Positions 1 through 64,000 of a DNA stretch of 64,000 nucleotides are shown here, one piece after another (positions within the stretch are counted from its first letter, which is position 1; every line of letters starts with the position of its first letter). Source of the DNA: Dactylococcopsis salina PCC 8305. GTDB lineage: Bacteria > Cyanobacteriota > Cyanobacteriia > Cyanobacteriales > Rubidibacteraceae. The notes beneath the pieces were generated by a model. The model ran no database searches, was not told the DNA's origin, and worked only from the letters and a program-made list of their open reading frames with translations. A program made the translations under genes and the position numbers. The stretch lies in contig NC_019780.1 of NCBI RefSeq assembly GCF_000317615.1, positions 1,385,840 to 1,449,839 on the forward strand. Reading direction: 5' to 3'.

Positions 1-163
1 AGCAATGAGGTGGAGTTGGAAGAGGAAACTGTTATCTTTACAACGACTGGGTTTCTCCTTCCTGATGAAGAAATTGCCATTAAAAATCGCCTTATTTTCG
101 ATCGCAATCAAAATAAGCAGTATAACCATCAGCATTTATTTGATCTCCATTCAACAGTATTTA

Positions 164-718
164 TCAATTCCAATTTTGATTCTTTTCAATCGTATAAAAA
201 ATTAAATGGCTGTTGCCGTATTTTTTTTTACGAACTATGCTCAGAGGAGCAAATTCCTGATGCTGCCACTGTTTCGGATCATATTCCACCGCAATTTCTC
301 CATTTTTCTTTAATAAATCTAAGTTTAGAATTTCGTTTAATATGGGATTATACAATTCACTTCCATAAGGAGGATCAAAGTAAACTAAATCAAATTGTTG
401 TCCTTTTAATGCTTTTAATTTCTCTCTAATATCTCCTTGAATAAGATGCCATTCTTGTTCATTGGTGGCGATTTTGCGCCAATTTTGTCGAATGATTTGA
501 CAGGCGCGGCGATTCTGTTCAATTCCTATGAGAAAGGAAACATCTCGACAGAGAGCTTCTGCTCCCATTGTGCCATTTCCTGCACATAAATCAAGCCAAG
601 ATGCTCCTTTAATTTGGTTTTGCCAAATGTTAAATAATGCTTCTCGTACTCGTGCTGATGTGGGACGAGTTTCTTGTCCTGGTAAGGTCTTTAAAAGACG
701 ATTTCCATAGATTCTCAT
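164..718 (-). CDS. rsmD: 16S rRNA (guanine966-N2)-methyltransferase RsmD
   Basis: This 184-residue protein should methylate G966 of 16S rRNA in the 30S subunit using S-adenosylmethionine. It starts MRIYGNRLL and has the RsmD N-terminal pattern TRPTSARVREALFN at about residues 17-30. The SAM-binding loop DLCAGNGTMG is at 43-52 and the catalytic DPPY motif at 115-118. Length is usual for the family (about 180-200). It stands alone on the minus strand, with a repeat block upstream of its start. The family assignment is secure; the exact target base is inferred from the family. Confidence 0.93.
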   Translation of the reverse strand: MRIYGNRLLKTLPGQETRPTSARVREALFNIWQNQIKGASWLDLCAGNGTMGAEALCRDVSFLIGIEQNRRACQIIRQNWRKIATNEQEWHLIQGDIREKLKALKGQQFDLVYFDPPYGSELYNPILNEILNLDLLKKNGEIAVEYDPKQWQHQEFAPLSIVRKKKYGNSHLIFYTIEKNQNWN

Positions 719-740
719 CTGATTCCCTTGAGTGTTTGGA

Positions 741-894
741 ATTGCCCCCTAGCCCCCAATTCTGGGGGAATTTGCCCCCTAGCCCCCAATTCTGAGGGAA
801 ATTTGCCCCCTAGCCCCCAATTCTGGGGGAATTTGCCCCCTAGCCCCCAATTCTGAGGGAAATTTGCCCCCTAGCCCCCAATTCTGAGGGAAAA
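741..894. repeat. Five direct copies of a C-rich 33-bp repeat
   Basis: About five tandem copies, each containing TTGCCCCCTAGCCCCCAATT followed by CTGGGGGAA or CTGAGGGAAA. Each copy can fold as a small C-run/G-run hairpin. The same CCCCCAA...GGGGG motif recurs through the window (near 940, 23520, 24970, 37830 and 50830). It lies just upstream of rsmD and does not look coding. Confidence 0.85.
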
Positions 895-901
895 TGAACT
901 T

Positions 902-1005
902 ATACCATGCGTGAATTATTGGCACTAAATACCAACTCATTATTCCCCCCTTTCAAAGGGGGGTTAGGGGGGATTTAATGTAACATCAATTTTTGAAAAT
1001 GGTAT
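902..1005. repeat. MITE-like element with ATACCAT ends
   Basis: A roughly 104-bp stretch begins ATACCAT and ends ATGGTAT, a 7-bp perfect terminal inverted repeat. Its centre holds a C6/G6 palindrome around 943-976. The right end touches the stop codon of the next minus-strand gene. The phrase TATACCATTT followed by GAAAAG also occurs near 10213 and 23707, which suggests a dispersed family. No transposase is encoded, so mobility is only inferred. Confidence 0.5.
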
Positions 1006-1892
1006 TAAATTTCTGCGTAAGCACGATCGATCAAACATCTGGCTAAGGTTTGCGTTCCCGTGTGTTCATAATAGTTTGTGGTTAGGTCTAAAAATGCGGC
1101 TAAATAGTCTAATTGATCATCGGAAAACTCGACAAAACTCTCGATGTTATTGATCACTTTTTCGGGAGTTAAGTCTTTGCTTTCTACAAAGTCTCCCATC
1201 CAATTGGTTACGGAATCGAAGGCTTGGTTAATAAATCCTAGTTGGTTTTCTGTGTCTTCTCCAGGAATAAAATCATTGACTTTTTTGAAGGTGTCATTCT
1301 CTTCTAAATCATTGGAATTTAAACTCTCAATTATGCTTTGTGCTTTTTGAATAAAATCAGGACCAAGAGGGATTAAACCATCTAAACAAACTAAAGCAGA
1401 CATTCGCATTATATCTTCTCCGCCATAATCTGCTAAGGAGTTAACAAAGTCGCCAATGCTATCTCCTGGGATGCCATTAATTTGGCAAAATGCAATTAGT
1501 TCAACAACGGTTTTTAGTGCTAAATCAATACTTTGTGCTTTGTCTGCTTGCGGGGTAATCTTATTAAGAAATCCTAATAACGGGATACGTTCTCCCGCTT
1601 TATTGGCTAAAGCCGCACTCGCTAAAGCGCGATCGGTGCGATCGACGGTTTGATATAGCCATAAAGCCCGTTGATACCCTTGAGATTGATCATTAAATAA
1701 CCACACCGCGCGATCGCCAATTTGTTGAATCATTTCTTCATCTTCTTCCCCTGTCACTTGGCGAATTGTATTTTCAAATCCAACCAGATTTTCCCATTCT
1801 CCAGGAACTACAAAATCTAACGCATTCAAAACACGGACGGTGATATTTTGTTCGGGAAGTTCATCCACTAATTCAAAAATTGCTTTTGTCAT
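1005..1892 (-). CDS. Conserved cyanobacterial-type hypothetical protein
   Basis: This 295-residue acidic protein (start MTKAIFELVDELPE) has no motif I recognise. It is largely alpha-helical in appearance, with many short Leu/Ala/Glu stretches, no signal peptide and no membrane segment, so it is probably cytosolic. I chose the ATG at 1892; an in-frame TTG 15 bases upstream would add five residues. Base use matches the surrounding genes, and the reading frame is long and uninterrupted, so I treat it as real. Function is unknown. Confidence 0.75.
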   Translation of the reverse strand: MTKAIFELVDELPEQNITVRVLNALDFVVPGEWENLVGFENTIRQVTGEEDEEMIQQIGDRAVWLFNDQSQGYQRALWLYQTVDRTDRALASAALANKAGERIPLLGFLNKITPQADKAQSIDLALKTVVELIAFCQINGIPGDSIGDFVNSLADYGGEDIMRMSALVCLDGLIPLGPDFIQKAQSIIESLNSNDLEENDTFKKVNDFIPGEDTENQLGFINQAFDSVTNWMGDFVESKDLTPEKVINNIESFVEFSDDQLDYLAAFLDLTTNYYEHTGTQTLARCLIDRAYAEI

Positions 1893-2100
1893 TTTCCCAC
1901 TATCCAACTAAAGTTTTATTTCCTTCTCTAGCATATCAAAATTAATTATATTACTTTTTAAACAGCTTGTATTATTTCCCAGACAAGAGCTAGATCACGA
2001 TTAATTCCTCTCATAAATAACTTGATAAGTGCTTAATATTTATCGGCGACGAAAAGGATTTTGTAATTCTTTTTTTTGTAATTCTCCTACTAAATTTCCA

Positions 2101-2373
2101 TTAATACACTTCGTCATGATTGCCAATATCTACCAGTACAGCTTTTTGATCTTCTGTAAAGTAAAATAGGACTCTTTCCTCATAATCTACACTAAAACTC
2201 CATAACCCCCTGAGCTTGCCAGATAGTTTATGTGTCTTTAAGCTAGGATGAAATGGATCAACAATAAACTGCTCTAGTTTCTGCCAAAATCTTGTCTCCA
2301 AATTAACATTGGGTTTAATACGCTTTTTGAAAACCCGCTTGAAGGAAGAACTGAAGCTAACTTCCACACTCAC
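2101..2373 (-). CDS. RelE/YafQ-type toxin of a type II toxin-antitoxin pair
   Basis: This 90-residue protein resembles the RelE/ParE superfamily. The central HKLSGKLRGLWSFSVDYEERV segment at about 45-65 is the typical core, where the basic and aromatic residues contact mRNA. The C-terminal LVDIGNHDEVY is also family-typical. The proteins are ribosome-dependent or free mRNA endonucleases held inactive by the cognate antitoxin. Its start overlaps the end of the upstream 68-residue gene by four bases, the classic antitoxin-toxin order. All visible parts are present, so it is probably functional. Confidence 0.85.
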   Translation of the reverse strand: MSVEVSFSSSFKRVFKKRIKPNVNLETRFWQKLEQFIVDPFHPSLKTHKLSGKLRGLWSFSVDYEERVLFYFTEDQKAVLVDIGNHDEVY

Positions 2374-2576
2374 TCCTCCATTAATTGTTTCAATTGTTTG
2401 ATATCCGAGGAAAACTTCAACTCACCTTGTTGCTGTTGGAGTTGGGCTGACTGGAAGTTATCCAATATTTCATCACGGCGATCTTCACGGAGGTATTGTT
2501 GTAATAATAGTTGGATTTCGCGTTTTTCTTCTGTCGAAAGATTTTTGATTTCTTCCACTACATCGCTAAAAGTCAT
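2370..2576 (-). CDS. Antitoxin partner of the RelE-type toxin
   Basis: A 68-residue, charged, Gln-rich and helical protein (MTFSDVVEEIKNLST...) encoded immediately upstream of the RelE-like gene and overlapping its start by four bases. Such antitoxins normally bind their own promoter through the N-terminal part and wrap the toxin with the C-terminal helix. I assign the role mainly from position, size and helical character; no DNA-binding fold can be proven by eye. Confidence 0.75.
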   Translation of the reverse strand: MTFSDVVEEIKNLSTEEKREIQLLLQQYLREDRRDEILDNFQSAQLQQQQGELKFSSDIKQLKQLMEE

Positions 2577-2639
2577 AATTTAATGTTTTGTCAAGGTTTC
2601 GGTTTGAGGCGATACAGTTTTCATTTCTTATTATAATTG

Positions 2640-2745
2640 GTGTTGGGTTTCGTTTGGAGACGTTCCATGAAACGTCTCTACCCAATGACCAGTGACCAAT
2701 GACTAATTTATGTTGGGTTTCGTAAACTCCACTTGAGCCTACTTT
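2640..2745. repeat. Dispersed short palindromic repeats
   Basis: The gap between the toxin-antitoxin genes and the lipoprotein gene contains two dispersed families: GTTGGGTTTCG (twice) and the palindrome GACGTTCCATGAAACGTCTCT. A CCAGTGACCAATGACTAA block lies between them. All recur elsewhere in the window. No gene is visible. Confidence 0.75.
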
Positions 2746-2752
2746 TATCTAA

Positions 2753-3259
2753 TTAAAGTTGAGATAGCGTATCTAAATCAAATTTTTCGAGCCATTGTTT
2801 ACGAAGACTTTCATCAAATGAATCGTCACGGGAAACAATTTTAACTTGATACCGATCGCGCAATAAAACCGCAGTCGCTTTACTTCCTTGATTAACGACA
2901 GGATAAGTTTTAATCGTTTCTTTACTGTCTTTAAATTTCTTCGCAGCCGTTGGATTATTCGCCACATCAGAAATCGACATTAACGCTAATTCTTGTCCAT
3001 CTTGTTTTAATTTTGCTTGAGCAAATCCTCGTTTTTCTTGGGTGTAAATAACTTGATAGTTTCCCTCATTTTTCGGAAAATAGCGGTTGAGTTCTCCTCC
3101 TTTTACCGCATCTTCAGCAACCGCAACCGCATCGGGTTGGGTGCTTTCTTGTTGAGCCTTGTCAAACCGAGAAGTGGGTTCATTGTTACTACAAGCAGGA
3201 GTGATGAAAATAATCGTTATCAGTAAGGAAAAAGCAACGATCGAGCGTAGTTTAAACAT
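2753..3259 (-). CDS. Putative lipoprotein of unknown function
   Basis: A 168-residue protein with an N-terminal hydrophobic signal ending in the lipobox-like TPAC (Cys at about 23). It should be lipidated and anchored on the outer face of the plasma membrane or in the thylakoid/periplasmic space. The mature part (about 145 residues) is charged and soluble and contains repeated Lys/Asp-rich strands, without a motif I recognise. Cyanobacterial genomes commonly carry such lipoproteins. It is transcribed alone, diverging from the zinc-ribbon gene at 3360. Confidence 0.72.
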   Translation of the reverse strand: MFKLRSIVAFSLLITIIFITPACSNNEPTSRFDKAQQESTQPDAVAVAEDAVKGGELNRYFPKNEGNYQVIYTQEKRGFAQAKLKQDGQELALMSISDVANNPTAAKKFKDSKETIKTYPVVNQGSKATAVLLRDRYQVKIVSRDDSFDESLRKQWLEKFDLDTLSQL

Positions 3260-3359
3260 ATTTTTTCGCCTTTAAGAGTGATAGAATTGAAAGAGGTTCG
3301 GTTAACCAACAGTCATTTTATATTACGATAGAAGAAGCTCGCTATTTGGAGGGTGCTTC

Positions 3360-3734
3360 GTGAATCAGAATTTCCCAAAAATCGCACAATTAAATCTATC
3401 TGGAATCGGCTGTTGGCTAACGCTCATTGTTGGAGGTTTATTACTTACCTCCATCGGACTCGGTTGGGTGGTCAACAGTGTCCTTATTGTACTAGGCTTA
3501 ATTATAATCATCCCTGCGATCGCGCTGTTCGGGGTGCAATGGTGGTTGAAACGCAACCTCGTTGAAGATGAATGTCCCGTTTGTCAATATCAGTTTACAG
3601 GGTTTAACGGTACGATGTCCCGTTGTCCTAACTGTAGTGAACCCTTGAAAATTGAAAAAGGGAAATTCCAGCGCATTACTCCCCCAGGGACGATCGATGT
3701 GGAAGCAGTTGATGTGGATGCTTCTTCTCAATGA
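3360..3734 (+). CDS. Small membrane protein with a C-terminal zinc ribbon
   Basis: A 124-residue protein starting with GTG. Two hydrophobic segments at about 18-34 and 38-60 should span the membrane. They are followed by a soluble domain with CPVC (72-75) and CPNC (89-92), the four cysteines of a zinc ribbon. The GTG is preceded by a GGAGGG Shine-Dalgarno-like run at about 3348. Function is unknown. The next gene follows after 20 bases on the same strand, so they may be co-transcribed. Confidence 0.75.
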   Translation: MNQNFPKIAQLNLSGIGCWLTLIVGGLLLTSIGLGWVVNSVLIVLGLIIIIPAIALFGVQWWLKRNLVEDECPVCQYQFTGFNGTMSRCPNCSEPLKIEKGKFQRITPPGTIDVEAVDVDASSQ

Positions 3735-3760
3735 ACTAATCATTAAGAGATTCCTTGCTT

Positions 3761-4336
3761 ATGATCTACACCACCGAACAACTCATTGAAATTTTAGATC
3801 AAGAATTACGAGCAAATTGGCAAGGGAAACGAGTCTTATTTTCTTCTCCTCAACGTTTGGAAAATCCTGTTTTAGCGAAAGCAATTGGCGCAGAAAAACT
3901 GAGTAAAATCTTTGCTTATCGGGATTTTCGCGCTCAAATCCATGAATATCAACGACAGCATAAAGTTTCTGGGTTAGTGTGGCGAGTTTGTTGTTTTAAT
4001 GGCTTAGAAATTGAATGTCCAGAACCTCACAACCAGTTAATCACCATTCCAGAAGATAAGGAAACCCTAAAAGCGTTTAAACCCGATATTATAGAATTTT
4101 GGCAACAAGCAACAGCCGATTTAACTCTCTGGTTAGAAGGAAACCCGACGATTGAAGTTGATTCCGTAACGGTGGAAGAATACATTACAAATGCAGAATG
4201 GTTGGAAGTGGAAACCACACGCACTGAGTTGATTTTAAATCTCTGTTGGGGAAATCCCAAAGAATGTCATTATCAGTGGGCGTTTCCTCATTCTGGACGG
4301 AATCGAATCATCGCCACTGTTTCTAATTCACCGTAG
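3761..4336 (+). CDS. Conserved hypothetical protein
   Basis: A 191-residue cytosolic protein (MIYTTEQLIEILDQELRANW) without a recognised domain. I prefer the ATG at 3761, with AAGAGA about 11 bases upstream, over an in-frame TTG at 3755. The C-terminal half contains a Trp/Glu-rich region. The gene converges on the RNase gene and the two coding ends overlap by 14 bases, so both 3' ends share sequence. Confidence 0.72.
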   Translation: MIYTTEQLIEILDQELRANWQGKRVLFSSPQRLENPVLAKAIGAEKLSKIFAYRDFRAQIHEYQRQHKVSGLVWRVCCFNGLEIECPEPHNQLITIPEDKETLKAFKPDIIEFWQQATADLTLWLEGNPTIEVDSVTVEEYITNAEWLEVETTRTELILNLCWGNPKECHYQWAFPHSGRNRIIATVSNSP

Positions 4337-6326
4337 ATTCAACAAACTCCCGAAAGCGAATTAAATCTTGATGGGGATCAGCGGCGACGACTTCCACTTC
4401 CACTCGATCGCCCAATTCAACATTTGTCTGGAAACGGTGCGGTAATTCTAACCCTAAATCTTCCAACAAAATAATCCCCAAATTGTCATCTTCTCGCAAC
4501 CACCGCAACACGATCGCGTTCCAGCGTTCATCGCTATGACGGCGTAAGTATTCCAAAGCCCAATATCGTCTCGTTTGCCGTTCCACTAACGTTGCTTCAT
4601 AAGTGGCACTAGCGGCACTAAACGCCACTTCCTGCACCTGTTCCGTCGTAAATGGACAAGCCTCACCGCGCAAATAGGCTTTAATTTGAAAATGAGACAA
4701 TAAATCCACATAACGGCGAATGGGAGAAGTCACCTGTGTATAAACTTCTAAGCCTAACCCCGCATGACGGGCTGGTGTTGTTCCCATTTCACTGCGCGGC
4801 ATACAACCCCGTAGCGCACACGATCGAACCGGTCCAGCGGGCAATTGTAATAAGGTTTCCTCTGGCGGTAATTCTGGCTGTGGCTGCGATCGAAACGGAA
4901 TCGGAATCTCTTTATCCACCGCAAAACGTCCCGCCACTTCTCCCGCTAGAATCATCATTTCCGCCACTAACTCTCGCGCTTGTGACTCCTCTAATAACTC
5001 AATTTCCACCTCTTCTTCCTGATTCACCTTAATCACCGCTTCTGGTAAGCTGATGTTAATTGATCCCTGAGACTGTCGCCATTGTTTCCGTTGTTGCGCC
5101 CAATGTGCCAACTGAGCAATTTCTGGTTCAGCAGTAACGCCCAACTCTAACATCTCATCCACATCATCATAGGTGAGGCGATAAGTGGGTTTAACCCAAG
5201 TCGCCGCGATCGTGTATTCAGCAACCGCCCCATCTTCTGCTAAAATCACGGCAAAACTCATCGCTGGACAAACTTTTCCCTGAATCAAACTCATGGGACC
5301 CGTAGCTAATTCCGAGGGAAACATGGAAATCATGCCAGTGGGAAGATATAAACTGGTACTGCGTCGGCGAGCTTCTTGATCCAACTCATCATCAGGTCTT
5401 ACTAAGCGTGTCGGATCAGCGATATGAATCCAAATCTGTTGTCGTCCATCAGGTAGGATTTCAACACTCACCCCATCATCAATTTCTTTTGTGCTTTCAT
5501 CGTCAATGGTGTAAACTTTCTGGTGAGTTAAATCTAACCGATCGCGCTCTAAATCATCGGGAGGGGAATCGACATATTGTTGCGCCACATCTAACACCTT
5601 TTGGGGGAATTGTATAGGGTAGGAGCTACGACGCAAGAAAAGGTTTTCATGGCGACTCCATAAGCCGATATCGATAAGAAGATTGAAGGCAGAATCAGAA
5701 CTTTGTTCCCGTCCTAACTCCGCTAACGTCTCTTTTGCTAAACGGACTTCTAAATCGGGTTGTAAAATGGATTTTTCCAAAGCCTCAAAACGAGCGCGAT
5801 CGGAGCTTTTCCAATCTACCGACTCCCCTGCTAAAGCCTGTTTCACTCGCTGAATAAACTCAGTTTTTTCCAGATTCCGTTGTTGTTCAACTTCTAACTG
5901 ATGTTTAATTTCCGCTACCTGAGAGGACGATCGCGGTTCAAAAACATTTCCTTTCTGCTTAAAATAAATTTTATCTTCTGTTAGCAAACAATACGCCGCA
6001 TAACAGGGGATCGCACTTTGATCCGAAAATAGCACCGCCGCCATTTCTTCGGGAGTCACTGCTTCCCCGTCTTCTACTAACAATTCCCAAGCCACTTCTA
6101 AACTTGATGGGTCTAAATAAGACTCCACTTCCCCCAAAAAACTAGGAATTTCCTGTGGGCGCTTGGGATCACCTCCCACCTCATACTCCACCTGTCGCGG
6201 ATGTAGCGTGTGAGATTGACCCCATTGATCTAAAACAATCCAATGTTTCTTCCCTTCTGGTCGTTCTGCTACTGCCAGACGACGCTCTCCTTGAGCTTTA
6301 AATTCGATCAGCGTTCCCTTTTCCAC
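4323..6326 (-). CDS. RNase II/R family 3'-5' exoribonuclease
   Basis: This 667-residue protein should degrade RNA processively from the 3' end. The RNB catalytic domain begins at about residue 260. The metal-binding stretch TIDDESTKEIDDGVSVE and the following HIADPTRLV are its clearest signature, with the aspartates that hold catalytic Mg2+. The YTQVTSPIRRYVDL motif near 530 is the RNB C-terminal signature. A short C-terminal beta-rich part could be the S1-like domain. It lies downstream of rpmG and rpsR on the same strand, a translation/RNA-related context. It could be called rnb or vacB; I leave the symbol blank because cyanobacterial members are not cleanly split. Confidence 0.92.
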   Translation of the reverse strand: MEKGTLIEFKAQGERRLAVAERPEGKKHWIVLDQWGQSHTLHPRQVEYEVGGDPKRPQEIPSFLGEVESYLDPSSLEVAWELLVEDGEAVTPEEMAAVLFSDQSAIPCYAAYCLLTEDKIYFKQKGNVFEPRSSSQVAEIKHQLEVEQQRNLEKTEFIQRVKQALAGESVDWKSSDRARFEALEKSILQPDLEVRLAKETLAELGREQSSDSAFNLLIDIGLWSRHENLFLRRSSYPIQFPQKVLDVAQQYVDSPPDDLERDRLDLTHQKVYTIDDESTKEIDDGVSVEILPDGRQQIWIHIADPTRLVRPDDELDQEARRRSTSLYLPTGMISMFPSELATGPMSLIQGKVCPAMSFAVILAEDGAVAEYTIAATWVKPTYRLTYDDVDEMLELGVTAEPEIAQLAHWAQQRKQWRQSQGSINISLPEAVIKVNQEEEVEIELLEESQARELVAEMMILAGEVAGRFAVDKEIPIPFRSQPQPELPPEETLLQLPAGPVRSCALRGCMPRSEMGTTPARHAGLGLEVYTQVTSPIRRYVDLLSHFQIKAYLRGEACPFTTEQVQEVAFSAASATYEATLVERQTRRYWALEYLRRHSDERWNAIVLRWLREDDNLGIILLEDLGLELPHRFQTNVELGDRVEVEVVAADPHQDLIRFREFVESTVN

Positions 6327-6460
6327 CAGCTTCGCGCTACTTTAACAACTTGTATTCTAGTCTAGCGTTCCACTAACTTTCACGCGACAAAAATCAATCT
6401 TTCAATCTGGAGACGTTCCTGTTACTAAGTATGGAGAACGCCTCTAAACCCCGTTTCATC

Positions 6461-6676
6461 TTAGCTTTCTGCATCCACATAGGGAAGCAATGCTAACATT
6501 CGAGCATAACTGATCGCTTTTGTCATCTGTCGTTGTTGTCTAGAAGTTAACCCCGTGATACGACGCGGGAGAATTTTCCCCCGTTCTGTGATAAATTTAC
6601 GGAGTAATTCCAAATCTTTATAATCAATGGGGTCTCCTGGTTTAATTGGTGATAAACGTTTGCGATGATAAGCCAT
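6461..6676 (-). CDS. rpsR: 30S ribosomal protein S18
   Basis: A 71-residue basic protein of the S18 family. It contains the typical [22 protein letters not shown] and [26 protein letters not shown] signatures, split here over residues 18-66. S18 binds S6 on the platform of the 30S subunit. It follows rpmG by ten bases in the same operon, the usual cyanobacterial rpmG-rpsR order. Confidence 0.97.
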
Positions 6677-6686
6677 AGTTTTCCTC

Positions 6687-6881
6687 TTATTTGGTTTCCT
6701 TGTGAACAGTGTGTCGGTTACAGTAGGGGCAATACTTTTTAAACTCTACCCGTCCTGAATGATTCCGACGATTTTTCTCCGTTGTGTAACGAGAAACGCC
6801 TTTTTTGCGTTTATCCGTGTTCGTTCTACACTCGGTACATTCTAAAGTGATGATAATGCGGACACCCTTTTTGCTTGCCAT
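6687..6881 (-). CDS. rpmG: 50S ribosomal protein L33
   Basis: A 64-residue L33 protein, first gene of the rpmG-rpsR pair. It has the zinc-binding-type cysteines ECTECRT (about 15-21) and [10 protein letters not shown] (about 49-58). Ribosomal protein L33 sits near the E site of the 50S subunit. Because all four cysteines are present, this is the zinc-dependent (C+) form. Confidence 0.97.
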
Positions 6882-6939
6882 AGTTTTGGGTAACGGTAAG
6901 ATTTAGTTAAGTTGCTTTCAATAATGAAGACACAGCCCA

Positions 6940-7491
6940 CTATTGTCTCATACGATCCATCAAAAGATCAACCCAACGCCGAATCCGAATATCAAGGGAA
7001 TAGCCACGACGACTGGGGACAATCACTGTATCAAAAAATCGATCGTGGATCGCTTGCTGATTATCCTCATCTCCAATTGCTACCACTAACTCCACAAGCA
7101 ACGGTGAGATTAAAATTAACACTGAGAGTACATTCGGGAAACCGTATTGTAATCCCACTAGACCCAAGAAAGCAATCACACTAATTGCCCCCTCCCGTTT
7201 GGTTAAAACAGTGACATCAGGAAGCCGTCCCCTCCTCCCATCAATAATTTGCAAATCAAACGCCCAACGTCCCAAACTTTGCCCTTTATATCGCGTTACC
7301 GCAAACACGCGCAAGCCCCACCAAGCGGCGATAAACACAATTAATTGTAAAAGCGCCACTCCCACTAAAGCACTCACAAACCAGACGGCGGCAAAATCGA
7401 GGAGAAACGCATAGATGCGACGTTGAATGGGGGCGCGAGGATAACGACGGGGTAGGGGTTCTTTTGACATGATCGCTGTTGTTTCTTTCAT
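6940..7491 (-). CDS. RDD family membrane protein
   Basis: A 183-residue protein with the RDD signature: an Arg (RRIYAFLLDFAAVWF, about 24-38) and conserved Asp in the first helix, then GQSLGRWAFDLQIID (about 70-84) after the second. Two to three hydrophobic segments place it in the membrane. RDD proteins have been linked to transport in some bacteria, but no substrate can be read here. A second ATG at 7470 would shorten the N-terminus by seven residues. It lies 26 bases downstream of tatA. Confidence 0.85.
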   Translation of the reverse strand: MKETTAIMSKEPLPRRYPRAPIQRRIYAFLLDFAAVWFVSALVGVALLQLIVFIAAWWGLRVFAVTRYKGQSLGRWAFDLQIIDGRRGRLPDVTVLTKREGAISVIAFLGLVGLQYGFPNVLSVLILISPLLVELVVAIGDEDNQQAIHDRFFDTVIVPSRRGYSLDIRIRRWVDLLMDRMRQ

Positions 7492-7517
7492 TCAAAGGCG
7501 AGTGCATACCACAAAAA

Positions 7518-7691
7518 CTATTTTCTGTCAAGTTCTGAATCATCTTCATCGGAAGAAGAGGTCATTTCCTCTCGGAAGCCTTTTAAGGTTTTTCCCAGTG
7601 CGTTTCCCATTTCGGGGAGTTTTTTCGGTCCGAAAATTAAGATTGCTACTCCTAAAATTACCGTTACTTCTAACCAGCCTAATCCCAACAT
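7518..7691 (-). CDS. tatA: Sec-independent translocase subunit TatA/E
   Basis: A 57-residue protein I translated by hand from the minus strand. It begins [21 protein letters not shown]: one N-terminal membrane helix, then the [15 protein letters not shown] hinge and amphipathic helix. The tail is acidic and Ser/Asp-rich. TatA multimers form the pore of the twin-arginine pathway that exports folded proteins across plasma and thylakoid membranes. The spacing FGPKKLPE is diagnostic for TatA/E. No tatC is nearby. Confidence 0.93.
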
Positions 7692-7778
7692 AAGAGTTTT
7701 TCGATTTATAAATTGCTTGTTGTACAGGAGTCATCTTCAGTATATCGTGAGATTAAACTGTTTAAGTGTTATAAATTT

Positions 7779-8522
7779 ATGTTTGAGTCTTCATCTTCTT
7801 TACGGTCCCAACAACATCCCCTAATCCGCAGTTTAGCTGATACCATTGAACAAGTCTGGCAGGAACAATTAGAATTACTGCCTTATCATTTACCAGAGGA
7901 TTTAGGTTACATTGAAGGGCGCTTAGAAGGGGATAAACTCACCATTGAAAATCGCTGTTATCAAACTCGATCGTTTCGGAAACTTCATTTAGAATTAGCA
8001 AAGGTGGGAAATAATCTGGATATTCTGCACTGTGTTGTTTTTCCTCGCTGTGAGTATAACCTACCGATTTTTGGTTGTGATTTAGTGGGAGGAAGAGGAC
8101 AAATTAGCGCCGCGATCGCCGATTTATCTCCCGTTAGCCCCGATGGTGATCTCCCTAAAGCCTATCAAACCGCATTATCTCAACTTCCCTCGGTTAGCTT
8201 TTCTCAACCGCGCGAATTACCGCCCTGGGGCGATATTTTTTCCGAATTTTGTTTATTTATTCGTCCCGAAAATTCCCAAGAAGAAGAGGATTTTTTACAG
8301 CGAGTGCGTGACTTTTTAACCGTTCATTGTCAGCAAGGAAATCAAGCAGAAAGCGTTTCTCCTGAACAGGAAAGTGTTAATTTAGCTGGACAACAACGCT
8401 ACTGTCAGCAACAGCAAAAGAATGATAAAACCCGTCGCGTGTTAGAAAAAGCCTTTGGGGAAGAATGGGCGGAACGTTATTTGAGTACGGTGTTATTTGA
8501 TCTTCCTCAACTGGCTCATTAA
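7779..8522 (+). CDS. pcyA: Phycocyanobilin:ferredoxin oxidoreductase
   Basis: A 247-residue enzyme that reduces biliverdin IXalpha to phycocyanobilin with four electrons from ferredoxin, giving the chromophore of phycobilisomes and phytochromes. Family residues align with a shift of four against the Synechocystis protein: Glu72, His84 (in [10 protein letters not shown]) and Asp101 (in [13 protein letters not shown]). I chose the ATG at 7779 ([14 protein letters not shown]), which gives the usual length; an in-frame TTG at 7713 would add 22 unlikely residues. It stands alone on the plus strand. Confidence 0.96.
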
Positions 8523-8670
8523 AGCAAATAATTCTCATTTGCGATCGAGATTTTCTCACAGACTGTTAGCAGTGAACGCTAATTATGCAAAAATAGTAAA
8601 GCTGCATGAGCTAAGGTGGGGTTTCCCACTGCTCGTTTTAAGTTTAAAAGTTATAGATAAGTAGAGATAT

Positions 8671-8904
8671 ATGAAATCAGGCGATCGTGTTCGGGTTAAA
8701 GAATCTGTTGTGGTTTACCATCATCCCCAACATAAAAAGAAACCCTTTGATATCAAAGGAATGGAAGGAACAATTCAAGAAATTGTCACCGAGTGGCAAG
8801 GAAGACCAGTTAGTGCTAACCTTCCAGTTAAAGTAAAATTTGAAAAGAAGTTTACGGCTCATTTGCGCGAAGATGAAGTGGAAGTCATTGAAAGTGCCGA
8901 GTAA
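8671..8904 (+). CDS. ftrV: Ferredoxin-thioredoxin reductase, variable chain
   Basis: A 77-residue SH3-like beta protein matching the variable (alpha) subunit of ferredoxin-thioredoxin reductase. It begins MKSGDRVRVKESVVVYHHP and continues PFDIKGMEGTIQEIV, both characteristic. The subunit caps the iron-sulfur catalytic chain, which passes photosynthetic electrons from ferredoxin to thioredoxin. The catalytic subunit gene is not in the window. The MOSC gene follows after 17 bases. Confidence 0.93.
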   Translation: MKSGDRVRVKESVVVYHHPQHKKKPFDIKGMEGTIQEIVTEWQGRPVSANLPVKVKFEKKFTAHLREDEVEVIESAE

Positions 8905-8921
8905 TTTGGGAAACCCAGATC

Positions 8922-9722
8922 ATGGTTCAGGAATTGGTTGCGAAAGTCGCTAAAATCATCATCTATCCCATTAAGTCACTGGATGGGATAGCGTGCGATC
9001 GAGCCGCTATAATTTCCCCAGGAACATTGGCTTTCGATCGCAGATGGGCGATTCTTGACGAAAAAGGAAAGTATGTGAACGGGAAACGTAACCCGAAAGT
9101 TCATCAACTGCGCTGTCAATTTGATCTAGCAACGGAAACTGTCACCTTCTCTGATCAAGGAGAGACGACTTCCCTCTCCTTTCATTTAACAACCGAAATC
9201 GACGCAATCAATCGCTGGTTAAGTGACTATTTCCAAAAACCTGTGTTCCTCCAAGAAAAAGCAGAAGGGGGATTCCCTGATGATACCGACGCTTATGGTC
9301 CGACAATTATCAGCACTGCTACTCTAGAAACTGTAGCGAGTTGGTTGCCAGGGTTAACGCTAGAAAACGCTCGATCGCGCTTTCGGGCAAACATCGAAAT
9401 CAATAACGTTCCCCCATTCTGGGAAGATCAACTTTTTTCCGAAACGGGAGACCCCATTAACTTTACGATCGGTTCAGTAAAAATTCAAGGCATCAATCCC
9501 TGTCAGCGTTGCGTTGTTCCCACCCGTGATCCTAATACTGGGGAAACCTATTCAAAATTTCAGCGCACTTTCACCACACAGCGCCAAAACACACTTCCTG
9601 CTTGGACCCATTCTAACCGTTTTAATCATTATTATCGTCTCAGTGTCAATACTCGCATTTTGCTATCCGAAACAGGTAAAGTGATAAACATCAATGACAA
9701 ACTAAGCAGAGGCTTGATTTAA
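8922..9722 (+). CDS. MOSC domain protein
   Basis: A 266-residue protein with an N-terminal MOSC-associated beta-barrel (IIIYPIKSLDGIACDRA, about 12-28) and a C-terminal MOSC domain. The family cysteine lies in INPCQRCVVPTRDPNTGE at about 190-207. MOSC proteins bind sulfurated molybdenum cofactor or related ligands (mARC/YcbX group). The Cys and arrangement fit a molybdenum-dependent reductase or cofactor carrier. Substrate is unknown. It may be co-transcribed with ftrV. Confidence 0.85.
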   Translation: MVQELVAKVAKIIIYPIKSLDGIACDRAAIISPGTLAFDRRWAILDEKGKYVNGKRNPKVHQLRCQFDLATETVTFSDQGETTSLSFHLTTEIDAINRWLSDYFQKPVFLQEKAEGGFPDDTDAYGPTIISTATLETVASWLPGLTLENARSRFRANIEINNVPPFWEDQLFSETGDPINFTIGSVKIQGINPCQRCVVPTRDPNTGETYSKFQRTFTTQRQNTLPAWTHSNRFNHYYRLSVNTRILLSETGKVININDKLSRGLI

Positions 9723-9737
9723 AAATTGATATCGATC

Positions 9738-9836
9738 GTAGTAGGGTTTGCCTTGCCCACCCTACAAAGATGCCAGTGAAAACGCATCGATCGCGCCCTG
9801 ATTATTTTTCTCTCATCAAAGTCTGCGTATCCCAGA
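9738..9836. repeat. 99-bp dispersed repeat, copy 1
   Basis: This stretch starts with the palindrome family GTAGGGTTTGCCTTGCCCAC and continues with ATGCCAGTGAAAACGCATCG to CCCAGA. It recurs almost unchanged at 10241-10339, on the other side of the 79-residue gene, so the gene is bracketed by direct repeats. The pieces in between are unique. Confidence 0.85.
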
Positions 9837-9942
9837 AACACACTTTTTCTAAGAGGGGATAAATACGATCGCCTCACGAGATCACCCAAAAATCAACTAA
9901 GACGTGGCATAGCCAAGGGTAAATAGTAAAGTCGTTCCATTA

Positions 9943-10182
9943 CTACGCTTGATCTTCTTCTTCTAATTGCTGGCTATAGTCTGTCATTCCAACTTCAGCA
10001 AGTTCGCGATCTTCTTGAGCAAATTTTTGATAGAGGTTAGCAAAAGATTTAAGTTGATTGCTTTTTGTGGCGCGTTGACTTTTCCATTTGAGGAATTCAA
10101 TAAATCTGCCGATTTCTTCTAGTTGGTCATCATCTAACCGTTGAATTTCCTGTTTAATGTTTTCTCTGGTTTGAAACATCAT
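9943..10182 (-). CDS. Small antitoxin-like hypothetical protein
   Basis: A 79-residue, highly charged helical protein (MMFQTRENIKQEIQRLDDDQLEEIGRF at the N-terminus, in two parts). The opening helix DDDQLEEIGRFIEFLKW resembles the start of small antitoxin-like proteins that are common in cyanobacteria. No toxin gene adjoins it, so it may be an orphan. It sits between two direct copies of a 99-bp repeat. Confidence 0.6.
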   Translation of the reverse strand: MMFQTRENIKQEIQRLDDDQLEEIGRFIEFLKWKSQRATKSNQLKSFANLYQKFAQEDRELAEVGMTDYSQQLEEEDQA

Positions 10183-10240
10183 TGAATTTTTGTTGCTCCT
10201 TACCCCTCAAATTATACCATTTGGGAAAAGCTCATTGACC

Positions 10241-10339
10241 GTAGTAGGGTGGGCAATGCCCACCCTACAAAGATGCCAGTGAAAACGCATCGATCGCGCC
10301 CTGATTATTTTTCTCTCATCAAAGTCTGCGTATCCCAGA
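10241..10339. repeat. 99-bp dispersed repeat, copy 2
   Basis: Second copy of the 99-bp sequence at 9738-9836; only the left palindrome differs (GTAGGGTGGGCAATGCCCAC). It directly abuts a four-fold 42-bp tandem array. Confidence 0.85.
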
Positions 10340-10507
10340 GTAAGTAGGTTGGGTGGAGTTTACGAAACCCAACATTAATCAGTAAGTAGGTTGGGTGGAG
10401 TTTACGAAACCCAACATTAATCAGTAAGTAGGTTGGGTGGAGTTTACGAAACCCAACATTAATCAGTAAGTAGGTTGGGTGGAGTTTACGAAACCCAACA
10501 TTAATCA
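10340..10507. repeat. Four tandem copies of a 42-bp repeat
   Basis: Four identical units of 42 bp, each carrying GTAGGTTGGGTGGAG and ACGAAACCCAACATTAATC, a palindromic family seen all over the window. The period is divisible by three, so a frame stays open across it on the minus strand; this is not evidence of a gene. Confidence 0.92.
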
Positions 10508-10616
10508 GTAGTAGTAGTAGGGTTTGCCTTGCCCACCCTACAAGATGTAACATCTACCCACTTTTTTTGATTTAAATCATATTGATTATCGTCTAGAAAG
10601 CATTGTACAGTAGTTC

Positions 10617-10740
10617 TATAGCAATCCCATAAGATTTGTAAATCTTTGTTGCCCCCAAATCCTCACTGCGCTCCGGCCAATACTGGGGGCTTCCATGAAT
10701 CAAATTTTTCCGATATCATTTCGGATTACTATATGCTATA
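10617..10740. repeat. MITE-like element with TATAGCA ends (reverse copy)
   Basis: The stretch begins TATAGCAATCC and ends GGATTACTATATGCTATA, an imperfect terminal inverted repeat. Its centre (GCCCCCAAATCCTCACTGCG and CTCCGGCC) is the reverse complement of the centre of the elements at 23476-23694. This indicates a dispersed non-coding family. The rest of the 10183-10825 gap holds repeats and no gene. Confidence 0.65.
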
Positions 10741-10825
10741 TGCGTAAATAATTTTTTACAGGCACTTAACCCAACATCAATTATCTAGAGATTGCCATCC
10801 CCATAACCAATAACCAATAGGGAAA

Positions 10826-11647
10826 ATGCGTATTTTTAATCGAATATCGTCTTACACCTTTCATTCCTTAATTCTCCCCAGTTTAGATACATTGACATTT
10901 CTGGCTTGGGGAATATTGTTGTTTAAGTATTGGTTAACTGGTCAAATCAGATTATTAATTCATCCCAACTATATTGGGTTAGTGGTTGTCACTGGTATCA
11001 TTTTATTCAGCATTGGATTAGTCAAGCTGTTTCAAGTTTATAAAAAACGAAAACAAACCTTTAGAAAGGGTGGCGAACAAATTGTACAGCACGTTACACT
11101 TTTTCCCGTTGGATGGAGTACATTTTTTCTTCTCAGTACAGCCATTTTAGGGTTATTAATTCCTCCCACTGTGTTCGGAAGCGAAATCGCTTTACAACGA
11201 GGAATTAGAGAGTCTCTTCCTTTAACTCAAAGCCAACCTGAGAGGTTTCGAGTAAATGTGAATCCCGAAGATCGATCGTTAATTGATTGGGTTAAAACCA
11301 TTAATGCTTATCCCGAACCCGATGAATATCAAGGAGAAGCAGTGAAAGTGAAAGGGTTTGTGATTAAAAAAGAGAATCTCCCCGAAAATTACTTTTTAAT
11401 TGCACAATTTATTATCACTTGTTGCGCGATCGATGCTTATCCCGTTGCCATTCCTGTTAAAATAGAAGCTGATCAAACTCAAAATTATCCGCCTGATACA
11501 TGGTTAGAAATCGAAGGAGAAATGATCACAGAAACCCTAGATTTAGCAGAAGAATTTTATCAAGAAGTTCCCTCAGAACGGCAATTAGTCATCAACGCCA
11601 AAAAACTAACAGAAATTCCGACTCCGAAGAATCCTTATGGCTATTAG
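10826..11647 (+). CDS. TIGR03943-type membrane protein (DUF1980-like)
   Basis: A 273-residue protein with four or so hydrophobic segments in the first 130 residues, followed by a soluble domain. The second half contains the EYQGEAVKVKGFVIKKENLP and ITCCAIDAYPVAIPV patterns, the typical C-terminal features of this family, which usually pairs with a predicted permease and may handle a metal. No permease gene is adjacent here. It overlaps the next gene by 11 bases, so the two are translationally linked. Confidence 0.8.
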   Translation: MRIFNRISSYTFHSLILPSLDTLTFLAWGILLFKYWLTGQIRLLIHPNYIGLVVVTGIILFSIGLVKLFQVYKKRKQTFRKGGEQIVQHVTLFPVGWSTFFLLSTAILGLLIPPTVFGSEIALQRGIRESLPLTQSQPERFRVNVNPEDRSLIDWVKTINAYPEPDEYQGEAVKVKGFVIKKENLPENYFLIAQFIITCCAIDAYPVAIPVKIEADQTQNYPPDTWLEIEGEMITETLDLAEEFYQEVPSERQLVINAKKLTEIPTPKNPYGY

Positions 11648-13127
11648 TCACAAATTAAAACCCATCGATCGCGCCGCCATTACTGTAATTATTCTGCTAA
11701 GTTTCGTCTTAATGGGATTACTTTTAAGCGAAAAAGTCTGCGGAACAGACTGCTGGTTTAAAGCAAAAGCAAACGTGAGAGAATTTAGTTGGGAAGGTCA
11801 AAAAATTAGCGCCGAAGACCGAGGATTTATTTTAAACTTTAGCCGTCCCATGAATCGAGAAAGCGTAGAAAATAACTTAAAAATTGAGCCACAATTACCA
11901 GGAAAAATTAGTTGGTCTGGGAAACGAATGGCTTACACTTTAGACAATCCTGCTCCCTATGGGACAGAATATAAAATCAGTATTTTGGGCGCAAAAGAAA
12001 CATTAGGAAGCGAAATTAAGCCCTTTCAAGAAACCTTTAGAACGCGCGATCGAGCCTTTGTTTATATTGGAGTAAATGGCGAGGAAAAAGGAAGATTAAT
12101 CCTGTATAACTTAACGCAACAAGAGAAAACAATTCTCACTCCTCCTCGTCTAGTTGTTAACCGATTTTTCAGTTATCCCGATCGATCTAAAATCTTATTT
12201 GGCGGCACATCAAGAGAAAATTGGGAACAAGGAAAGCTCGATCAAAAACTCTACACCGTCACCACAGGAATCAACAAAACAGAAAACCCAAGCGGAAAAA
12301 TCGAACTAATTTTAGACAATAAAACCTATCAAATTTTAGAATTTGAACTGTCACCAGACGGCGAAAAAATTGTCGTGCGACGTGGCAAAAAAGAAGCATC
12401 TGGACTGGGAGAAATTAGCTTATGGGTAATCGAAAATCAAGCCTCACCACAAAAACTAGAAACCGCGACTGGAGGCGACTTTATCATCCCTCCTGATAGT
12501 AAAACCGTCGCCATCGCCCAAGGTCAAGGAGTCGCCTTAATTTCCCTAGAAAAAGACAGTAATCCTTCTAACTTTCTGCCGCAATATGGTCAAGTTTTAA
12601 CCTTTTCCCCAGACGGAACGGCCGCCGCCATGGTCAACTTTAATACCCAAGACACAGAGAAACAATATATCCGTTCCCTTTACCTCGTCACCAACCGAAA
12701 CGTTGAAAAAAATCTTCTTAATACCAATGGTTCAATTTTAAGCTGTGAATTTAATCCAACAGTTACTCACATATACTGTTTACTAACGGAACTGATAGAA
12801 GGGGAACAATATCAAGAAAAACCCTATCTTGTCAGTATTAACCTAGAAACCGCCGCCGTAACCCCATTACTCACCCTTCCCGAATATAGAGACGTAAAAA
12901 TGAGTCTTTCTCCCGACGGGTTAGCATTACTTTTCGATCAAATTATGACAGTAAGGGAAACCTCAGAAACAACAGTTAAAACTTTACGCAGTGACTCTGG
13001 GGAAGCAATTATTGGTAGTCGGTTATGGCTATTAGTTCCCACCCCCACTCTCACCAAAGACCCCAACCAAAAACCACAACTAGAAGAGTTGCCAATATCA
13101 GGACTCTCCCCTTTCTGGCTACCGTGA
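11637..13127 (+). CDS. Membrane-anchored protein with Ig-like and WD/TolB-like regions
   Basis: A 496-residue protein with one N-terminal membrane helix (about 15-33). It is followed by a bacterial Ig-like (Big_5/SbsA-type) domain at about 48-135, with RGFILNFSRPMNRESVENN. The rest carries repeated beta-strand patterns such as ELSPDGEKIVV, TFSPDGTAAAM and SLSPDGLALL, typical of TolB or WD-type propellers. It should face the periplasm. The start overlaps the TIGR03943-type gene by 11 bases, suggesting a shared envelope role. Confidence 0.78.
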   Translation: MAISHKLKPIDRAAITVIILLSFVLMGLLLSEKVCGTDCWFKAKANVREFSWEGQKISAEDRGFILNFSRPMNRESVENNLKIEPQLPGKISWSGKRMAYTLDNPAPYGTEYKISILGAKETLGSEIKPFQETFRTRDRAFVYIGVNGEEKGRLILYNLTQQEKTILTPPRLVVNRFFSYPDRSKILFGGTSRENWEQGKLDQKLYTVTTGINKTENPSGKIELILDNKTYQILEFELSPDGEKIVVRRGKKEASGLGEISLWVIENQASPQKLETATGGDFIIPPDSKTVAIAQGQGVALISLEKDSNPSNFLPQYGQVLTFSPDGTAAAMVNFNTQDTEKQYIRSLYLVTNRNVEKNLLNTNGSILSCEFNPTVTHIYCLLTELIEGEQYQEKPYLVSINLETAAVTPLLTLPEYRDVKMSLSPDGLALLFDQIMTVRETSETTVKTLRSDSGEAIIGSRLWLLVPTPTLTKDPNQKPQLEELPISGLSPFWLP

Positions 13128-13215
13128 CAACAGAATAACTGTCCTGTTAGAGCCAGAAATGAAGCAAAAGTTAATTTATTGTAAATCATAGAGACCCCCT
13201 TCCCATCTTTGACCC

Positions 13216-13938
13216 ATGACCAATGCAAAAGTTTCTCCTTGGCTGAGTTGTCTGGTTTATCCTTTAGGTTGTTACCTGCTACTCCCCAGTTATTTTGGCA
13301 AACTAGAAATTGCGGGACGGGAGAACATTCCGCGCATCGGACCTGTGATTCTTGCGCCCACCCATCGTTCTCGTTGGGATGCACTGATTATCCCCTACAC
13401 CGCAGGACGTTGGCAAACTGGACGAGACTTGCGTTATCTGGTGTCAGAAAACGAGATGCGAGGGTTACAAGGTTGGTTTATTTCTCGTATGGGCGGTTTC
13501 CCCGTTGATCCACAGCATCCAGCACTGAGTACCATTCGCGAGAGTATCAAGGTTTTATCGCAAGGGGAAATGTTAGTGATTTTCCCAGAGGGAGATATTT
13601 ATCGACAGCAACCTGTACAACCTCTGAAAGGTGGCATTGGTCGCATTGCCTTAAAAGCACAGTCACAACGTGAAGTCAAGGAAAGTGTCAAAATTGTTCC
13701 CATCAGCATCCATTACTCCCAAGCCTATCCGAACTGGGGAACAAAAGTGAAAGTGAAAGTGGGTTGTCCGTTGGATGTTGCGGATTATCCCGTAGATACG
13801 GTGAAAACCAGCGCTCAACGCCTCACTGAGGATTTAGAAGGGGCCTTAAAAGACTTATACGAAATGGATAATAAGTGGGAAAAACAGTTTTCTTGTAAAA
13901 CGTCTTGGCATCAGGAAAGATTAACGACTCATCATTAA
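13216..13938 (+). CDS. plsC: 1-acyl-sn-glycerol-3-phosphate acyltransferase
   Basis: A 240-residue PlsC-family protein that adds the second acyl chain to lysophosphatidate at the membrane. The catalytic HX4D motif is HRSRWD at 50-55. The substrate-binding FPEG motif is at 123-126, followed by the GGIGRIALKAQ pattern. A hydrophobic N-terminal stretch at 9-24 should anchor it. Which of several cyanobacterial PlsC paralogs it is cannot be said. Confidence 0.92.
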   Translation: MTNAKVSPWLSCLVYPLGCYLLLPSYFGKLEIAGRENIPRIGPVILAPTHRSRWDALIIPYTAGRWQTGRDLRYLVSENEMRGLQGWFISRMGGFPVDPQHPALSTIRESIKVLSQGEMLVIFPEGDIYRQQPVQPLKGGIGRIALKAQSQREVKESVKIVPISIHYSQAYPNWGTKVKVKVGCPLDVADYPVDTVKTSAQRLTEDLEGALKDLYEMDNKWEKQFSCKTSWHQERLTTHH

Positions 13939-13974
13939 TTTTACCGACTTTCGGTTTAACTGGTAACTGATTGT

Positions 13975-14040
13975 TGTTGGGTTTTGCGTGGAGACGTTCC
14001 ATGGACGTGGAGTAGGGTGGGCATTGCCCACCCTACAATT
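13975..14040. repeat. Dispersed palindromic repeats
   Basis: Pieces of three families lie together: GTTGGGTTTTGCG, GAGACGTTCCATGGACG, and GTAGGGTGGGCATTGCCCAC, the last a perfect-looking palindrome. They sit between plsC and the minus-strand GvpF/L gene and may act as 3' stabilising structures for both. Confidence 0.7.
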
Positions 14041-14064
14041 GATATTAGCACTGATGGAACGATA

Positions 14065-14748
14065 TTACTCAATAAAATGATAGGGAGGGAGAGGATCACT
14101 CACTTCAATTGTCCACGTGGGAAAGTCTTTTTTCCATTGTTCCAGTTGTTCAGAAAAAACCGATCGATCTCTTTCCTTAATTAGTAAGTAAAAGCGTTCT
14201 ATATTTTCTTTTGGTTCGCCATGAATGAATTGAGGATAGTCTTGATTGATTTGGGTTTGTAACTGATTTAATTCTGCTTGTTGCTGGCTTTGATAGTTGG
14301 TTTGTTCTTGATACCGTTGTTTTTTTGCTTTTAAGTAATTCTTGCCTTGTTTCTCCATCGGTGAGGCGTTTTCTGTCGAAAAAGGAAGCGGTGTTAATTT
14401 GAGAGTTAATTCGACTTTATCTTGAATTTCTTGTAATTTTTTCTGATACTTTTCCGCCTTAAAATCAAGGTGTTCTAATAAATCTTTTTCCGTGGGAAAA
14501 TAAGTCCCAAATCTTAAAGGAAGGAGGGGTATTTGTTGGAAAATTTCACAAATCACGGCATCATGGTGAATCACAGCTTGGATTAATTTTTGATCGTTTT
14601 CCTCTAATTCTTCTAAGGGAAGTTCCGCCTCGACAATCGCCGCGATCGCGCCTTGTTTAATTAATTGTAATTCGCCTCGAAAGCCTGACGGTAAAGATAA
14701 CGCTGATGGAGACGAAGCAATTAAACAATAGGTGTATAACATACTCAA
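14065..14748 (-). CDS. Gas vesicle protein GvpF/GvpL (divergent copy)
   Basis: A 227-residue GvpF/GvpL-family protein, a minor gas vesicle assembly component. It begins with the family-typical LYTYCLIAS start and contains HHDAVICEIFQQIPLLPLRFG at about 80-100, the usual nucleus. The final residues include the FPTWTIEVSDPLPPYHFIE pattern, also typical. It points away from the gvpA promoter of unit 1. A second GvpF/L (245 residues) lies at 21391 in unit 2; the two are clearly diverged. GvpF and GvpL cannot be separated by sequence, so the symbol is left blank. Confidence 0.9.
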   Translation of the reverse strand: MSMLYTYCLIASSPSALSLPSGFRGELQLIKQGAIAAIVEAELPLEELEENDQKLIQAVIHHDAVICEIFQQIPLLPLRFGTYFPTEKDLLEHLDFKAEKYQKKLQEIQDKVELTLKLTPLPFSTENASPMEKQGKNYLKAKKQRYQEQTNYQSQQQAELNQLQTQINQDYPQFIHGEPKENIERFYLLIKERDRSVFSEQLEQWKKDFPTWTIEVSDPLPPYHFIE

Positions 14749-14851
14749 GAAGAGACAATCAGGATCAGTGTTTTTTCGGAGTTGATAACGCTTTGGTAAC
14801 TAATAATTGTAACAAACGTGACTGATAGCTCAAGAGTTTAACATAGGGGTT

Positions 14852-15090
14852 GCTGAAAAGTCCATTGGTTGGCTAAGTAAGGCAAAAGGCAAGAGGCAAA
14901 AGGCAAGAGGCAAAAGGCAAGAGGCAAAAGGCAAGAGGCAAAAGGCAAAAGGCAAGAGGCAAAAGGCAAGAGGCAAAAGGCAAAAGGCAAGAGGCTTGCA
15001 TGCAAGGTGTGTGACGATTGAACAATCAATGAACTTGCATTTTTATCTGAACTGAATCGCCTCAAATCCTTATTTGGTAAAACTTTCAGT
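14852..15090. repeat. GGCAAAAGGCAAGAGGC element, copy 1
   Basis: A purine-rich array of GGCAAAAGGCAAGA units at about 14880-14998 is followed by unique sequence (TTGCATGCAAG, then TGACGATTGAACAATCAATG, then TCGCCTCAAATCCTTATTTG). Both the array and the flanks recur at 55525-55765. The ends show CTGAAA and TTTCAG as short inverted repeats. The region lies 5' of gvpA1 and contains no convincing gene. Confidence 0.85.
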
Positions 15091-15174
15091 TTTCTTGACT
15101 CAAGCCCTAACATAGTTTCTCTTTAAAATTAAGATCAACTCAAGATAAAACGGGTAAGATTAATAAAAAATGTA

Positions 15175-15203
15175 TTGACAGGAATAATAAAAAAAGCTAA
15201 GAT
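15175..15203 (+). promoter_or_regulatory. Sigma70-type promoter of gvpA1
   Basis: TTGACA at 15175-15180 and TAAGAT at 15198-15203, separated by 17 bases, form a near-consensus vegetative promoter. The transcript would have a leader of about 100 bases before gvpA1. The leader is partly conserved with gvpA2 (GTGAGGAGTGAATTTTATAC). Confidence 0.75.
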
Positions 15204-15307
15204 ATGGCGGATGAGTAGGAAGGTTGGTGGGTGAGGAGTGAATTTTATACGAGTAGCCCATTGCCTTTTTATGATCAGATCGTCATTATTATTTAAGGAG
15301 AAAGATC

Positions 15308-15526
15308 ATGGCTGTTGAAAAAACTAACTCTTCCTCCAGCTTAGGAGAAGTGGTCGATCGGATTTTAGATAAAGGGGTCGTGGTTGACCTGTGGGTGCGA
15401 GTTTCCCTCGTGGGAATTGAATTACTCGCAGTAGAAGCGCGTGTGGTTATTGCTTCCGTTGAAACCTATCTGAAATATGCAGAAGCAGTAGGTTTAACGT
15501 CTTCGGCGGCAGTTCCTGCAGAATAA
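15308..15526 (+). CDS. gvpA: Gas vesicle structural protein GvpA, copy 1
   Basis: A 72-residue protein that polymerises into the ribbed wall of the gas vesicle. It has the conserved GvpA core [20 protein letters not shown] and [20 protein letters not shown] at residues 12-54. It is preceded by AAGGAGA and a near-consensus promoter. The protein is identical to that of gvpA2; I see one silent nucleotide difference over the 219 bases (CGA versus AGA for Arg). This indicates a very recent duplication or gene conversion. Confidence 0.98.
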
Positions 15527-15628
15527 ACGCTCTGTCTGTCTGAGTGATCGTTCGTTTTTGGGAGACTCAAGACTAACTAATCTTGGGTTTCCCGATTGTG
15601 AGGTTAAAGAAGTTTAAGGAGTTAGGTG

Positions 15629-16006
15629 ATGGTATCTTTACGGGAACAGTGGAACGAACAAGCAAGAGAACGTCAAAGGGAAATCAGTGCGCGAAAAACA
15701 GAAACCGTCGCGCTGTTACAAGAAGCAAATCAAGAGCGCGTCAGGGTTGCTCAACAACAAAAAGCACTGGCGATCGAGTTAAAAAATCAACTGGCACAAT
15801 TCCACGAACAATTAGAAACCAGCGTTGGGAACTGGCGACAAGAAACTCAGGAACAACTGATTAACTTAGAAGAAACCCGCACGGCGAATGCTCAACAACA
15901 GCGAGAAGCTCTCTTCAACTTCCGTCGTCAACTCACCGCTGATGTGTGGGGAGAAACCGAGAGCGACTCTTTGAAGGTTGAAGAGAATACTCCCTTTGTC
16001 GCTTAG
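15629..16006 (+). CDS. gvpC: Internally deleted gas vesicle protein GvpC, copy 1
   Basis: A 125-residue GvpC, which would normally strengthen the outside of the GvpA shell with repeated alpha-helical segments. Relative to copy 2 (243 residues) it lacks about 75 residues after residue 25, about 26 residues near the middle, and one of two copies of a C-terminal DVWGETESD motif. The remaining parts match almost residue for residue. It therefore has far fewer repeats and may bind the ribs weakly. Start: ATG after TAAGGAG, same as in copy 2. The TAG stop is followed by a 101-bp segment also found after gvpN. Confidence 0.92.
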   Translation: MVSLREQWNEQARERQREISARKTETVALLQEANQERVRVAQQQKALAIELKNQLAQFHEQLETSVGNWRQETQEQLINLEETRTANAQQQREALFNFRRQLTADVWGETESDSLKVEENTPFVA

Positions 16007-16150
16007 GAAAATGATCTAGAGTTATTTGTGGAAGAAGAAGACAGAAATGCGCCATCAGTGATTGTAGAAGGACAAAACGACACCTCATCCCCCTCCTCAG
16101 AAACGAAGAATCTTCCGTCGTGGTTGTATCGTAATCAAGAAGAAGTGTAA
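16004..16150 (+). other. 101-bp tail segment shared with gvpN end (unit 1)
   Basis: From the TAG of gvpC1, 101 bp (16004-16104) are identical to 19508-19608 after gvpN. In the frame following the TAG, an open stretch of 47 codons reads ENDLELFVEEEDRNAPSVIV and then goes on to LPSWLYRNQEEV before TAA at 16148. The acidic composition resembles a C-terminal tail. It may be the lost 3' end of gvpN or gvpC separated by a nonsense codon. Only this copy keeps the whole tail. Confidence 0.6.
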
Positions 16151-16231
16151 TCATCATGCCAGCCCATGATTAATATCACAGTATTGGTTGAGGAAATTAA
16201 GTCTGATTGATTAGATAGGTGAGAAATAATA

Positions 16232-16525
16232 ATGCCACTAATAGAATTATTACAGGAGAAGCGAGACGAAATCATTAAAATTGCTTCCAAACATGGAGCA
16301 TTTAATGTTCGAGTATTTGGTTCTGTGGTACGACAAGAGGACACAAAAAATAGTGATATTGACTTGTTGATTGATTATGATCGCGCTAAAACCAGTTCTT
16401 GGTTTCCAGGAGGTTTACTTATGGATTGGGAGGAGTTATTAGGTTGCAAAGTTGATATTGTTACTGAACAAGGGTTAAGTCCTTTCATTCGAGAACAGGT
16501 ATTAGCTGAGGCGAAACGTTTATGA
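16232..16525 (+). CDS. mntA: MntA-type nucleotidyltransferase antitoxin
   Basis: A 97-residue minimal nucleotidyltransferase with the GSX10DXD motif: GSVVRQEDTKNSDID at about 29-43, followed by LLIDYD. In the MntA/HepT pairs, this enzyme adds adenylate to the HEPN partner and so silences it. It is complete and its stop overlaps the start of hepT by four bases. The module lies between gas vesicle unit 1 pieces, which suggests later insertion. Confidence 0.85.
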   Translation: MPLIELLQEKRDEIIKIASKHGAFNVRVFGSVVRQEDTKNSDIDLLIDYDRAKTSSWFPGGLLMDWEELLGCKVDIVTEQGLSPFIREQVLAEAKRL

Positions 16526-16872
16526 GTCTGGAACGCGATCGCGCTTATTTAGCTCATATCTTAGAATGTATTAAATACATTCAGAATTACACCAATAATG
16601 ACAGAGAAACGTTTATGAGTAGCTCTTTAATACAAGACGCTGTTTTGCGACGATTACAAACAATGGCTGAGTCAACACAACGTCTTTCTGATGAGTTAAA
16701 AGCAGAAGCTCCAAATGTGGACTGGCGAGGTTGATCAGGCTTGAGAAACATATTAGTTCATGATTATTTAAGCGGAATTGATTTAGAACAAGTTTGGGAC
16801 GCGATCGCACAGTCTTTACCAAGTTTAGAAGTTGCAGTAAAAGAACTTTCAGAACGTTTTAATTTACAATAA
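16522..16872 (+). pseudogene. hepT: HepT-type HEPN ribonuclease broken by a nonsense codon
   Basis: The frame is 116 residues long, usual for HepT, but a TGA at 16732-16734 stops it after 70 residues (ending PNVDWRG). Reading on in the same frame gives SGLRNILVHDYLSGIDLEQV, which holds the catalytic HEPN RX4-6H motif RNILVH. The toxin's active site is thus lost while the rest is intact; no frameshift is needed. A single TTA to TGA change would explain it. The partner mntA is unharmed. Confidence 0.82.
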
Positions 16873-16903
16873 AAAGTATAGATTAATTACTCAAAGCAAG
16901 TGA

Positions 16904-16945
16904 ACAGTTGTAGTGGCGACATTCTTTGCACATATTAGGTAAAAA
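16904..16945 (+). repeat. 42-bp motif repeated upstream of orf93 (copy 1)
   Basis: ACAGTTGTAGTGGCGACATT followed by CTTTGCACATATTAGGTAAA is identical to 20246-20287, which lies just before gvpJ in unit 2. It marks the right limit of the module inserted into each unit. Confidence 0.85.
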
Positions 16946-16979
16946 AATATCTAGGAAAATCAAATTAACATCAAAATTT

Positions 16980-17261
16980 ATGACCCCACCGCGCACCGTT
17001 CGAGATATCATTACACCAAGAGCGATCCCTCAGAGTCGTTATCTTAAATCTTTAAATCGTCTGGGAAACGCTAAGGTTTCTTTGCAAAAAGCACCGTATA
17101 GCACGCGAGAAATTCAACGCACCTCAATTAACTGTCACAATAGTTTAATTGCTCCGAGTTACCGTCATGTCTTTAAACTAAAGGTAGTCCCGAAATCAGT
17201 GCGCTTACAAGTGGCGCAAATTAGAAAACTCGGTATTTTGGAGTATAAAAGGAAACCATGA
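16980..17261 (+). CDS. Small basic protein of unknown function in gvp unit 1
   Basis: A 93-residue, Arg/Lys-rich protein beginning MTPPRTVRDIITPRAIPQSR. It occupies the place that gvpJ has in unit 2. The proline/arginine-rich start faintly recalls GvpV-type proteins, but I cannot confirm this. Its stop overlaps the start of the 47-residue ORF by four bases, consistent with coupled translation. An upstream TTG at 16926 is possible. Not recognised with confidence. Confidence 0.5.
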   Translation: MTPPRTVRDIITPRAIPQSRYLKSLNRLGNAKVSLQKAPYSTREIQRTSINCHNSLIAPSYRHVFKLKVVPKSVRLQVAQIRKLGILEYKRKP

Positions 17262-17401
17262 GTCAAGAAAAAACATTTATTCCCTCGGAAAAATATCGCC
17301 AAATGCTCGTTCGTGATGGTGAACTTCGTTTTCAGGAATGGCAGACTAACTATATTAACTATCGCAAGAAATACCTCCGCGAAGTGTCGGGAAAGTCGTG
17401 A
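17258..17401 (+). CDS. 47-residue gas vesicle locus protein, copy 1
   Basis: A charged 47-residue ORF (MSQEKTFIPSEKYRQMLVRD...) too short for most gene callers. It is nearly identical to a second ORF at 20718-20861; I see two residue changes (L/R at 23 and G/R at 45) and two silent changes. Selection for the protein is plausible because the reading frame, start, and AAAAGGAAACC upstream sequence are kept. It would be helical, Tyr/Arg-rich and soluble. It belongs to no family I recognise. Confidence 0.7.
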   Translation: MSQEKTFIPSEKYRQMLVRDGELRFQEWQTNYINYRKKYLREVSGKS

Positions 17402-17421
17402 AGAAAAAAAAATCAAAGGTA

Positions 17422-17450
17422 TTGACAGGAATAAAGAGAAAAGCTAATAT
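17422..17450 (+). promoter_or_regulatory. Sigma70-type promoter of gvpA2
   Basis: TTGACA (17422-17427), 17 bases, then TAATAT (17445-17450). The arrangement matches the gvpA1 promoter, and both start just after the 47-residue ORF or repeat. Strong expression of the abundant GvpA would be expected. Confidence 0.75.
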
Positions 17451-17566
17451 ATGGCAGGTTAATGGGAAAGTTAGTAAGTGAGGAGTGAATTTTATACGAA
17501 ATTCATAACGAGTGACATCTTGCTTTTCTATGATTAAGTTGTCGTTATTATTCAAGGAGAAAAATT

Positions 17567-17785
17567 ATGGCTGTTGAAAAAACTAACTCTTCCTCCAGCT
17601 TAGGAGAAGTGGTCGATCGGATTTTAGATAAAGGGGTCGTGGTTGACCTGTGGGTGAGAGTTTCCCTCGTGGGAATTGAATTACTCGCAGTAGAAGCGCG
17701 TGTGGTTATTGCTTCCGTTGAAACCTATCTGAAATATGCAGAAGCAGTAGGTTTAACGTCTTCGGCGGCAGTTCCTGCAGAATAA
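17567..17785 (+). CDS. gvpA: Gas vesicle structural protein GvpA, copy 2
   Basis: The 72-residue product is identical to that of copy 1. It is preceded by CAAGGAGAAA. The gene heads the complete gvp unit and is followed by gvpC after about 100 bases that are nearly identical in both units. Confidence 0.98.
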
Positions 17786-17887
17786 ACGCTCTGTCTGTCT
17801 GAGTGATCGTTCGTTTTTGGGAGACTCAAGACTAACTAATCTTGGGTTTCCCGATTGTGAGGTTAAAGAAGTTTAAGGAGTTAGGTA

Positions 17888-18619
17888 ATGGTATCTTTAC
17901 GGGAACAGTGGAACGAACAAGCAAGAGAACGTCAAAGGGAAATCAGTGCGCGAAAAACAGAGATTGAGGAGGCTCGATCGAGCATTCAAAAAGAATTACA
18001 AGCTCAATATGAAGCTCGTTTAGCCGCCACTCAACAGTTACAATCAGAACTACGGCAATTTTACAACAATCTCGCCAATGACACAGCAGGATTTTTAGAG
18101 AGAACGAGAACCACTCGTGAACAAATGGCGCAAAAGCTAGAACAGGAATTAACCCAGTTGATTACTGATTTAGAAAATAATACCGCCGCGCTGTTACAAG
18201 AAGCCAATCAAGAGCGCGTCAGGGTTTCTCAACAACAAAAAGCACTGGCGATCGAGTTAAAAAATCAACTGGCACAATTCCACGAACAATTAGAAACCAG
18301 CGTTGGGAACTGGCGACAAGAAACTCAGGAACAACAACAGCAAACCGCCGCGCAACTGCGAGAAGACTTAAATGCTTTTTCTGCTAACCTCATGGCACAA
18401 GTGGAGAAACTTCTGATTAACTTAGAAGAAACCCGCACGGCGAATGCTCAACAACAGCGAGAAGCTCTCTTCAACTTCCGTCGTCAACTCACCGTTGATG
18501 TGTGGGGAGAAACCGAGAGCGACTCCTTGAAGGTTGAAGAGAATACTCCCTCTGATGTGTGGGGAGAAACCGAGAGCGACTTCTTGGAGGTTGAAGAGAA
18601 TACTCCCTTTGTCACTTAA
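17888..18619 (+). CDS. gvpC: Gas vesicle protein GvpC, copy 2 (full length)
   Basis: A 243-residue GvpC that strengthens the gas vesicle. It is Gln/Glu-rich and helical with about five degenerate repeats of roughly 33 residues, as in other cyanobacterial GvpC (for example AATQQLQSELRQFYNNLAND, then AQKLEQELTQLITDLENN). The C-terminus is acidic and holds two copies of a 19-residue block beginning DVWGETESD. The stop is TAA. The gvpN ATG lies 21 bases further on. Confidence 0.95.
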   Translation: MVSLREQWNEQARERQREISARKTEIEEARSSIQKELQAQYEARLAATQQLQSELRQFYNNLANDTAGFLERTRTTREQMAQKLEQELTQLITDLENNTAALLQEANQERVRVSQQQKALAIELKNQLAQFHEQLETSVGNWRQETQEQQQQTAAQLREDLNAFSANLMAQVEKLLINLEETRTANAQQQREALFNFRRQLTVDVWGETESDSLKVEENTPSDVWGETESDFLEVEENTPFVT

Positions 18620-18640
18620 CATTAAAAGCACGGATTACCG

Positions 18641-19510
18641 ATGACAACAGTTTTACACGCTCGTCCGAAAGGTTTTGTTTCTACGCCAACCATCGATCGC
18701 ATCAGTGGTCGCGCTTGGCGTTATCTCCAATCTGGTTTTTCGATTCATCTACGGGGTCCGGCGGGAACAGGTAAAACGACTCTCGCCATGCACTTAGCGG
18801 ATTTACTGAATCGTCCGATTATGCTGTTATATGGGGATGATGAATTTAAAAGCACCGATTTAATTGGCAGTAATACGGGTTACACGCGAAAAAAAGTCGT
18901 TGATAACTACATTCATAGCGTCGTGAAAGAAGAAGACGAGTTACGCCAACAATGGGTGGATTCTCGTTTAACAATGGCGTGTCGAGAAGGGTTTACGCTC
19001 GTTTATGATGAGTTTAATCGCTCTCCTCCAGAAGTGAATAATGTACTTTTATCCGCTTTGGAAGAAAAGCTATTGGTGCTTCCCCCAGATAGTAATCGAT
19101 CGGAATATGTACGGGTGAGTCCCAATTTTCGCGCCATTTTTACCTCGAATCCTGAAGAATACTGGGGGGTTCATGGTACACAAGACGCATTGCTCGATCG
19201 AGTCGTGACGATTAATGTACCTGAACCCGACTTAGAGACGCAACAGGAGATTATCACCCAAAAAGTAGGGATTAACGCCAATGACGGAGAAAAGATTGTT
19301 AATTTTGTTCGTCAATTCCGCGATCGAGCAGCGGTGAAAAATTCCTCTGGTTTGCGTTCTTGTTTAATGATTGCACAAGTCTGTCATCAACATGAAATCC
19401 CCGTCCAAACCAGCGATGAAGGCTTTCGTGACATTTGCTATGATATCCTTTCCTCTCGTTGTAGTCTGTCTCCAGAAGAATCAGCCGCACTTTTAGAACA
19501 ACTCTTCTAG
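18641..19510 (+). CDS. gvpN: Gas vesicle AAA+ ATPase GvpN
   Basis: A 289-residue MoxR-type AAA+ ATPase needed for gas vesicle assembly. Walker A GPAGTGKT is at 39-46 and Walker B TLVYDEFN at 119-125; [13 protein letters not shown] and [14 protein letters not shown] are family signatures. It ends in TAG, followed by a 101-bp segment that is also after gvpC1. Unit 1 has no gvpN, as if everything between the gvpC and gvpN stop codons had been deleted. Confidence 0.97.
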
Positions 19511-19608
19511 GAAAATGATCTAGAGTTATTTGTGGAAGAAGAAGACAGAAATGCGCCATCAGTGATTGTAGAAGGACAAAACGACACCTCATCCCCCTCC
19601 TCAGAAAC
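19508..19608 (+). other. 101-bp tail segment shared with unit 1 (copy 2)
   Basis: Identical to 16004-16104. It is cut at CAGAAAC, where a truncated xisH begins. In the frame after TAG it would read ENDLELFVEEEDRN and be cut at SSET. The breakpoint occurs within a GAAAC microhomology. Confidence 0.7.
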
Positions 19609-19892
19609 TAATTGCAGCGGAGAAAGGTGCGGATAAAATTGCAGTTGAAATTAAAAGTTTTCGTAGCGCATCAGAGATGAAAGATTTAGAGGAAGCGATT
19701 GGTCAATTTGTTTTATACGAGCGTCTATTAGCCCGATATGAACCCGAAAGAAAGTTATATTTAGCCGTTCCTAAAAATGTTATAAAATCAGTTTTTGAAG
19801 AGGAAGCTGGGCAAGTTTTACTAGAAGATCAAATTCTGCGATTGTTAACTTTTGATACAACAAAAGAGGAGGTGTTTAGATGGATAACTTAA
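19608..19892 (+). pseudogene. xisH: 5'-truncated xisH-like gene
   Basis: The frame reads LIAAEKGADKIAVEIKSFRS and then LYERLLARYEPERKLYLAVP, matching the middle and end of the XisH family (fdxN element excision controlling factor). About 40 N-terminal residues, including the first part of the endonuclease-like core, are missing, because the gene is joined to the gvpN tail segment at 19608. The first in-frame ATG is at 19677. The end overlaps the start of xisI by 13 bases, the usual pairing. Confidence 0.82.
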
Positions 19893-20221
19893 GCCACGAA
19901 GATCTTGAAAAAGCAGTAACGAACGTTTTAAGAGACTATATTGAATTTCTCGGAAACGACCCCGATAGCAACATTGAACTGATTATAGACAAAGACAAAA
20001 CCCATTATCTCTTAGTAGAAATGGGATGGCAAAACGATCGCCGAATCTATGGCAACCTCATTCACATTGAGATCATTAATAACAAAATTTGGATACAACA
20101 AGACGGAACAGAAGAAGGAATCGCCAACGAACTGGTTAAACAGGGAATCTCTCCCCAGCAAATTGTTCTCGCCTTTAAGACTCCAGAACGCCGTAAAATC
20201 GCGGACTTTGCTATTTCTTAA
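19880..20221 (+). CDS. xisI: XisI-family protein
   Basis: A 113-residue XisI-type protein, originally described as controlling excision of the fdxN element in Anabaena. The signature YLLVEMGWQNDRRIYGNLIH is at about 41-60, with the C-terminal FKTPERRKIADFA. XisI and XisH are nearly always adjacent in cyanobacteria, often in multiple copies without any element nearby. The toxin-antitoxin-like role is a suggestion, not proven. The partner here is truncated. Confidence 0.9.
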   Translation: MDNLSHEDLEKAVTNVLRDYIEFLGNDPDSNIELIIDKDKTHYLLVEMGWQNDRRIYGNLIHIEIINNKIWIQQDGTEEGIANELVKQGISPQQIVLAFKTPERRKIADFAIS

Positions 20222-20245
20222 TTTGTTTGATTCCCCAATTAAATT

Positions 20246-20287
20246 ACAGTTGTAGTGGCGACATTCTTTGCACATATTAGGTAAAAA
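20246..20287 (+). repeat. 42-bp motif upstream of gvpJ (copy 2)
   Basis: Identical to 16904-16945. It overlaps the likely ribosome-binding region of gvpJ (TTAGG at about 20276). Confidence 0.85.
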
Positions 20288-20291
20288 TAGC

Positions 20292-20684
20292 GTGGTTAAC
20301 TCTAACACCAATCAACCCAAATCTTATCAGTCCAAAGGAATCACCAATAGCACTCAATCTTCTAGTCTTGCTGATATTTTAGAGCGAGTCTTAGATAAAG
20401 GAATTGTCATCGCGGGAGACATTAGCGTTTCTGTGGGTTCAACCGAACTCTTAACGATTCGGATTCGTCTTTTAATTTCGTCGGTAGATAGGGCGAGAGA
20501 AATCGGAATTAACTGGTGGGAAAGTGATCCTTATCTTTCCAGTCAAGCGCATCTGATGAAGGAAGAAAATCAAGCGTTACAATCACGGTTAGAAAATATG
20601 GAAGCAGAGTTACGTCGTTTGAAGGGAGAAACCAACCTCGATCAGTCTTCTTTAGGAGAATCCGATCAACGTAGCTTACAATAG
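20292..20684 (+). CDS. gvpJ: Gas vesicle protein GvpJ
   Basis: A 130-residue GvpA-like minor wall protein. It holds the GvpA-type core SLADILERVLDKGIVIAGDI and then TRIRLLISSVDRAREIG-like residues at about 30-80, plus a C-terminal coiled-coil-like tail (EENQALQSRLENMEAELRRL). I chose the GTG at 20292 (VVNSNTNQPK), preceded by TTAGG; an in-frame TTG at 20268 lies within the shared 42-bp motif and is less likely. Confidence 0.93.
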   Translation: MVNSNTNQPKSYQSKGITNSTQSSSLADILERVLDKGIVIAGDISVSVGSTELLTIRIRLLISSVDRAREIGINWWESDPYLSSQAHLMKEENQALQSRLENMEAELRRLKGETNLDQSSLGESDQRSLQ

Positions 20685-20717
20685 GATTACGCTAATTTTG
20701 GAGTATAAAAGGAAACC

Positions 20718-20861
20718 ATGAGTCAAGAAAAAACATTTATTCCCTCGGAAAAATACCGCCAAATGCTCGTTCGTGATGGTGAACGTCGCTTTCAGGAATG
20801 GCAGACTAACTATATTAACTATCGCAAGAAATACCTCCGTGAAGTGTCGAGAAAGTCGTGA
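20718..20861 (+). CDS. 47-residue gas vesicle locus protein, copy 2
   Basis: Almost identical to the ORF at 17258; it begins MSQEKTFIPSEKYRQMLVRD and ends YLREVSRKS. It lies 33 bases after gvpJ and 15 bases before gvpK, in the middle of the functional unit, so it is probably translated. Being conserved in the otherwise decayed unit 1 makes it a candidate new gas vesicle accessory protein. No known family. Confidence 0.72.
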   Translation: MSQEKTFIPSEKYRQMLVRDGERRFQEWQTNYINYRKKYLREVSRKS

Positions 20862-20876
20862 AGAAGAAACAATTAA

Positions 20877-21347
20877 ATGTCTGAAGAAGAAAGCAACCTC
20901 AGTCGAGTTGATCTCAATCCCGCCAGTTCTAATTCTGATGCGGGATTAGCTCCTTTGTTGTTAACGGTCACCGAATTAATCCGTCAGTTGATGGAAGCAC
21001 AAGTGATTCGGCGCATGGATGCCGAGTTATTAACGGAAGCAGAACTCGATCGAGCGGGAGAAAGTTTACAACGTTTAGAAGAGGAAATCCTCCGTTTATG
21101 TGAAATTTTCGACGTTGATCCCGCCGATCTCAATGTTCACTTGGGAGAGTTGGGAACGTTGTTACCGAAAGAGGGGGGATATTATCCAGGAGAAACCTCG
21201 GATCAACCTTCGATTTTAGAATTACTCGATCGAGTTCTTCATACAGGAGTCGTAATTGATGGTAATCTCGATCTAGGGATCGCTCAACTGAATTTAATTC
21301 AAGCGAAACTCCATCTGGTTTTAACCTCACAACCGATTAACAATTAA
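20877..21347 (+). CDS. gvpK: Gas vesicle protein GvpK
   Basis: A 156-residue GvpK, a minor component needed for vesicle formation. Hallmarks are LAPLLLTVTELIRQLMEAQV at about 25-44 and the final helical segment QPSILELLDRVLHTGVVIDG. It begins 15 bases after the 47-residue ORF and is followed by GvpF/L after 43 bases, all on one strand. Confidence 0.95.
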   Translation: MSEEESNLSRVDLNPASSNSDAGLAPLLLTVTELIRQLMEAQVIRRMDAELLTEAELDRAGESLQRLEEEILRLCEIFDVDPADLNVHLGELGTLLPKEGGYYPGETSDQPSILELLDRVLHTGVVIDGNLDLGIAQLNLIQAKLHLVLTSQPINN

Positions 21348-21390
21348 TCCTCCCATTCCCCTGAGACAATCACAAATAACGGATAACAAA

Positions 21391-22128
21391 ATGACGGAAG
21401 GTTTTTATTTATATGGTATTTTTCCCCCACCTGGACCGAAAACAATTGAAACCCAAGGCTTAGACAAACAACCGATTTTTTCCCATACGGTAGAAGGGTT
21501 TACTTTTCTTTATTCAGAAGCGCAACAATCCCGTTATTTAGCCAGTCGTCGTAACCTAATTACTCATACCAAAGTATTAGAAGAAGCGATGGAAAACGGA
21601 TCGCGGACGTTGCTTCCGTTACAATTTGGTTTAATTGTTCCAGACTGGGAAACAGTGGTTCAAGATTTGTTACAACATCAAGCAGAAAGCCTACATTTTT
21701 TTCTGGAAAAATTAGAAGGAAAACGAGAAGTTAGCCTCAAAATTTATTGGGAAACCAATGCTGAATTGAACGCTCTTTTAGAAGAAAATCCCGCCTTAAA
21801 AGCAAGACGAGATAATCTAGAAGGGAAACAATTAAGCATGGATGAAGTTATCCAAATTGGACAGGCTTTAGAACAAGAAATGGAGGGACGAAAACAAGAT
21901 ATTATTTCTCGTTTTGAAGAGGTTTTGATTCCCTTTGCTTTTGAAATTAAAGAGAATGATGTGTTAACTGAAACCATGATTTATAACACGGCTTTTCTGA
22001 TTAATTGGGATGCTGAATCCGATTTTGGGGAACAATTAGAAGCGATCGATGCTGAGTTTTCACCGCGCCTAAAAATCCGCTATAACAATTTTACACCGCC
22101 TTATAATTTTGTCGAATTACGAGAATAA
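21391..22128 (+). CDS. Gas vesicle protein GvpF/GvpL (unit 2 copy)
   Basis: A 245-residue GvpF/L-family protein starting with the family-typical FYLYGIFPPPG. It holds the SRTLLPLQFGLIVPDWE core and the end KIRYNNFTPPYNFVELRE, which is close to the C-terminus of the divergent paralog at 14065. It differs enough from that copy to be a different paralog. GvpF versus GvpL cannot be decided here. Confidence 0.92.
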   Translation: MTEGFYLYGIFPPPGPKTIETQGLDKQPIFSHTVEGFTFLYSEAQQSRYLASRRNLITHTKVLEEAMENGSRTLLPLQFGLIVPDWETVVQDLLQHQAESLHFFLEKLEGKREVSLKIYWETNAELNALLEENPALKARRDNLEGKQLSMDEVIQIGQALEQEMEGRKQDIISRFEEVLIPFAFEIKENDVLTETMIYNTAFLINWDAESDFGEQLEAIDAEFSPRLKIRYNNFTPPYNFVELRE

Positions 22129-22134
22129 TTAACA

Positions 22135-22386
22135 ATGGTCTTCAAACTTTTATTACTACCCATCACCGGACCGATCGAGGGAATTACTTGGTTAGGAGAA
22201 CAAATTTTAGAACGAGCCGACCAAGAATTAGATAGTAAGGAAAACCTCAATAAACGACTCTTAAGCCTACAGCTATCTCTAGATTTAGGAGAGATTTCTG
22301 AGGAAGAATACGACGAACAAGAAGAAGAAATATTGTTAGCAATGCAAGCAATGGAAGACGAAGAGAATGAGGAAGAAGAATCATAA
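22135..22386 (+). CDS. gvpG: Gas vesicle protein GvpG
   Basis: An 83-residue, very acidic GvpG-family protein starting MVFKLLLLPITGPIEGITWL (first helix about 1-20), then a helical charged tail. It follows GvpF/L by six bases. The last bases overlap the NUDIX gene of the opposite strand by six bases. The gvp gene order here therefore ends with gvpG; gvpV and gvpW are not visible. Confidence 0.93.
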   Translation: MVFKLLLLPITGPIEGITWLGEQILERADQELDSKENLNKRLLSLQLSLDLGEISEEEYDEQEEEILLAMQAMEDEENEEEES

Positions 22387-22929
22387 AAACGGACGAGCGA
22401 GATAATAGCTAGTAATGGTTTTTGCATCCAGTTTATTCTCTCCACTGTGAATTAATTGTTCTAATTCTTCAGGAGTATAAAGAACAATTGTAATGTCTTC
22501 ATCTTCATCTTGTTCGGGTGGATTTTCTAGTTTTTCGAGTTCCGTTGCTAAAAAAACATAAATGTATTCATCCGAATAACCTGGCGCTAAGGGAAACTTA
22601 CCTAAATCTTGCCATTTGTTCCCATGATATCCCGTTTCTTCTTCCAATTCCCGTTTAATGGTTTCTGCGGGTTCTTCGTATGCTTCTACTGTTCCCGCGG
22701 GAAATTCTAATAATCTTTGTTTAAGGGGAATCCGATATTGATCCACTAAAATTAATTTTCCTTCAGGGGTAACGGGAACGGCTAATGATCCCCCAGGATG
22801 ACGAATACATTCCCATTCCCCTTCTACACCATTGGGGAGACGTAAATAACTGACTTCAAAACTAAATTTACGTCCTGCGTAATGAAGACGTTCTTTGAGC
22901 AATTGAGGAGACGGATCATTATTGAACAT
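22381..22929 (-). CDS. NUDIX hydrolase (ADP-ribose pyrophosphatase type)
   Basis: A 182-residue NUDIX enzyme that hydrolyses a nucleoside diphosphate linked to another moiety. The Nudix box GX5EX7REUXEEXGU is fully present at about 78-100 (GTVEAYEE...KRELEEETGY, in two parts). The N-terminal YLRLPNGVEGEWECIRHPGG is like ADP-ribose pyrophosphatases. It converges with gvpG and precedes folK; the two minus-strand genes are 20 bases apart. Confidence 0.9.
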   Translation of the reverse strand: MFNNDPSPQLLKERLHYAGRKFSFEVSYLRLPNGVEGEWECIRHPGGSLAVPVTPEGKLILVDQYRIPLKQRLLEFPAGTVEAYEEPAETIKRELEEETGYHGNKWQDLGKFPLAPGYSDEYIYVFLATELEKLENPPEQDEDEDITIVLYTPEELEQLIHSGENKLDAKTITSYYLARPFL

Positions 22930-22949
22930 AAGAATTGATTGATTTTTAA

Positions 22950-23444
22950 TTAGAGTTTTTGCAAAATACCAGAACAGTCTATCTTATTTTTGAGTTGCGC
23001 GATCGAGTTTTTTGTTATCGGATCAATCCAATGCGACGCAATTTCTGCTAAAGGAACTAACACAAACTCTCGTTCTCTCATCCGAGGATGAGGAAGTTTT
23101 AATCGGGGAGTATCTAAGACTAAATCTCCATACAAAATTAAATCTAAATCAAGCGTTCGTGCGCCCCAACGTTCTTGACGAACTCGCCCAAAATTGGTTT
23201 CAGTTGTTAATAAAATGTCCAATAGTTCAAAAGGAGACAAGTTCGTTGTTAATAAAATACATCCGTTGATATAATTGGGTTGGCTCGGACCGATCGGGCG
23301 TGTTTCATACCAACTAGAAACCGCATCGATCGTAATTTCTGGGACTTTTTCTAACTGCAAAATTGCTTGTTTGAGTGTTTCTTGACAATCTCCTAAATTA
23401 CTTCCTAAAGCAACCGCACAGTTAACTTTTTGTTTCTCATTCAT
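22950..23444 (-). CDS. folK: 2-amino-4-hydroxy-6-hydroxymethyldihydropteridine pyrophosphokinase
   Basis: A 164-residue HPPK that transfers pyrophosphate from ATP in folate biosynthesis. It begins with CAVALGSNLGD (about 9-19), has the YETRPIGPSQPNYING loop at about 46-61, and the RWGARTLDLDLILYGD signature near 92-107, with the catalytic aspartates. Ends with IASHWIDP. It is followed by the NUDIX gene on the same strand. Confidence 0.95.
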   Translation of the reverse strand: MNEKQKVNCAVALGSNLGDCQETLKQAILQLEKVPEITIDAVSSWYETRPIGPSQPNYINGCILLTTNLSPFELLDILLTTETNFGRVRQERWGARTLDLDLILYGDLVLDTPRLKLPHPRMREREFVLVPLAEIASHWIDPITKNSIAQLKNKIDCSGILQKL

Positions 23445-23475
23445 AAATCATCTTTTCTCAGGATCGATTCAGGTA

Positions 23476-23694
23476 TATAGCAGTTCTAAATTTTATGTAA
23501 AAAGTTTACTCATGGAAGCCCCCCAAACTTGGGGGGTTGGGGGGCAAAAACAATTTACGATTCATTTAGGATTGCTATAGCAGTTCTAAATCTTATGTAA
23601 AAAGTTTACTCATGGAAGCCCCCCAAACTTGGGCCGGAGCGAAGGTGAGGATTGGGGGGCAAAAACAATTTACGATTCATTTGAAATTGCTATA
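23476..23694. repeat. Two adjacent MITE-like elements with TATAGCA ends
   Basis: Copy A (23476-23579) and copy B (23576-23694) share TATAGCAGTTCTAAAT at the left end and an ATTGCTATA right end, which are imperfect inverted repeats. Their centre holds GGAAGCCCCCCAAACTTGGG, then GGATTGGGGGGC. Copy B has an extra GCCGGAGCGAAGGTGAGG. They overlap in TATA and recall target duplication. A reverse copy lies at 10617-10740. The rest of 23445-23837 includes a GTAGGGTTTGCCTTGCCCAC palindrome and no gene. Confidence 0.75.
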
Positions 23695-23837
23695 GAAATG
23701 ACATCTTATACCATTTTTGAAAAGCCAAGTTACAGTAAGAAAATCTAAATTGACTGTAGGGTTTGCCTTGCCCACCCTACGAAATGTAACTATAGAAATG
23801 ACATCTTACTTGATTCCTGATTCTTCATTAAACTAAT

Positions 23838-24959
23838 ATGTCCCAAGATATTCTTCTCATTGGTGGTGGTCATAGTCATGCTATTTTACTACAAAAGTGG
23901 CAAGATCACAACATAAATCAAATTCATCTAAAATTGATTAGTGACACCGAACAAGCTCCCTATTCTGGAATGTTACCTGGTCATGTCGCAGGGCTTTACT
24001 CTTATGAAGAAACTCATATTGATTTGCGTCGCTTAACGAAACTCGCAGCGGCGGAATTTTATCAGGATCAAGCGATTGGTTTAGACTTAAAGCAAAAACA
24101 GATTTTGTGTCGCAATCGTTCGCCAATTCCCTTCGATAAAGTTTCTCTTGATATTGGTTCAACCCCGACTATTACTAGCATTCCAAGTGCGAAAGATTAC
24201 GCGATTCCAGCGAAACCTGTTCCGATTTTCCTAGAAAACTGGTATCAATTTTTAGCCACTGTAGAAGCAAACCCGAATCAATCTCGAAATCTCGCCATTG
24301 TTGGCGGCGGTGCGGGGGGTGTTGAACTCGCCTTAAATATGCAGCAAAGATTACAAAAAAATAGTAACTCAATTACGATTCATTTATTTCAACGGGGAAA
24401 GGAGTTATTACCGCAACAGGGGAAATGGGTACGGAAACACCTTTCTAATCTCTTACAAAAACGAGGAATTAAACTCCACTTAGGAGAAGCTGTAAACGCA
24501 GTATTTCCCGATCGAATCGTCTGTGAGTCTGGATATAATTTAGACACGGATATTGTCTTTTGGGTGACGCAAGCAAGCGCACCGCAATGGATCGCAGAAA
24601 GTGGTTTAACCATCGATGAGAGAGGATTTATCTTAGTGAATGAGTATTTACAATCGGTTTCTCATCCTTTTGTTTTTGCGGCGGGAGATATAGCGACGAT
24701 TAAAAATCATCCTCGTCCAAAAGCGGGAGTCTTCGCGGTGCGACAGGGAAAACCCTTATTTCAAAATCTACAGCGCACGATTTTAGGGAAACCCTTAAAA
24801 CCCTATCATCCCCAGAAACATTATCTGAGTTTAATTGGAACAGGAGACAAAAGCGCGATCGCATCTTGGGGAAATTTTGGTTTTCATTCTCCCCTACTTT
24901 GGCACTGGAAAGACCGCATCGATCGACAATTTATGGCACAATTTTCTCGGAATCATTAA
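23838..24959 (+). CDS. Flavin-dependent oxidoreductase of the SelD N-terminal type
   Basis: A 373-residue protein with the FAD-binding LIGGGHSHAILL at residues 6-17 and a second nucleotide-binding motif IVGGGAGGVELAL at about 155-167. It ends with FVFAAGDIATI and PKAGVFAVRQGKPLF, typical of pyridine nucleotide-disulfide reductases. The GGGHSH opening characterises TIGR03169 proteins, which are often fused to selenophosphate synthase (SelD); here no SelD domain follows. A relation to type II NADH dehydrogenase is also possible. Confidence 0.85.
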   Translation: MSQDILLIGGGHSHAILLQKWQDHNINQIHLKLISDTEQAPYSGMLPGHVAGLYSYEETHIDLRRLTKLAAAEFYQDQAIGLDLKQKQILCRNRSPIPFDKVSLDIGSTPTITSIPSAKDYAIPAKPVPIFLENWYQFLATVEANPNQSRNLAIVGGGAGGVELALNMQQRLQKNSNSITIHLFQRGKELLPQQGKWVRKHLSNLLQKRGIKLHLGEAVNAVFPDRIVCESGYNLDTDIVFWVTQASAPQWIAESGLTIDERGFILVNEYLQSVSHPFVFAAGDIATIKNHPRPKAGVFAVRQGKPLFQNLQRTILGKPLKPYHPQKHYLSLIGTGDKSAIASWGNFGFHSPLLWHWKDRIDRQFMAQFSRNH

Positions 24960-25010
24960 GGGAATATTCCCCCAAACTTGGGGGTTAGGGGGCTAGACCA
25001 TTTTTTCATA

Positions 25011-25328
25011 TTAAGCAACTACTGCGATCGCGCTTTCACTTTTAATTTGTTCTACATCAATTTCGGCTTCCTTTTCTTTTACCGCTAAACGAAAACAGGG
25101 AATCTGATCAGATAGAATTGCACTCGCCATCATTCCTGTGTGGACTTCTAGGATTCCTTCTGGTAACGCCTCAAACATTAAATGTTGTCCTGGAAAAACA
25201 ACACGCTCAAAATACCAGTTTTCCAGATTAGTAATCCGTATCACTTGGATGGAACTGGTGGCATTTAAGTAACAGCAAACGATCGGATCGGAGGGAGTAT
25301 TAGGGACGGGATCAAGGATTTGAGCCAT
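25011..25328 (-). CDS. DUF1830 family protein
   Basis: A 105-residue protein matching the cyanobacterial DUF1830 family: ILDPVPNTPSDPIVCCYLNA, then VIRITNLENWYFERVVFPGQ at about 30-49. It is a small beta-rich soluble protein with no known function. It stands alone between the oxidoreductase and the radical SAM gene. Confidence 0.82.
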   Translation of the reverse strand: MAQILDPVPNTPSDPIVCCYLNATSSIQVIRITNLENWYFERVVFPGQHLMFEALPEGILEVHTGMMASAILSDQIPCFRLAVKEKEAEIDVEQIKSESAIAVVA

Positions 25329-25439
25329 GACAAACGGTTAGTATTATTTACTTAACTTCACACATCTAAACTAACACTTACTGATCCCCACTTGTTGTTA
25401 AGCCTAATACAAACGACTCAATTTAACTTCAACAATTTT

Positions 25440-25531
25440 AACATCTCCCCCATCTCCCCCATCTCCCCCATCTCCCCCATCTCCCCATCTCCCCCATCTC
25501 CCTTGTCTCCCCTATCTCCCCCATCTCCCTT
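25440..25531. repeat. CCCATCTCCC tandem low-complexity array
   Basis: About nine or ten imperfect CATCTCCCC(C) units. The reverse-strand equivalent GGGGGAGATGGGGGAGA is present near 51040-51075. The remainder of the 25329-25675 gap shows no gene. Confidence 0.85.
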
Positions 25532-25675
25532 ACTCATCAGCAATTCCGCTAAGGCTACGTTAAGATATATGAAAATAATGAGAGCGTTTTCCTTGACAGT
25601 TCGTTAAAGTTTTGATGATTTTCCCAAGAACTGCCAACCCCTAGCGTTCAAACTGAACCATCTCCGAAAAAGACT

Positions 25676-27259
25676 ATGACACAAAAAATTCTGTATGTTC
25701 GGCTACCGTGTAACCCGATTTTTCCCATTGGTGTCGTCTATCTAGCGGATCATATTCACAAACTTTTCCCTGAAATTGAGCAGCGCATCTTTGACATGGG
25801 AACGGTTGCTCCTCTTGATTTTGGCGCTTCCCTAGAAAAGTGTGTTGATGAATATCAACCCACCCTTTTAGTCTTCTCATGGCGTGACATCCAAATTTAT
25901 GCACCTGTTGGGGGGAGAGGAGGAAACCCCTTACAATATGCCTTTGAATTTTACTATGCAAAAAACCCTCTGAAAAAACTACATGGGGCTTTAGGTGGAA
26001 TGCGAGTCACCGCCGCTTACTACGGAGAACTTTGGCGCAATTTAGGGTTAATTAAACGAGGCTTAAAACGGGCAAAAAAATATAATCCCCAAGCGCGATC
26101 GATCATTGGTGGCGGCGCAGTGAGCGTTTTTTATGAACAACTAGAAGATAAACTTCCTGAAGGAACAATTGTTTCCGTAGGAGAAGGAGAACTGCTGTTA
26201 GAAAAACTCTTACGAGGGGAAAACTTCCAAAATGAACGCTGTTATGTGGTGGGAGAAACTCAACCCCGCGATAACATGATTCACGAAGCACCAACGCCTC
26301 TGGAAAAAACCGCTTGTGATTACGATTATATTGAGCGGATGTGGCCTGAATTTAAGTATTATCTTCAAGAAAACGACTTTTATCTCGGCATTCAAACTAA
26401 GCGCGGTTGTCCTCATAATTGTTACTACTGCATTTATACAGTAGTAGAAGGAAAACAAGTGCGCGTGAATCCTGCTGATGAAGTTGTAGCAGAAATGCGT
26501 CAACTTTACAATCGAGGGATTCGTAATTTTTGGTTTACTGATGCTCAATTTATTCCCGCGAAAAAATACATTCCAGATGCGATCGAGCTTTTACAAAAAA
26601 TCTATGATTCAGGAATGAATGACATCCATTGGGCTGCTTATATTCGCGCCGATAATTTAACCCCTGAATTGTGCGATTTAATGGTTAAAACGGGAATGAA
26701 CTATTTTGAAATCGGCATTAGTAGCGGTTCTCAAGAATTAGTTCGTAAAATGCGAATGGGCTACAATTTGCGCGTGGTTCTCCAAAACTGTCGGGATTTA
26801 AGAGCAGCGGGTTATAACGAATTAGTGTCGGTGAATTATTCTTTTAATGTGTTAGATGAACGCATTGAAACCATCCGTCAAACGATCGCTTATCATCGAG
26901 CATTAGAAGAAGTTTTTGGTGTAGATAAAGTCGAGCCAGCGATCTTCTTTATTGGGTTACAACCGCATACCCATTTAGAAGAATATGCCCTAGAAAACGA
27001 CATTTTAAAACCTGATTATAATCCCATGAGTTTAATGCCTTGGACAGCGAAAAAACTGTTATGGAATCCTGAGCCATTAGGGAGTTTATTTGGAGAAGTT
27101 TGTCTTCAGGCTTGGGAAAATAATCCCAATGATTTCGGGCGAGAAGTCATGGCAATTTTAGAACAACGTTTTGGTCGCGCTGATCTTGAAGACGCTCTCA
27201 ATGCGCCGATGTCAGGTTCAGTTAGCCATGAGAAATTACCCGTAACCAGCAATCAGTAA
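25676..27259 (+). CDS. B12-type radical SAM protein (photosystem II high-light family)
   Basis: A 527-residue protein with a cobalamin-binding-like N-terminal region (about 1-180) and a radical SAM domain with the CX3CX2C cluster motif at residues 245-252 (CPHNCYYC). It belongs to the cyanobacterial family annotated as photosystem II high light acclimation radical SAM protein. Its exact chemistry is unknown. The FEIGISSGSQELVRKMRMGY segment at about 345-364 is characteristic of B12-radical SAM enzymes. Monocistronic in this window. Confidence 0.85.
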   Translation: MTQKILYVRLPCNPIFPIGVVYLADHIHKLFPEIEQRIFDMGTVAPLDFGASLEKCVDEYQPTLLVFSWRDIQIYAPVGGRGGNPLQYAFEFYYAKNPLKKLHGALGGMRVTAAYYGELWRNLGLIKRGLKRAKKYNPQARSIIGGGAVSVFYEQLEDKLPEGTIVSVGEGELLLEKLLRGENFQNERCYVVGETQPRDNMIHEAPTPLEKTACDYDYIERMWPEFKYYLQENDFYLGIQTKRGCPHNCYYCIYTVVEGKQVRVNPADEVVAEMRQLYNRGIRNFWFTDAQFIPAKKYIPDAIELLQKIYDSGMNDIHWAAYIRADNLTPELCDLMVKTGMNYFEIGISSGSQELVRKMRMGYNLRVVLQNCRDLRAAGYNELVSVNYSFNVLDERIETIRQTIAYHRALEEVFGVDKVEPAIFFIGLQPHTHLEEYALENDILKPDYNPMSLMPWTAKKLLWNPEPLGSLFGEVCLQAWENNPNDFGREVMAILEQRFGRADLEDALNAPMSGSVSHEKLPVTSNQ

Positions 27260-27390
27260 CCACTTATTTTAGGGAACGGTTAATCCCCCCTAACCCCCCT
27301 TCGCAAGGGGGGAATCAGAGGAGTACATAAGATTTAGAATTGCTAGATAAATTCCCCTAATAACTAACAAATAAAAGATTAATAAAAGAT

Positions 27391-28785
27391 ATGTTAGAAG
27401 GCTCAATTTTACAGAAACTTTATACCGCGCATCAAGGAACCGATCGACCCTTAAATTTAGGTGTTTATTATAAAAATACTCTCGTGGCTTTATGTCATGC
27501 TTTAGAAGATTTTATCCTCAATACCAAAAGTTCTCCTCTAGTAATCAGCGCCTTTCAACAGGGAAAATGGTATCTAGAAGAAGCCGATCGCTATGGAGAA
27601 ATTGCCAATCAAGCGCGAAAAATTGCAATTATGGCAGCGCCAGATAGTAGTTTCCATGAACATCCCACCGGTAAACGGGATAACGTTGATTTGGTGAGTT
27701 TAGACGCAGCAACTGATTCCGTAGCGCAAGAATGGCATTTGATGATTTGTTCCCCTAGTTATACGGCGATGGTGCTTTGTCAGGAGTTATCAGAAAAAGA
27801 TTATGGCAGGAATGGACAGCCTAAACATGATTTAGAACGGAAGTTTTACGGGTTTTGGACGTTTGAACCGAAGTTAGTACAAGAAACCATACAACTCGCC
27901 ATTAACCATATTGGAAACTATAATTCCCCTCTAGAAAAAGAGCTTCAACAACACTTTACCGAGATCACAGAACAATTTGGCAAAGTGGAAACAGAAAATA
28001 CAGGGGTAGTGGTGTCGCAAGTGGTGGATTATCTCCAAGATTCCCAAGCGGAACTTCTTAACCAAGAGCAAGCCAGCATCGATCAGCAAAACTCCTATTT
28101 ACCACAATCTCAAGACTTGGATGATAATTTACTCTCCAACGAGATGCAAGCGTTTCTCCGTATGGCGCAACTGATTGATCAAGCGGATATCAATAACCCC
28201 ATGGCAGCCGCCGAAGTTACCGCCCTTGCTGAAACCATGGGACAAGTTTTAGATATTCCTGCTTGGCAACAGAAACGGTTACGATTAGCGAGTTTATTAC
28301 ATCGTCTGGTTGCTACTTTGGGGAGTACCGCCGAAAAAGAGGAAGATCACAAAACCGCTCCTGCTTGTGATTTAATTCCCAGTGTGGAAGCATTACGGGC
28401 AATGCCACAAATGAGCGCGATCGCGCGGTTGATTACCCATCAAACTGAAAACTGGGATGGTAGCGGTAAACCAGGACAACTTGCTCATGATCAGATTCCT
28501 CTAGAGTCTCGGATATTGAGCATTGTGAGTTATTTTCAACATCGGGTTAATGAACTTCGCATGAATGAAAAAAGCCTCGATCAAGAAACCACTCTCAACC
28601 AAGCCTATTCGGAATGTCAAGAACAAGCAAACACCCGTTTTGATCCCAAATTAGTGGAAGCATTGGGATTATTAGTCATGGGATTACAACAAGGAATGAC
28701 CCTCGAAACCGCTCAACCCAAAATCGCCGCTGGAATGTGGCTATTAGATAATCAAGATAATGAACAATTAATCACCAATCAATAA
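27391..28785 (+). CDS. DICT sensory domain protein with degenerate HD-GYP domain
   Basis: A 464-residue signalling protein. Residues 1-150 carry a DICT domain (SILQKLYTAHQGTDRPLNLG, then FHEHPTGKRDNVDLVSLD), a sensor module usually linked to light or redox signalling. The C-terminal third is an HD-GYP-like fold, but the catalytic motifs are altered: HRLVATLG for HDIGKIG and GSGKP for GYP. A GYP-like THQTENWDGS is retained. It therefore probably does not hydrolyse c-di-GMP. The pentapeptide gene follows after 19 bases on the same strand. Confidence 0.8.
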   Translation: MLEGSILQKLYTAHQGTDRPLNLGVYYKNTLVALCHALEDFILNTKSSPLVISAFQQGKWYLEEADRYGEIANQARKIAIMAAPDSSFHEHPTGKRDNVDLVSLDAATDSVAQEWHLMICSPSYTAMVLCQELSEKDYGRNGQPKHDLERKFYGFWTFEPKLVQETIQLAINHIGNYNSPLEKELQQHFTEITEQFGKVETENTGVVVSQVVDYLQDSQAELLNQEQASIDQQNSYLPQSQDLDDNLLSNEMQAFLRMAQLIDQADINNPMAAAEVTALAETMGQVLDIPAWQQKRLRLASLLHRLVATLGSTAEKEEDHKTAPACDLIPSVEALRAMPQMSAIARLITHQTENWDGSGKPGQLAHDQIPLESRILSIVSYFQHRVNELRMNEKSLDQETTLNQAYSECQEQANTRFDPKLVEALGLLVMGLQQGMTLETAQPKIAAGMWLLDNQDNEQLITNQ

Positions 28786-28804
28786 TCAAAACTCATCAAC
28801 AAGA

Positions 28805-29437
28805 ATGGATATAGAAGCAATACGAAGCGGAAAAATTCAAGCACTCGCTGGGGCTGATCTCGAAGACGAAATCCTTACCAAAGCCCACCTCGAAAAAGTT
28901 AATCTTAGTGGTGCAAATCTGGTGGGGGTGGATTTATCCCACGCCAACCTTCAGTCGGCTCACCTCGACGGCGCTAACCTCTTGGGAGGAAACTTAAACG
29001 CCGCCGATGTTCGAGGGAGTTTAGTGGGAGTTAACCTGACGCAGGGAAACCTAGAAGGAACAGACTTACGGGGAAGCAACCTGCGAGGAGCAAACTTAAT
29101 GGGAGCAAACTTATCACGGGTGAGTTTAGGAGGAGCGTTTCTCAGTGGGGCTAATCTCAGCGAAGCTAACCTGCAAGGGGGAGACTTACGCAGTAGTGAT
29201 TTAAGAGGGGTGAACTTTCAAGGAGCAAATTTAAAAGGAGCAAACTTGTCAGAAGCACAGCTACAAGGAGCAGACTTCAGTAATGCCAACTTGGAAGAAG
29301 CAGACTTACGGGGAGCGAACCTTGCTGGGGTTGATTTAGAAGGTGCTAATCTTTTATGTGCCGAATTAGAACGAGCCAACCTCGAAGGAGCAAATTTCAA
29401 AGACACCTGTTTAATCGGAACAGAAGCAGAGAGTTAA
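28805..29437 (+). CDS. Pentapeptide repeat protein
   Basis: A 210-residue protein made almost entirely of A(D/N)LXX pentapeptides from about residue 19 to 205, e.g. GANLRGANLMGANLSRVSLG. These form a right-handed quadrilateral beta-helix. It has no membrane segment or added domain. Function cannot be inferred; some members bind DNA gyrase, most are unknown. Its stop lies within a 46-bp tandem repeat. Confidence 0.95.
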   Translation: MDIEAIRSGKIQALAGADLEDEILTKAHLEKVNLSGANLVGVDLSHANLQSAHLDGANLLGGNLNAADVRGSLVGVNLTQGNLEGTDLRGSNLRGANLMGANLSRVSLGGAFLSGANLSEANLQGGDLRSSDLRGVNFQGANLKGANLSEAQLQGADFSNANLEEADLRGANLAGVDLEGANLLCAELERANLEGANFKDTCLIGTEAES

Positions 29438-29578
29438 CCTGTAGGTTCGGTGGAGAAGACGAAACCCAACAACAATCAGTTAACCTGTAGGTTCGGTGGA
29501 GAAGACGAAACCCAACAACAATCAGTCATTGTGTAGAGACGTTCCATGGAACGTCTCTACACGAAACCCAACAATAAT
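29433..29578. repeat. Two 46-bp tandem units plus palindrome
   Basis: Units of 46 bp (GTTAACCTGTAGGTTCGG..., 29433 and 29479) are followed by GTAGAGACGTTCCATGG and its mirror ACGTCTCTAC at about 29533-29560. The first unit covers the stop codon of the pentapeptide gene. Confidence 0.85.
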
Positions 29579-29593
29579 CGGTTGCCACCCAAC

Positions 29594-30811
29594 CTAATTT
29601 TCCACAGGAAGACGCTCTAACTCCACCGTAATCTCTTCGGTTTCTCCATTACGTTCAATGGTAACGGTAATTTGATCTCCCACACTTTGCTGTTCCACAA
29701 GGCGTTGTACTTCCTCTGATTGTTCCACTGTTTCCCCATTAATCGCTAGAATTACATCCCCTGGTCTTAATCTCGACTTGCTAGCAGGAGAACCATCAAC
29801 CGTTTCCACAATTAACACCCCAGAATCGGCAGTGATTGTAAAATTCTGTTGCGGGAGTTGTTCTAATCGCTGTTTTACTTCTGGAGTCAATGTCACCATG
29901 CGAATGCCAATATAGGGATATTGAACTTCTCCTGTTTCCATGATTTCTTGCGCCACTCTTTTCCCTGTATTGATGGGAACAGCAAACCCTAATCCTTCTG
30001 CTTTACCGATAATTGCTGTATTAATGGCAATCACTTCTCCCCTCGCATTTAAAAGCGGTCCCCCAGAATTGCCAGGATTGATCGCCGCATCAGTCTGGAT
30101 AAATTCCACTCGTTTGTCTGATACTCCGATCGCAGAACTTGGTCTTCCTGTGGCACTAATCACACCGACCGTAACCGTTTCATTTAATCCTAACGGATTC
30201 CCGATCGCGATCGCCCACTGTCCAGGCTGTACCTGATCTGAATTTCCTAACGCCACAGTCGGTAAATTTTCCGCATCAATTTGGATCACCGCAACATCGG
30301 TTAAAGGGTCTTCTCCCACTACTGTACCGTCAAAGGTACGCCCATCTCGTAACACCACCGCCACTTGATCCGCTTTATCAACAACATGAGCATTGGTTAA
30401 AATCTGTCCATCACTACTAACAATAAATCCTGATCCTAACCCTTGCTGAACCCGTTGCTGAGGTGGCGTGGGAATGGAATCACCAAAAAAGCGTTCAAAA
30501 AAAGGACTATTAAAGAACTCAGGAACATTGGTATCCACCACCCGTTTCACATTGACGCGCACCACCGCGGGACTCACTTCATCCACAACTTTGGTGACAA
30601 AATTGGTATCTTCTGGTGTTCGTTCTAAAGGGCGAGAAGATGACTCTAAATTAGAATCAAGATTCGGACTCGGCGCAGACTCAGGGGTATCTGGAGAGGA
30701 CTCGGAAGGGGGTTGAGATTGATTTAAATTTAACTGCGAACAACTACCGATGAAAGCGGTTGTTGTCATTAGGAGGGCTAAAGAAAACTTGGACAGAGGT
30801 TTTGATTTCAT
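29594..30811 (-). CDS. HtrA/Deg-type serine protease, putative lipoprotein
   Basis: A 405-residue trypsin-like Deg protease with one PDZ domain. The catalytic triad is His142 (TNAHVVD), Asp172 (DPLTDVAV) and Ser249 (NPGNSGGPL). The C-terminal PDZ (about 310-395) has SRLRPGDVILAINGE. I chose the ATG at 30811 because the residues that follow form a signal ending in a lipobox-like FIGSC (Cys24). A longer start at 30850 would put 13 extra residues before it. It should act in the periplasm on misfolded proteins. Its longer start overlaps the tocopherol cyclase end. Confidence 0.9.
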   Translation of the reverse strand: MKSKPLSKFSLALLMTTTAFIGSCSQLNLNQSQPPSESSPDTPESAPSPNLDSNLESSSRPLERTPEDTNFVTKVVDEVSPAVVRVNVKRVVDTNVPEFFNSPFFERFFGDSIPTPPQQRVQQGLGSGFIVSSDGQILTNAHVVDKADQVAVVLRDGRTFDGTVVGEDPLTDVAVIQIDAENLPTVALGNSDQVQPGQWAIAIGNPLGLNETVTVGVISATGRPSSAIGVSDKRVEFIQTDAAINPGNSGGPLLNARGEVIAINTAIIGKAEGLGFAVPINTGKRVAQEIMETGEVQYPYIGIRMVTLTPEVKQRLEQLPQQNFTITADSGVLIVETVDGSPASKSRLRPGDVILAINGETVEQSEEVQRLVEQQSVGDQITVTIERNGETEEITVELERLPVEN

Positions 30812-30849
30812 GTTTATGCTTATAATTGCGATCGCGCTAGGAAGAAACA

Positions 30850-31926
<1,077 letters not shown>

Positions 31927-31944
31927 TTAATTCACAGTCTATTA

Positions 31945-32127
31945 CAGTGATCAGTGATCAGTGATCAGTGATCAGTAAGCAGTGAATTAATAATCGATCA
32001 ATCTTTCGCTTTTACTAATCAAGTTTGAGAACTACTGGTCACTGGTCACTGCTTAACTGGTCACTGATTAGTGTTGGGTTTCGTGTACAGACGTTCCATG
32101 GAACGTCTCTACCCAACCTACCTTTTA
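31945..32127. repeat. GATCAGT and TGGTCACT tandem repeats with palindrome
   Basis: The gap between tocopherol cyclase and the GST gene contains GTGATCAGTGATCAGTGATC, CTGGTCACTGGTCACTG and GACGTTCCATGGAACGTCTC. No gene is visible. Confidence 0.8.
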
Positions 32128-32134
32128 CTGGGGT

Positions 32135-32935
32135 TTATTCAATTTCGATCGAGCTTGGGGCATTACCACTACTACTACTGGTAGTGGTGGAAACAGTTGC
32201 TTGACGATACTCACTGTATAATCGATCGCGCCAACTAAAGAAGGGTTCAAACGCGGGATTATCGCCAATTCCAGGTAAGGCTTTTCCCGCGAGTTGATCA
32301 GGAATATCCATGTAGGATTTTTCTGGAAACTTCAGTAATAAACTGAGACTCGCCACGCTAAAATCGGCTAATGTGGGCGTTGCGCCAGTGAGATAGGGTT
32401 GTTCCTGCAAAATTAAACACAACGCTTCTAAATCTTGTTTTAGGCTACCCTCGATCGCTTTTAGAGCCTCACCACCAATTCCAACACCAGTTCCTAACGC
32501 ATCTAATAAATCTGATGGAATTCCACTAACAATGCTTTTCACAAAATCAGGAGTATCTGAGGGTAAAACCGCAGTGCGAAGCGCCTCATTGCGATTTAAT
32601 GCCCCAATAAAGGCTTTCCGACTCTTTAACCCGATCGATTCATCTGCCCATTCTTCCATCAGTAAGGTTAACCCTTTTTCACGGGAAGCGGTAGGAAGCA
32701 AAGGACGTTCTGGGTAATTTCTTTCTAAATACATCGCAATGTCAGTGGAATCAGGAATTACCGTTTCACCATCCTTGAGAACTGGCACTTGTCGCTGTCC
32801 CGACATCTGATAAACTTCCACTTGTCCCATGCCTGGAGTAACTTCAATTTTACGATATTCTAATCCCTTATAATCAAGGAGAAAACGGACTTTTTCGCTA
32901 TATTGAGAGAGTTCAAATTGATAAAGTTCTAACAT
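32135..32935 (-). CDS. Glutathione S-transferase family protein
   Basis: A 266-residue GST-like protein. The N-terminal thioredoxin fold (about 1-75) contains SQYSEKVRFLLDYKGLEYRK, VPVLKDGETVIPDSTDIAMY, where the VP and DS motifs are the glutathione-binding elements. The C-terminal helical domain is followed by a Ser/Thr-rich tail (SSSSGNAPSS). The likely catalytic residue is the Ser10/Ser13 region. Substrate unknown. Confidence 0.88.
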   Translation of the reverse strand: MLELYQFELSQYSEKVRFLLDYKGLEYRKIEVTPGMGQVEVYQMSGQRQVPVLKDGETVIPDSTDIAMYLERNYPERPLLPTASREKGLTLLMEEWADESIGLKSRKAFIGALNRNEALRTAVLPSDTPDFVKSIVSGIPSDLLDALGTGVGIGGEALKAIEGSLKQDLEALCLILQEQPYLTGATPTLADFSVASLSLLLKFPEKSYMDIPDQLAGKALPGIGDNPAFEPFFSWRDRLYSEYRQATVSTTTSSSSGNAPSSIEIE

Positions 32936-33009
32936 AAGTCATTCGGTGCAAGGTTGCTTTCATAAAAGTTAACATTAATAAGGCAATTATGTGAGCGATT
33001 TTTCTAAAG

Positions 33010-33774
33010 ATGATGAATTGGGAAGAGGTTGCGGGAAATTCAGTTTTATTACCATCACAGCCAAAAGCGTTGATTCATTTTTTGGGCGGTGCGTTTGTTG
33101 CCACTGCTCCACAAGTGACTTACAGTTGGCTATTAGAGGCTTTGGCAGCGGAAGGCTATGGCATTATTGCCACGCCCTTTATTAACGACTTGAATCATAG
33201 CGCGATCGCCCAACGGGCTTTAAACCGCTTCGAGACAGCCTATCAACGCTTAGGATTATTTCGGCGCTACCTTCCCATTTATGGTTTAGGACACAGTATG
33301 GGTTGTAAATTGCACCTATTGATTAATAGTTTATATGACGTAAATCGATCGGGAAACCTTTTAATTTCTTACAATAATTATCCCGCCAGACAAGCCGTTC
33401 CTTTTGTGGAACAACTCAACAGTTTAGTTGAGTTTGATCTAGAATTTACTCCCTCACCAGAACGAACTTATGATTTAGTTAGAAACGATTATAAAAAAAC
33501 GAGGACACTTTTAATTCGCTTCCAAAACGACACGATCGATCAAACCCAAGAATTAAAACCCATTTTAGAAGAACGTCATCCCCACTTAGTTTCTTACTTA
33601 CAACTCTCTGGAAATCATTTAACCCCAGTTAACCCTAAAGAATGGAATTGGCAACCTGGCAATAATTTTTCTGTCTTAGATGCCTTTGGACAATGGGTTA
33701 AACAACAATTTTATAGCGATATTACCCAATTAAAAAAAGAAGTTTTGCGCTGGCTTGATCCCATTAATAATTAA
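33010..33774 (+). CDS. DUF1350 family protein (alpha/beta hydrolase-like)
   Basis: A 254-residue DUF1350 protein typical of cyanobacteria and plastids. The segment VIHFLGGAFVATAPQVTYSW-like (LIHFLGGAFVATAPQV, about 20-36) and GLGHSMGCKLHL at about 95-106 resemble an alpha/beta hydrolase, where GHSMG would hold a nucleophile Ser. Plastid relatives support photosystem repair, but no role can be shown here. Two ATGs are in frame at 33010 and 33013. Confidence 0.82.
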   Translation: MMNWEEVAGNSVLLPSQPKALIHFLGGAFVATAPQVTYSWLLEALAAEGYGIIATPFINDLNHSAIAQRALNRFETAYQRLGLFRRYLPIYGLGHSMGCKLHLLINSLYDVNRSGNLLISYNNYPARQAVPFVEQLNSLVEFDLEFTPSPERTYDLVRNDYKKTRTLLIRFQNDTIDQTQELKPILEERHPHLVSYLQLSGNHLTPVNPKEWNWQPGNNFSVLDAFGQWVKQQFYSDITQLKKEVLRWLDPINN

Positions 33775-33785
33775 CCGCAAAAGAA

Positions 33786-34340
33786 AGTAGGTTGGGTGGA
33801 GAGAAACGAAACCAAACAATAATCAGTGACCAGTGACCAGTGACCAGTGACCAGTAGTTCTCAGACTTGATTAGTAAAAGCGAAAGATTGATCGATTATT
33901 AATTCACTGATCAGTGTAAAAAGTAGTGAAGAGAAACGAAACCAACATCAATTAGTTATTGGTCATTAGTCATTGGAAAACCAAGAACAAAGGACAAAAA
34001 TGTAGGTTGGGTGGAGAGAAACGAAACCCAACAATAATCAGTGACCAGTGACCAGTGACCAGTGACCAGTAGTTCTCAGACTTGATTAGTAAAAGCGAAA
34101 GATTGATCGATTATTAATTCACTGATCAGTGTAAAAAGTAGTGAAGAGAAACGAAACCCAACATCAATTAGTCATTAGTCATTGGAAAACCAAGAACAAA
34201 GGACAAAAATGTAGGTTGGGTGAAGAGAAACGAAACCCAACATCAATTAGTCGTAGGTTGGGTAGAGACGTTCCATGGAACGTCTCTACGCGAAACCCAA
34301 AACTAACAAATAACAAGTAACCAATAACCAATAACAAAAA
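33786..34340. repeat. Duplicated 216-bp block of short repeats
   Basis: Two direct near-identical blocks (33786-34001 and 34002-34209) each contain GTAGGTTGGGTGGAGAGAAACG, CAGTGACCAGTGACCAGTGA, and TGATTAGTAAAAGCGAAAGA (in parts). Remnants continue to 34340 with GACGTTCCATGGAACGTCTC. The gap 33775-34542 (768 bp) holds nothing else but repeats and the ssb leader. Confidence 0.85.
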
Positions 34341-34542
34341 TGTTAAGCAGTTACCAGTCGTTCTCAAACTTGATTAGTAAAAGCGAAAGAAAGATTGATC
34401 AATTATTAGTTTACTGATCACTGGTCACTGATCACTGGTCACTGTAAAAGACGATGATTGATCGCTCTAAATGATAAAATTAAAGAGGGAGCAGTGACCG
34501 AAAAAAAACGAAAAAACTCAAACTGTTAAAGGAGGACAAAAA

Positions 34543-34995
34543 ATGAATAGTTGTATTTTAATGGCACAAATTACTAGCCAACCCCAACTGCGTTATACCC
34601 AAGAGAATCAAACTCCTCTCGCAGATATGATGGTAGAATTTCTAGGGATGCGCGAAACTGATCCCCCTTCTAGCCTGAAAGTAGTTGCTTGGCGAGATTT
34701 AGCCAATGAAGTGTCGCAAAATTATCAGGAAGGAGATAATGTCATTCTAGAAGGTCGTCTCAGAATGAACATTTTAGAGCGTCAGGAAGGGTTTAAAGAA
34801 AAACGAGCCGAGTTTACCCTTTCTCGCATTTACCGCATCCAAAATGGAACATCTCCCACCTCTCCAGCACAATCTCAAGTTCCCTCTCAAACTAACTCTA
34901 ACTCTGGAAACGTTGTCCAATTCCCCGCATCTCAACCAGAAACCACTGAAAGCACTCAAGAAGAGGAAAAAAATCTAGACGACATCCCATTTTAA
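34543..34995 (+). CDS. ssb: Single-stranded DNA-binding protein
   Basis: A 150-residue SSB with an N-terminal OB-fold (about 1-105) and a Gln/Ser/Thr-rich linker. It ends in the acidic protein-binding tip DDIPF. A GGAGGA is located 5' of the ATG. It coats single-stranded DNA in replication and repair and recruits partners through the tip. It is slightly longer than the roughly 120-residue cyanobacterial SSBs, mainly in the linker. Confidence 0.92.
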   Translation: MNSCILMAQITSQPQLRYTQENQTPLADMMVEFLGMRETDPPSSLKVVAWRDLANEVSQNYQEGDNVILEGRLRMNILERQEGFKEKRAEFTLSRIYRIQNGTSPTSPAQSQVPSQTNSNSGNVVQFPASQPETTESTQEEEKNLDDIPF

Positions 34996-35067
34996 AATCG
35001 GGTTGGGGTCAACTCTGGTTGATCCCTCAAAGCTCAATTCAGTCGGTTATCAATTATTATTTGAATT

Positions 35068-36438
35068 ATGAAGAAATTACCAATTGTCGCCATCATTGGT
35101 CGTCCCAATGTCGGTAAGTCAACGTTAGTGAATCGCTTTACAGGCAGTCGCACCGCAATTGTTCACGATGAACCAGGCATTACTCGCGATCGATTATATC
35201 AGCCGAGTTTCTGGCGCGATCGAGATTTTTTAGTCGTCGATACTGGAGGCATAGTTTTTGATGATGACAGCGAGTTCTTACCAGAAATTCGACAACAAGC
35301 AATGATGGCTTTAGCAGAAGCCGTCGCTGCGATTTTTGTTGTCGATGGACAAGAGGGAATTACCGCAGCCGATGAAGAAATCGGCAACTGGTTACGGCAG
35401 CAAAATGTCCCTTATTTTTTAGCCGTGAATAAATGCGAATCTTCGGAACAAGGCTTGATTCAAGCCGCCCAATTTTGGGAATTAGGATTAGGAGAACCAT
35501 TACCCGTTTCAGGAATTCATGGGAGTGGAACAGGAGATTTATTGGATGCTGTCTTATCTTGTTTTCCCCCTTTAGACGATTTACCTGATGCAGATGAAAC
35601 CGAGATTAATGTCGCGATTATTGGTCGTCCCAATGTGGGAAAATCAAGTTTATTAAATGCTTTAACGGGTGTCAGTCGCTCTATTGTTAGTCCCATTTCA
35701 GGAACAACTAGAGACGCAATTGATTTACAAATTGAACATCAAGGACAATCTTATCGTCTCATTGATACCGCAGGAATTCGTAAGAAGAAAAATATCAGTT
35801 ATGGTGCAGAATTTTTTAGTATCAATCGAGCGTTTAAAGCGATTCGGCGCTGTGATGTTTCTCTGTTGGTGATTGATGCGTTAGATAGCATTACTGACCA
35901 AGATATGAAACTCGCGGGACGGATTGAGGAGGAAGGAAAAGCGGCGATTATTATCGTTAACAAATGGGATGCGTTGGAGAAGGATTCGACGACGATTTAT
36001 AAGTATGAGAAAATGCTGCGCGATCGAGTTTATTTTATGTACTGGTCAGAAATTTTATTTGTTAGCGCCCTCAACGGACAACGGGTGAAAACAATTTTTG
36101 ATTCCATTCAAACTGCGGTTAAAGAACATCGTCGTCGCGTTAGTACGGCGGTAATTAATGAGGTGATTCAAGAAGCAGTTGCCTGGTATTCTCCCCCAAC
36201 CAGTCGTCAGGGAAAACAAGGCAGAATTTATTACGGAACACAGGTGAGTAGTCAACCGCCAACGATCGCGCTTTTTGTGAATGATCCGAAACGATTTAAT
36301 GATACTTATCGCCGTTACATCGATCGACAATTTCGGGAACAATTAGGGTTTCAAGGAACACCTTTACGATTAATTTGGCGAGGAAAACGACCACGAGAAG
36401 TAGAAGAAAGCAAACTGAATCGTGCGACTAGAGTTTAA
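35068..36438 (+). CDS. der: Ribosome-assembly GTPase Der (EngA)
   Basis: A 456-residue protein with two consecutive GTPase domains. Each has the G1 motif GRPNVGKS (about 11-19 and 184-192), and the DxxG and NKxD motifs follow (DTGG, NKCE; DTAG, NKWD). The C-terminal KH-like domain starts at about 355. Der acts in 50S subunit maturation. It is seven bases upstream of ecfT, so the two could be co-transcribed. Confidence 0.97.
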
Positions 36439-36444
36439 ATAATT

Positions 36445-37317
36445 ATGGACTTATTGCGATCGTTACCCATTGGCTTGTATCTAGAAAAACCAGATACTTG
36501 GTTACATCACCTTGATTCGAGAATAAAATTAATTTGGTTAATGGGCTTTCTTCTCACGCCTATTTTGGCTAATCCTGTCTGGCGAATTGGTTTAGTTTTA
36601 TTCTTAATTTTGGTGACATTTCTCGCTAAAATTCCCCTACGAGTTTGGCGACAACAAATGGGATGGTTGCTCATTCTCTGTACATTAGTGTTTATTTTGA
36701 CCTGTATTTTTGATGATGGATTAACGGTTCAACATCAGCCACGTCTCCCCAGTAGCGAATTAATTTTACCCCAACCGACAGATTACCATTATGTGTTAAT
36801 TGACCAAGCATGGCTAACCGTAACGCGACGATCGCTCGATCTTGCCATTCGAGTCAGTACGATTATTTTCACCTTAATTTATAGTACCAATCTCTATCTT
36901 TTAACCACAGCACCTGAAGAAATTACCGCAGCTTTAGAAACCTTCTTAAAACCGCTACAACGCTTCAATCTTCCCATCACTGAAATTTTACTGACCTTAA
37001 CGCTTTCTCTACGATTCATTCCTTTAGTGTTAGAAGAAATTCAAAATCTGATTCGATCGGTGAGTACCCGCGCCATTAACTGGAAAAAATTAGGCATCCG
37101 TAAAAGCCTTAATTTATGGTTTTTAGTTGCCGAAAAGTTATTAGAAAATTTACTCTTGAGAGCAGAACAAATCGCGATCGCTATGGAAGTGCGAGGGTTC
37201 ACCGCTCCCAATGAGCATGATGTGCAATGGCATCGTTTGAAGCTAAGAGGAAGAGACTGGTTAGCGGTGGGAGGAGTAGTTTTATTTCTGGGAGGACGCT
37301 TGATTTGGGGAGGATAG
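36445..37317 (+). CDS. Energy-coupling factor transporter transmembrane protein EcfT
   Basis: A 290-residue CbiQ/EcfT-type protein with about five membrane helices. The C-terminal coupling-helix motif ARG (Ala-Arg-Gly pattern within SVSTRAINW and IAIAMEVRGF near 205 and 245) contacts the ATPases of ECF transporters. It would join an S-component and two ATPases to import a vitamin or metal, but neither partner is encoded here. The substrate is unknown. Confidence 0.88.
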   Translation: MDLLRSLPIGLYLEKPDTWLHHLDSRIKLIWLMGFLLTPILANPVWRIGLVLFLILVTFLAKIPLRVWRQQMGWLLILCTLVFILTCIFDDGLTVQHQPRLPSSELILPQPTDYHYVLIDQAWLTVTRRSLDLAIRVSTIIFTLIYSTNLYLLTTAPEEITAALETFLKPLQRFNLPITEILLTLTLSLRFIPLVLEEIQNLIRSVSTRAINWKKLGIRKSLNLWFLVAEKLLENLLLRAEQIAIAMEVRGFTAPNEHDVQWHRLKLRGRDWLAVGGVVLFLGGRLIWGG

Positions 37318-37786
37318 AACCTGCTATAATAGGGGTGCAGATTCGGATATTCAGTGGCTAATTCTTCCCCTGCATAAATCAAATCTCCTGTCAACCTCTC
37401 GTTACAAATTTTATAATTCCACCTCAAAAATTGGTTTAAACTGATCTCAAAAAACTTGACAAAATTCCCGCCGAGGTAACGAAAACATGAGGGATTGAGC
37501 CTTACAAATTGAAGAAAACACAGACCATCCCGTGGGATTATTGTTTCGATTATCATACCTGAAGAGGCGCAATCTCGTCATCCGTACTCCCGAACCAAGT
37601 TCGGGAGCCTGCGGATGACCGTTGCTCAATATTTTTGCTCCTCCAAAAATGGTTAAGAAATGTAAAGGGTACGGTTTGATATAAAAAACTCATCAGTTAA
37701 GTTTCTTTCAATGAGTCGTGTTTATAATAAATTGACAAAAATGACATCATCTGTTTAGTGACGTTGCAATGAGCGTCTTTAAATGA
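37318..37786. other. Intergenic region with a strong hairpin, possible ncRNA
   Basis: TATAAT at 37325 with a weak TTGATT 19 bases upstream could be a promoter. A near-perfect palindrome lies at 37577-37619: GTCATCCG, ACTCCCGAAC, loop CAA, GTTCGGGAG, CGGATGAC. It could be an ncRNA or a terminator-like structure, although the T-run is about 10 bases away. No gene is visible in this 469-bp region. Confidence 0.35.
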
Positions 37787-37818
37787 TTAATGTTGGGTTT
37801 CGCTTCCCTCCACCCAAC

Positions 37819-38250
37819 CTACAGTTCTACAGTTCCCCCAAACTTGGGGGTTAGGGGGCTAATCCACCCTACCTACAGTTCTACAGTTCCCCCAAACTTG
37901 GGGGTTAGGGGGCTAATCCACCCTACCTACAGTTCTACAGTTCCCCCAAACTTGGGGGTTAGGGGGCTAATCCACCCCACCTACAGTTCTACAGTTCCCC
38001 CAAACTTGGGGGTTAGGGGGCTAATCCACCCCACCTACAGTTCTACAGTTCCCCCAAACTTGGGGGTTAGGGGGCTAATCCACCCCACCTACAGTTCTAC
38101 AGTTCCCCCAAACTTGGGGGTTAGGGGGCTAATCCACCCCACCTACAGTTCTACAGTTCCCCCAAACTTGGGGGTTAGGGGGCTAATCCACCCCACCTAC
38201 AGTTCTACAGTTCCCCCAAACTTGGGGGTTAGGGGGCTAATCCACCCCAC
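37819..38250. repeat. Eight tandem copies of a 54-bp unit
   Basis: Eight units of 54 bp each, containing CTACAGTTCTACAGTTCCCC, CAAACTTGGGGGTTAGGGGG and CTAATCCACC. Copies 1-2 have CCCTAC and the others CCCCAC, suggesting amplification from one variant. Because 54 is 18 codons, a plus-strand frame stays open over the whole array; I do not regard it as a gene. There are no spacers, so it is not a CRISPR. Confidence 0.95.
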
Positions 38251-38260
38251 CTACCGACTA

Positions 38261-39253
38261 TCATTGGGATTTCAGTAAGGAATCACGAGGATTAAAGCTC
38301 TGAACTGCTTTTAATTGTTGATATAACTCCTTTTCTTCCTCACTCGGTTGAGGGGGAACAACAATCTGAATCTCTACCAGTTGGTCGCCGCGTTCTCCCT
38401 CCACTGGATAGCCCTTACTTGCCAGACGTAACCGTTGACCTGACTTAACTCCTGCAGGAATTGCCATCTCTACCCAACCGTCTAACGTCGGAACTTGAAT
38501 CGCACTTCCTAAAGTGGCTTCACTGGGGGTAACGGGAACTCGACAGAAAACATCTTTTTCCTTGAGCTTAAAAAAGCAATGAGGGGCAATGGTAATGGTT
38601 AAATATAAGTCTCCACCAGCAATCCCTTGTCCACGCAAGCGCATCTGTTGACCATCAATCATTCCTGAAGGCATATCAATCTCTAGAGAACGTCCATCCT
38701 CTAGACGAATGCGCTCTTTTCCACCGCGATAGGCTTTTTCTAGGGGAAGTTTTAATCTCGCTTCCACATCACGGGGACGCTCTTTTTCTGAGGTGGTTTT
38801 TTCAGCTTCTACTTTATAAGCGGTTTTGCGTGTCCCTGGACGATAGGCGTTTCCCTCCTCACGGGGAATGCGACGAGAAGTTTGAGGAGAGGTTCGACTT
38901 TCGGGACGTTGGGTTTTTTTCCAAAAGGATTCTTCTGTCGATCGATCGAATCCCCTGCCATTTTGACCCGTTTTCGCGGCACTGCGGCGAGTTTTTCCAG
39001 CAGCCACTTTAGTGCGACGACCCTTGGCACTTTTAGGATTAATCAACTCATCATGTCTAGCTCGTTGTTCAGGATCACAAAGAACATCATAAGCCTCCAC
39101 CAAATCCTTAAAAGTTTCCTCGGCTTGTTTATCCCCAGGATTGAGATCGGGATGATAACGTCGAGCCAAACGGCGGTAAGCGCGTTTAATCTCCTCTACC
39201 GTCGCATCTGGAGAAACGTCTAAAATTTCATAGTAATTGGGAAAATTTTTCAT
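38261..39253 (-). CDS. DnaJ/CbpA-type co-chaperone
   Basis: A 330-residue Hsp40 with a J domain (residues 4-70; HPD in ARRYHPDLNPGD). A basic, Arg/Ser-rich linker (about 80-160) leads to a C-terminal substrate-binding domain. There is no CxxCxGxG zinc-finger, so it is the CbpA (type II) class. It lies 39 bases downstream of dnaK on the same strand and probably stimulates that Hsp70. Its 3' end abuts a tandem 54-bp repeat. Confidence 0.93.
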   Translation of the reverse strand: MKNFPNYYEILDVSPDATVEEIKRAYRRLARRYHPDLNPGDKQAEETFKDLVEAYDVLCDPEQRARHDELINPKSAKGRRTKVAAGKTRRSAAKTGQNGRGFDRSTEESFWKKTQRPESRTSPQTSRRIPREEGNAYRPGTRKTAYKVEAEKTTSEKERPRDVEARLKLPLEKAYRGGKERIRLEDGRSLEIDMPSGMIDGQQMRLRGQGIAGGDLYLTITIAPHCFFKLKEKDVFCRVPVTPSEATLGSAIQVPTLDGWVEMAIPAGVKSGQRLRLASKGYPVEGERGDQLVEIQIVVPPQPSEEEKELYQQLKAVQSFNPRDSLLKSQ

Positions 39254-39292
39254 ACGTTAGACAAAAGCGACCGACTAAGCTGGTGGCGGCGT

Positions 39293-41347
39293 TTAGAACC
39301 AATCATCATCCTCTTCGTCCCAATCATTTTCATATTCATAAGGACGGCGACGAGAGGAACGACGAGGGGGACGACGATCGAACTCATCTTCATAATAATC
39401 TTCCTCATAACGAGGACGACTTCTCGATCGAGGATTCATCGTCTCCCGTCGATAGGGAGGAACGCGATCGTCCTCCTCATCTCCCAAGAAGGTGCGTTTA
39501 ATCGACCCGAACAAATCATCATCTTCGTCTTCATATTGTAAACGAACTTCTCGGTTTAACTCATAAAGAGCATCTTGTAAATCTGCTTGTGCGCGATCGA
39601 TGCTGCGTTCATCATCTCGTGCCAACCCTTCTCGTAACTCCTCAATCAAAGCCTCAATGCGACGACGATAATAACTGGCAAACTGTGTCCCAAAATCCAA
39701 CGCCACTTCCTTCAAACGCCGTTGAGAACTATCCGCAAGCGCTTCGGCACGATTCCGTTTTTCCACTCGTTCTTTCCGTTCTTGATCCGCGCGACTATTT
39801 TCCGCCGCCTCTTTCAGCATCCGATTGATTTCACTTTCCGAAAGCGTCGAAGCTCCCTGAATGGTAACACTTTGTTCTCGTCCAGTGGTTTTATCCATGG
39901 CGGTAACATTCAAAATGCCATTGGCATCCAAATCAAGCGACACCAAAACTTGTGGCACACCGCGCGGCGCTGGAGGAATCCCTGTCAACTTAAATCGTCC
40001 CAAAGACTTATTTTCCGCCGCCATTTCCCGTTCTCCTTGTAGCACATGAACCTCAACCATCGTCTGATTGTTTTCACTGGTGGAGAAAATGTCCGAACGA
40101 CGCACAGGAATGGTTGTATTGCGAGGGATTAACTTCTTCATCACCCCACCAATGGTTTCAATACCAAAAGACAGAGGACTCACATCCAACAAGAGAACAT
40201 CCTTCACCTCTCCTGCTAAAATTCCCGCTTGAACCGCCGCCCCTACTGCGACCACTTCATCAGGATTTACATTCTGATTCGGTTCTCGTCCAATTAATTC
40301 TCTCACCATTTCCTGCACCATGGGAATGCGGGTTGATCCACCCACTAACACCACTTCATCAATATCACCCGGACGGAAACCAGAATCCTTAAACGCTCGT
40401 TTCAGGGGACGGCGTAACCGTTGCATTAAATCCCCACAAAGTCCTTCAAACTGCGATCGCGTCAGTTGAGTTTCAATATGTTTCGGACCATTTTCGCTGG
40501 CGGTAATAAAGGGAAGATTAATCTCAGTTGTTCCCACACCAGACAATTCGATTTTTGCTTTCTCTGCGGCTTCTGAGAGACGCTGTAACGCCTGTCGATC
40601 GCGTCTGAGGTCAATTCCCTCGGTTTCTAAAAATTGTTCGGCGAGATAGTTAACAATCTTCTCATCAAAATCATTTCCCCCTAACTGGGTGTCGCCACTG
40701 GTGGCTTTCACTTCAAACACCCCATCACCCACTTCTAGAATCGAAACATCAAACGTCCCCCCTCCCAAATCAAACACCAATACCAAACTGTCTTCTTCCT
40801 GATCCAACCCATACGCTAACGCCGCCGCCGTTGGTTCATTCAAAATCCGTAACACATCTAATCCTGCAATTCGTCCCGCGTCACGAGTTGCTTGGCGTTG
40901 AGAATCATTAAAATAGGCGGGAACTGTAATCACCGCTTCCGTTACCGGTTCTCCTAAATACCGACTGGCATCTTGTACCAACTTCTGTAAAATCCTCGCG
41001 GCGATTTCTTCGGGGGCAAATTCTTTTTTCAAGCGAGGACAGCGCAGTTTCACATTTCCTTCATCATCCCGCCGAATGGTGTAGGGAACTCGTTTACTCG
41101 GTGGGCTTAATTCGGCATATTTACGCCCAATAAAGCGTTTCACCCCAAAAAAGGTGTTTTGTGGATTTAATACCGCTTGTCGTCGCGCTAATTGACCGAC
41201 TAAGAGTTCCCCATCTTTGTTGAAACTTACCACAGAGGGGGTTGTCCGCGTTCCTTCCGCGTTGGCGATGACCAATGGTTTTCCACCCTCGGTTATAGAC
41301 ACAACTGAGTTGGTCGTTCCTAAGTCAATTCCAACAACTCTCCCCAT
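39293..41347 (-). CDS. dnaK: Chaperone DnaK (Hsp70)
   Basis: A 684-residue Hsp70. The N-terminal ATPase begins [16 protein letters not shown], holds [13 protein letters not shown] near 188-200, and [13 protein letters not shown] near 325. The substrate domain is followed by an unusual C-terminus rich in Arg and Asp/Glu (ends [13 protein letters not shown]), in place of the EEVD-like tail. I chose ATG at 41347; the ORF extends 29 residues further into hemC, which is not expected. It may correspond to one of the several cyanobacterial DnaK paralogs, but I cannot tell which. Confidence 0.95.
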
Positions 41348-41414
41348 GAGACTCCTTGATCCGTGTTGATTTGGCTTGAAATATTGTATCGAATTGTTGA
41401 CACCGCGTCTGAGT

Positions 41415-42380
41415 TTAGCGATCGATCTGGGCAAAAATTTCGTCGAGAATGGCTTGTGCGCCTTTTCCTCTCAGAATTTGTGCCAACTCCTGACCAATTT
41501 GATCCACTTCGCTTCGATCGGCGCTGACGGTATCTTTGAGTAACTGTTGACCATCGAGACTCGCCACCATTCCCGTTAAGGTCAACTGATCGCCATTAAT
41601 TTCACTGTTCACCCCAATGGGAACTTGACAGCCGCCTTCTAATTCCCGTAAAAACGCTCTTTCTGCTAACGTTCGATCGCGAGTTTCTGTATCTTCGATC
41701 GCCTTCAACAGGTCTAAAATCGCCGTATCTCCTTCTCGACATTCAATTCCTAACGCCCCTTGTCCCACCGCATGAAGAGAAATCTCACTGGGAATCGCTT
41801 GTGAGACCCGATCGCCCATTCCCAACCGTTGTAAACCAGCAACCGCTAACACTAACGCATCATACTCTCCTGCATCCAACTTTTTCAAGCGAGTGTTGAG
41901 ATTCCCTCGGACATCCTTAAACACTAAACTCGGATAATGATAGCGCAGTTGGGCAAGACGACGCAGGGAAGACGTTCCTACCACCGCGCCTTCGGGAAGG
42001 GTTTGAATGGTGTATCCCTGATAGGCTTGATTTAAAACCAGCGCATCTGCTGGATTTTCCCTTGTACTCACACAGCCTAACATCAATCCTTCTGGCAATT
42101 GTGTCGGTAAATCTTTCAGGGAATGAACCGCTAAATCGACATCTTGATTCAGCAATCCTAACTCTAATTCTTTCGTAAATAAGCCCTTATCCCCAATTTT
42201 CGACAACGCCACATCGAGAATTTTATCCCCTTGGGTACTCATCGCTTCAATTTCAAACTGATAATCGGGGAAATGTTTTTGCAATTCATCCCTTACCCAG
42301 TGGGTTTGTACCATTGCTAAATTACTTTTTCGAGTCCCAATGCGAACGATTTTAGGGCAAGAAGTTGTTGTCGCTGTCAT
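41415..42380 (-). CDS. hemC: Porphobilinogen deaminase
   Basis: A 321-residue hydroxymethylbilane synthase of tetrapyrrole synthesis, feeding heme and chlorophyll. It begins with [20 protein letters not shown]. The dipyrromethane cofactor would be bound by the Cys in [11 protein letters not shown] at about 245-255. The typical [14 protein letters not shown]-like [13 protein letters not shown] segment is at 150-163. dnaK follows after 67 bases. Confidence 0.97.
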
Positions 42381-42432
42381 TTTAAAATTAACTGAGTTTA
42401 AACCTTAATTATATTCCCACATTCTAACAACA

Positions 42433-42465
42433 CAAAAAACCGCCACCGATCGATTCGGTAGCGGT
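42433..42465 (-). terminator. Rho-independent terminator of the pst operon
   Basis: On the minus strand the stem ACCGCTACCGA / TCGGTGGCGGT (loop about ATCGA) is followed by TTTTTTG. It lies 29 bases after the stop of pstB and before hemC, so it should end the pst transcript. Confidence 0.85.
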
Positions 42466-42493
42466 ATCTTCACCTTAAAACCAATTTTCTAAC

Positions 42494-43318
42494 TTAACCA
42501 AACGCACCACTAACATATTGTTGCGTTGCTTCTTGGGAGGGATTTTGGAAAATCGTTTCCGTTTGGTCGTATTCCACCAAATACCCTTGTTTTCCTTTTT
42601 CTGTTGCTTGCGCGTTAAAGAAAGCCGTTCGATCGGACACCCGTGATGCTTGTTGCATATTGTGAGTGACAATCACGATCGTATAATTTTCCTTGAGTTC
42701 GTTAATTAACTCTTCAATGCGTAACGTCGAAATCGGATCAAGTGCCGAACAAGGCTCGTCCATTAAAACGATTTCTGGTTGAATGGCAACTCCTCGCGCA
42801 ATACACAAACGCTGTTGTTGTCCACCCGACAAAGACAAACCACTTTCTTTGAGTTTATCCTTCACCTCATCCCAAAGCGCCGCTTGTTTCAGGCTTTGTT
42901 CTACCAGTTCATCCATATTACCCTGATAGCCATTAATCCGCGCCCCAAAAGCAATATTTTCGTAAATCGACTTCGGAAACGGGTTTGGCTTTTGGAAAAT
43001 CATCCCGATGCGACGGCGCACCTCTACGGGATCAACCCCTTTGCCATATAAATCCTTGCCATGATGAGTAATTTTTCCTTCTACTCTCGCCCCAGCGACT
43101 AGATCATTAAGGCGATTAAAGCAACGGAGAATCGTACTTTTCCCACAACCAGAGGGACCAATTAAAGCCGTCACTTCATTGGCGTGAATGTCCATGTTAA
43201 CGTTTTGTACCGCTAAAGTCGGACCATAATAAACGTTGACATTTTCCGCTTTGAGAACCACGTCTTTACCTTGATCAGAAGCGGTTGATGTTTGTTCCAT
43301 CTGTGGATCGCTAGTCAT
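42494..43318 (-). CDS. pstB: Phosphate ABC transporter ATP-binding protein PstB
   Basis: A 274-residue ABC ATPase driving phosphate uptake. Walker [10 protein letters not shown] is at about 54-62, signature LSGGQQQR near 167-174, Walker [15 protein letters not shown] near 184-197. Last gene of the pstSCAB cluster; a terminator follows. Two of the 8-bp motifs upstream of pstS suggest phosphate-starvation control of the group. Confidence 0.96.
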
Positions 43319-43351
43319 TTTTTTGTCCTCAATTCCTATATAGTTATGATT

Positions 43352-44278
43352 TTAATTGAGTTTTTTCTGGAATTTGTTACGGAGAAAGATGGCAATGGAG
43401 TTCATCAAAAGTAACACCACCATCAACACCAGAATCCCCGTTGCTGCCACATTGTGAAATTCGGCTTGCGGTCGTGATACCCAGTTAAAAATCTGAATCG
43501 GCATCACCGTAAACGGCGTTTGTAACCCTTGTGACAGTGGCCAAATCGGAGGAAGAAACGCAATATAAGTTAAAGCCCCCACTGCAATTAAAGGGGCGGT
43601 TTCGCCAATGGCACGGGAAAGCGCAAGAATCGTTCCTGTTAACATCCCTGGAAACGCCAGAGGGAATACCTGTTCTCGGACTACCTGCCATCGTGTCGCC
43701 CCCAGCGCCATTCCTGCTTGTCTGAGGCTATCGGGAACCGCTTTCAGTGCCTCACGAGTCGCCACAATAATAATCGGCAAAATCAGCAGCGACATGGTTA
43801 AAGAACCCGCCAGAACCGTTCGCCCCCCTGTAATCGGTTCCATGACTCGCACAAACGCCTGTAATCCGAGTAAACCATAGATAATCGAAGGTACAGCCGC
43901 TAAGTTCCCGATATTAATTTCAATTACTTTAGCGTACCAACTTTCGCCAGCAAATTCTTCGAGGAAAATGCCTGATCCCACGCCGACGGTAAAGGAAACA
44001 ATGGCAGTAATCACCATTAACCAAATACTCCCAATCCAAGCAGACAAAAATCCTGCTTGTTCTGGCTTACGGGAAGGGTAGCTAGAGAAAAATCCCCAGT
44101 CAAGATTACGAATGCCATCAATAAAAACATCAATGAGCAAAACTGCCAACACCACTAAGCCAATATAAGTGGCAATCATGCTGACAATACGGAAAATGCT
44201 ACCTTGCTGGTAACGCTTACTCAGATCGGTGTTGAAATTTGAGCTTACATTTTTTGGAGTTGGATCAGCAGTTGTCAT
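43352..44278 (-). CDS. pstA: Phosphate ABC transporter permease PstA
   Basis: A 308-residue permease with about six membrane helices. The EAA-type loop ALGATRWQVVREQVFPLAFPG at about 190-210 contacts PstB. The ATG overlaps the TAA of pstC (TAATG), so the two permeases are translationally coupled. It forms the channel together with PstC. Confidence 0.95.
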   Translation of the reverse strand: MTTADPTPKNVSSNFNTDLSKRYQQGSIFRIVSMIATYIGLVVLAVLLIDVFIDGIRNLDWGFFSSYPSRKPEQAGFLSAWIGSIWLMVITAIVSFTVGVGSGIFLEEFAGESWYAKVIEINIGNLAAVPSIIYGLLGLQAFVRVMEPITGGRTVLAGSLTMSLLILPIIIVATREALKAVPDSLRQAGMALGATRWQVVREQVFPLAFPGMLTGTILALSRAIGETAPLIAVGALTYIAFLPPIWPLSQGLQTPFTVMPIQIFNWVSRPQAEFHNVAATGILVLMVVLLLMNSIAIFLRNKFQKKLN

Positions 44279-45201
44279 TAGTCGTATTTCTCCCTAAATT
44301 TACGAACAAACCAGAAGCTAAACGCATTTAAGGTTAGGGTAATCAAAAACAAGGTTGTTCCCACCGCAAACAGCGTTTTATAGGCAAGTGTTCCTGTTGG
44401 CGCATCTCCTAAACTCACCTGTACAATAAAGGAGGTCATGGTTTGTACTGACACCAACGGGTTTAAGGTTAAGGTGGGGTTTTGTCCCGCTGCCACCGTG
44501 ACAATCATTGTTTCTCCTACCGCGCGAGACACTGACAAAATAAAGGAGGCAACAATTCCTGATAATCCTGCTGGAATCACCACACCCGTTACCACTTCCT
44601 TTTTCGTGCAACCCATAGCATAAGCTCCCTGGCGCAAGCCTTGTGGCACTGAATACAGGGCATCTTCACTCAGAGAAGCAACTAAGGGAATGATCGAAAT
44701 TCCCATTACCAACCCCGCACTAAGCGCGTTAAAGCCTTGTAGTCCTGGAATAAAGTTTTGTAACAGGGGCGTGACAAATAACAGGGCGAAGTACCCAAAC
44801 ACGACACTGGGAACTCCAGCGAGGATTTCTAGAGCGGGTTTAATCCATTTCCGTAGTTGTCCAGGGGCATATTCGCTGAGATAAATCGCCGATAGTAATC
44901 CCACTGGCAGTGCTACTGTAATCGCAATCACAGAAGTTAGAAATGTGCCACTGAGTAGAACGAAAATCCCGTATTGGGGGTTAACAAATAGGGGAGTCCA
45001 TTGGGTATCGGTAAGAAAGCGCAAAAATGGAATATCTTGGAAGAAAGAAAAGGTTTCTGCGGCTAAGGTGAGTACGATTCCTGCGGTAGTTGCAATGGAG
45101 ACTAGGGCAAATAAGCCAAAGATCAAAATAACAACTCGCTCAATGAATTTACTCACGCGACGATCGGGCTGAAAAAGATTTTGTGGTTGATTAGCTGTCA
45201 T
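44278..45201 (-). CDS. pstC: Phosphate ABC transporter permease PstC
   Basis: A 307-residue permease with about six membrane helices and the EAA-type loop MGCTKKEVVTGVVIPAGLSG at about 200-220. It is separated from pstS by 416 bases, more than usual. The permease pair is shared by the pst operon; overlap with pstA argues for coordinated expression. Confidence 0.95.
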   Translation of the reverse strand: MTANQPQNLFQPDRRVSKFIERVVILIFGLFALVSIATTAGIVLTLAAETFSFFQDIPFLRFLTDTQWTPLFVNPQYGIFVLLSGTFLTSVIAITVALPVGLLSAIYLSEYAPGQLRKWIKPALEILAGVPSVVFGYFALLFVTPLLQNFIPGLQGFNALSAGLVMGISIIPLVASLSEDALYSVPQGLRQGAYAMGCTKKEVVTGVVIPAGLSGIVASFILSVSRAVGETMIVTVAAGQNPTLTLNPLVSVQTMTSFIVQVSLGDAPTGTLAYKTLFAVGTTLFLITLTLNAFSFWFVRKFREKYD

Positions 45202-45617
45202 TGCTGCTGCATTCTAATAGGCTAATTACTGGGCATTGTTGAACTTTTATGGAGAAGAGAGAGAGGTGCAGTCTCTCTTTAATTCCCACATAATGGGATA
45301 CTTCCCTGCACGGAGTAAAGTGTGCCTCGTCAATGTTATCTAGGCTTTTTACACTAATAGCACTGGTCTTCTAGAATCACTTGAACCTGTTTAACTATTA
45401 GCGCTACTAGCAGAAGGCTGGCTTGCACCTAAAGGTGTCCTGACCTAAATAACGTAGCCTCCTAAGAGACTTAGACTGGACTAACCTGACAATAACCAAC
45501 ACGAATGTTAACTATTGAAAGCGTGATTTGGTTAGTCATTAATTGCTAAAACTTTGAATGATAGCGGCTAGTTATTGAACAACTAACCGCATGAGCGAAA
45601 TCAAAATCTGATCGCAG
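45202..45617. other. 416-bp gap inside the pst operon
   Basis: No convincing ORF is seen. A short palindrome AGAGAGAGGTGCAGTCTCTCT lies at about 45259-45280 and GCGGCTAGTT / AACTAACCGC near 45565-45591, which could be processing or attenuation sites downstream of pstS. Lower expression of pstC-A-B relative to pstS would fit, but this is inference. Confidence 0.4.
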
Positions 45618-46667
45618 TTACAGCACTTCGTTGAGTTTTACGCCAACTGTAGAACCATCTTCAAAGATTGTTCCTGTTTTGCGATTTTCAAAGCGGGCGA
45701 TCGCTTTTTCATAAATGGTGTCGCTTAAGCCCACGTAACCCACTTCTGTCACCAGATTACGATTTTCTGAACTGAGATAGAAGTTGATAAATTCTTCAAC
45801 TTGGGCTTTTTCTTCCGCTGCCGATCGTTTAACGTAGATAAAAATGGGGCGTGCTAAGGGTTGATAAGTGCCATCTTCTACCGTAGCCGCTGATGGAGGG
45901 ACACAGCCTTCTCCGTTATCAGGATTACCATCATCCACTGCAATTGCTTCTAACTTGTCTTGGTTTTCTTCGTAGTAAGCTAAACCTAAATAGCCTAAAC
46001 TGCCTTCATCACTGACAACACCTTGCACGACCACATTATCATCTTCACTGGCGGTATAATCACCACGACTTGCTCCGCCTTCACCACCGATCGCTTCGGT
46101 GAAGTAGTCGAATGTACCCGAGTCGGTGCCAGGACCATAAAGGCTTAGTCTTTGATCGGGGAAACTCGATCGCACTTGTTGCCAGTTGTTAATTTCTCCT
46201 TGTGCTTCTGGTCTCCAAATGGTTTCTAGTTCTTCTGTGGTTAAGCATTCTGCCCAGTCATTTTCGGGATTTTTAATCACCGAAATCGCATCAAAGGCGA
46301 CGGGAATTTCAATGAATTCAATGCCAGCTTCGGCACACATCTCCTGTTCTGATTCTTTAATCGGGCGAGAGGCGTTGGAAATATCGGTTTCACCATTACA
46401 GAATTTTTTGAAACCGCCACCGCTTCCAGATACCCCAACGGTGACTCGTACCCCTGAGAATTTACCTTGGAATTCTTCTGCCATTGCCTCAGTAATTGGG
46501 AAAACGGTACTAGAGCCATCAATGGTGACTGAACCACTGAGTTCAGAACCACCACCGCCACCAGCTTCGCCGCCGCCCGTACCGCTGCCACCGCAAGCCG
46601 CGAGGGTGAGGGTAAGGGTGCCGATCGATGCTAAAGAAATTAGCCGACGTGAATATTGATTGAACAT
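45618..46667 (-). CDS. pstS: Phosphate-binding lipoprotein PstS
   Basis: A 349-residue periplasmic phosphate-binding protein. The signal peptide ends in the lipobox LAAC (Cys at about 25) and a Gly-rich spacer ([15 protein letters not shown]) follows. Typical phosphate-binding segments are [33 protein letters not shown] and [13 protein letters not shown]. It captures phosphate for PstCAB. It lies at the head of the minus-strand operon. Confidence 0.96.
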
Positions 46668-46742
46668 AATAATGTTTTCTCCAGTTTGTGATCGATTTTT
46701 TATGGGGTTAATTTACTTGTCCCGTAGCACCATACCGTCTCA

Positions 46743-46761
46743 TCGTAAAATCTAGGTTAAG
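46743..46761 (-). promoter_or_regulatory. Putative Pho box (SphR-type), proximal
   Basis: On the minus strand CTTAACCT AGA TTTTACGA: two 8-base repeats at an 11-base period, resembling the cyanobacterial Pho-box repeat PyTTAAPyPy(T/A). It lies 76-94 bases upstream of the pstS start. The second repeat is a poorer match. Confidence 0.45.
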
Positions 46762-46829
46762 AAAATCCTCTTCCCTAAAAATACTTATGAATACACGAAG
46801 ATAAATTTACAGATTACAATACCCCATTC

Positions 46830-46848
46830 AGGTAAAAATAAGGTTAAG
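46830..46848 (-). promoter_or_regulatory. Putative Pho box (SphR-type), distal
   Basis: On the minus strand CTTAACCT TAT TTTTACCT at an 11-base period. It is the better of the two matches. It lies between pstS and the divergently transcribed rplS. Confidence 0.5.
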
Positions 46849-46918
46849 TTGACGAGATTAATTATTAAGTTCTACAATTGTAAGCTGTGACATTTTTTTG
46901 GGAAAGAAGTAAAGAGCC

Positions 46919-47275
46919 ATGAATGCTCAAGAAATAATCCGCTCGATCGAGCAAGAGCAAATGAAAGCTGATCTCCCCGTGATTCATGTGGGAGATACCG
47001 TCCGCGTCGGTGTTAACATTCAAGAAGGGGGGAAAACCCGAACCCAACCTTTTGAAGGTACTGTGATTGCTAAACGTCACGGTGGGCTCAACGAAACGAT
47101 TACAGTCAGACGAGTATTTCAGGGAATTGGCGTGGAACGGGTGTTTTTACTCCATTCTCCTCGCATTAAGGACATTAAAATTATCCGTCGCGGAAAAGTA
47201 CGGCGAGCGAAGTTATATTATCTGCGCGATCGCGTCGGTAAGGCAACTCGCGTCAAACAACGCTTCGATCGTTAA
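46919..47275 (+). CDS. rplS: 50S ribosomal protein L19
   Basis: A 118-residue L19 of the 50S subunit, near the 30S contact. It has [20 protein letters not shown] (about 19-38) and [20 protein letters not shown], both family signatures, and ends with a basic tail. It is first of a translation-associated group (rplS, tRNA-Trp, secE, nusG, rplKAJL). Confidence 0.97.
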
Positions 47276-47346
47276 ACTTTTTCTGAAAATCCACACAAAA
47301 GCAGTAAAAACGTGCTATAATATGAAACTGCTGAATTAATTATTGT

Positions 47347-47419
47347 GCGTCCTTAGTTCAGTTGGTAGAACGTCGGTCTCCAAAACCGAATGCCGGGGGT
47401 TCGAGTCCTCCAGGGCGCG
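47347..47419 (+). tRNA. tRNA-Trp (CCA)
   Basis: The 73-base sequence folds as a cloverleaf: acceptor GCGTCCT/AGGGCGC, anticodon loop with CCA (GTCTCCAAAAC), T-arm GGGGGTTCGAGTCCTCC. CCA is not encoded. It lies between rplS and secE, the conserved cyanobacterial position. Confidence 0.96.
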
Positions 47420-47432
47420 CTCCTCAAGAAAA

Positions 47433-47480
47433 AGACCCCCTGTAATCAGATTACCTGATCGATCGGGGGGAAACTTTTTC
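47433..47480 (+). terminator. Hairpin between tRNA-Trp and secE
   Basis: CCCCC and GGGGGG enclose an inner stem GTAAT/ATTAC, followed by AAACTTTTTC. Likely to end the tRNA-Trp transcript. Confidence 0.6.
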
Positions 47481-47511
47481 GTCTAAACGCAAACTGTTAG
47501 GGGATTGAATT

Positions 47512-47757
47512 GTGGCAAAAAAGGAACAAAAAAAAAGCAACCGCCCCGAAGTGAAAGTCAAAGAAGAACAAAGTAGCTTCGATCTTGCCGAGTTTCTCAA
47601 AGGAACAAAAGAGGAACTGGGTAAAATCGTTTGGCCCAGTCGGAAACAACTGTTGAGTGAATCAGCAGGAGTGATCTTAATGGTCACCTTAGTTGCCACG
47701 ATCGTGTACTTATTTGATAATCTCTTCATTTGGATTGCAGGAAAGGTATTTGGATGA
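47512..47757 (+). CDS. secE: Preprotein translocase subunit SecE
   Basis: An 81-residue SecE starting with GTG. The cytosolic KEELGKIVWPSRKQLLSES motif is followed by one membrane helix (ILMVTLVATIVYLF) near the C-terminus. It stabilises SecY. The TGA overlaps the ATG of nusG. Confidence 0.95.
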   Translation: MAKKEQKKSNRPEVKVKEEQSSFDLAEFLKGTKEELGKIVWPSRKQLLSESAGVILMVTLVATIVYLFDNLFIWIAGKVFG

Positions 47758-48374
47758 GTTTCGCCACAGACAATCAAAACGAAGACCCTAATTTAGAAAC
47801 CCCCACTGACGGTAAACCGAGATGGTACGCCGTACAAGTGGCTTCAGGTTGCGAGAAGCGGGTAAAAGCGAACCTCGAACAGCGCAGTCAAACCCTTGAT
47901 GTCGCCGATCGAATTTTACAGATTGAGATACCCCAAACTCCAATCTTTAAGATGCGTAAGGATGGCACTCGCCAACAGATTCAGGAAAAAGTCTTTCCAG
48001 GCTATGTCTTGATCCAAATGATCATGGATAGTCAGGTGTGGCGAGTGGTGAAAAATACCCCAAACGTCATCAACTTTGTCGGCGCTGAAAAAAAACGCCC
48101 CTACGGACGGGGAAGAGGTCACGTTGAACCAATGCCTCTGAGCCCTTCCGAAGTGGAACGAATTTTCCGACAAGCGGAAGAACAAGAACCCGTCGTGCAA
48201 GCAAAAGTTGCCGTAGGTGATAAAATCGGGGTTCTCAGTGGTCCGTTCAAAGACTTTGACGGGGAAGTGATCGAAGTTAGCACCGAAAGGAGCAAACTAA
48301 AAGCACTACTTTCCATCTTTGGACGAGAAACACCAGTGGAATTGGAATTTAATCAGGTGGAAAAACAAAATTAG
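47754..48374 (+). CDS. nusG: Transcription antitermination protein NusG
   Basis: A 206-residue NusG that binds RNA polymerase and the ribosome. The NGN domain starts [20 protein letters not shown] and contains [16 protein letters not shown]; the C-terminal KOW motif is [17 protein letters not shown] chose the ATG at 47754, overlapping the secE stop, rather than the upstream TTG. Confidence 0.97.
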
Positions 48375-48376
48375 CA

Positions 48377-48802
48377 ATGGCAAAAAAAGTTGTCGCACTC
48401 ATTAAATTAGCGCTTCCTGCGGGAAAAGCCAACCCAGCCCCGCCAGTCGGTCCAGCATTGGGTCAACACGGGGTTAATATCATGGCGTTTTGTAAAGAAT
48501 ACAACGCCAAAACCGCAGATCAAGCGGGAATGGTGATTCCAGTAGAAATTTCGGTTTTTGAAGACCGCAGTTTTACCTTCACCCTGAAAACCCCTCCCGC
48601 AGCGGTTCTGTTGAAAAAAGCGGCTGGCATTGAAAAAGGTTCAAGTGAACCGAATCGCCAAACAGCAGGGGCAGTCAGCCGTGAACAATTACGGGAAATC
48701 GCAGAGACAAAAATGCCCGACCTCAACGCCAATGATATTGAGGCGGCGATGAAAATTGTTGAAGGAACTGCCCGTAATATGGGGATTACCGTTAAAGATT
48801 AA
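48377..48802 (+). CDS. rplK: 50S ribosomal protein L11
   Basis: A 141-residue L11 with [20 protein letters not shown] at about 10-29 and ENDRSFTF-like [15 protein letters not shown]. It forms part of the GTPase-associated centre. It begins two bases after nusG ends. Confidence 0.98.
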
Positions 48803-48857
48803 TTGATAAACCAATCGGGGAGAGGCTTCGGCTTCGTTATTGACCCAAGGAGGAAAA

Positions 48858-49574
48858 ATGGCAAAAAAACTCTCTCGTCGGATGCGAGAATTATTAGAAA
48901 AAGTGGAGGATCGTCCCTACGAACCTCAAGCCGCTTTAGAATTATTGAAAGCAACAGCAACAGCAAAGTTTGAGGAAACAGCAGAAGCTCACATTCGCCT
49001 CGGCATTGACCCGAAATATAGTGACCAGCAAATCCGAACTACAGTCGCTTTTCCAAAAGGGACGGGTCAATCAGTGAGAATTGCTGTGATTACTCGCGGC
49101 GAAAAAGTGAATGAAGCGAGTAATGCGGGTGCTGATGTGGTGGGATCAGAAGAATTGATCCAAGAAATGCAAAATGGTCGCATGGATTTTGATGTGGTGA
49201 TGGCAACCCCCGATATGATGCCACAAGTGGCGAAACTCGGTCGGGTGTTGGGACCCAAAGGATTGATGCCGTCTCCGAAAGGAGGAACTGTCACCACTGA
49301 GTTAGACGCGGCGATTCAGGAGTTTAAAGCAGGGAAACAGGAATTCCGCGCCGATCGCACTGGCATTGTTCATGTGAGGTTTGGTCGAGTGTCTTTCTCC
49401 GCCGAGGATTTATTAGTGAATCTGAAGGCTTTACAGGAAACGCTCGATCGAAATCGTCCCTCTGGGGCAAAAGGAAAATACTGGCGTAGCATTTATGTTT
49501 CCGCGAGTATGGGGCCCGCGATCGAAGTTGACATTGCAGGTTTAAGAGACTACAAACTGCCAGAAGCTGCCTAA
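48858..49574 (+). CDS. rplA: 50S ribosomal protein L1
   Basis: A 238-residue L1 protein, stalk of the 50S subunit. [21 protein letters not shown] and [10 protein letters not shown] are signatures. I chose ATG at 48858 preceded by AAGGAGG; an upstream TTG at 48840 lies before the Shine-Dalgarno and is excluded. Confidence 0.97.
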
Positions 49575-49599
49575 GAAAAACTTTCAAACCAAAAAAACA

Positions 49600-49660
49600 A
49601 GCGCAGAAACCAAAGACAGCAGGTGCGTTTAACGCTTAATTTCCTGCCGAGGTGGATGCC
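49600..49660 (+). ncRNA. Ribosomal protein L10 leader
   Basis: The L10-leader consensus is visible: AGACAGCAGGTGCG, AACGCTTAAT and TTCCTGCCGAGG between rplA and rplJ. In bacteria this RNA binds L10 or L10(L12)4 and represses rplJL. The conserved bulge and closing pair are kept. Confidence 0.85.
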
Positions 49661-49715
49661 CCAAAATTCCCCCTGTTGTCCAATATCAATTGGGCGGTTG
49701 GGAGGGTGGGTCATC

Positions 49716-49745
49716 AAGCCTCGGAAACCAATCCGAGGTTTTTTT
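49716..49745 (+). terminator. Attenuator terminator in the L10 leader
   Basis: CCTCGG (49719-49724) and CCGAGG (49733-49738) form a stem followed by TTTTTTT. It is likely the intrinsic terminator controlled by the L10 leader. Confidence 0.8.
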
Positions 49746-49790
49746 GATGAAGGGGGAATAACCAATAAAAACTAGGAGGTGTAACCGCGT

Positions 49791-50360
49791 GTGGGCAGAA
49801 CACTAGAAGATAAAAAACAAGTTGTAGCGGACTTAAAGGAACTTTTAGACGAATCACAACTCGCCATCGTGATTAACTATAAAGGTTTATCCGTTGCAGA
49901 AATCGGCGACTTACGCACTCGACTGAGAGAAACAGGAACCACTTGTAAAGTCACCAAAAACACCCTAATGAACCGTGCGGTTGATGGGGATGAAAACTGG
50001 CAACCTTTACAAGAATTCTTAAAGGAATCGTCAGCATTTCTCTTTGTCAAAGACGACTTTGGCAATGCCATTAAAGCCTATAAAGAATTTTCCAAAGCCA
50101 CCAATAAAACCGAACTACGCGGTGGTGTCATGGAAGGTCAGGTATTAAGCAAAGACCAAGTGGATGCGCTAACAGAACTTCCCACCAAAGAAGAACTCAT
50201 GGCGCGTATTGCTGGCGCACTCAACGCCAACACCACCAAAATCGCCGTTGGTGTCAATGCGGTTCCGACGCAATTGGCAACAGGTGTCAAAGAAGTTTCT
50301 TCTTCCTTGGTACGAGCCATCAAAGCCGTATCGGAAAAAGACGACCAAGAAGCCGCTTAA
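49791..50360 (+). CDS. rplJ: 50S ribosomal protein L10
   Basis: A 189-residue L10 starting with GTG after AGGAGG. It forms the base of the L12 stalk and has LAIVINYKGLSVAEIGDLRTRL at about 24-45. It carries a somewhat longer C-terminal tail binding L12 dimers. Autoregulated with the preceding leader. Confidence 0.97.
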   Translation: MGRTLEDKKQVVADLKELLDESQLAIVINYKGLSVAEIGDLRTRLRETGTTCKVTKNTLMNRAVDGDENWQPLQEFLKESSAFLFVKDDFGNAIKAYKEFSKATNKTELRGGVMEGQVLSKDQVDALTELPTKEELMARIAGALNANTTKIAVGVNAVPTQLATGVKEVSSSLVRAIKAVSEKDDQEAA

Positions 50361-50408
50361 ACGGTTTATTATCCATTAATCAATCATTATTTAGGAGTAA
50401 AAACAATC

Positions 50409-50813
50409 ATGTCTGCAAAAACCGATGAAATTCTCGAACAGTTGAAATCTTTGTCCTTATTAGAAGCCTCAGAATTAGTGAAACAAATTGAGGAGGCTTT
50501 TGGGGTTGATGCGTCTGCACCTGCAGGCGGTGGGATGATGATGATGCCTGGTGCTGCCCCTGGTGGCGGTGCGGCTGCTGAAGAAGAACAAGAAGAACAA
50601 ACTGAGTTTGATGTTGTTCTAGAGGAAGTTCCTTCTGACAAGAAAATTGCTATCCTCAAAGTTGTTCGCGGTATTACTGGCTTAGGCTTAAAAGAAGCGA
50701 AAAGTTTAGTGGAAGAAACCCCGAAAGCGCTGAAAGAAGCAACGACAAAAGAAGATGCTGAGGAGATTAAAGGTAAGTTAGAAGAAGCTGGTGCTAAGGT
50801 AACAGTTAAGTAA
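50409..50813 (+). CDS. rplL: 50S ribosomal protein L7/L12
   Basis: A 134-residue L12 with the hinge rich in Ala/Gly and Met ([20 protein letters not shown]) and the C-terminal [33 protein letters not shown]. It recruits elongation factors. The methionine-rich hinge is somewhat unusual. Confidence 0.97.
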
Positions 50814-50822
50814 TTTCCAAAT

Positions 50823-51085
50823 TTAGGGTTAATCCCCCCCAACCCCCCGATGATTGGGGGGCTTAGATCAAACGTAGGTTGGGTGGAGGGAAGCGAAACC
50901 CAACACCAATTAGATCAAACGTAGGTTGGGTGGAGGGAAGCGAAACCCAACACCAATTCTAAGCAATGCCCCAAATCTGATCTAAGCCCCCCAAAACCCC
51001 AGGGCTGTTTCATTCTTTTAAAATTAAGGGAGGTAGGGAGATGGGGGAGACAAGGGAGATGGGGGAGATGGGGGAGATTTCAAAA
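50823..51085. repeat. G/C palindromes and two 47-bp units after rplL
   Basis: AATCCCCCCCAACCCCCCGA... and GGGGGGC may act as a terminator of rplJL. Two units of 47 bp (50865-50911, 50912-50958) hold GTAGGTTGGGTGGAGGGAAG. A GGGAGATGGGGGAGA array follows at 51029-51080. Confidence 0.8.
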
Positions 51086-51116
51086 GAATGCAACGATCTT
51101 GGTGTGAAGGTTAGGG

Positions 51117-51665
51117 ATGATCTTTGATTCAACTTAAAATTAGTTTGCATACCATATCGTACCAGTTTCAACCACTACCTTTCCTTATGGTTACTCTTCG
51201 ATAACTCTTTAAATCCTTATGCTCGATCGAGGCTTGTCAATACGGGGAGGGGGGATATAGAAAACGAATTTTCTAGCTTTCAGGGGCGTTTTCTAAAATT
51301 GGCAACACTTCCCATTATCTAGAAATACTCTATCAGGAAACTCGATCGAGCGCAAGCCTTGAAAAAAAATTTTGCTTTTCCGAGTTTATATGATGCTTTA
51401 TTCAACCTAAAAATCCTATTTACATACCATATTTTTCCACTTTTGCCCACTGGTTTTCCTTATGGTTGCTGTTTAATTGTCTTTTTAATTCCTATGCTCG
51501 ATCGAGGCTTGTCAATACGGGTGGGGGGGATATGAAGAACGATTTTCCTTGTTTTCAGGGGCGTTTTCTAAAATTGGCAACACTTCCCATTATTTAAGAA
51601 AACTCTATCAGGAAACTCGATCGAGTGCAACCCTTGAAAAAAAATTCGCCCTTTTCTGGTTTCTC
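51117..51665. repeat. Tandem duplication of a 275-bp element
   Basis: Unit 1 is 51117-51391 and unit 2 is 51392-51665. Shared blocks are CCTTATGGTT, ATGCTCGATCGAGGCTTGTC, TTTTCAGGGGCGTTTTCTAA and CTATCAGGAAACTCGATCGA; intervening stretches differ, so copies are old. Two perfect CTCGATCGAG palindromes per unit are notable. A third start (GATGCTTTATTCAAC) is at about 51729. No gene. Confidence 0.8.
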
Positions 51666-51674
51666 TTGATTTGT

Positions 51675-51840
51675 TATTTGTTATTTGTTATTTGGTATTG
51701 GCGAAAAAGGTATTGTGCAATGGGAATGATGCTTTATTCAACATTCGGTAAAGACCGTTATTCGTTATTCGTTATTTGTTATTCGTTATTTATTACTGGT
51801 CACTGGTCACTGGTCACTGGTCACTGGTTTGCACTACTTC
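51675..51840. repeat. TTATTTG/TTATTCG and CTGGTCA arrays
   Basis: Low-complexity runs of TTATTTGTTATTTGTTATT, TTATTCGTTATTCG and CACTGGTCACTGGTCACTGG. An ORF over this stretch is not credible. Confidence 0.85.
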
Positions 51841-51993
51841 CCATCATGGTACGGTTATTTTATAACGGGATACACCATTTGGCAAGAGCCGCGTACTGAA
51901 ATAGCGAAAATTCGTTAAATGTTAAGAATGATGTAGCAAAACAGACGTTCCATACTTCGACAAGCTCAGTAACAGGAACGTCTCTACAATGAT

Positions 51994-52170
51994 GACTAAT
52001 TTGTGTTGGGTTACGTTACCTTCACCCAACCTACACCAGCTAATTTGTGTTGGGTTACGTTACCTTCACCCAACCTACACCAGCTAATTTGTGTTGGGTT
52101 ACGTTACCTTCACCCAACCTACACCAGCTAATTTGTGTTGGGTTACGTTACCTTCACCCAACCTACACCA
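51994..52170. repeat. Four tandem copies of a 44-bp unit
   Basis: Units of 44 bp carrying CTAATTTGTGTTGGGTTACG and TTCACCCAACCTACACC, palindromic, at 51994, 52038, 52082 and 52126. The last runs into the pirin-like fragment. Confidence 0.92.
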
Positions 52171-52409
52171 GCGCTTAAGGGCTGATCATTCAGTTTTATA
52201 GCACCTTTCAGCACTTGTAACCAAGCATAGCGTTGAGAAGACATTTTATAATTAATCACAGTTCCCACCCCAACCATGCTTAAGTAGCATTTTACATCTT
52301 GTTGCACAGAAATGCAATCCCCTTCGCCATTTTTTGCTGCAATTAAAGTTAGTTGGTCGGGGTTTTTATGGACATTAACTCGATCGTTTCCGTGACGAAT
52401 TGTTATCAT
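52143..52409 (-). pseudogene. Pirin/quercetinase-like C-terminal fragment
   Basis: An 88-residue ORF resembling the C-terminal cupin of pirin-family proteins (QLTLIAAKNGEGDCISVQQD, then RYAWLQVLKGAIKLNDQPLS). The N-terminal cupin with the metal ligands is missing, and the last few residues read into a 44-bp repeat (GVGWVKVT). It is likely the remains of a larger gene. Confidence 0.65.
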
Positions 52410-52582
52410 TTTTTTCTCCTATTATTGAGAGCTTTTTAGATAACGTAGATGACGTAGACGTAGGGTGGGCTTTGCCCACCTGATAAGTAATAAATTACTT
52501 AAATACTACTATGTGTTCCATCGCAGAAAGGAGGATTTTTTGTATATTTACAGTTTTCGATCGGCAATCATGGGTTTAGCCA

Positions 52583-53578
52583 TTGTGTTCTCCTCTTAGT
52601 AAAAGTTTACAGCCGATTATTGATGAAATGCACCGATGGGGACTGTACTATGAAAAACAACAAAGTTTTACTTGGTATCCTCAACTGCGGAATTATACCT
52701 TTGATCTTGCTTGTCAGTTATTTGTTGGTTTAGAAAATGGATCACAGACGCAACTCGGTCACTTATTTGAGATTTGGTCTCAAGGATTGTTTAGTCTTCC
52801 GATCGATCTTCCTTGGACAAGATTTGGTCGGGCTTTAAATAGTCGAAAAAAGATGTTACAGGAACTGGAAAGAATTATCTGTGAACGACTAGAAAGCCAA
52901 GAAATTGGAGAGGATGCGTTAGGAATTTTGATTCAAGCTGAAGATGAGGAAGGGAATAAATTAAGTCTGGATGAACTCAAGGATCAGGTATTATTGTTAC
53001 TGTTTGCGGGACATGAAACTTTGACTTCTAGTTTGACTTCTTTTTGTTTACTAATGGCACAACATCCAGAGATTTTAGAGAAAGTAAGAGAGGAACAAAA
53101 ACAGTTTTCTGATTCTGAACCGATGACGTTAGAAACGCTTTCAAAAATGACTTATTTAGAGCAAGTGTTACAGGAAGTTTTGCGTTTAGTTCCGCCAGTG
53201 GGAGGTGGGTTTAGAGAAGTGATTGAAGATTGTGAAATCGAAGGATATTTCATTCCGAAAGGATGGAATGTTCTTTATCAAATTAATCAAACTCATCGTG
53301 AGGAAACTGTTTATCCAGAATCGGATCATTATCAACCTGAACGATTTAATCCCGAAAGAATAGATAATCCGAGTAAAACTTACAATTATGTTCCTTTTGG
53401 TGGGGGAATGCGAGAGTGTTTAGGGAAAGAGTTTGCACGGTTGGAAATGAAACTTTTTGCTGTGAATTTAGTCCGTCATTATCATTGGGAATTATCGCCT
53501 GATCAAGACACGGAATTGTTAACTGTTCCCGTGCCTCGTCCTCGTGATGGCTTAAAGGTAAGGTTTGTAAAAAATTAA
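52583..53578 (+). pseudogene. N-terminally truncated CYP120-like cytochrome P450
   Basis: A 331-residue P450 that matches CYP120A1 (cyanobacterial retinoic acid hydroxylase) from about its residue 120 onward. The I-helix LLLFAGHETLTS is at about 135-146, ExxR at EVLR, and the heme-ligand Cys in PFGGGMRECLGKE at about 285. About 115 N-terminal residues are missing and the upstream 170 bases do not encode them. The frame begins with TTG. It may still fold incompletely; activity is doubtful. Confidence 0.8.
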
Positions 53579-53586
53579 GGGAATTA

Positions 53587-54153
53587 ATGATGGTTTTGAA
53601 GAGTTTATTATTGGGTGTCGGCTTACTTCTGTTTTCAATGTCGCCAAGTTTTGCGGTGACAGAAGGGGAAAGTTTCAACAGAAAAGAAACGGTTTTGATG
53701 GCTCATGTTAATCCTGAAGTGATGAGAATGATTAATGAGGCGATCGAGCAGAATCCGAATGATCCACAGCCCTATTTACAGCGTGGTTTAGCTTATAATC
53801 ATTTGGAAGAATATCAGAAGGCTTTAAATGATTTTAATCGTGTTCTTGAATTAGATGCTGATAATGTCGATGCTTATAATTTTCGGGGAACAATGTATTT
53901 CCGAGTGGGAGATTATGAAAGGGCTTTAGCTGATTATAATCAAGCAATGAACATCAATCCTGATTATGCGTTGTTATATTTTAATCGGGGTTATGTCAGG
54001 ATAGAATTAGGAGAAATTCAAGGCGCGATCGAAGATTTTCAAAAAGGCGCAAATCTCGCTAAAAAACAGGGAGATTTAAACACTTATCAACAAGCACAAG
54101 CCATCATTGAAAAGCTCAAAGTTGCTCCTGAATCGGTTTCTGTTACTAATTAA
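53587..54153 (+). CDS. Exported TPR repeat protein
   Basis: A 188-residue protein with a signal peptide (SLLLGVGLLLFSMSPSFAVT) and three or four TPR units from about 47 to 160, for example AYNHLEEYQKALNDFNRVLE and AYNFRGTMYFRVGDYERAL. TPR domains mediate protein contacts. It follows the P450 fragment by eight bases. Partners unknown. Confidence 0.85.
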   Translation: MMVLKSLLLGVGLLLFSMSPSFAVTEGESFNRKETVLMAHVNPEVMRMINEAIEQNPNDPQPYLQRGLAYNHLEEYQKALNDFNRVLELDADNVDAYNFRGTMYFRVGDYERALADYNQAMNINPDYALLYFNRGYVRIELGEIQGAIEDFQKGANLAKKQGDLNTYQQAQAIIEKLKVAPESVSVTN

Positions 54154-54275
54154 GGTTTGCTGAAAAGTTAATTAGTCGGTGAAGACCGTTATTCGTTATT
54201 TGTTATTCGTTATTCGTTTTTTTTAAAAGGGCGAAACACTGTTCGCCCTGCGGTTACTATCAGTTGTGGAAAAGA

Positions 54276-54575
54276 CTAATTGCGAGGGATGTTTACCTCA
54301 CGAGCTAAGGCTTTAAAGTTCTCCAAATTTGCACCTGGACGACGGCGGAAGGGAGTCGCTTTTGGCATAAGATAGTTAGGGGCAAAAGTTTCGCCGCGAA
54401 GGGGATCATTTTGCGGTTGACTCTCATTCGTCATGGGGATAGATGCGGTTTTTGTGGCTTCTGGTTGACTTTCCGTAGCGGATTGCTGGGTTTCGGTTTC
54501 TGTGGTCTGATCTTCGCTTAATTCCGCGTAATAATTATCTTTACCACTAAATAAGTTTTTGATGATACCAACCAT
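54276..54575 (-). CDS. Conserved small hypothetical protein
   Basis: A 99-residue protein with Gln/Glu/Thr-rich residues 20-50 (disordered) and a basic C-terminus (FRRRPGANLENFKALAREVN). MVGIIKNLFSGKDNYYAELSE begins the protein. Cyanobacterial hypothetical of this form are known to me only as unnamed families. No domain. Confidence 0.6.
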   Translation of the reverse strand: MVGIIKNLFSGKDNYYAELSEDQTTETETQQSATESQPEATKTASIPMTNESQPQNDPLRGETFAPNYLMPKATPFRRRPGANLENFKALAREVNIPRN

Positions 54576-54746
54576 TAATGATGACTCCTAAAAATGCTTT
54601 TCTGCTTATCGTTTACTAGCATATCGGAAGACGGGAACAGATTTTAAGCACAGCAATGAGGAAAATTATCGGTGAGAGACTTCCCAAAACTTAGATTGTT
54701 GTGTTAGACTCATAAAGGTCTGTAAAAAAGACGCTGTATCCTGAAC

Positions 54747-54828
54747 GCGGATGTGGTGGAATTGGTAGACACGCACGCTTGAGGGGCGTGTGGCTCACGC
54801 CTTGCGAGTTCGAGTCTCGCCATCCGCA
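54747..54828 (+). tRNA. tRNA-Leu (GAG)
   Basis: An 82-base class II tRNA. Acceptor GCGGATG/CATCCGC, anticodon GAG, variable arm GGGCGTGTGGCTCACGCC-like, T-loop GAGTTCGAGTCTC. CCA is not encoded. Confidence 0.95.
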
Positions 54829-54935
54829 TGATTTCAGTTGCCGAGGGATGATCCTCGATCGGAAAAGCTGAAAGTTAAAGTCAGTGGTTATCATAGAGGT
54901 AAGATTAAGTTTTGTAAATTACCGAGATTGGCATT

Positions 54936-55520
54936 TTGAACTGGCAACCCACCTCGACTCTAGAAACCAACTGGCACGCTTTAAAACCCCTTTGGCAAGG
55001 GGGAGAAGACATTGTAAAAACGGGACTCCCCCACGAACAACTTCCCCCAGCCTGGCAAATTTTACTACTGGGAGATGGGTCTCCCACTCGTCACCTGAGA
55101 TTGTTGACTAGAGAACCGATCGAGGTTGATGTGATTGATATGTCACCAATTGGGAATGATCGCGATCGCGCCCCAGGAGGCATTGAAGCCGTCCCTTCTC
55201 CTCGATTGCGCCGTCAAGTTTGGTTACGCACCGCATCAGGACAAAGATTAGCCTATGCGGTTTCTTGGTGGGAAGCGCAAGAGGTGGATGAGTACCTCCA
55301 AAACCGTGCTTTACCGATTTGGGATAACCTTTCTCGCCTCCATACAGAATTATATCGAGATATTCAAGGCATTTACTACGGAGAGTCTGCGGAACTCGAA
55401 AAAGCCTTCGCAGAAGCGGGCCCCTTCTGGGGACGACATTATTTATTTTGGCATAATGGTCAGCCTCTGACTTTAATTTATGAGGTGTTTTCTCCTTACT
55501 TAAAGCGCTATTTAGGTTAG
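54936..55520 (+). CDS. Chorismate lyase (UbiC-like, DUF98)
   Basis: A 194-residue chorismate pyruvate-lyase of cyanobacteria that makes 4-hydroxybenzoate for plastoquinone. Signature segments are [20 protein letters not shown] at about 37-56 and the Arg/Glu-containing [20 protein letters not shown] near the C-terminus. The start is TTG. The gene lies between tRNA-Leu and the second GGCAAAAGGCAAGAGGC element. Confidence 0.85.
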
Positions 55521-55524
55521 TGCC

Positions 55525-55765
55525 TCCTGAAAAAGTCCATTGGTTGGTTTAGTAAGGCAAAAGGCAAGAGGCAAGAGGCAAGAGGCAAAAGGCAAAAGGC
55601 AAGAGGCAAAAGGCAAAAGGCAAGAGGCAAAAGGCAAAAGGCAAGAGGCAAAAGGCAAGAGGCTTGCATGCAAGTTGCCTTAGGCAAGGTGCGTGACGAT
55701 TGAACAATCAATGAACTTGCATTTTTACCTGAACTGAATCGCCTCAAATCCTTATTTGGTAAACT
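55525..55765. repeat. GGCAAAAGGCAAGAGGC element, copy 2
   Basis: Same element as 14852-15090: CTGAAAAAGTCCATTGGTTG, purine array, TTGCATGCAAG, TGACGATTGAACAATCAATG, TCGCCTCAAATCCTTATTTG, CTTTCAG. The array lengths differ. In both cases a gene (gvpA1, chorismate lyase) is adjacent. The rest of 55521-56098 contains GTTGGGTTTCG repeats and no gene. Confidence 0.85.
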
Positions 55766-56098
55766 TTCAGCTTCTCAACAGCAAACACTAGGTTAGAAAA
55801 AGGAGAAGTTACAAAATTCGATTGGCTTCGATTTTCTACACCCAACCGACGGTTATGTTGTGTTGGGTTTCGCTTTTCTACACCCAACCTACATTTTTGT
55901 CCTTTGTTTTCCAATGACTAATGACTAATGACTAATTTGTGTTGGGTTACGCTTCTCTTCACCCAACCTACAGTTATGCTACGGTTATGCTGTGTTGGGT
56001 TTCGCTTCTCTTCACTAGGGCCTACGGTTATACTCTTCACCCAACCGATGCTTGGCGTGTGTTAATCTGAGAGTTTAGTAACATTGATGTTGTTTGCT

Positions 56099-57706
56099 AT
56101 GACAGAAAGCGCCAACTACGCGATCGATTTTGGGACAAGTAACACGGTTATTACTCGTTGGAATACAACCACAGCAACGGCAGACGTGGTTTCTCTCTCC
56201 AGTGTTTCCCAACAGTTACCGAATAACCCACCGTTAGTTCCCAGTTTGCTATATGTAGAAGATGCGAACCAAGAACAAGTTGTAATTGGTCAAGCGGTGC
56301 GCGATCGCGCTTTGGATGTGAAATCAGACCCGCGTTTCTTTCGGGGTTTTAAACGAGGAATTGCCGCATCAGTACAAGGATTCCTCCCAGAATTAGACGG
56401 AAAAACGGTTACGTTTGAACAAGCTGGAGAATGGTTTTTAGAAAGTCTAACCCAACAACTTCAGCAGCAAGAAAAAACCGAAATTGAGTCATTAGTTTTA
56501 ACGGTTCCAGTTGATAGTTTTGAAGCCTATCGTCACTGGTTAACCACAGTTTGCGGTCATCTCAAAGCAAAACAAGTGCGTTTGATTGATGAACCAACTG
56601 CCGCCGCTTTAGGCTATGGTACAACAAAGCAAGATATTTTGCTAGTGATTGATTTTGGTGGGGGAACGGTTGATTTTTCTCTGGTACAACTGAATTTAGG
56701 AGAAACGGAAAAACAACCCCTTGGTTTTATTTTGAAATGGGGAGACAAACTGTTAGGAGAAAAGTCTTCTCAGAAGGTGAAAACAGCGCGAGTTTATGGG
56801 AAAGCAGGGGCAAATTTAGGGGGAAGTGATCTTGATAATTGGCTGGTTGATTATTTTGTGAGAACACAAGGAGTAGAAAAGTCAGGGTTAACGACTCGTT
56901 TGGCAGAACGATTAAAGGTACAATTGTCTTCTCAAGAAACAGCAGAAGAGGTTTATTTTGATGAGACAACTTTGGACACTTTAGAGTTAAAATTAGAGCG
57001 CGATCGCTTTGAGGAAATTTTACGAGAACATCAGTTTTTTGCTCAACTTGATGATCTGATGACCAATGTGTTACAACAGGGACGACGGAATGGGATTGAA
57101 ACTGAAGATATCCAGTCGGTTTTATTAGTCGGTGGAACGGTTCAAATTCCCGCCGTTAAACAGTGGCTAGAACAGTATTTTGAAGGAACAAAAATTCAAT
57201 GCGATCGACCCTTTAGCGCGATCGCATCGGGTGCGTTACAATTACAATCAGGATTTAAACTGCAAGATTTTCTGTATCATAGCTACGGGATTCGTTATTG
57301 GAATTATCGAGAAAATAAACACAGTTGGCATCCGATTATTAAAGCTGGACAACCCTATCCGATGACAACTCCTGTGGAATTAACCCTCGGCGCTTCTGTG
57401 GAAAATCAGCCCAGTATTGAATTAATTATTGGGGAATTAGGGTCAGAAAATAGCGGCAAAACTGAAGTTTATTTTGATGGGAATCGGTTGGTAACACGGA
57501 CGTTAGATGATGGGGAAAGTAAGGTGATTCCTCTCAATGAAGACGCGAAAACGATCGCACAATTAAATCCTGTGGGGAGTCCAGGACGCGATCGAGTTAA
57601 ACTACAATTTTGGGTGGATCAGCATCGATCGTTACGGATTACAGTCGAGGATTTATTGACCCAAAAAACCTTATTAAAAGAACAAGTGGTGACAGAATTA
57701 AGTTAA
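56099..57706 (+). CDS. Hsp70 family protein (short DnaK-like)
   Basis: A 535-residue protein with the actin-like ATPase (YAIDFGTSNTVITRW at about 6-20, LLVIDFGGGTVDFS near 180, LLVGGTVQIPAVKQWL near 345). The C-terminal part is shorter and unlike the substrate domain of DnaK. It belongs to the divergent Hsp70 group common in cyanobacteria. I chose ATG at 56099; 56084 is a TTG and 56087 an ATG, both in frame. Function is unknown. Confidence 0.88.
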   Translation: MTESANYAIDFGTSNTVITRWNTTTATADVVSLSSVSQQLPNNPPLVPSLLYVEDANQEQVVIGQAVRDRALDVKSDPRFFRGFKRGIAASVQGFLPELDGKTVTFEQAGEWFLESLTQQLQQQEKTEIESLVLTVPVDSFEAYRHWLTTVCGHLKAKQVRLIDEPTAAALGYGTTKQDILLVIDFGGGTVDFSLVQLNLGETEKQPLGFILKWGDKLLGEKSSQKVKTARVYGKAGANLGGSDLDNWLVDYFVRTQGVEKSGLTTRLAERLKVQLSSQETAEEVYFDETTLDTLELKLERDRFEEILREHQFFAQLDDLMTNVLQQGRRNGIETEDIQSVLLVGGTVQIPAVKQWLEQYFEGTKIQCDRPFSAIASGALQLQSGFKLQDFLYHSYGIRYWNYRENKHSWHPIIKAGQPYPMTTPVELTLGASVENQPSIELIIGELGSENSGKTEVYFDGNRLVTRTLDDGESKVIPLNEDAKTIAQLNPVGSPGRDRVKLQFWVDQHRSLRITVEDLLTQKTLLKEQVVTELS

Positions 57707-57773
57707 TGATAACGACAATAATAAATAATTCTTGTACGGGTTAATAACCTCTGAACCTAGTTCTAATTTTATT

Positions 57774-58228
57774 CTATATTGCTACCAGTTTATTGATAAA
57801 CTCTTTAATCTCATCAAAGCAATCATCTTTTAAATTCCAGTATCCATTTTTAGCCGCAACTCCTAATGAATTCACAAGTGGATTCTTAGTCGCAAGAAAA
57901 GCTAAAACTTTAGCTTTTGAGATTTTTATATTTTTTTCTTCATCAGGAAGATTATCTAAACAGCATTGAATATATTCTTCTATACAGTGATCAATAGAAT
58001 TTTTCTTAATTGATTTAAGGCATAAATCTTCTAGCATTCCTTCATCGCTATTATTGGGCATAATAAAGATACCAACTCGCATTCCTTTTTCCTTAATTAC
58101 TTCATTAATTGTTTTAGGAAAAAATTCTCAATTGTTTGCTCATTTAGTAACGCTTCAAAAAAAGAAACTTCATCCTTACCCTCAACTAATAAGAGTTGAT
58201 TTGATTTAATTCTAAGTTTTTCATTCAT
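57774..58228 (-). pseudogene. Broken TOPRIM/DUF3226-type gene
   Basis: The start ATG overlaps the stop of the ATPase gene (TAATG). The first 43 codons read MNEKLRIKSNQLLLVEGKDE, the TOPRIM start, then stop at 58097. Out of frame and just after, PKTINEVIKEKGMRVGIFIM and NNSDEGMLEDL read on, the C-terminal half of DUF3226. About 60 residues of the usual core are missing and a frame change is present. The gene is thus decayed by an internal deletion. DUF3226 and an OLD-type ATPase commonly form a two-gene, probably defensive, system. Confidence 0.75.
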
Positions 58229-59313
58229 TATCTAACCTCAATTTCTTCCTGAATTCCTACCATCAAAGTATCTCCTTCATATTGAAACGCCTTATGTTCA
58301 CCCTTAGCGTTTCTTTCAATTCTAAATAAACTTACAAAGTCTTCTCTTAACTCTGGTTTCATCGTCTGATAAACGTTAACCAATGATTCTATACATTCAT
58401 AGGAGTGAGTGACAAGAAATAATTGAACATTGCTTTGAAAAGCCATTTTTAACATTGCTTTCCACAAGACAGCAAGGGTTTTATAATGAAAGCCATTTTC
58501 AATTTCATCAATAATCAAAATGCCATTTTTATTTTCAGAGATTGAAGCCAGTATCGCCAATATTCTAATAAATCCATCACCCATGACATTAATAGGAACT
58601 AAATTATCTAAACCAAGATCAGCATAAACAATTCCTCGATTTCCCATTCTAATATCAAGTAATCTTGGTTCGATTTCTTGCAAAGCGGTAATGATTGATT
58701 TTAACTTCTTTCTAATGATTGCTTTTTCAAGTTGTTGACCTAAACTAGACATGATAGTATTGGGACTGAGGAAAGTTGCAGTCAGATTTTCTCGATAATT
58801 ATGAGGGATTGAGATTTCACCTTGACCTTGCTTCAATCGAATTAAACTCTGATAGCTATTTTGGTTATCAATACTATAATTAAACTGTATTCCTTCTATT
58901 TCAGAATTGTATTCATTACTGGGGGAAGTGTAGCTAAATAAATCATTTTCATTTAAGTTTGATTTTTCAGAAAACTGCTGTTGGTTAGTTTGCGTTGTCT
59001 GATGAATTGGCTCGATTTGAAGCTGTCTATTTTGAGAAGTTAATTTTCCCCGAATTTGGGGAGTGTGAGAAAAATTTAAGTCTTTAAATAAATAGCTAAA
59101 ATCATCAGCTTCAGTTAAATTAAAATTGCGAAAATTATGAATTCTTAAAGATAATTGTGGATTGGACATTCCAGATAACAGAAAAATGGCTTCTAAAATA
59201 GATGTTTTTCCACAGTTGTTTCTTCCTGTAATTAAATTGACTTGCTTAATTTCGCGAATCTCTAATGATTCTATATCTCGAAAATGATAAATATCTAACT
59301 CGGTAAAATACAT
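58228..59313 (-). CDS. OLD-like AAA ATPase
   Basis: A 361-residue ATPase. Walker A GRNNCGKTS is near residues 30-38 and Walker B ILIIDEIENGFH near 260-271. ITHSYECIE-like VTHSYECIE follows (about 295). The start ATG at 59313 gives MYFTELDIYHFRDIES, the usual RecF/OLD type opening; an in-frame TTG at 59340 adds nine residues. It is coupled to the broken DUF3226 gene. It may act in nucleic-acid defence or repair. Confidence 0.82.
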   Translation of the reverse strand: MYFTELDIYHFRDIESLEIREIKQVNLITGRNNCGKTSILEAIFLLSGMSNPQLSLRIHNFRNFNLTEADDFSYLFKDLNFSHTPQIRGKLTSQNRQLQIEPIHQTTQTNQQQFSEKSNLNENDLFSYTSPSNEYNSEIEGIQFNYSIDNQNSYQSLIRLKQGQGEISIPHNYRENLTATFLSPNTIMSSLGQQLEKAIIRKKLKSIITALQEIEPRLLDIRMGNRGIVYADLGLDNLVPINVMGDGFIRILAILASISENKNGILIIDEIENGFHYKTLAVLWKAMLKMAFQSNVQLFLVTHSYECIESLVNVYQTMKPELREDFVSLFRIERNAKGEHKAFQYEGDTLMVGIQEEIEVR

Positions 59314-59412
59314 AATGTTAAAAGTCCATTCAGTGTTCAAATTGATCAGTATGTTGATGACAAGAGGAAATAATCAAGCTAAGATAATTTTAGTTTCAGC
59401 TTGAGTCGTCAA

Positions 59413-59766
59413 ATGAAAAACATCATTTCAGTCCTGTTATTAGCGAGTTTGGGAATCTTTCAGGGAGAAACAATTGTTTCTGCACAATCTGATTTTAGAG
59501 AACAACAATCTCTGTGTACAGCCAGCTTGGTTGCTAATAATCTTAACGCTCGCATTACCCTTCGCTCTGGACCAGGTACAAACTTTAAAAGTTTAGGTTA
59601 TGGTCTAGTGGGAGATTATATTTATATCTTGGCAACAAATCCACCAGAAGCTGATTATGCCAGAGATCGTCAAGGATACTTTTGGTATCGAGTCGGTTTT
59701 CCGAGAAGTGGCGCTCAAGGATGGATTCGAGAAGATTTTTTAAAGAAGTTTTGTCAGTATGATTAA
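59413..59766 (+). CDS. Secreted SH3 domain protein
   Basis: A 117-residue protein with a signal peptide (ISVLLLASLGIFQGETIVSA) and one bacterial SH3 domain (LNARITLRSGPGTNFKSLGY, then WIREDFLKKF). The four cysteines may form disulfides. It probably binds the cell wall in the periplasm. The start ATG at 59413 is chosen over TTG at 59401. Confidence 0.8.
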   Translation: MKNIISVLLLASLGIFQGETIVSAQSDFREQQSLCTASLVANNLNARITLRSGPGTNFKSLGYGLVGDYIYILATNPPEADYARDRQGYFWYRVGFPRSGAQGWIREDFLKKFCQYD

Positions 59767-59914
59767 TGTTGTTTGGTGGTAATCACAGAAGTGATGAAAA
59801 GAGATTATCGCCTAATGTCAGCTAACTGTAACAAAAAATACAAATCCCCTGCCATGAACGCCCATAGTTTGAGAGACTAGAAAAGCAGTAATAAAAAATA
59901 GACGGGAGGATTGT

Positions 59915-61102
59915 GTGCGCCGATCGCGTAATATCCCTTTAGCCAATCGTGTCCAGGAAGTTACCCCTTCCTTAAGCCTAGAGATTTCAGCGAAAGCCAA
60001 AGCCATGAAAGCGGATGGCTTAGATGTATGTAGTTTAAGCGCGGGAGAACCCGATTTTAATACCCCCGATCATGTCATCGCAGCGGCAAAATGCGCTTTA
60101 GACGAGGGAAAAACTCGTTATGGATCAGCCGCCGGAGAGGGAAAACTCCGCAGCGCGATCGCGCAAAAACTCCAGACAGAGAACAATTTACCCTATTCCC
60201 CAAACCAAGTGATTGTCACCAATGGGGGAAAGTATTCCCTTTTTAATTTAATGCAAGCTCTCATCAATCCAGAAGACGAGGTGATTATTCCCTCTCCTTA
60301 CTGGTTAAGCTATCCCGAAATGGTGAAACTTGCTGCAGGAACACCTGTCATTGTTCCCACGACGGCTCAACAACAGTATAAAATTACCGCGCAACAACTA
60401 CAAGACAGTATTACCCCTCGCAGTAAACTGTTTATTCTGAATTCTCCCAGTAATCCCACTGGCGCGGTTTATTCACGGGAAGAGTTAACTGCTTTAGCAG
60501 ATGTAATTGTCAAAAATGATCTCTGGGTGGTTTCCGATGAAATCTATGAGAAAATTCTCTATGACCAAGCCGAACATATTAGTATTGGCAGTTTAAACCC
60601 AGAAATTTTTGCCCGTACTCTGGTGAGTAGTGGCTTTGCTAAAACTTACGCGATGACGGGTTGGCGAGTGGGTTATTTAGCGGGGAATCAAGAGATTATT
60701 AACGCGATGATTAGCATCCAAAGTCATAGTACCTCTAATGTCTGTACGTTTGCCCAATACGGCGCGATCGAGGCGTTAGAAAATCCCCTTTCCCAAGATG
60801 CGATCAAAGAAATGTTAACGGCTTTCACGGAACGGCGAAAAATGGTTTTAGAGATTCTCTCCACTATTCCCGAAGTGAGTTGTTCTGAACCTTATGGGGC
60901 ATTTTATCTATTTTTGGACATTAGTAAAACGGGAAAAACTTCCTTTAACTTTGCCAATGAGTTTTTAGAAGAAATGCAAGTGGCGACTGTTCCTGGCATC
61001 GCGTTTGGTAATGATTCCTGTATTCGTCTATCTTACGCCACTGACATGACTACCCTAGAAAAGGCTTTAGAACGTCTCACAAAATTTGTCCAAACTGCTT
61101 AA
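59915..61102 (+). CDS. aspC: Class I aspartate aminotransferase
   Basis: A 395-residue PLP enzyme transferring amino groups between aspartate and 2-oxoglutarate. The PLP lysine is in [20 protein letters not shown] at about 232-250. [16 protein letters not shown] and [12 protein letters not shown] are typical. The start is GTG after GGGAGGA. Confidence 0.93.
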
Positions 61103-61249
61103 AAGATTGCCACAAAAATCTTCCTGAAAGCTGATTAACGCCTGAGACACAATTGCTAAATTAAATCGCGATATTATTAAGTCGAGTTTGATCACGTCTG
61201 AGAAGACAGAAAAGACTTTTGGGAAAAAGCAAGTAGGAGGGTAAAGAAG

Positions 61250-62491
61250 ATGAACACAGAGAATAACCGCAAACAAATTGCTTTAATTTCTGTTCATGGT
61301 GATCCCGCGGTGGATATTGGTGGCGAAGAAGCGGGAGGACAAAATGTTTATGTGCGTCAAGTGGGAGAAGCGCTGGCTCAGTTAGGATGGGAAGTAGATA
61401 TGTTTACTCGTCTTGCTGATGCGGATCAATCTCCTTTGGTACAGCATCAAGCCCATTGTCGCACGATTCGCCTTAGCGCTGGTCCGAAAACTTTTATTCC
61501 CCGACAAGAGATTTTTGAACATTGCGATCGATTTCTGGAAGAGTTCATCAAGTTTAGTCGCCAAGAGGGGAGAAACTATGCTTTGATTCATACCAATTAC
61601 TGGCTTTCGGCGTGGGTAGGGTTAGAATTGCGTCGAAGATTATCTTTGCCGATGATACACACTTATCATTCTTTAGGTGCGGTTAAATATCAATCGGTAC
61701 AAGAACCCCCAGAAACCGCAACTCGACGCTTAGAAATCGAAAAGGCGGCTTTAGAAACCGCAGAATGTATTGTCGCCACCAGTCCCCAAGAAAAAGACTA
61801 TCTGCGATCGCTGGTTTCCAGTCGTGGTAATATCGAGATTATTCCCTGCGGTACGGATATTAATCACTTTGGTTCGATTACCTACGAACAAGCGCGAGAA
61901 AAACTGGGCTTTTCTCCAGAGGAAAAGGTGATTTACTATGTGGGACGTTTCGATCCCCGTAAGGGAATTGAAACCTTAGTGAGGGCGATACATCAATCTC
62001 AGATTCGATCGCAATCTCCGATTCGTCTAATTATCGCTGGTGCTTATCGTCCAGGTCAAAGTGACGGGAAAGAGAAGGAACGCATTAGTCAGATTGTCAA
62101 GGAATTGGGATTAGAAGAGATGACAGAATTTCCAGGACGGATTTCTGATGAGAATCTTCCGATTTATTTCGCCGCCGCTGATGTTTGTGTTGTTCCTAGT
62201 CATTATGAACCGTTCGGTTTAGTTCCAATTGAAGCGATGGCGAGTGGTACACCAGTGGTGGGAAGTGCTGTCGGTGGTTTGAATTTTACGGTGGTTTCTG
62301 AAGAAACGGGGTTATTAGTTCCTCCCAAAGATGAGGAAGCCTTTGCAAACGCCATCGATCGAGTTTTAAGTGATCCACAATGGCGCAATCAACTCGGAAA
62401 AAATGCAAGGAAACGCATGGAGGAGGAATTTAGCTGGGAAGGAGTGGCTTCCCAACTGAATGATTTATACTCTCGTTTTGTCACCCTTTAG
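61250..62491 (+). CDS. Glycosyltransferase family 4 protein
   Basis: A 413-residue GT-B glycosyltransferase. The N-terminal SVHGDPAVDIGGEEAGGQNV and the catalytic EX7E motif in HYEPFGLVPIEAMASGTPVV are the family signatures. It resembles sucrose-phosphate/sucrose synthase type enzymes in the GGQNVYVR segment, but the sugar acceptor is unknown. It converges on alr and the stop codons overlap by 11 bases. Confidence 0.88.
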   Translation: MNTENNRKQIALISVHGDPAVDIGGEEAGGQNVYVRQVGEALAQLGWEVDMFTRLADADQSPLVQHQAHCRTIRLSAGPKTFIPRQEIFEHCDRFLEEFIKFSRQEGRNYALIHTNYWLSAWVGLELRRRLSLPMIHTYHSLGAVKYQSVQEPPETATRRLEIEKAALETAECIVATSPQEKDYLRSLVSSRGNIEIIPCGTDINHFGSITYEQAREKLGFSPEEKVIYYVGRFDPRKGIETLVRAIHQSQIRSQSPIRLIIAGAYRPGQSDGKEKERISQIVKELGLEEMTEFPGRISDENLPIYFAAADVCVVPSHYEPFGLVPIEAMASGTPVVGSAVGGLNFTVVSEETGLLVPPKDEEAFANAIDRVLSDPQWRNQLGKNARKRMEEEFSWEGVASQLNDLYSRFVTL

Positions 62492-63692
62492 CGAGACGAG
62501 GGAGACGATGCTTAAATCCACATAAAATTTCCCAGGAGATTGTTCCCAATTGTTGCGCCCAATCATCGGCGGTAAGGCTTTGTTCTCCTTCTTTTCCGAT
62601 GAGGGTGACGATTTCTCCCACTTGGATGTTGTCACAGGAGGTTACGTCTAACATCAGTTGATCCATGGTAATCGCCCCGATTTGTTGCAGTTTTTGTCCT
62701 TTCCATAACACTTGTAACCGATTGGAAAGATTTCGGGGAACGCCATCAGCATAACCGATGCCAACAACTGCAATGCGGCAAGGTCGATCGGTGATATATT
62801 TATGTCCGTAGCTAACGCCAGCACCCGCAGGAAGGTCTTTAATTTGGGTGATGCGAGCTTTTACTTGTAAGACGGGTTCTAGGGGCGCGATGTCGCGAAG
62901 CGACCGCCCTTCGGGCATCGAGGTAAATTTGGGGGAGGGAGATAATCCATAAAGCGCTAACCCCACTCGTACTAAGTCGTAGTGTAAACTTCGATCGCGC
63001 AATGTTCCTGCGGAGTTGGCAAGATGGAGACAGGGGGGCGTATAGTTGAGGCTGGTTTTTAATCGCTCGATCGCGCGATCGAATCGGGATTTTTGCAACC
63101 ACATAAAACTTTCTTCGTTCTCATCTGCGGTGGCTAAATGAGAATAGATACTTTTGATTTCCAACTCCTGAAACTGCTGAATCAGGGAAACAAAAGCAAC
63201 GGCTTCCTCCCAAAGCACGCCCAACCGTGACATTCCAGTATCTAACTTGAGATGAACGGGCAAAGTTTTTCCCGTTTTTCGTAAAGTTTCCGCGAACACC
63301 TGCGCTTGTTGGGGGGAACATAACGTCGCTTCTAAATCCCACCGCGAGAAGGCTTCGATTTCTTCAATTGTATTAATCGCCCCTAACACGAGAATCGGCG
63401 CATCAATATCAGCTAAACGTAAATCAATCCCTTCTTGTAAGGTGGCTACGGCTAACGCCTCCCCTCCCGCGTCTAAAACGGTTTTGGCAACTGTTACCGC
63501 ACCGTGACCATAAGCATCCGCTTTTACCACTGCCATTAGGCTGGTTTTGGGGGATAATAATTGTTTGATGGTTTTGACATTCTGGTAGAGGGCAGCTTGA
63601 TTAATTTCTACCCAAGCTCGATCGGTGTTTAAAAAAGCTGACGAAGAGGCGATCTCAACTTTTGCCGTTAGACGATTCCCACTTAATACCAC
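62481..63692 (-). CDS. alr: Alanine racemase (with an in-frame repeat insertion)
   Basis: A 403-residue PLP enzyme making D-alanine for peptidoglycan. The PLP lysine is in AVVKADAYGHGA at about 54-65; the second catalytic Tyr is in GVSYGHKYIT near 290. Between LSPSP and PLEPVLQVK an insertion of about 16 residues contains MPEGRSLRDIA, encoded by a palindromic repeat (62884-62922). Start GTG at 63692 is chosen; a shorter start cannot be excluded. Confidence 0.92.
   Translation of the reverse strand: MVLSGNRLTAKVEIASSSAFLNTDRAWVEINQAALYQNVKTIKQLLSPKTSLMAVVKADAYGHGAVTVAKTVLDAGGEALAVATLQEGIDLRLADIDAPILVLGAINTIEEIEAFSRWDLEATLCSPQQAQVFAETLRKTGKTLPVHLKLDTGMSRLGVLWEEAVAFVSLIQQFQELEIKSIYSHLATADENEESFMWLQKSRFDRAIERLKTSLNYTPPCLHLANSAGTLRDRSLHYDLVRVGLALYGLSPSPKFTSMPEGRSLRDIAPLEPVLQVKARITQIKDLPAGAGVSYGHKYITDRPCRIAVVGIGYADGVPRNLSNRLQVLWKGQKLQQIGAITMDQLMLDVTSCDNIQVGEIVTLIGKEGEQSLTADDWAQQLGTISWEILCGFKHRLPRLAKG
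62884..62922. repeat. Palindromic repeat inside alr
   Basis: GCGCGATGTCGCGAAGCGAC followed by CGCCCTTCGGGCATCG. It forms nested hairpins and reads in frame as MPEGRSLRDIA. This type of repeat is known in cyanobacteria and is rarely within coding genes. Confidence 0.75.
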
Positions 63693-63758
63693 AATTCACT
63701 CCTCACTCACATTGAAACAGAATTTTATCACCTCATTTTAATCAAGGAGTGACTGATT

Positions 63759-64000
63759 TTAACCCCCACTCACTGGCGGAATTAAAACCACCTCATCCCC
63801 ATCCTTTAAAGTCGTTTCTGGGGGAACAAAACTTAAATTCACCCCAAAACGAGTAATTTCTCGCCACTGTTCCAGTTGAGGATGTTCACTAATAATTTGG
63901 TCTAACACGGCTTTAACTGGCGTTTGGGGAGGAAATTGTTGCTGGATTTCTTCCACCCCATAAGCCTCTTGATAAGCGGCAAACAGTTTAACCGTAACTG
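63759..64000 (-). CDS. moaD: Molybdopterin synthase small subunit MoaD (partial)
   Basis: The C-terminal 80 or so residues of MoaD, cut by the window end. It ends in VLIPPVSGG, where the terminal Gly-Gly becomes a thiocarboxylate for molybdopterin synthesis. Residues before the window start VKLFAAYQEAYG match the family. The first part lies beyond base 64000. Confidence 0.92.
   Translation of the reverse strand, partial: VTVKLFAAYQEAYGVEEIQQQFPPQTPVKAVLDQIISEHPQLEQWREITRFGVNLSFVPPETTLKDGDEVVLIPPVSGG

Follow-up and report, generated by a model that had tools for sequence, protein, structure and literature searches.

A conserved family of small, predicted helical proteins: very probably an overlooked component of cyanobacterial flotation

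The nine-gene cluster of Anabaena flos-aquae is among the best-studied gas vesicle operons, according to the available part of one report (PMC11445434). The accessible text of another describes GvpC as an amphipathic helix along the ribs, above the negatively charged C terminus of GvpA, with 33 residues of GvpC to approximately four GvpA (PMC10185304). In the available portion of a review, GvpW is presented as a putative GvpL homologue and GvpX as somewhat similar to GvpJ (PMC11267810). Deletion of Serratia GvpX was found to increase ultrasound signal and decrease opacity in E. coli, as stated in the accessible part of a further report (PMC10344784). Here we compare these systems with orf47, a 47-codon gene of the gas vesicle locus of Dactylococcopsis salina PCC 8305. 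In the gas vesicle texts available to us, which do not include the founding study of Microcystis (Mlouka 2004), the family appears to be undescribed.

We analyzed a window of 64,000 nucleotides (contig NC_019780.1, positions 1,385,840 to 1,449,839), in which two gvp units lie on the + strand. The downstream unit has the order gvpA-gvpC-gvpN-[xisH fragment, xisI]-gvpJ-orf47-gvpK-gvpF-gvpG. It begins with gvpA copy 2 (17567-17785; protein identical to that of gvpA copy 1; D2 repeat, 95%) and gvpC copy 2 (17888-18619; 243 amino acids), which is named by its position in the gvpA-gvpN interval and is divergent from the canonical PF01304 repeat; PF01304 had no match at E ≤ 0.01 anywhere in the D. 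salina PCC 8305 genome. These are followed by gvpN (18641-19510; AAA_5, E = 5.7e-20) and gvpJ (20268-20684; PF00741, E = 1.1e-15; TTG start listed, true start may be internal), both named by position, and then by gvpK with a C-terminal GvpA-like domain (20877-21347; PF05121, E = 2.1e-31; PF00741, E = 2.3e-13), gvpF (21391-22128; NF052351, 357 bits against a cut-off of 350), and gvpG (22135-22386; PF05120, E = 9e-24). The gvpN-gvpJ interval holds a XisI gene and a XisH gene without its first half (19677-20221). A second GvpL/F-family gene, gvpW-like, lies at 14065-14748 on the - strand, opposite to the cluster (PF06386, E = 6e-38).

Two copies of orf47 are present, both on the + strand with an ATG start and 47 residues long. 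Copy 1 (17258-17401) belongs to the rearranged upstream unit, while copy 2 (20718-20861) belongs to the operon and sits between gvpJ and gvpK, 15 nt 5' of gvpK. The sequence-only reading of this DNA had claimed both reading frames, a two-residue difference between them with frame, start, and upstream sequence kept, and the placement between gvpJ and gvpK; our data bear out the first two claims, and the third holds for copy 2. Residue 23 is L in copy 1 and R in copy 2, and residue 45 is G in copy 1 and R in copy 2; the two genes differ at five nucleotides, and three of these differences are synonymous. The sequence AAAAGGAAACC stands immediately 5' of the ATG in both, within a common leader (17235-17257 for copy 1; 20695-20717, + strand, for copy 2), and a 197-nt direct repeat with 93% identity (17235-17431 and 20695-20891) contains both copies. 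A search of the whole genome (a contig of 3,781,008 bases) at E ≤ 0.001 returned two matches, which are the two copies in the window.

The upstream unit duplicates the downstream one only in part and is damaged. Its order is gvpA copy 1 (15308-15526; NF006874, E = 3.4e-39), a short gvpC (15626-16006; 126 amino acids versus 243 in gvpC copy 2, owing to an internal deletion), a nucleotidyltransferase gene, an interrupted HepT gene, orf94, and orf47 copy 1, which has no gvpN, gvpJ, or gvpK beside it. The nucleotidyltransferase gene and the HepT-like RNase gene, the latter with an in-frame stop, are inserted in this unit at 16232-16872. An identical 42-nt repeat (16904-16945 and 20246-20287) adjoins both rearranged stretches and is possibly the trace of a duplication or of a mobile element. 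Tandem repeats of 7 and 14 nt (AAAAGGC, AAGAGGC) lie upstream of gvpA copy 1 at 14879-14995.

We found a second uncharacterized gene of the gvp operon, orf94 (16980-17261, + strand, ATG start; in the list of reading frames it is longer and begins with a TTG at 16926), whose stop overlaps the ATG of orf47 copy 1. No match to orf94 was obtained in NCBIfam or Pfam up to E = 1, nor in PHROGs. At E < 1e-40 it occurs in 2 of 386 cyanobacterial genomes, D. salina PCC 8305 and G366, a member of the same genus; four further matches in these genomes (E = 0.003-0.007) were treated as chance. Relatives were seen only in G366 and in the Halothece MAG L102, with the stretch SYRHxFKxKVVPxxVR conserved. The G366 cluster reads gvpA-C-N-J-orf94-orf47-K-F-G, and L102 has the same gene order but a two-unit orf47. 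Since both have gvpJ-orf94-orf47-gvpK, orf94, which is missing before orf47 copy 2, has been lost there.

Our data show that orf47 is a real gene of a conserved family for which Pfam and NCBIfam have no model. When 386 cyanobacterial genomes were searched at the protein level, it was detected in 21 at E < 1e-8, with a next best value of 0.0036; the remaining 35 of the 56 genomes in the search listing (best E = 0.0036-0.1), many of them with matches in long unrelated frames, were treated as chance. A scan of contigs from 84,980 species with two short peptide patterns, which distant relatives would escape, confirmed 52 loci, all in cyanobacteria-titled records and including Microcystis, Planktothrix, Pseudanabaena, and Trichodesmium. 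Because relatives occur in 21 of the 386 genomes and at these 52 cyanobacterial loci, orf47 is not a chance reading frame. Pfam and NCBIfam were without a match even at E values up to 1. PHROGs yielded no convincing relative, with a single match to the window protein at E = 0.37; for the two-unit forms the best PHROG was phrog_17061 (E = 4e-4 and 1.5e-3, approximately 30 residues, of unknown function), others being weaker. Among viral contigs no relative was confirmed, phages and plasmids gave no match, and a search of PDB sequences returned mannanase chains only (E = 0.026). The earlier statement that orf47 has no recognized homology is thus correct for the family libraries (NCBIfam, Pfam, PHROGs) and incorrect for unannotated genome sequence, where relatives exist.

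The family core is SExYRQMLVRDGxRRFxEWHxxFLxYQxxYL. Some members carry this unit in tandem, with two units in Microcystis, G284, and L102 and at least four in Trichodesmium, spaced 35 to 55 residues apart. For Rhizonema-type genes there is no more than a hint of a second, degenerate unit (E = 0.14-4.6). We aligned 36 of 43 non-redundant units together with the two window copies (alignment A2, 38 rows). Any column described as "invariant" is so among these rows, which lack four Trichodesmium units, two Microcystis units, and L153. Copy 2 equals the family consensus except for Q29, a site that is H in 36 of the 38 rows and Q only in the two window copies. Copy 1 may be decaying, as suggested by its R23L change, which hits a near-invariant site (R in the other 37 of the 38 rows).

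We calculated dN/dS by the Nei-Gojobori method, for which single pairs are noisy at 47 codons. Within Pseudanabaena the median was 0.130 and the maximum 0.355 over 78 pairs. Against the G366 gene, copy 2 gave 0.18 and copy 1 gave 0.25; values in the Planktothrix group ranged from 0 to 0.54, with one pair undefined for lack of synonymous change, and the two window copies gave 0.149 on three synonymous and two nonsynonymous changes. The ratio is thus below 1 and not near it. We considered whether orf47 is a spurious or non-functional reading frame kept by local duplication only. The damaged surroundings of copy 1 and its R23L change at a near-invariant site would fit such an origin, which is possible for copy 1, but conservation across 8 of the families in the 386-genome search and dN/dS below 1 contradict it for the family, and overall we regard it as highly improbable.

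We next consider the tie to gas vesicle genes. All 21 genomes with orf47 (E < 1e-8) fall within the 55 of the 386 genomes that contain gvpK, a co-occurrence with hypergeometric probabilities of 3.6e-20 by genome and 2.9e-7 by genus, computed with no tree correction on related genomes that are not independent. PF00741 is present in 49 of the 50 genomes behind named orf47 loci, the exception being G458, of 2.7 Mb. These 50 were drawn from 51 loci with distinct genomes (L126 belongs to the genome of L123, and L102 was omitted), and they overlap the set of 21, with many members common or close. Relatives were found in other cyanobacterial gvp clusters: the fetched stretch contained a gvp gene at 23 of the 52 named loci, in four arrangements. 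The next downstream gvp gene is gvpK, at 14-520 nt, at 11 of the 52; gvpN lies 304-456 nt upstream at 6; gvpA lies 0.8-2.4 kb downstream at 5, all Microcystis; and a gvpW-like gene lies 420 nt upstream at 1. At the other 29 loci, several of them on short contigs, the fetched stretch held no gvp gene. A profile search did not find orf47 in 34 of the 55 gvpK genomes, apart from one chance match (E = 0.065), and orf47 is therefore lineage-specific and not core to gas vesicles. Gas vesicles do not in general require it, since many gvp-bearing lineages are without it.

The linkage data raise the possibility that the protein, instead of coating the shell, helps GvpK (and GvpJ) to assemble or nucleate vesicles when their growth begins. 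In the window and in G366, orf47 is packed into the gvpJ-gvpK interval. Among the 23 linked loci, gvpK is most often the next gvp gene (11 loci). It follows orf47 also in L113, L132, and L144, whose fetched 7-10 kb of upstream sequence showed no gvpJ, and in L120, which has only 0.8 kb of upstream sequence. Set against this, orf47 follows gvpN in L141, L143, L148, and L149, where gvpJ-gvpK is on the other strand; it precedes gvpA in Microcystis, and it is unlinked in Planktothrix and most Pseudanabaena. The 34 gvpK genomes without orf47 also speak against it. We consider this role possible though rather doubtful.

In Pseudanabaena, orf47 usually lies between serA and prmC (named by inspection of translations), away from gvp genes. 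Across 26 Pseudanabaena genomes it is present in 22 of the 23 with PF00741, one of which (G404) has a partial PF00741 match only, and in none of the 3 without PF00741 (Fisher, p = 0.0015). The exception, G405, has PF00741 and no orf47; its missing orf47 is likely an assembly gap because the genome is 82% complete and the usual neighbor serA is unmatched as well. In all three genomes without PF00741 the serA-prmC site still contains relics of orf47, which have decayed in two forms. A piece of 57 nt with 88% identity to orf47 is retained in G391 and G392, whose sequences at this site are 99.9% identical to each other, and G398 retains two pieces of 31 and 32 nt (87% and 81% identity) with other sequence between them; a control with 300 codon shuffles gave no match at E ≤ 1e-3. 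These remnants show that orf47 was once present in the three genomes and then decayed. A further Pseudanabaena genome, G387, has an extra gvpA in divergent orientation approximately 0.55 kb from orf47, also between serA and prmC (L167:5503-6393).

Loss together with gas vesicle genes despite lack of linkage would also suit a protein outside assembly and shell, either one that regulates gvp expression or one that tethers vesicles to each other in gas vacuoles. The protein is small and basic on average, and a variable number of units would suit a cross-linker. A single predicted helix offers no DNA-binding fold, however, and the model had no Foldseek match in the PDB library, which carries little weight for a lone helix; we judge either function distinctly unlikely. 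Taken together, the co-occurrence with gvp genes, the several kinds of linkage to them, the relics in strains that lack them, and dN/dS below 1 uphold, as to association, the earlier proposal of an accessory gas vesicle gene, a part in assembly itself being putative. The observations named beforehand as refuting that proposal, absence from all other gvp clusters and dN/dS near 1, were not obtained. We are highly confident that orf47 encodes a new accessory gas vesicle protein.

We compared orf47 with each of the known proteins. The sequence-only reading had likened its position to that of gvpX in other cyanobacteria. Microcystis GvpX resembles orf47 copy 2 in lying in the gvpJ-gvpK interval, but the Microcystis frame there is GvpJ-like in sequence and orf47 is not, with no match to PF00741 (the GvpA/GvpJ family) up to E = 1. 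The parallel with gvpX therefore fails, and the true Microcystis relative of orf47 is a separate two-unit gene, located upstream of gvpA at 5 of 8 loci, the other three being on pieces without gvpA. Serratia GvpX, likewise a poorly known accessory gene, was set beside orf47 by description and the sequences were not compared directly; the orf47 pattern scan gave cyanobacteria-titled records only. GvpV and GvpW resemble orf47 as accessory genes found with cyanobacterial gvp clusters, as far as the available texts describe them. GvpV is longer and has another motif, and a two-row GvpV profile matched one place in the D. salina PCC 8305 genome, G000:C1:3174771-3174983, which is not orf47 and is far from the gvp cluster. 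Because the match lies there, we also rejected orf94 as GvpV. The GvpV-like match in G366 is interrupted by a TGA.

GvpC is like orf47 in several respects, as orf47 has a predicted helix with a conserved face, a unit number that varies among species, and a tie to gas vesicles. The motifs differ, however, and the spacing of orf47 units is 35 to 55 residues versus 33 in GvpC (PF01304). PF01304 did not match orf47 up to E = 1, or the two-unit forms up to E = 0.01. Some repeat positions can be overlaid by eye, but hhalign gave a probability of 0.3% over one column, and we found no support for homology with GvpC. D. salina PCC 8305, G366, and L102 carry gvpC besides orf47.

AlphaFold predicts one helix for orf47, over residues 10-46 (mean pLDDT of 91, pTM of 0.55), and two helices for the two-unit Microcystis form (pLDDT of 83, pTM of 0.35), whose packing is not interpretable. 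Four residue ranges were tried for periodicity, and the full helix is quoted here. Conservation is periodic with the helix turn (p = 0.014 over residues 10-46; 0.0002-0.012 in three sub-ranges), while hydrophobic periodicity reached p = 0.053 over residues 10-46 and 0.059-0.20 in the sub-ranges, none of which is significant. Net charge averages +3.8 across the family (range, -1 to +7). We propose that orf47 is a single, probably amphipathic helix of approximately 37 residues (approximately 5.5 nm), predicted to be net positive in most members, whose conserved face would bind along the lattice of GvpA, or else at the shell's growing edge. Such binding might stabilize the vesicle or shape it, in a manner close to that of a GvpC repeat, and the extra units of some species could lengthen the contact. 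A lone helix is compatible with many roles. In our judgement, the helix, its periodic conservation, its mean positive charge, and the comparison with GvpC rank binding to the GvpA shell or growing edge highest, followed by a role as partner of GvpK, with regulation or tethering lower; binding is itself a tentative assignment. As a whole, the best explanation is that orf47 is a previously unnamed cyanobacterial accessory protein whose helix acts along the GvpA lattice or growing edge, to which we give a probability of approximately 0.5.

We also asked how orf47 is distributed relative to canonical GvpC repeats. At least three PF01304 matches were found in 17 of the 34 gvpK genomes without orf47 versus 1 of the 21 with orf47 (Fisher, p = 4e-4). 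The genomes of the named loci, an overlapping set of 50, include 2 with this many; G455 and G428 are exceptions that have both. Any PF01304 match was found in 20 of the 34 versus 9 of the 21 (p = 0.28). The 17 genomes all belong to one family, f6, so that shared ancestry could explain the contrast. The contrast in repeat number may hint at a bolder version of the shell-binding proposal, in which helices that coat the shell evolved independently a second time and orf47 is a "mini-GvpC". It would replace or supplement strengthening in cyanobacteria where canonical 33-residue GvpC repeats are absent, with unit number tuned to vesicle strength. This reading seems unlikely to us.

Family f6, which we take to hold the relatives of Anabaena, has 22 sampled gvpK genomes, and orf47 was not found in them; A. 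flos-aquae itself is outside this sample. Not found in these genomes yet present in Microcystis, Planktothrix, Pseudanabaena, and Trichodesmium, orf47 could be a missing part both for work on buoyancy and for vesicles engineered to serve as ultrasound reporters. Very probably, orf47 is a component of the flotation machinery that had been overlooked, with its exact job putative.
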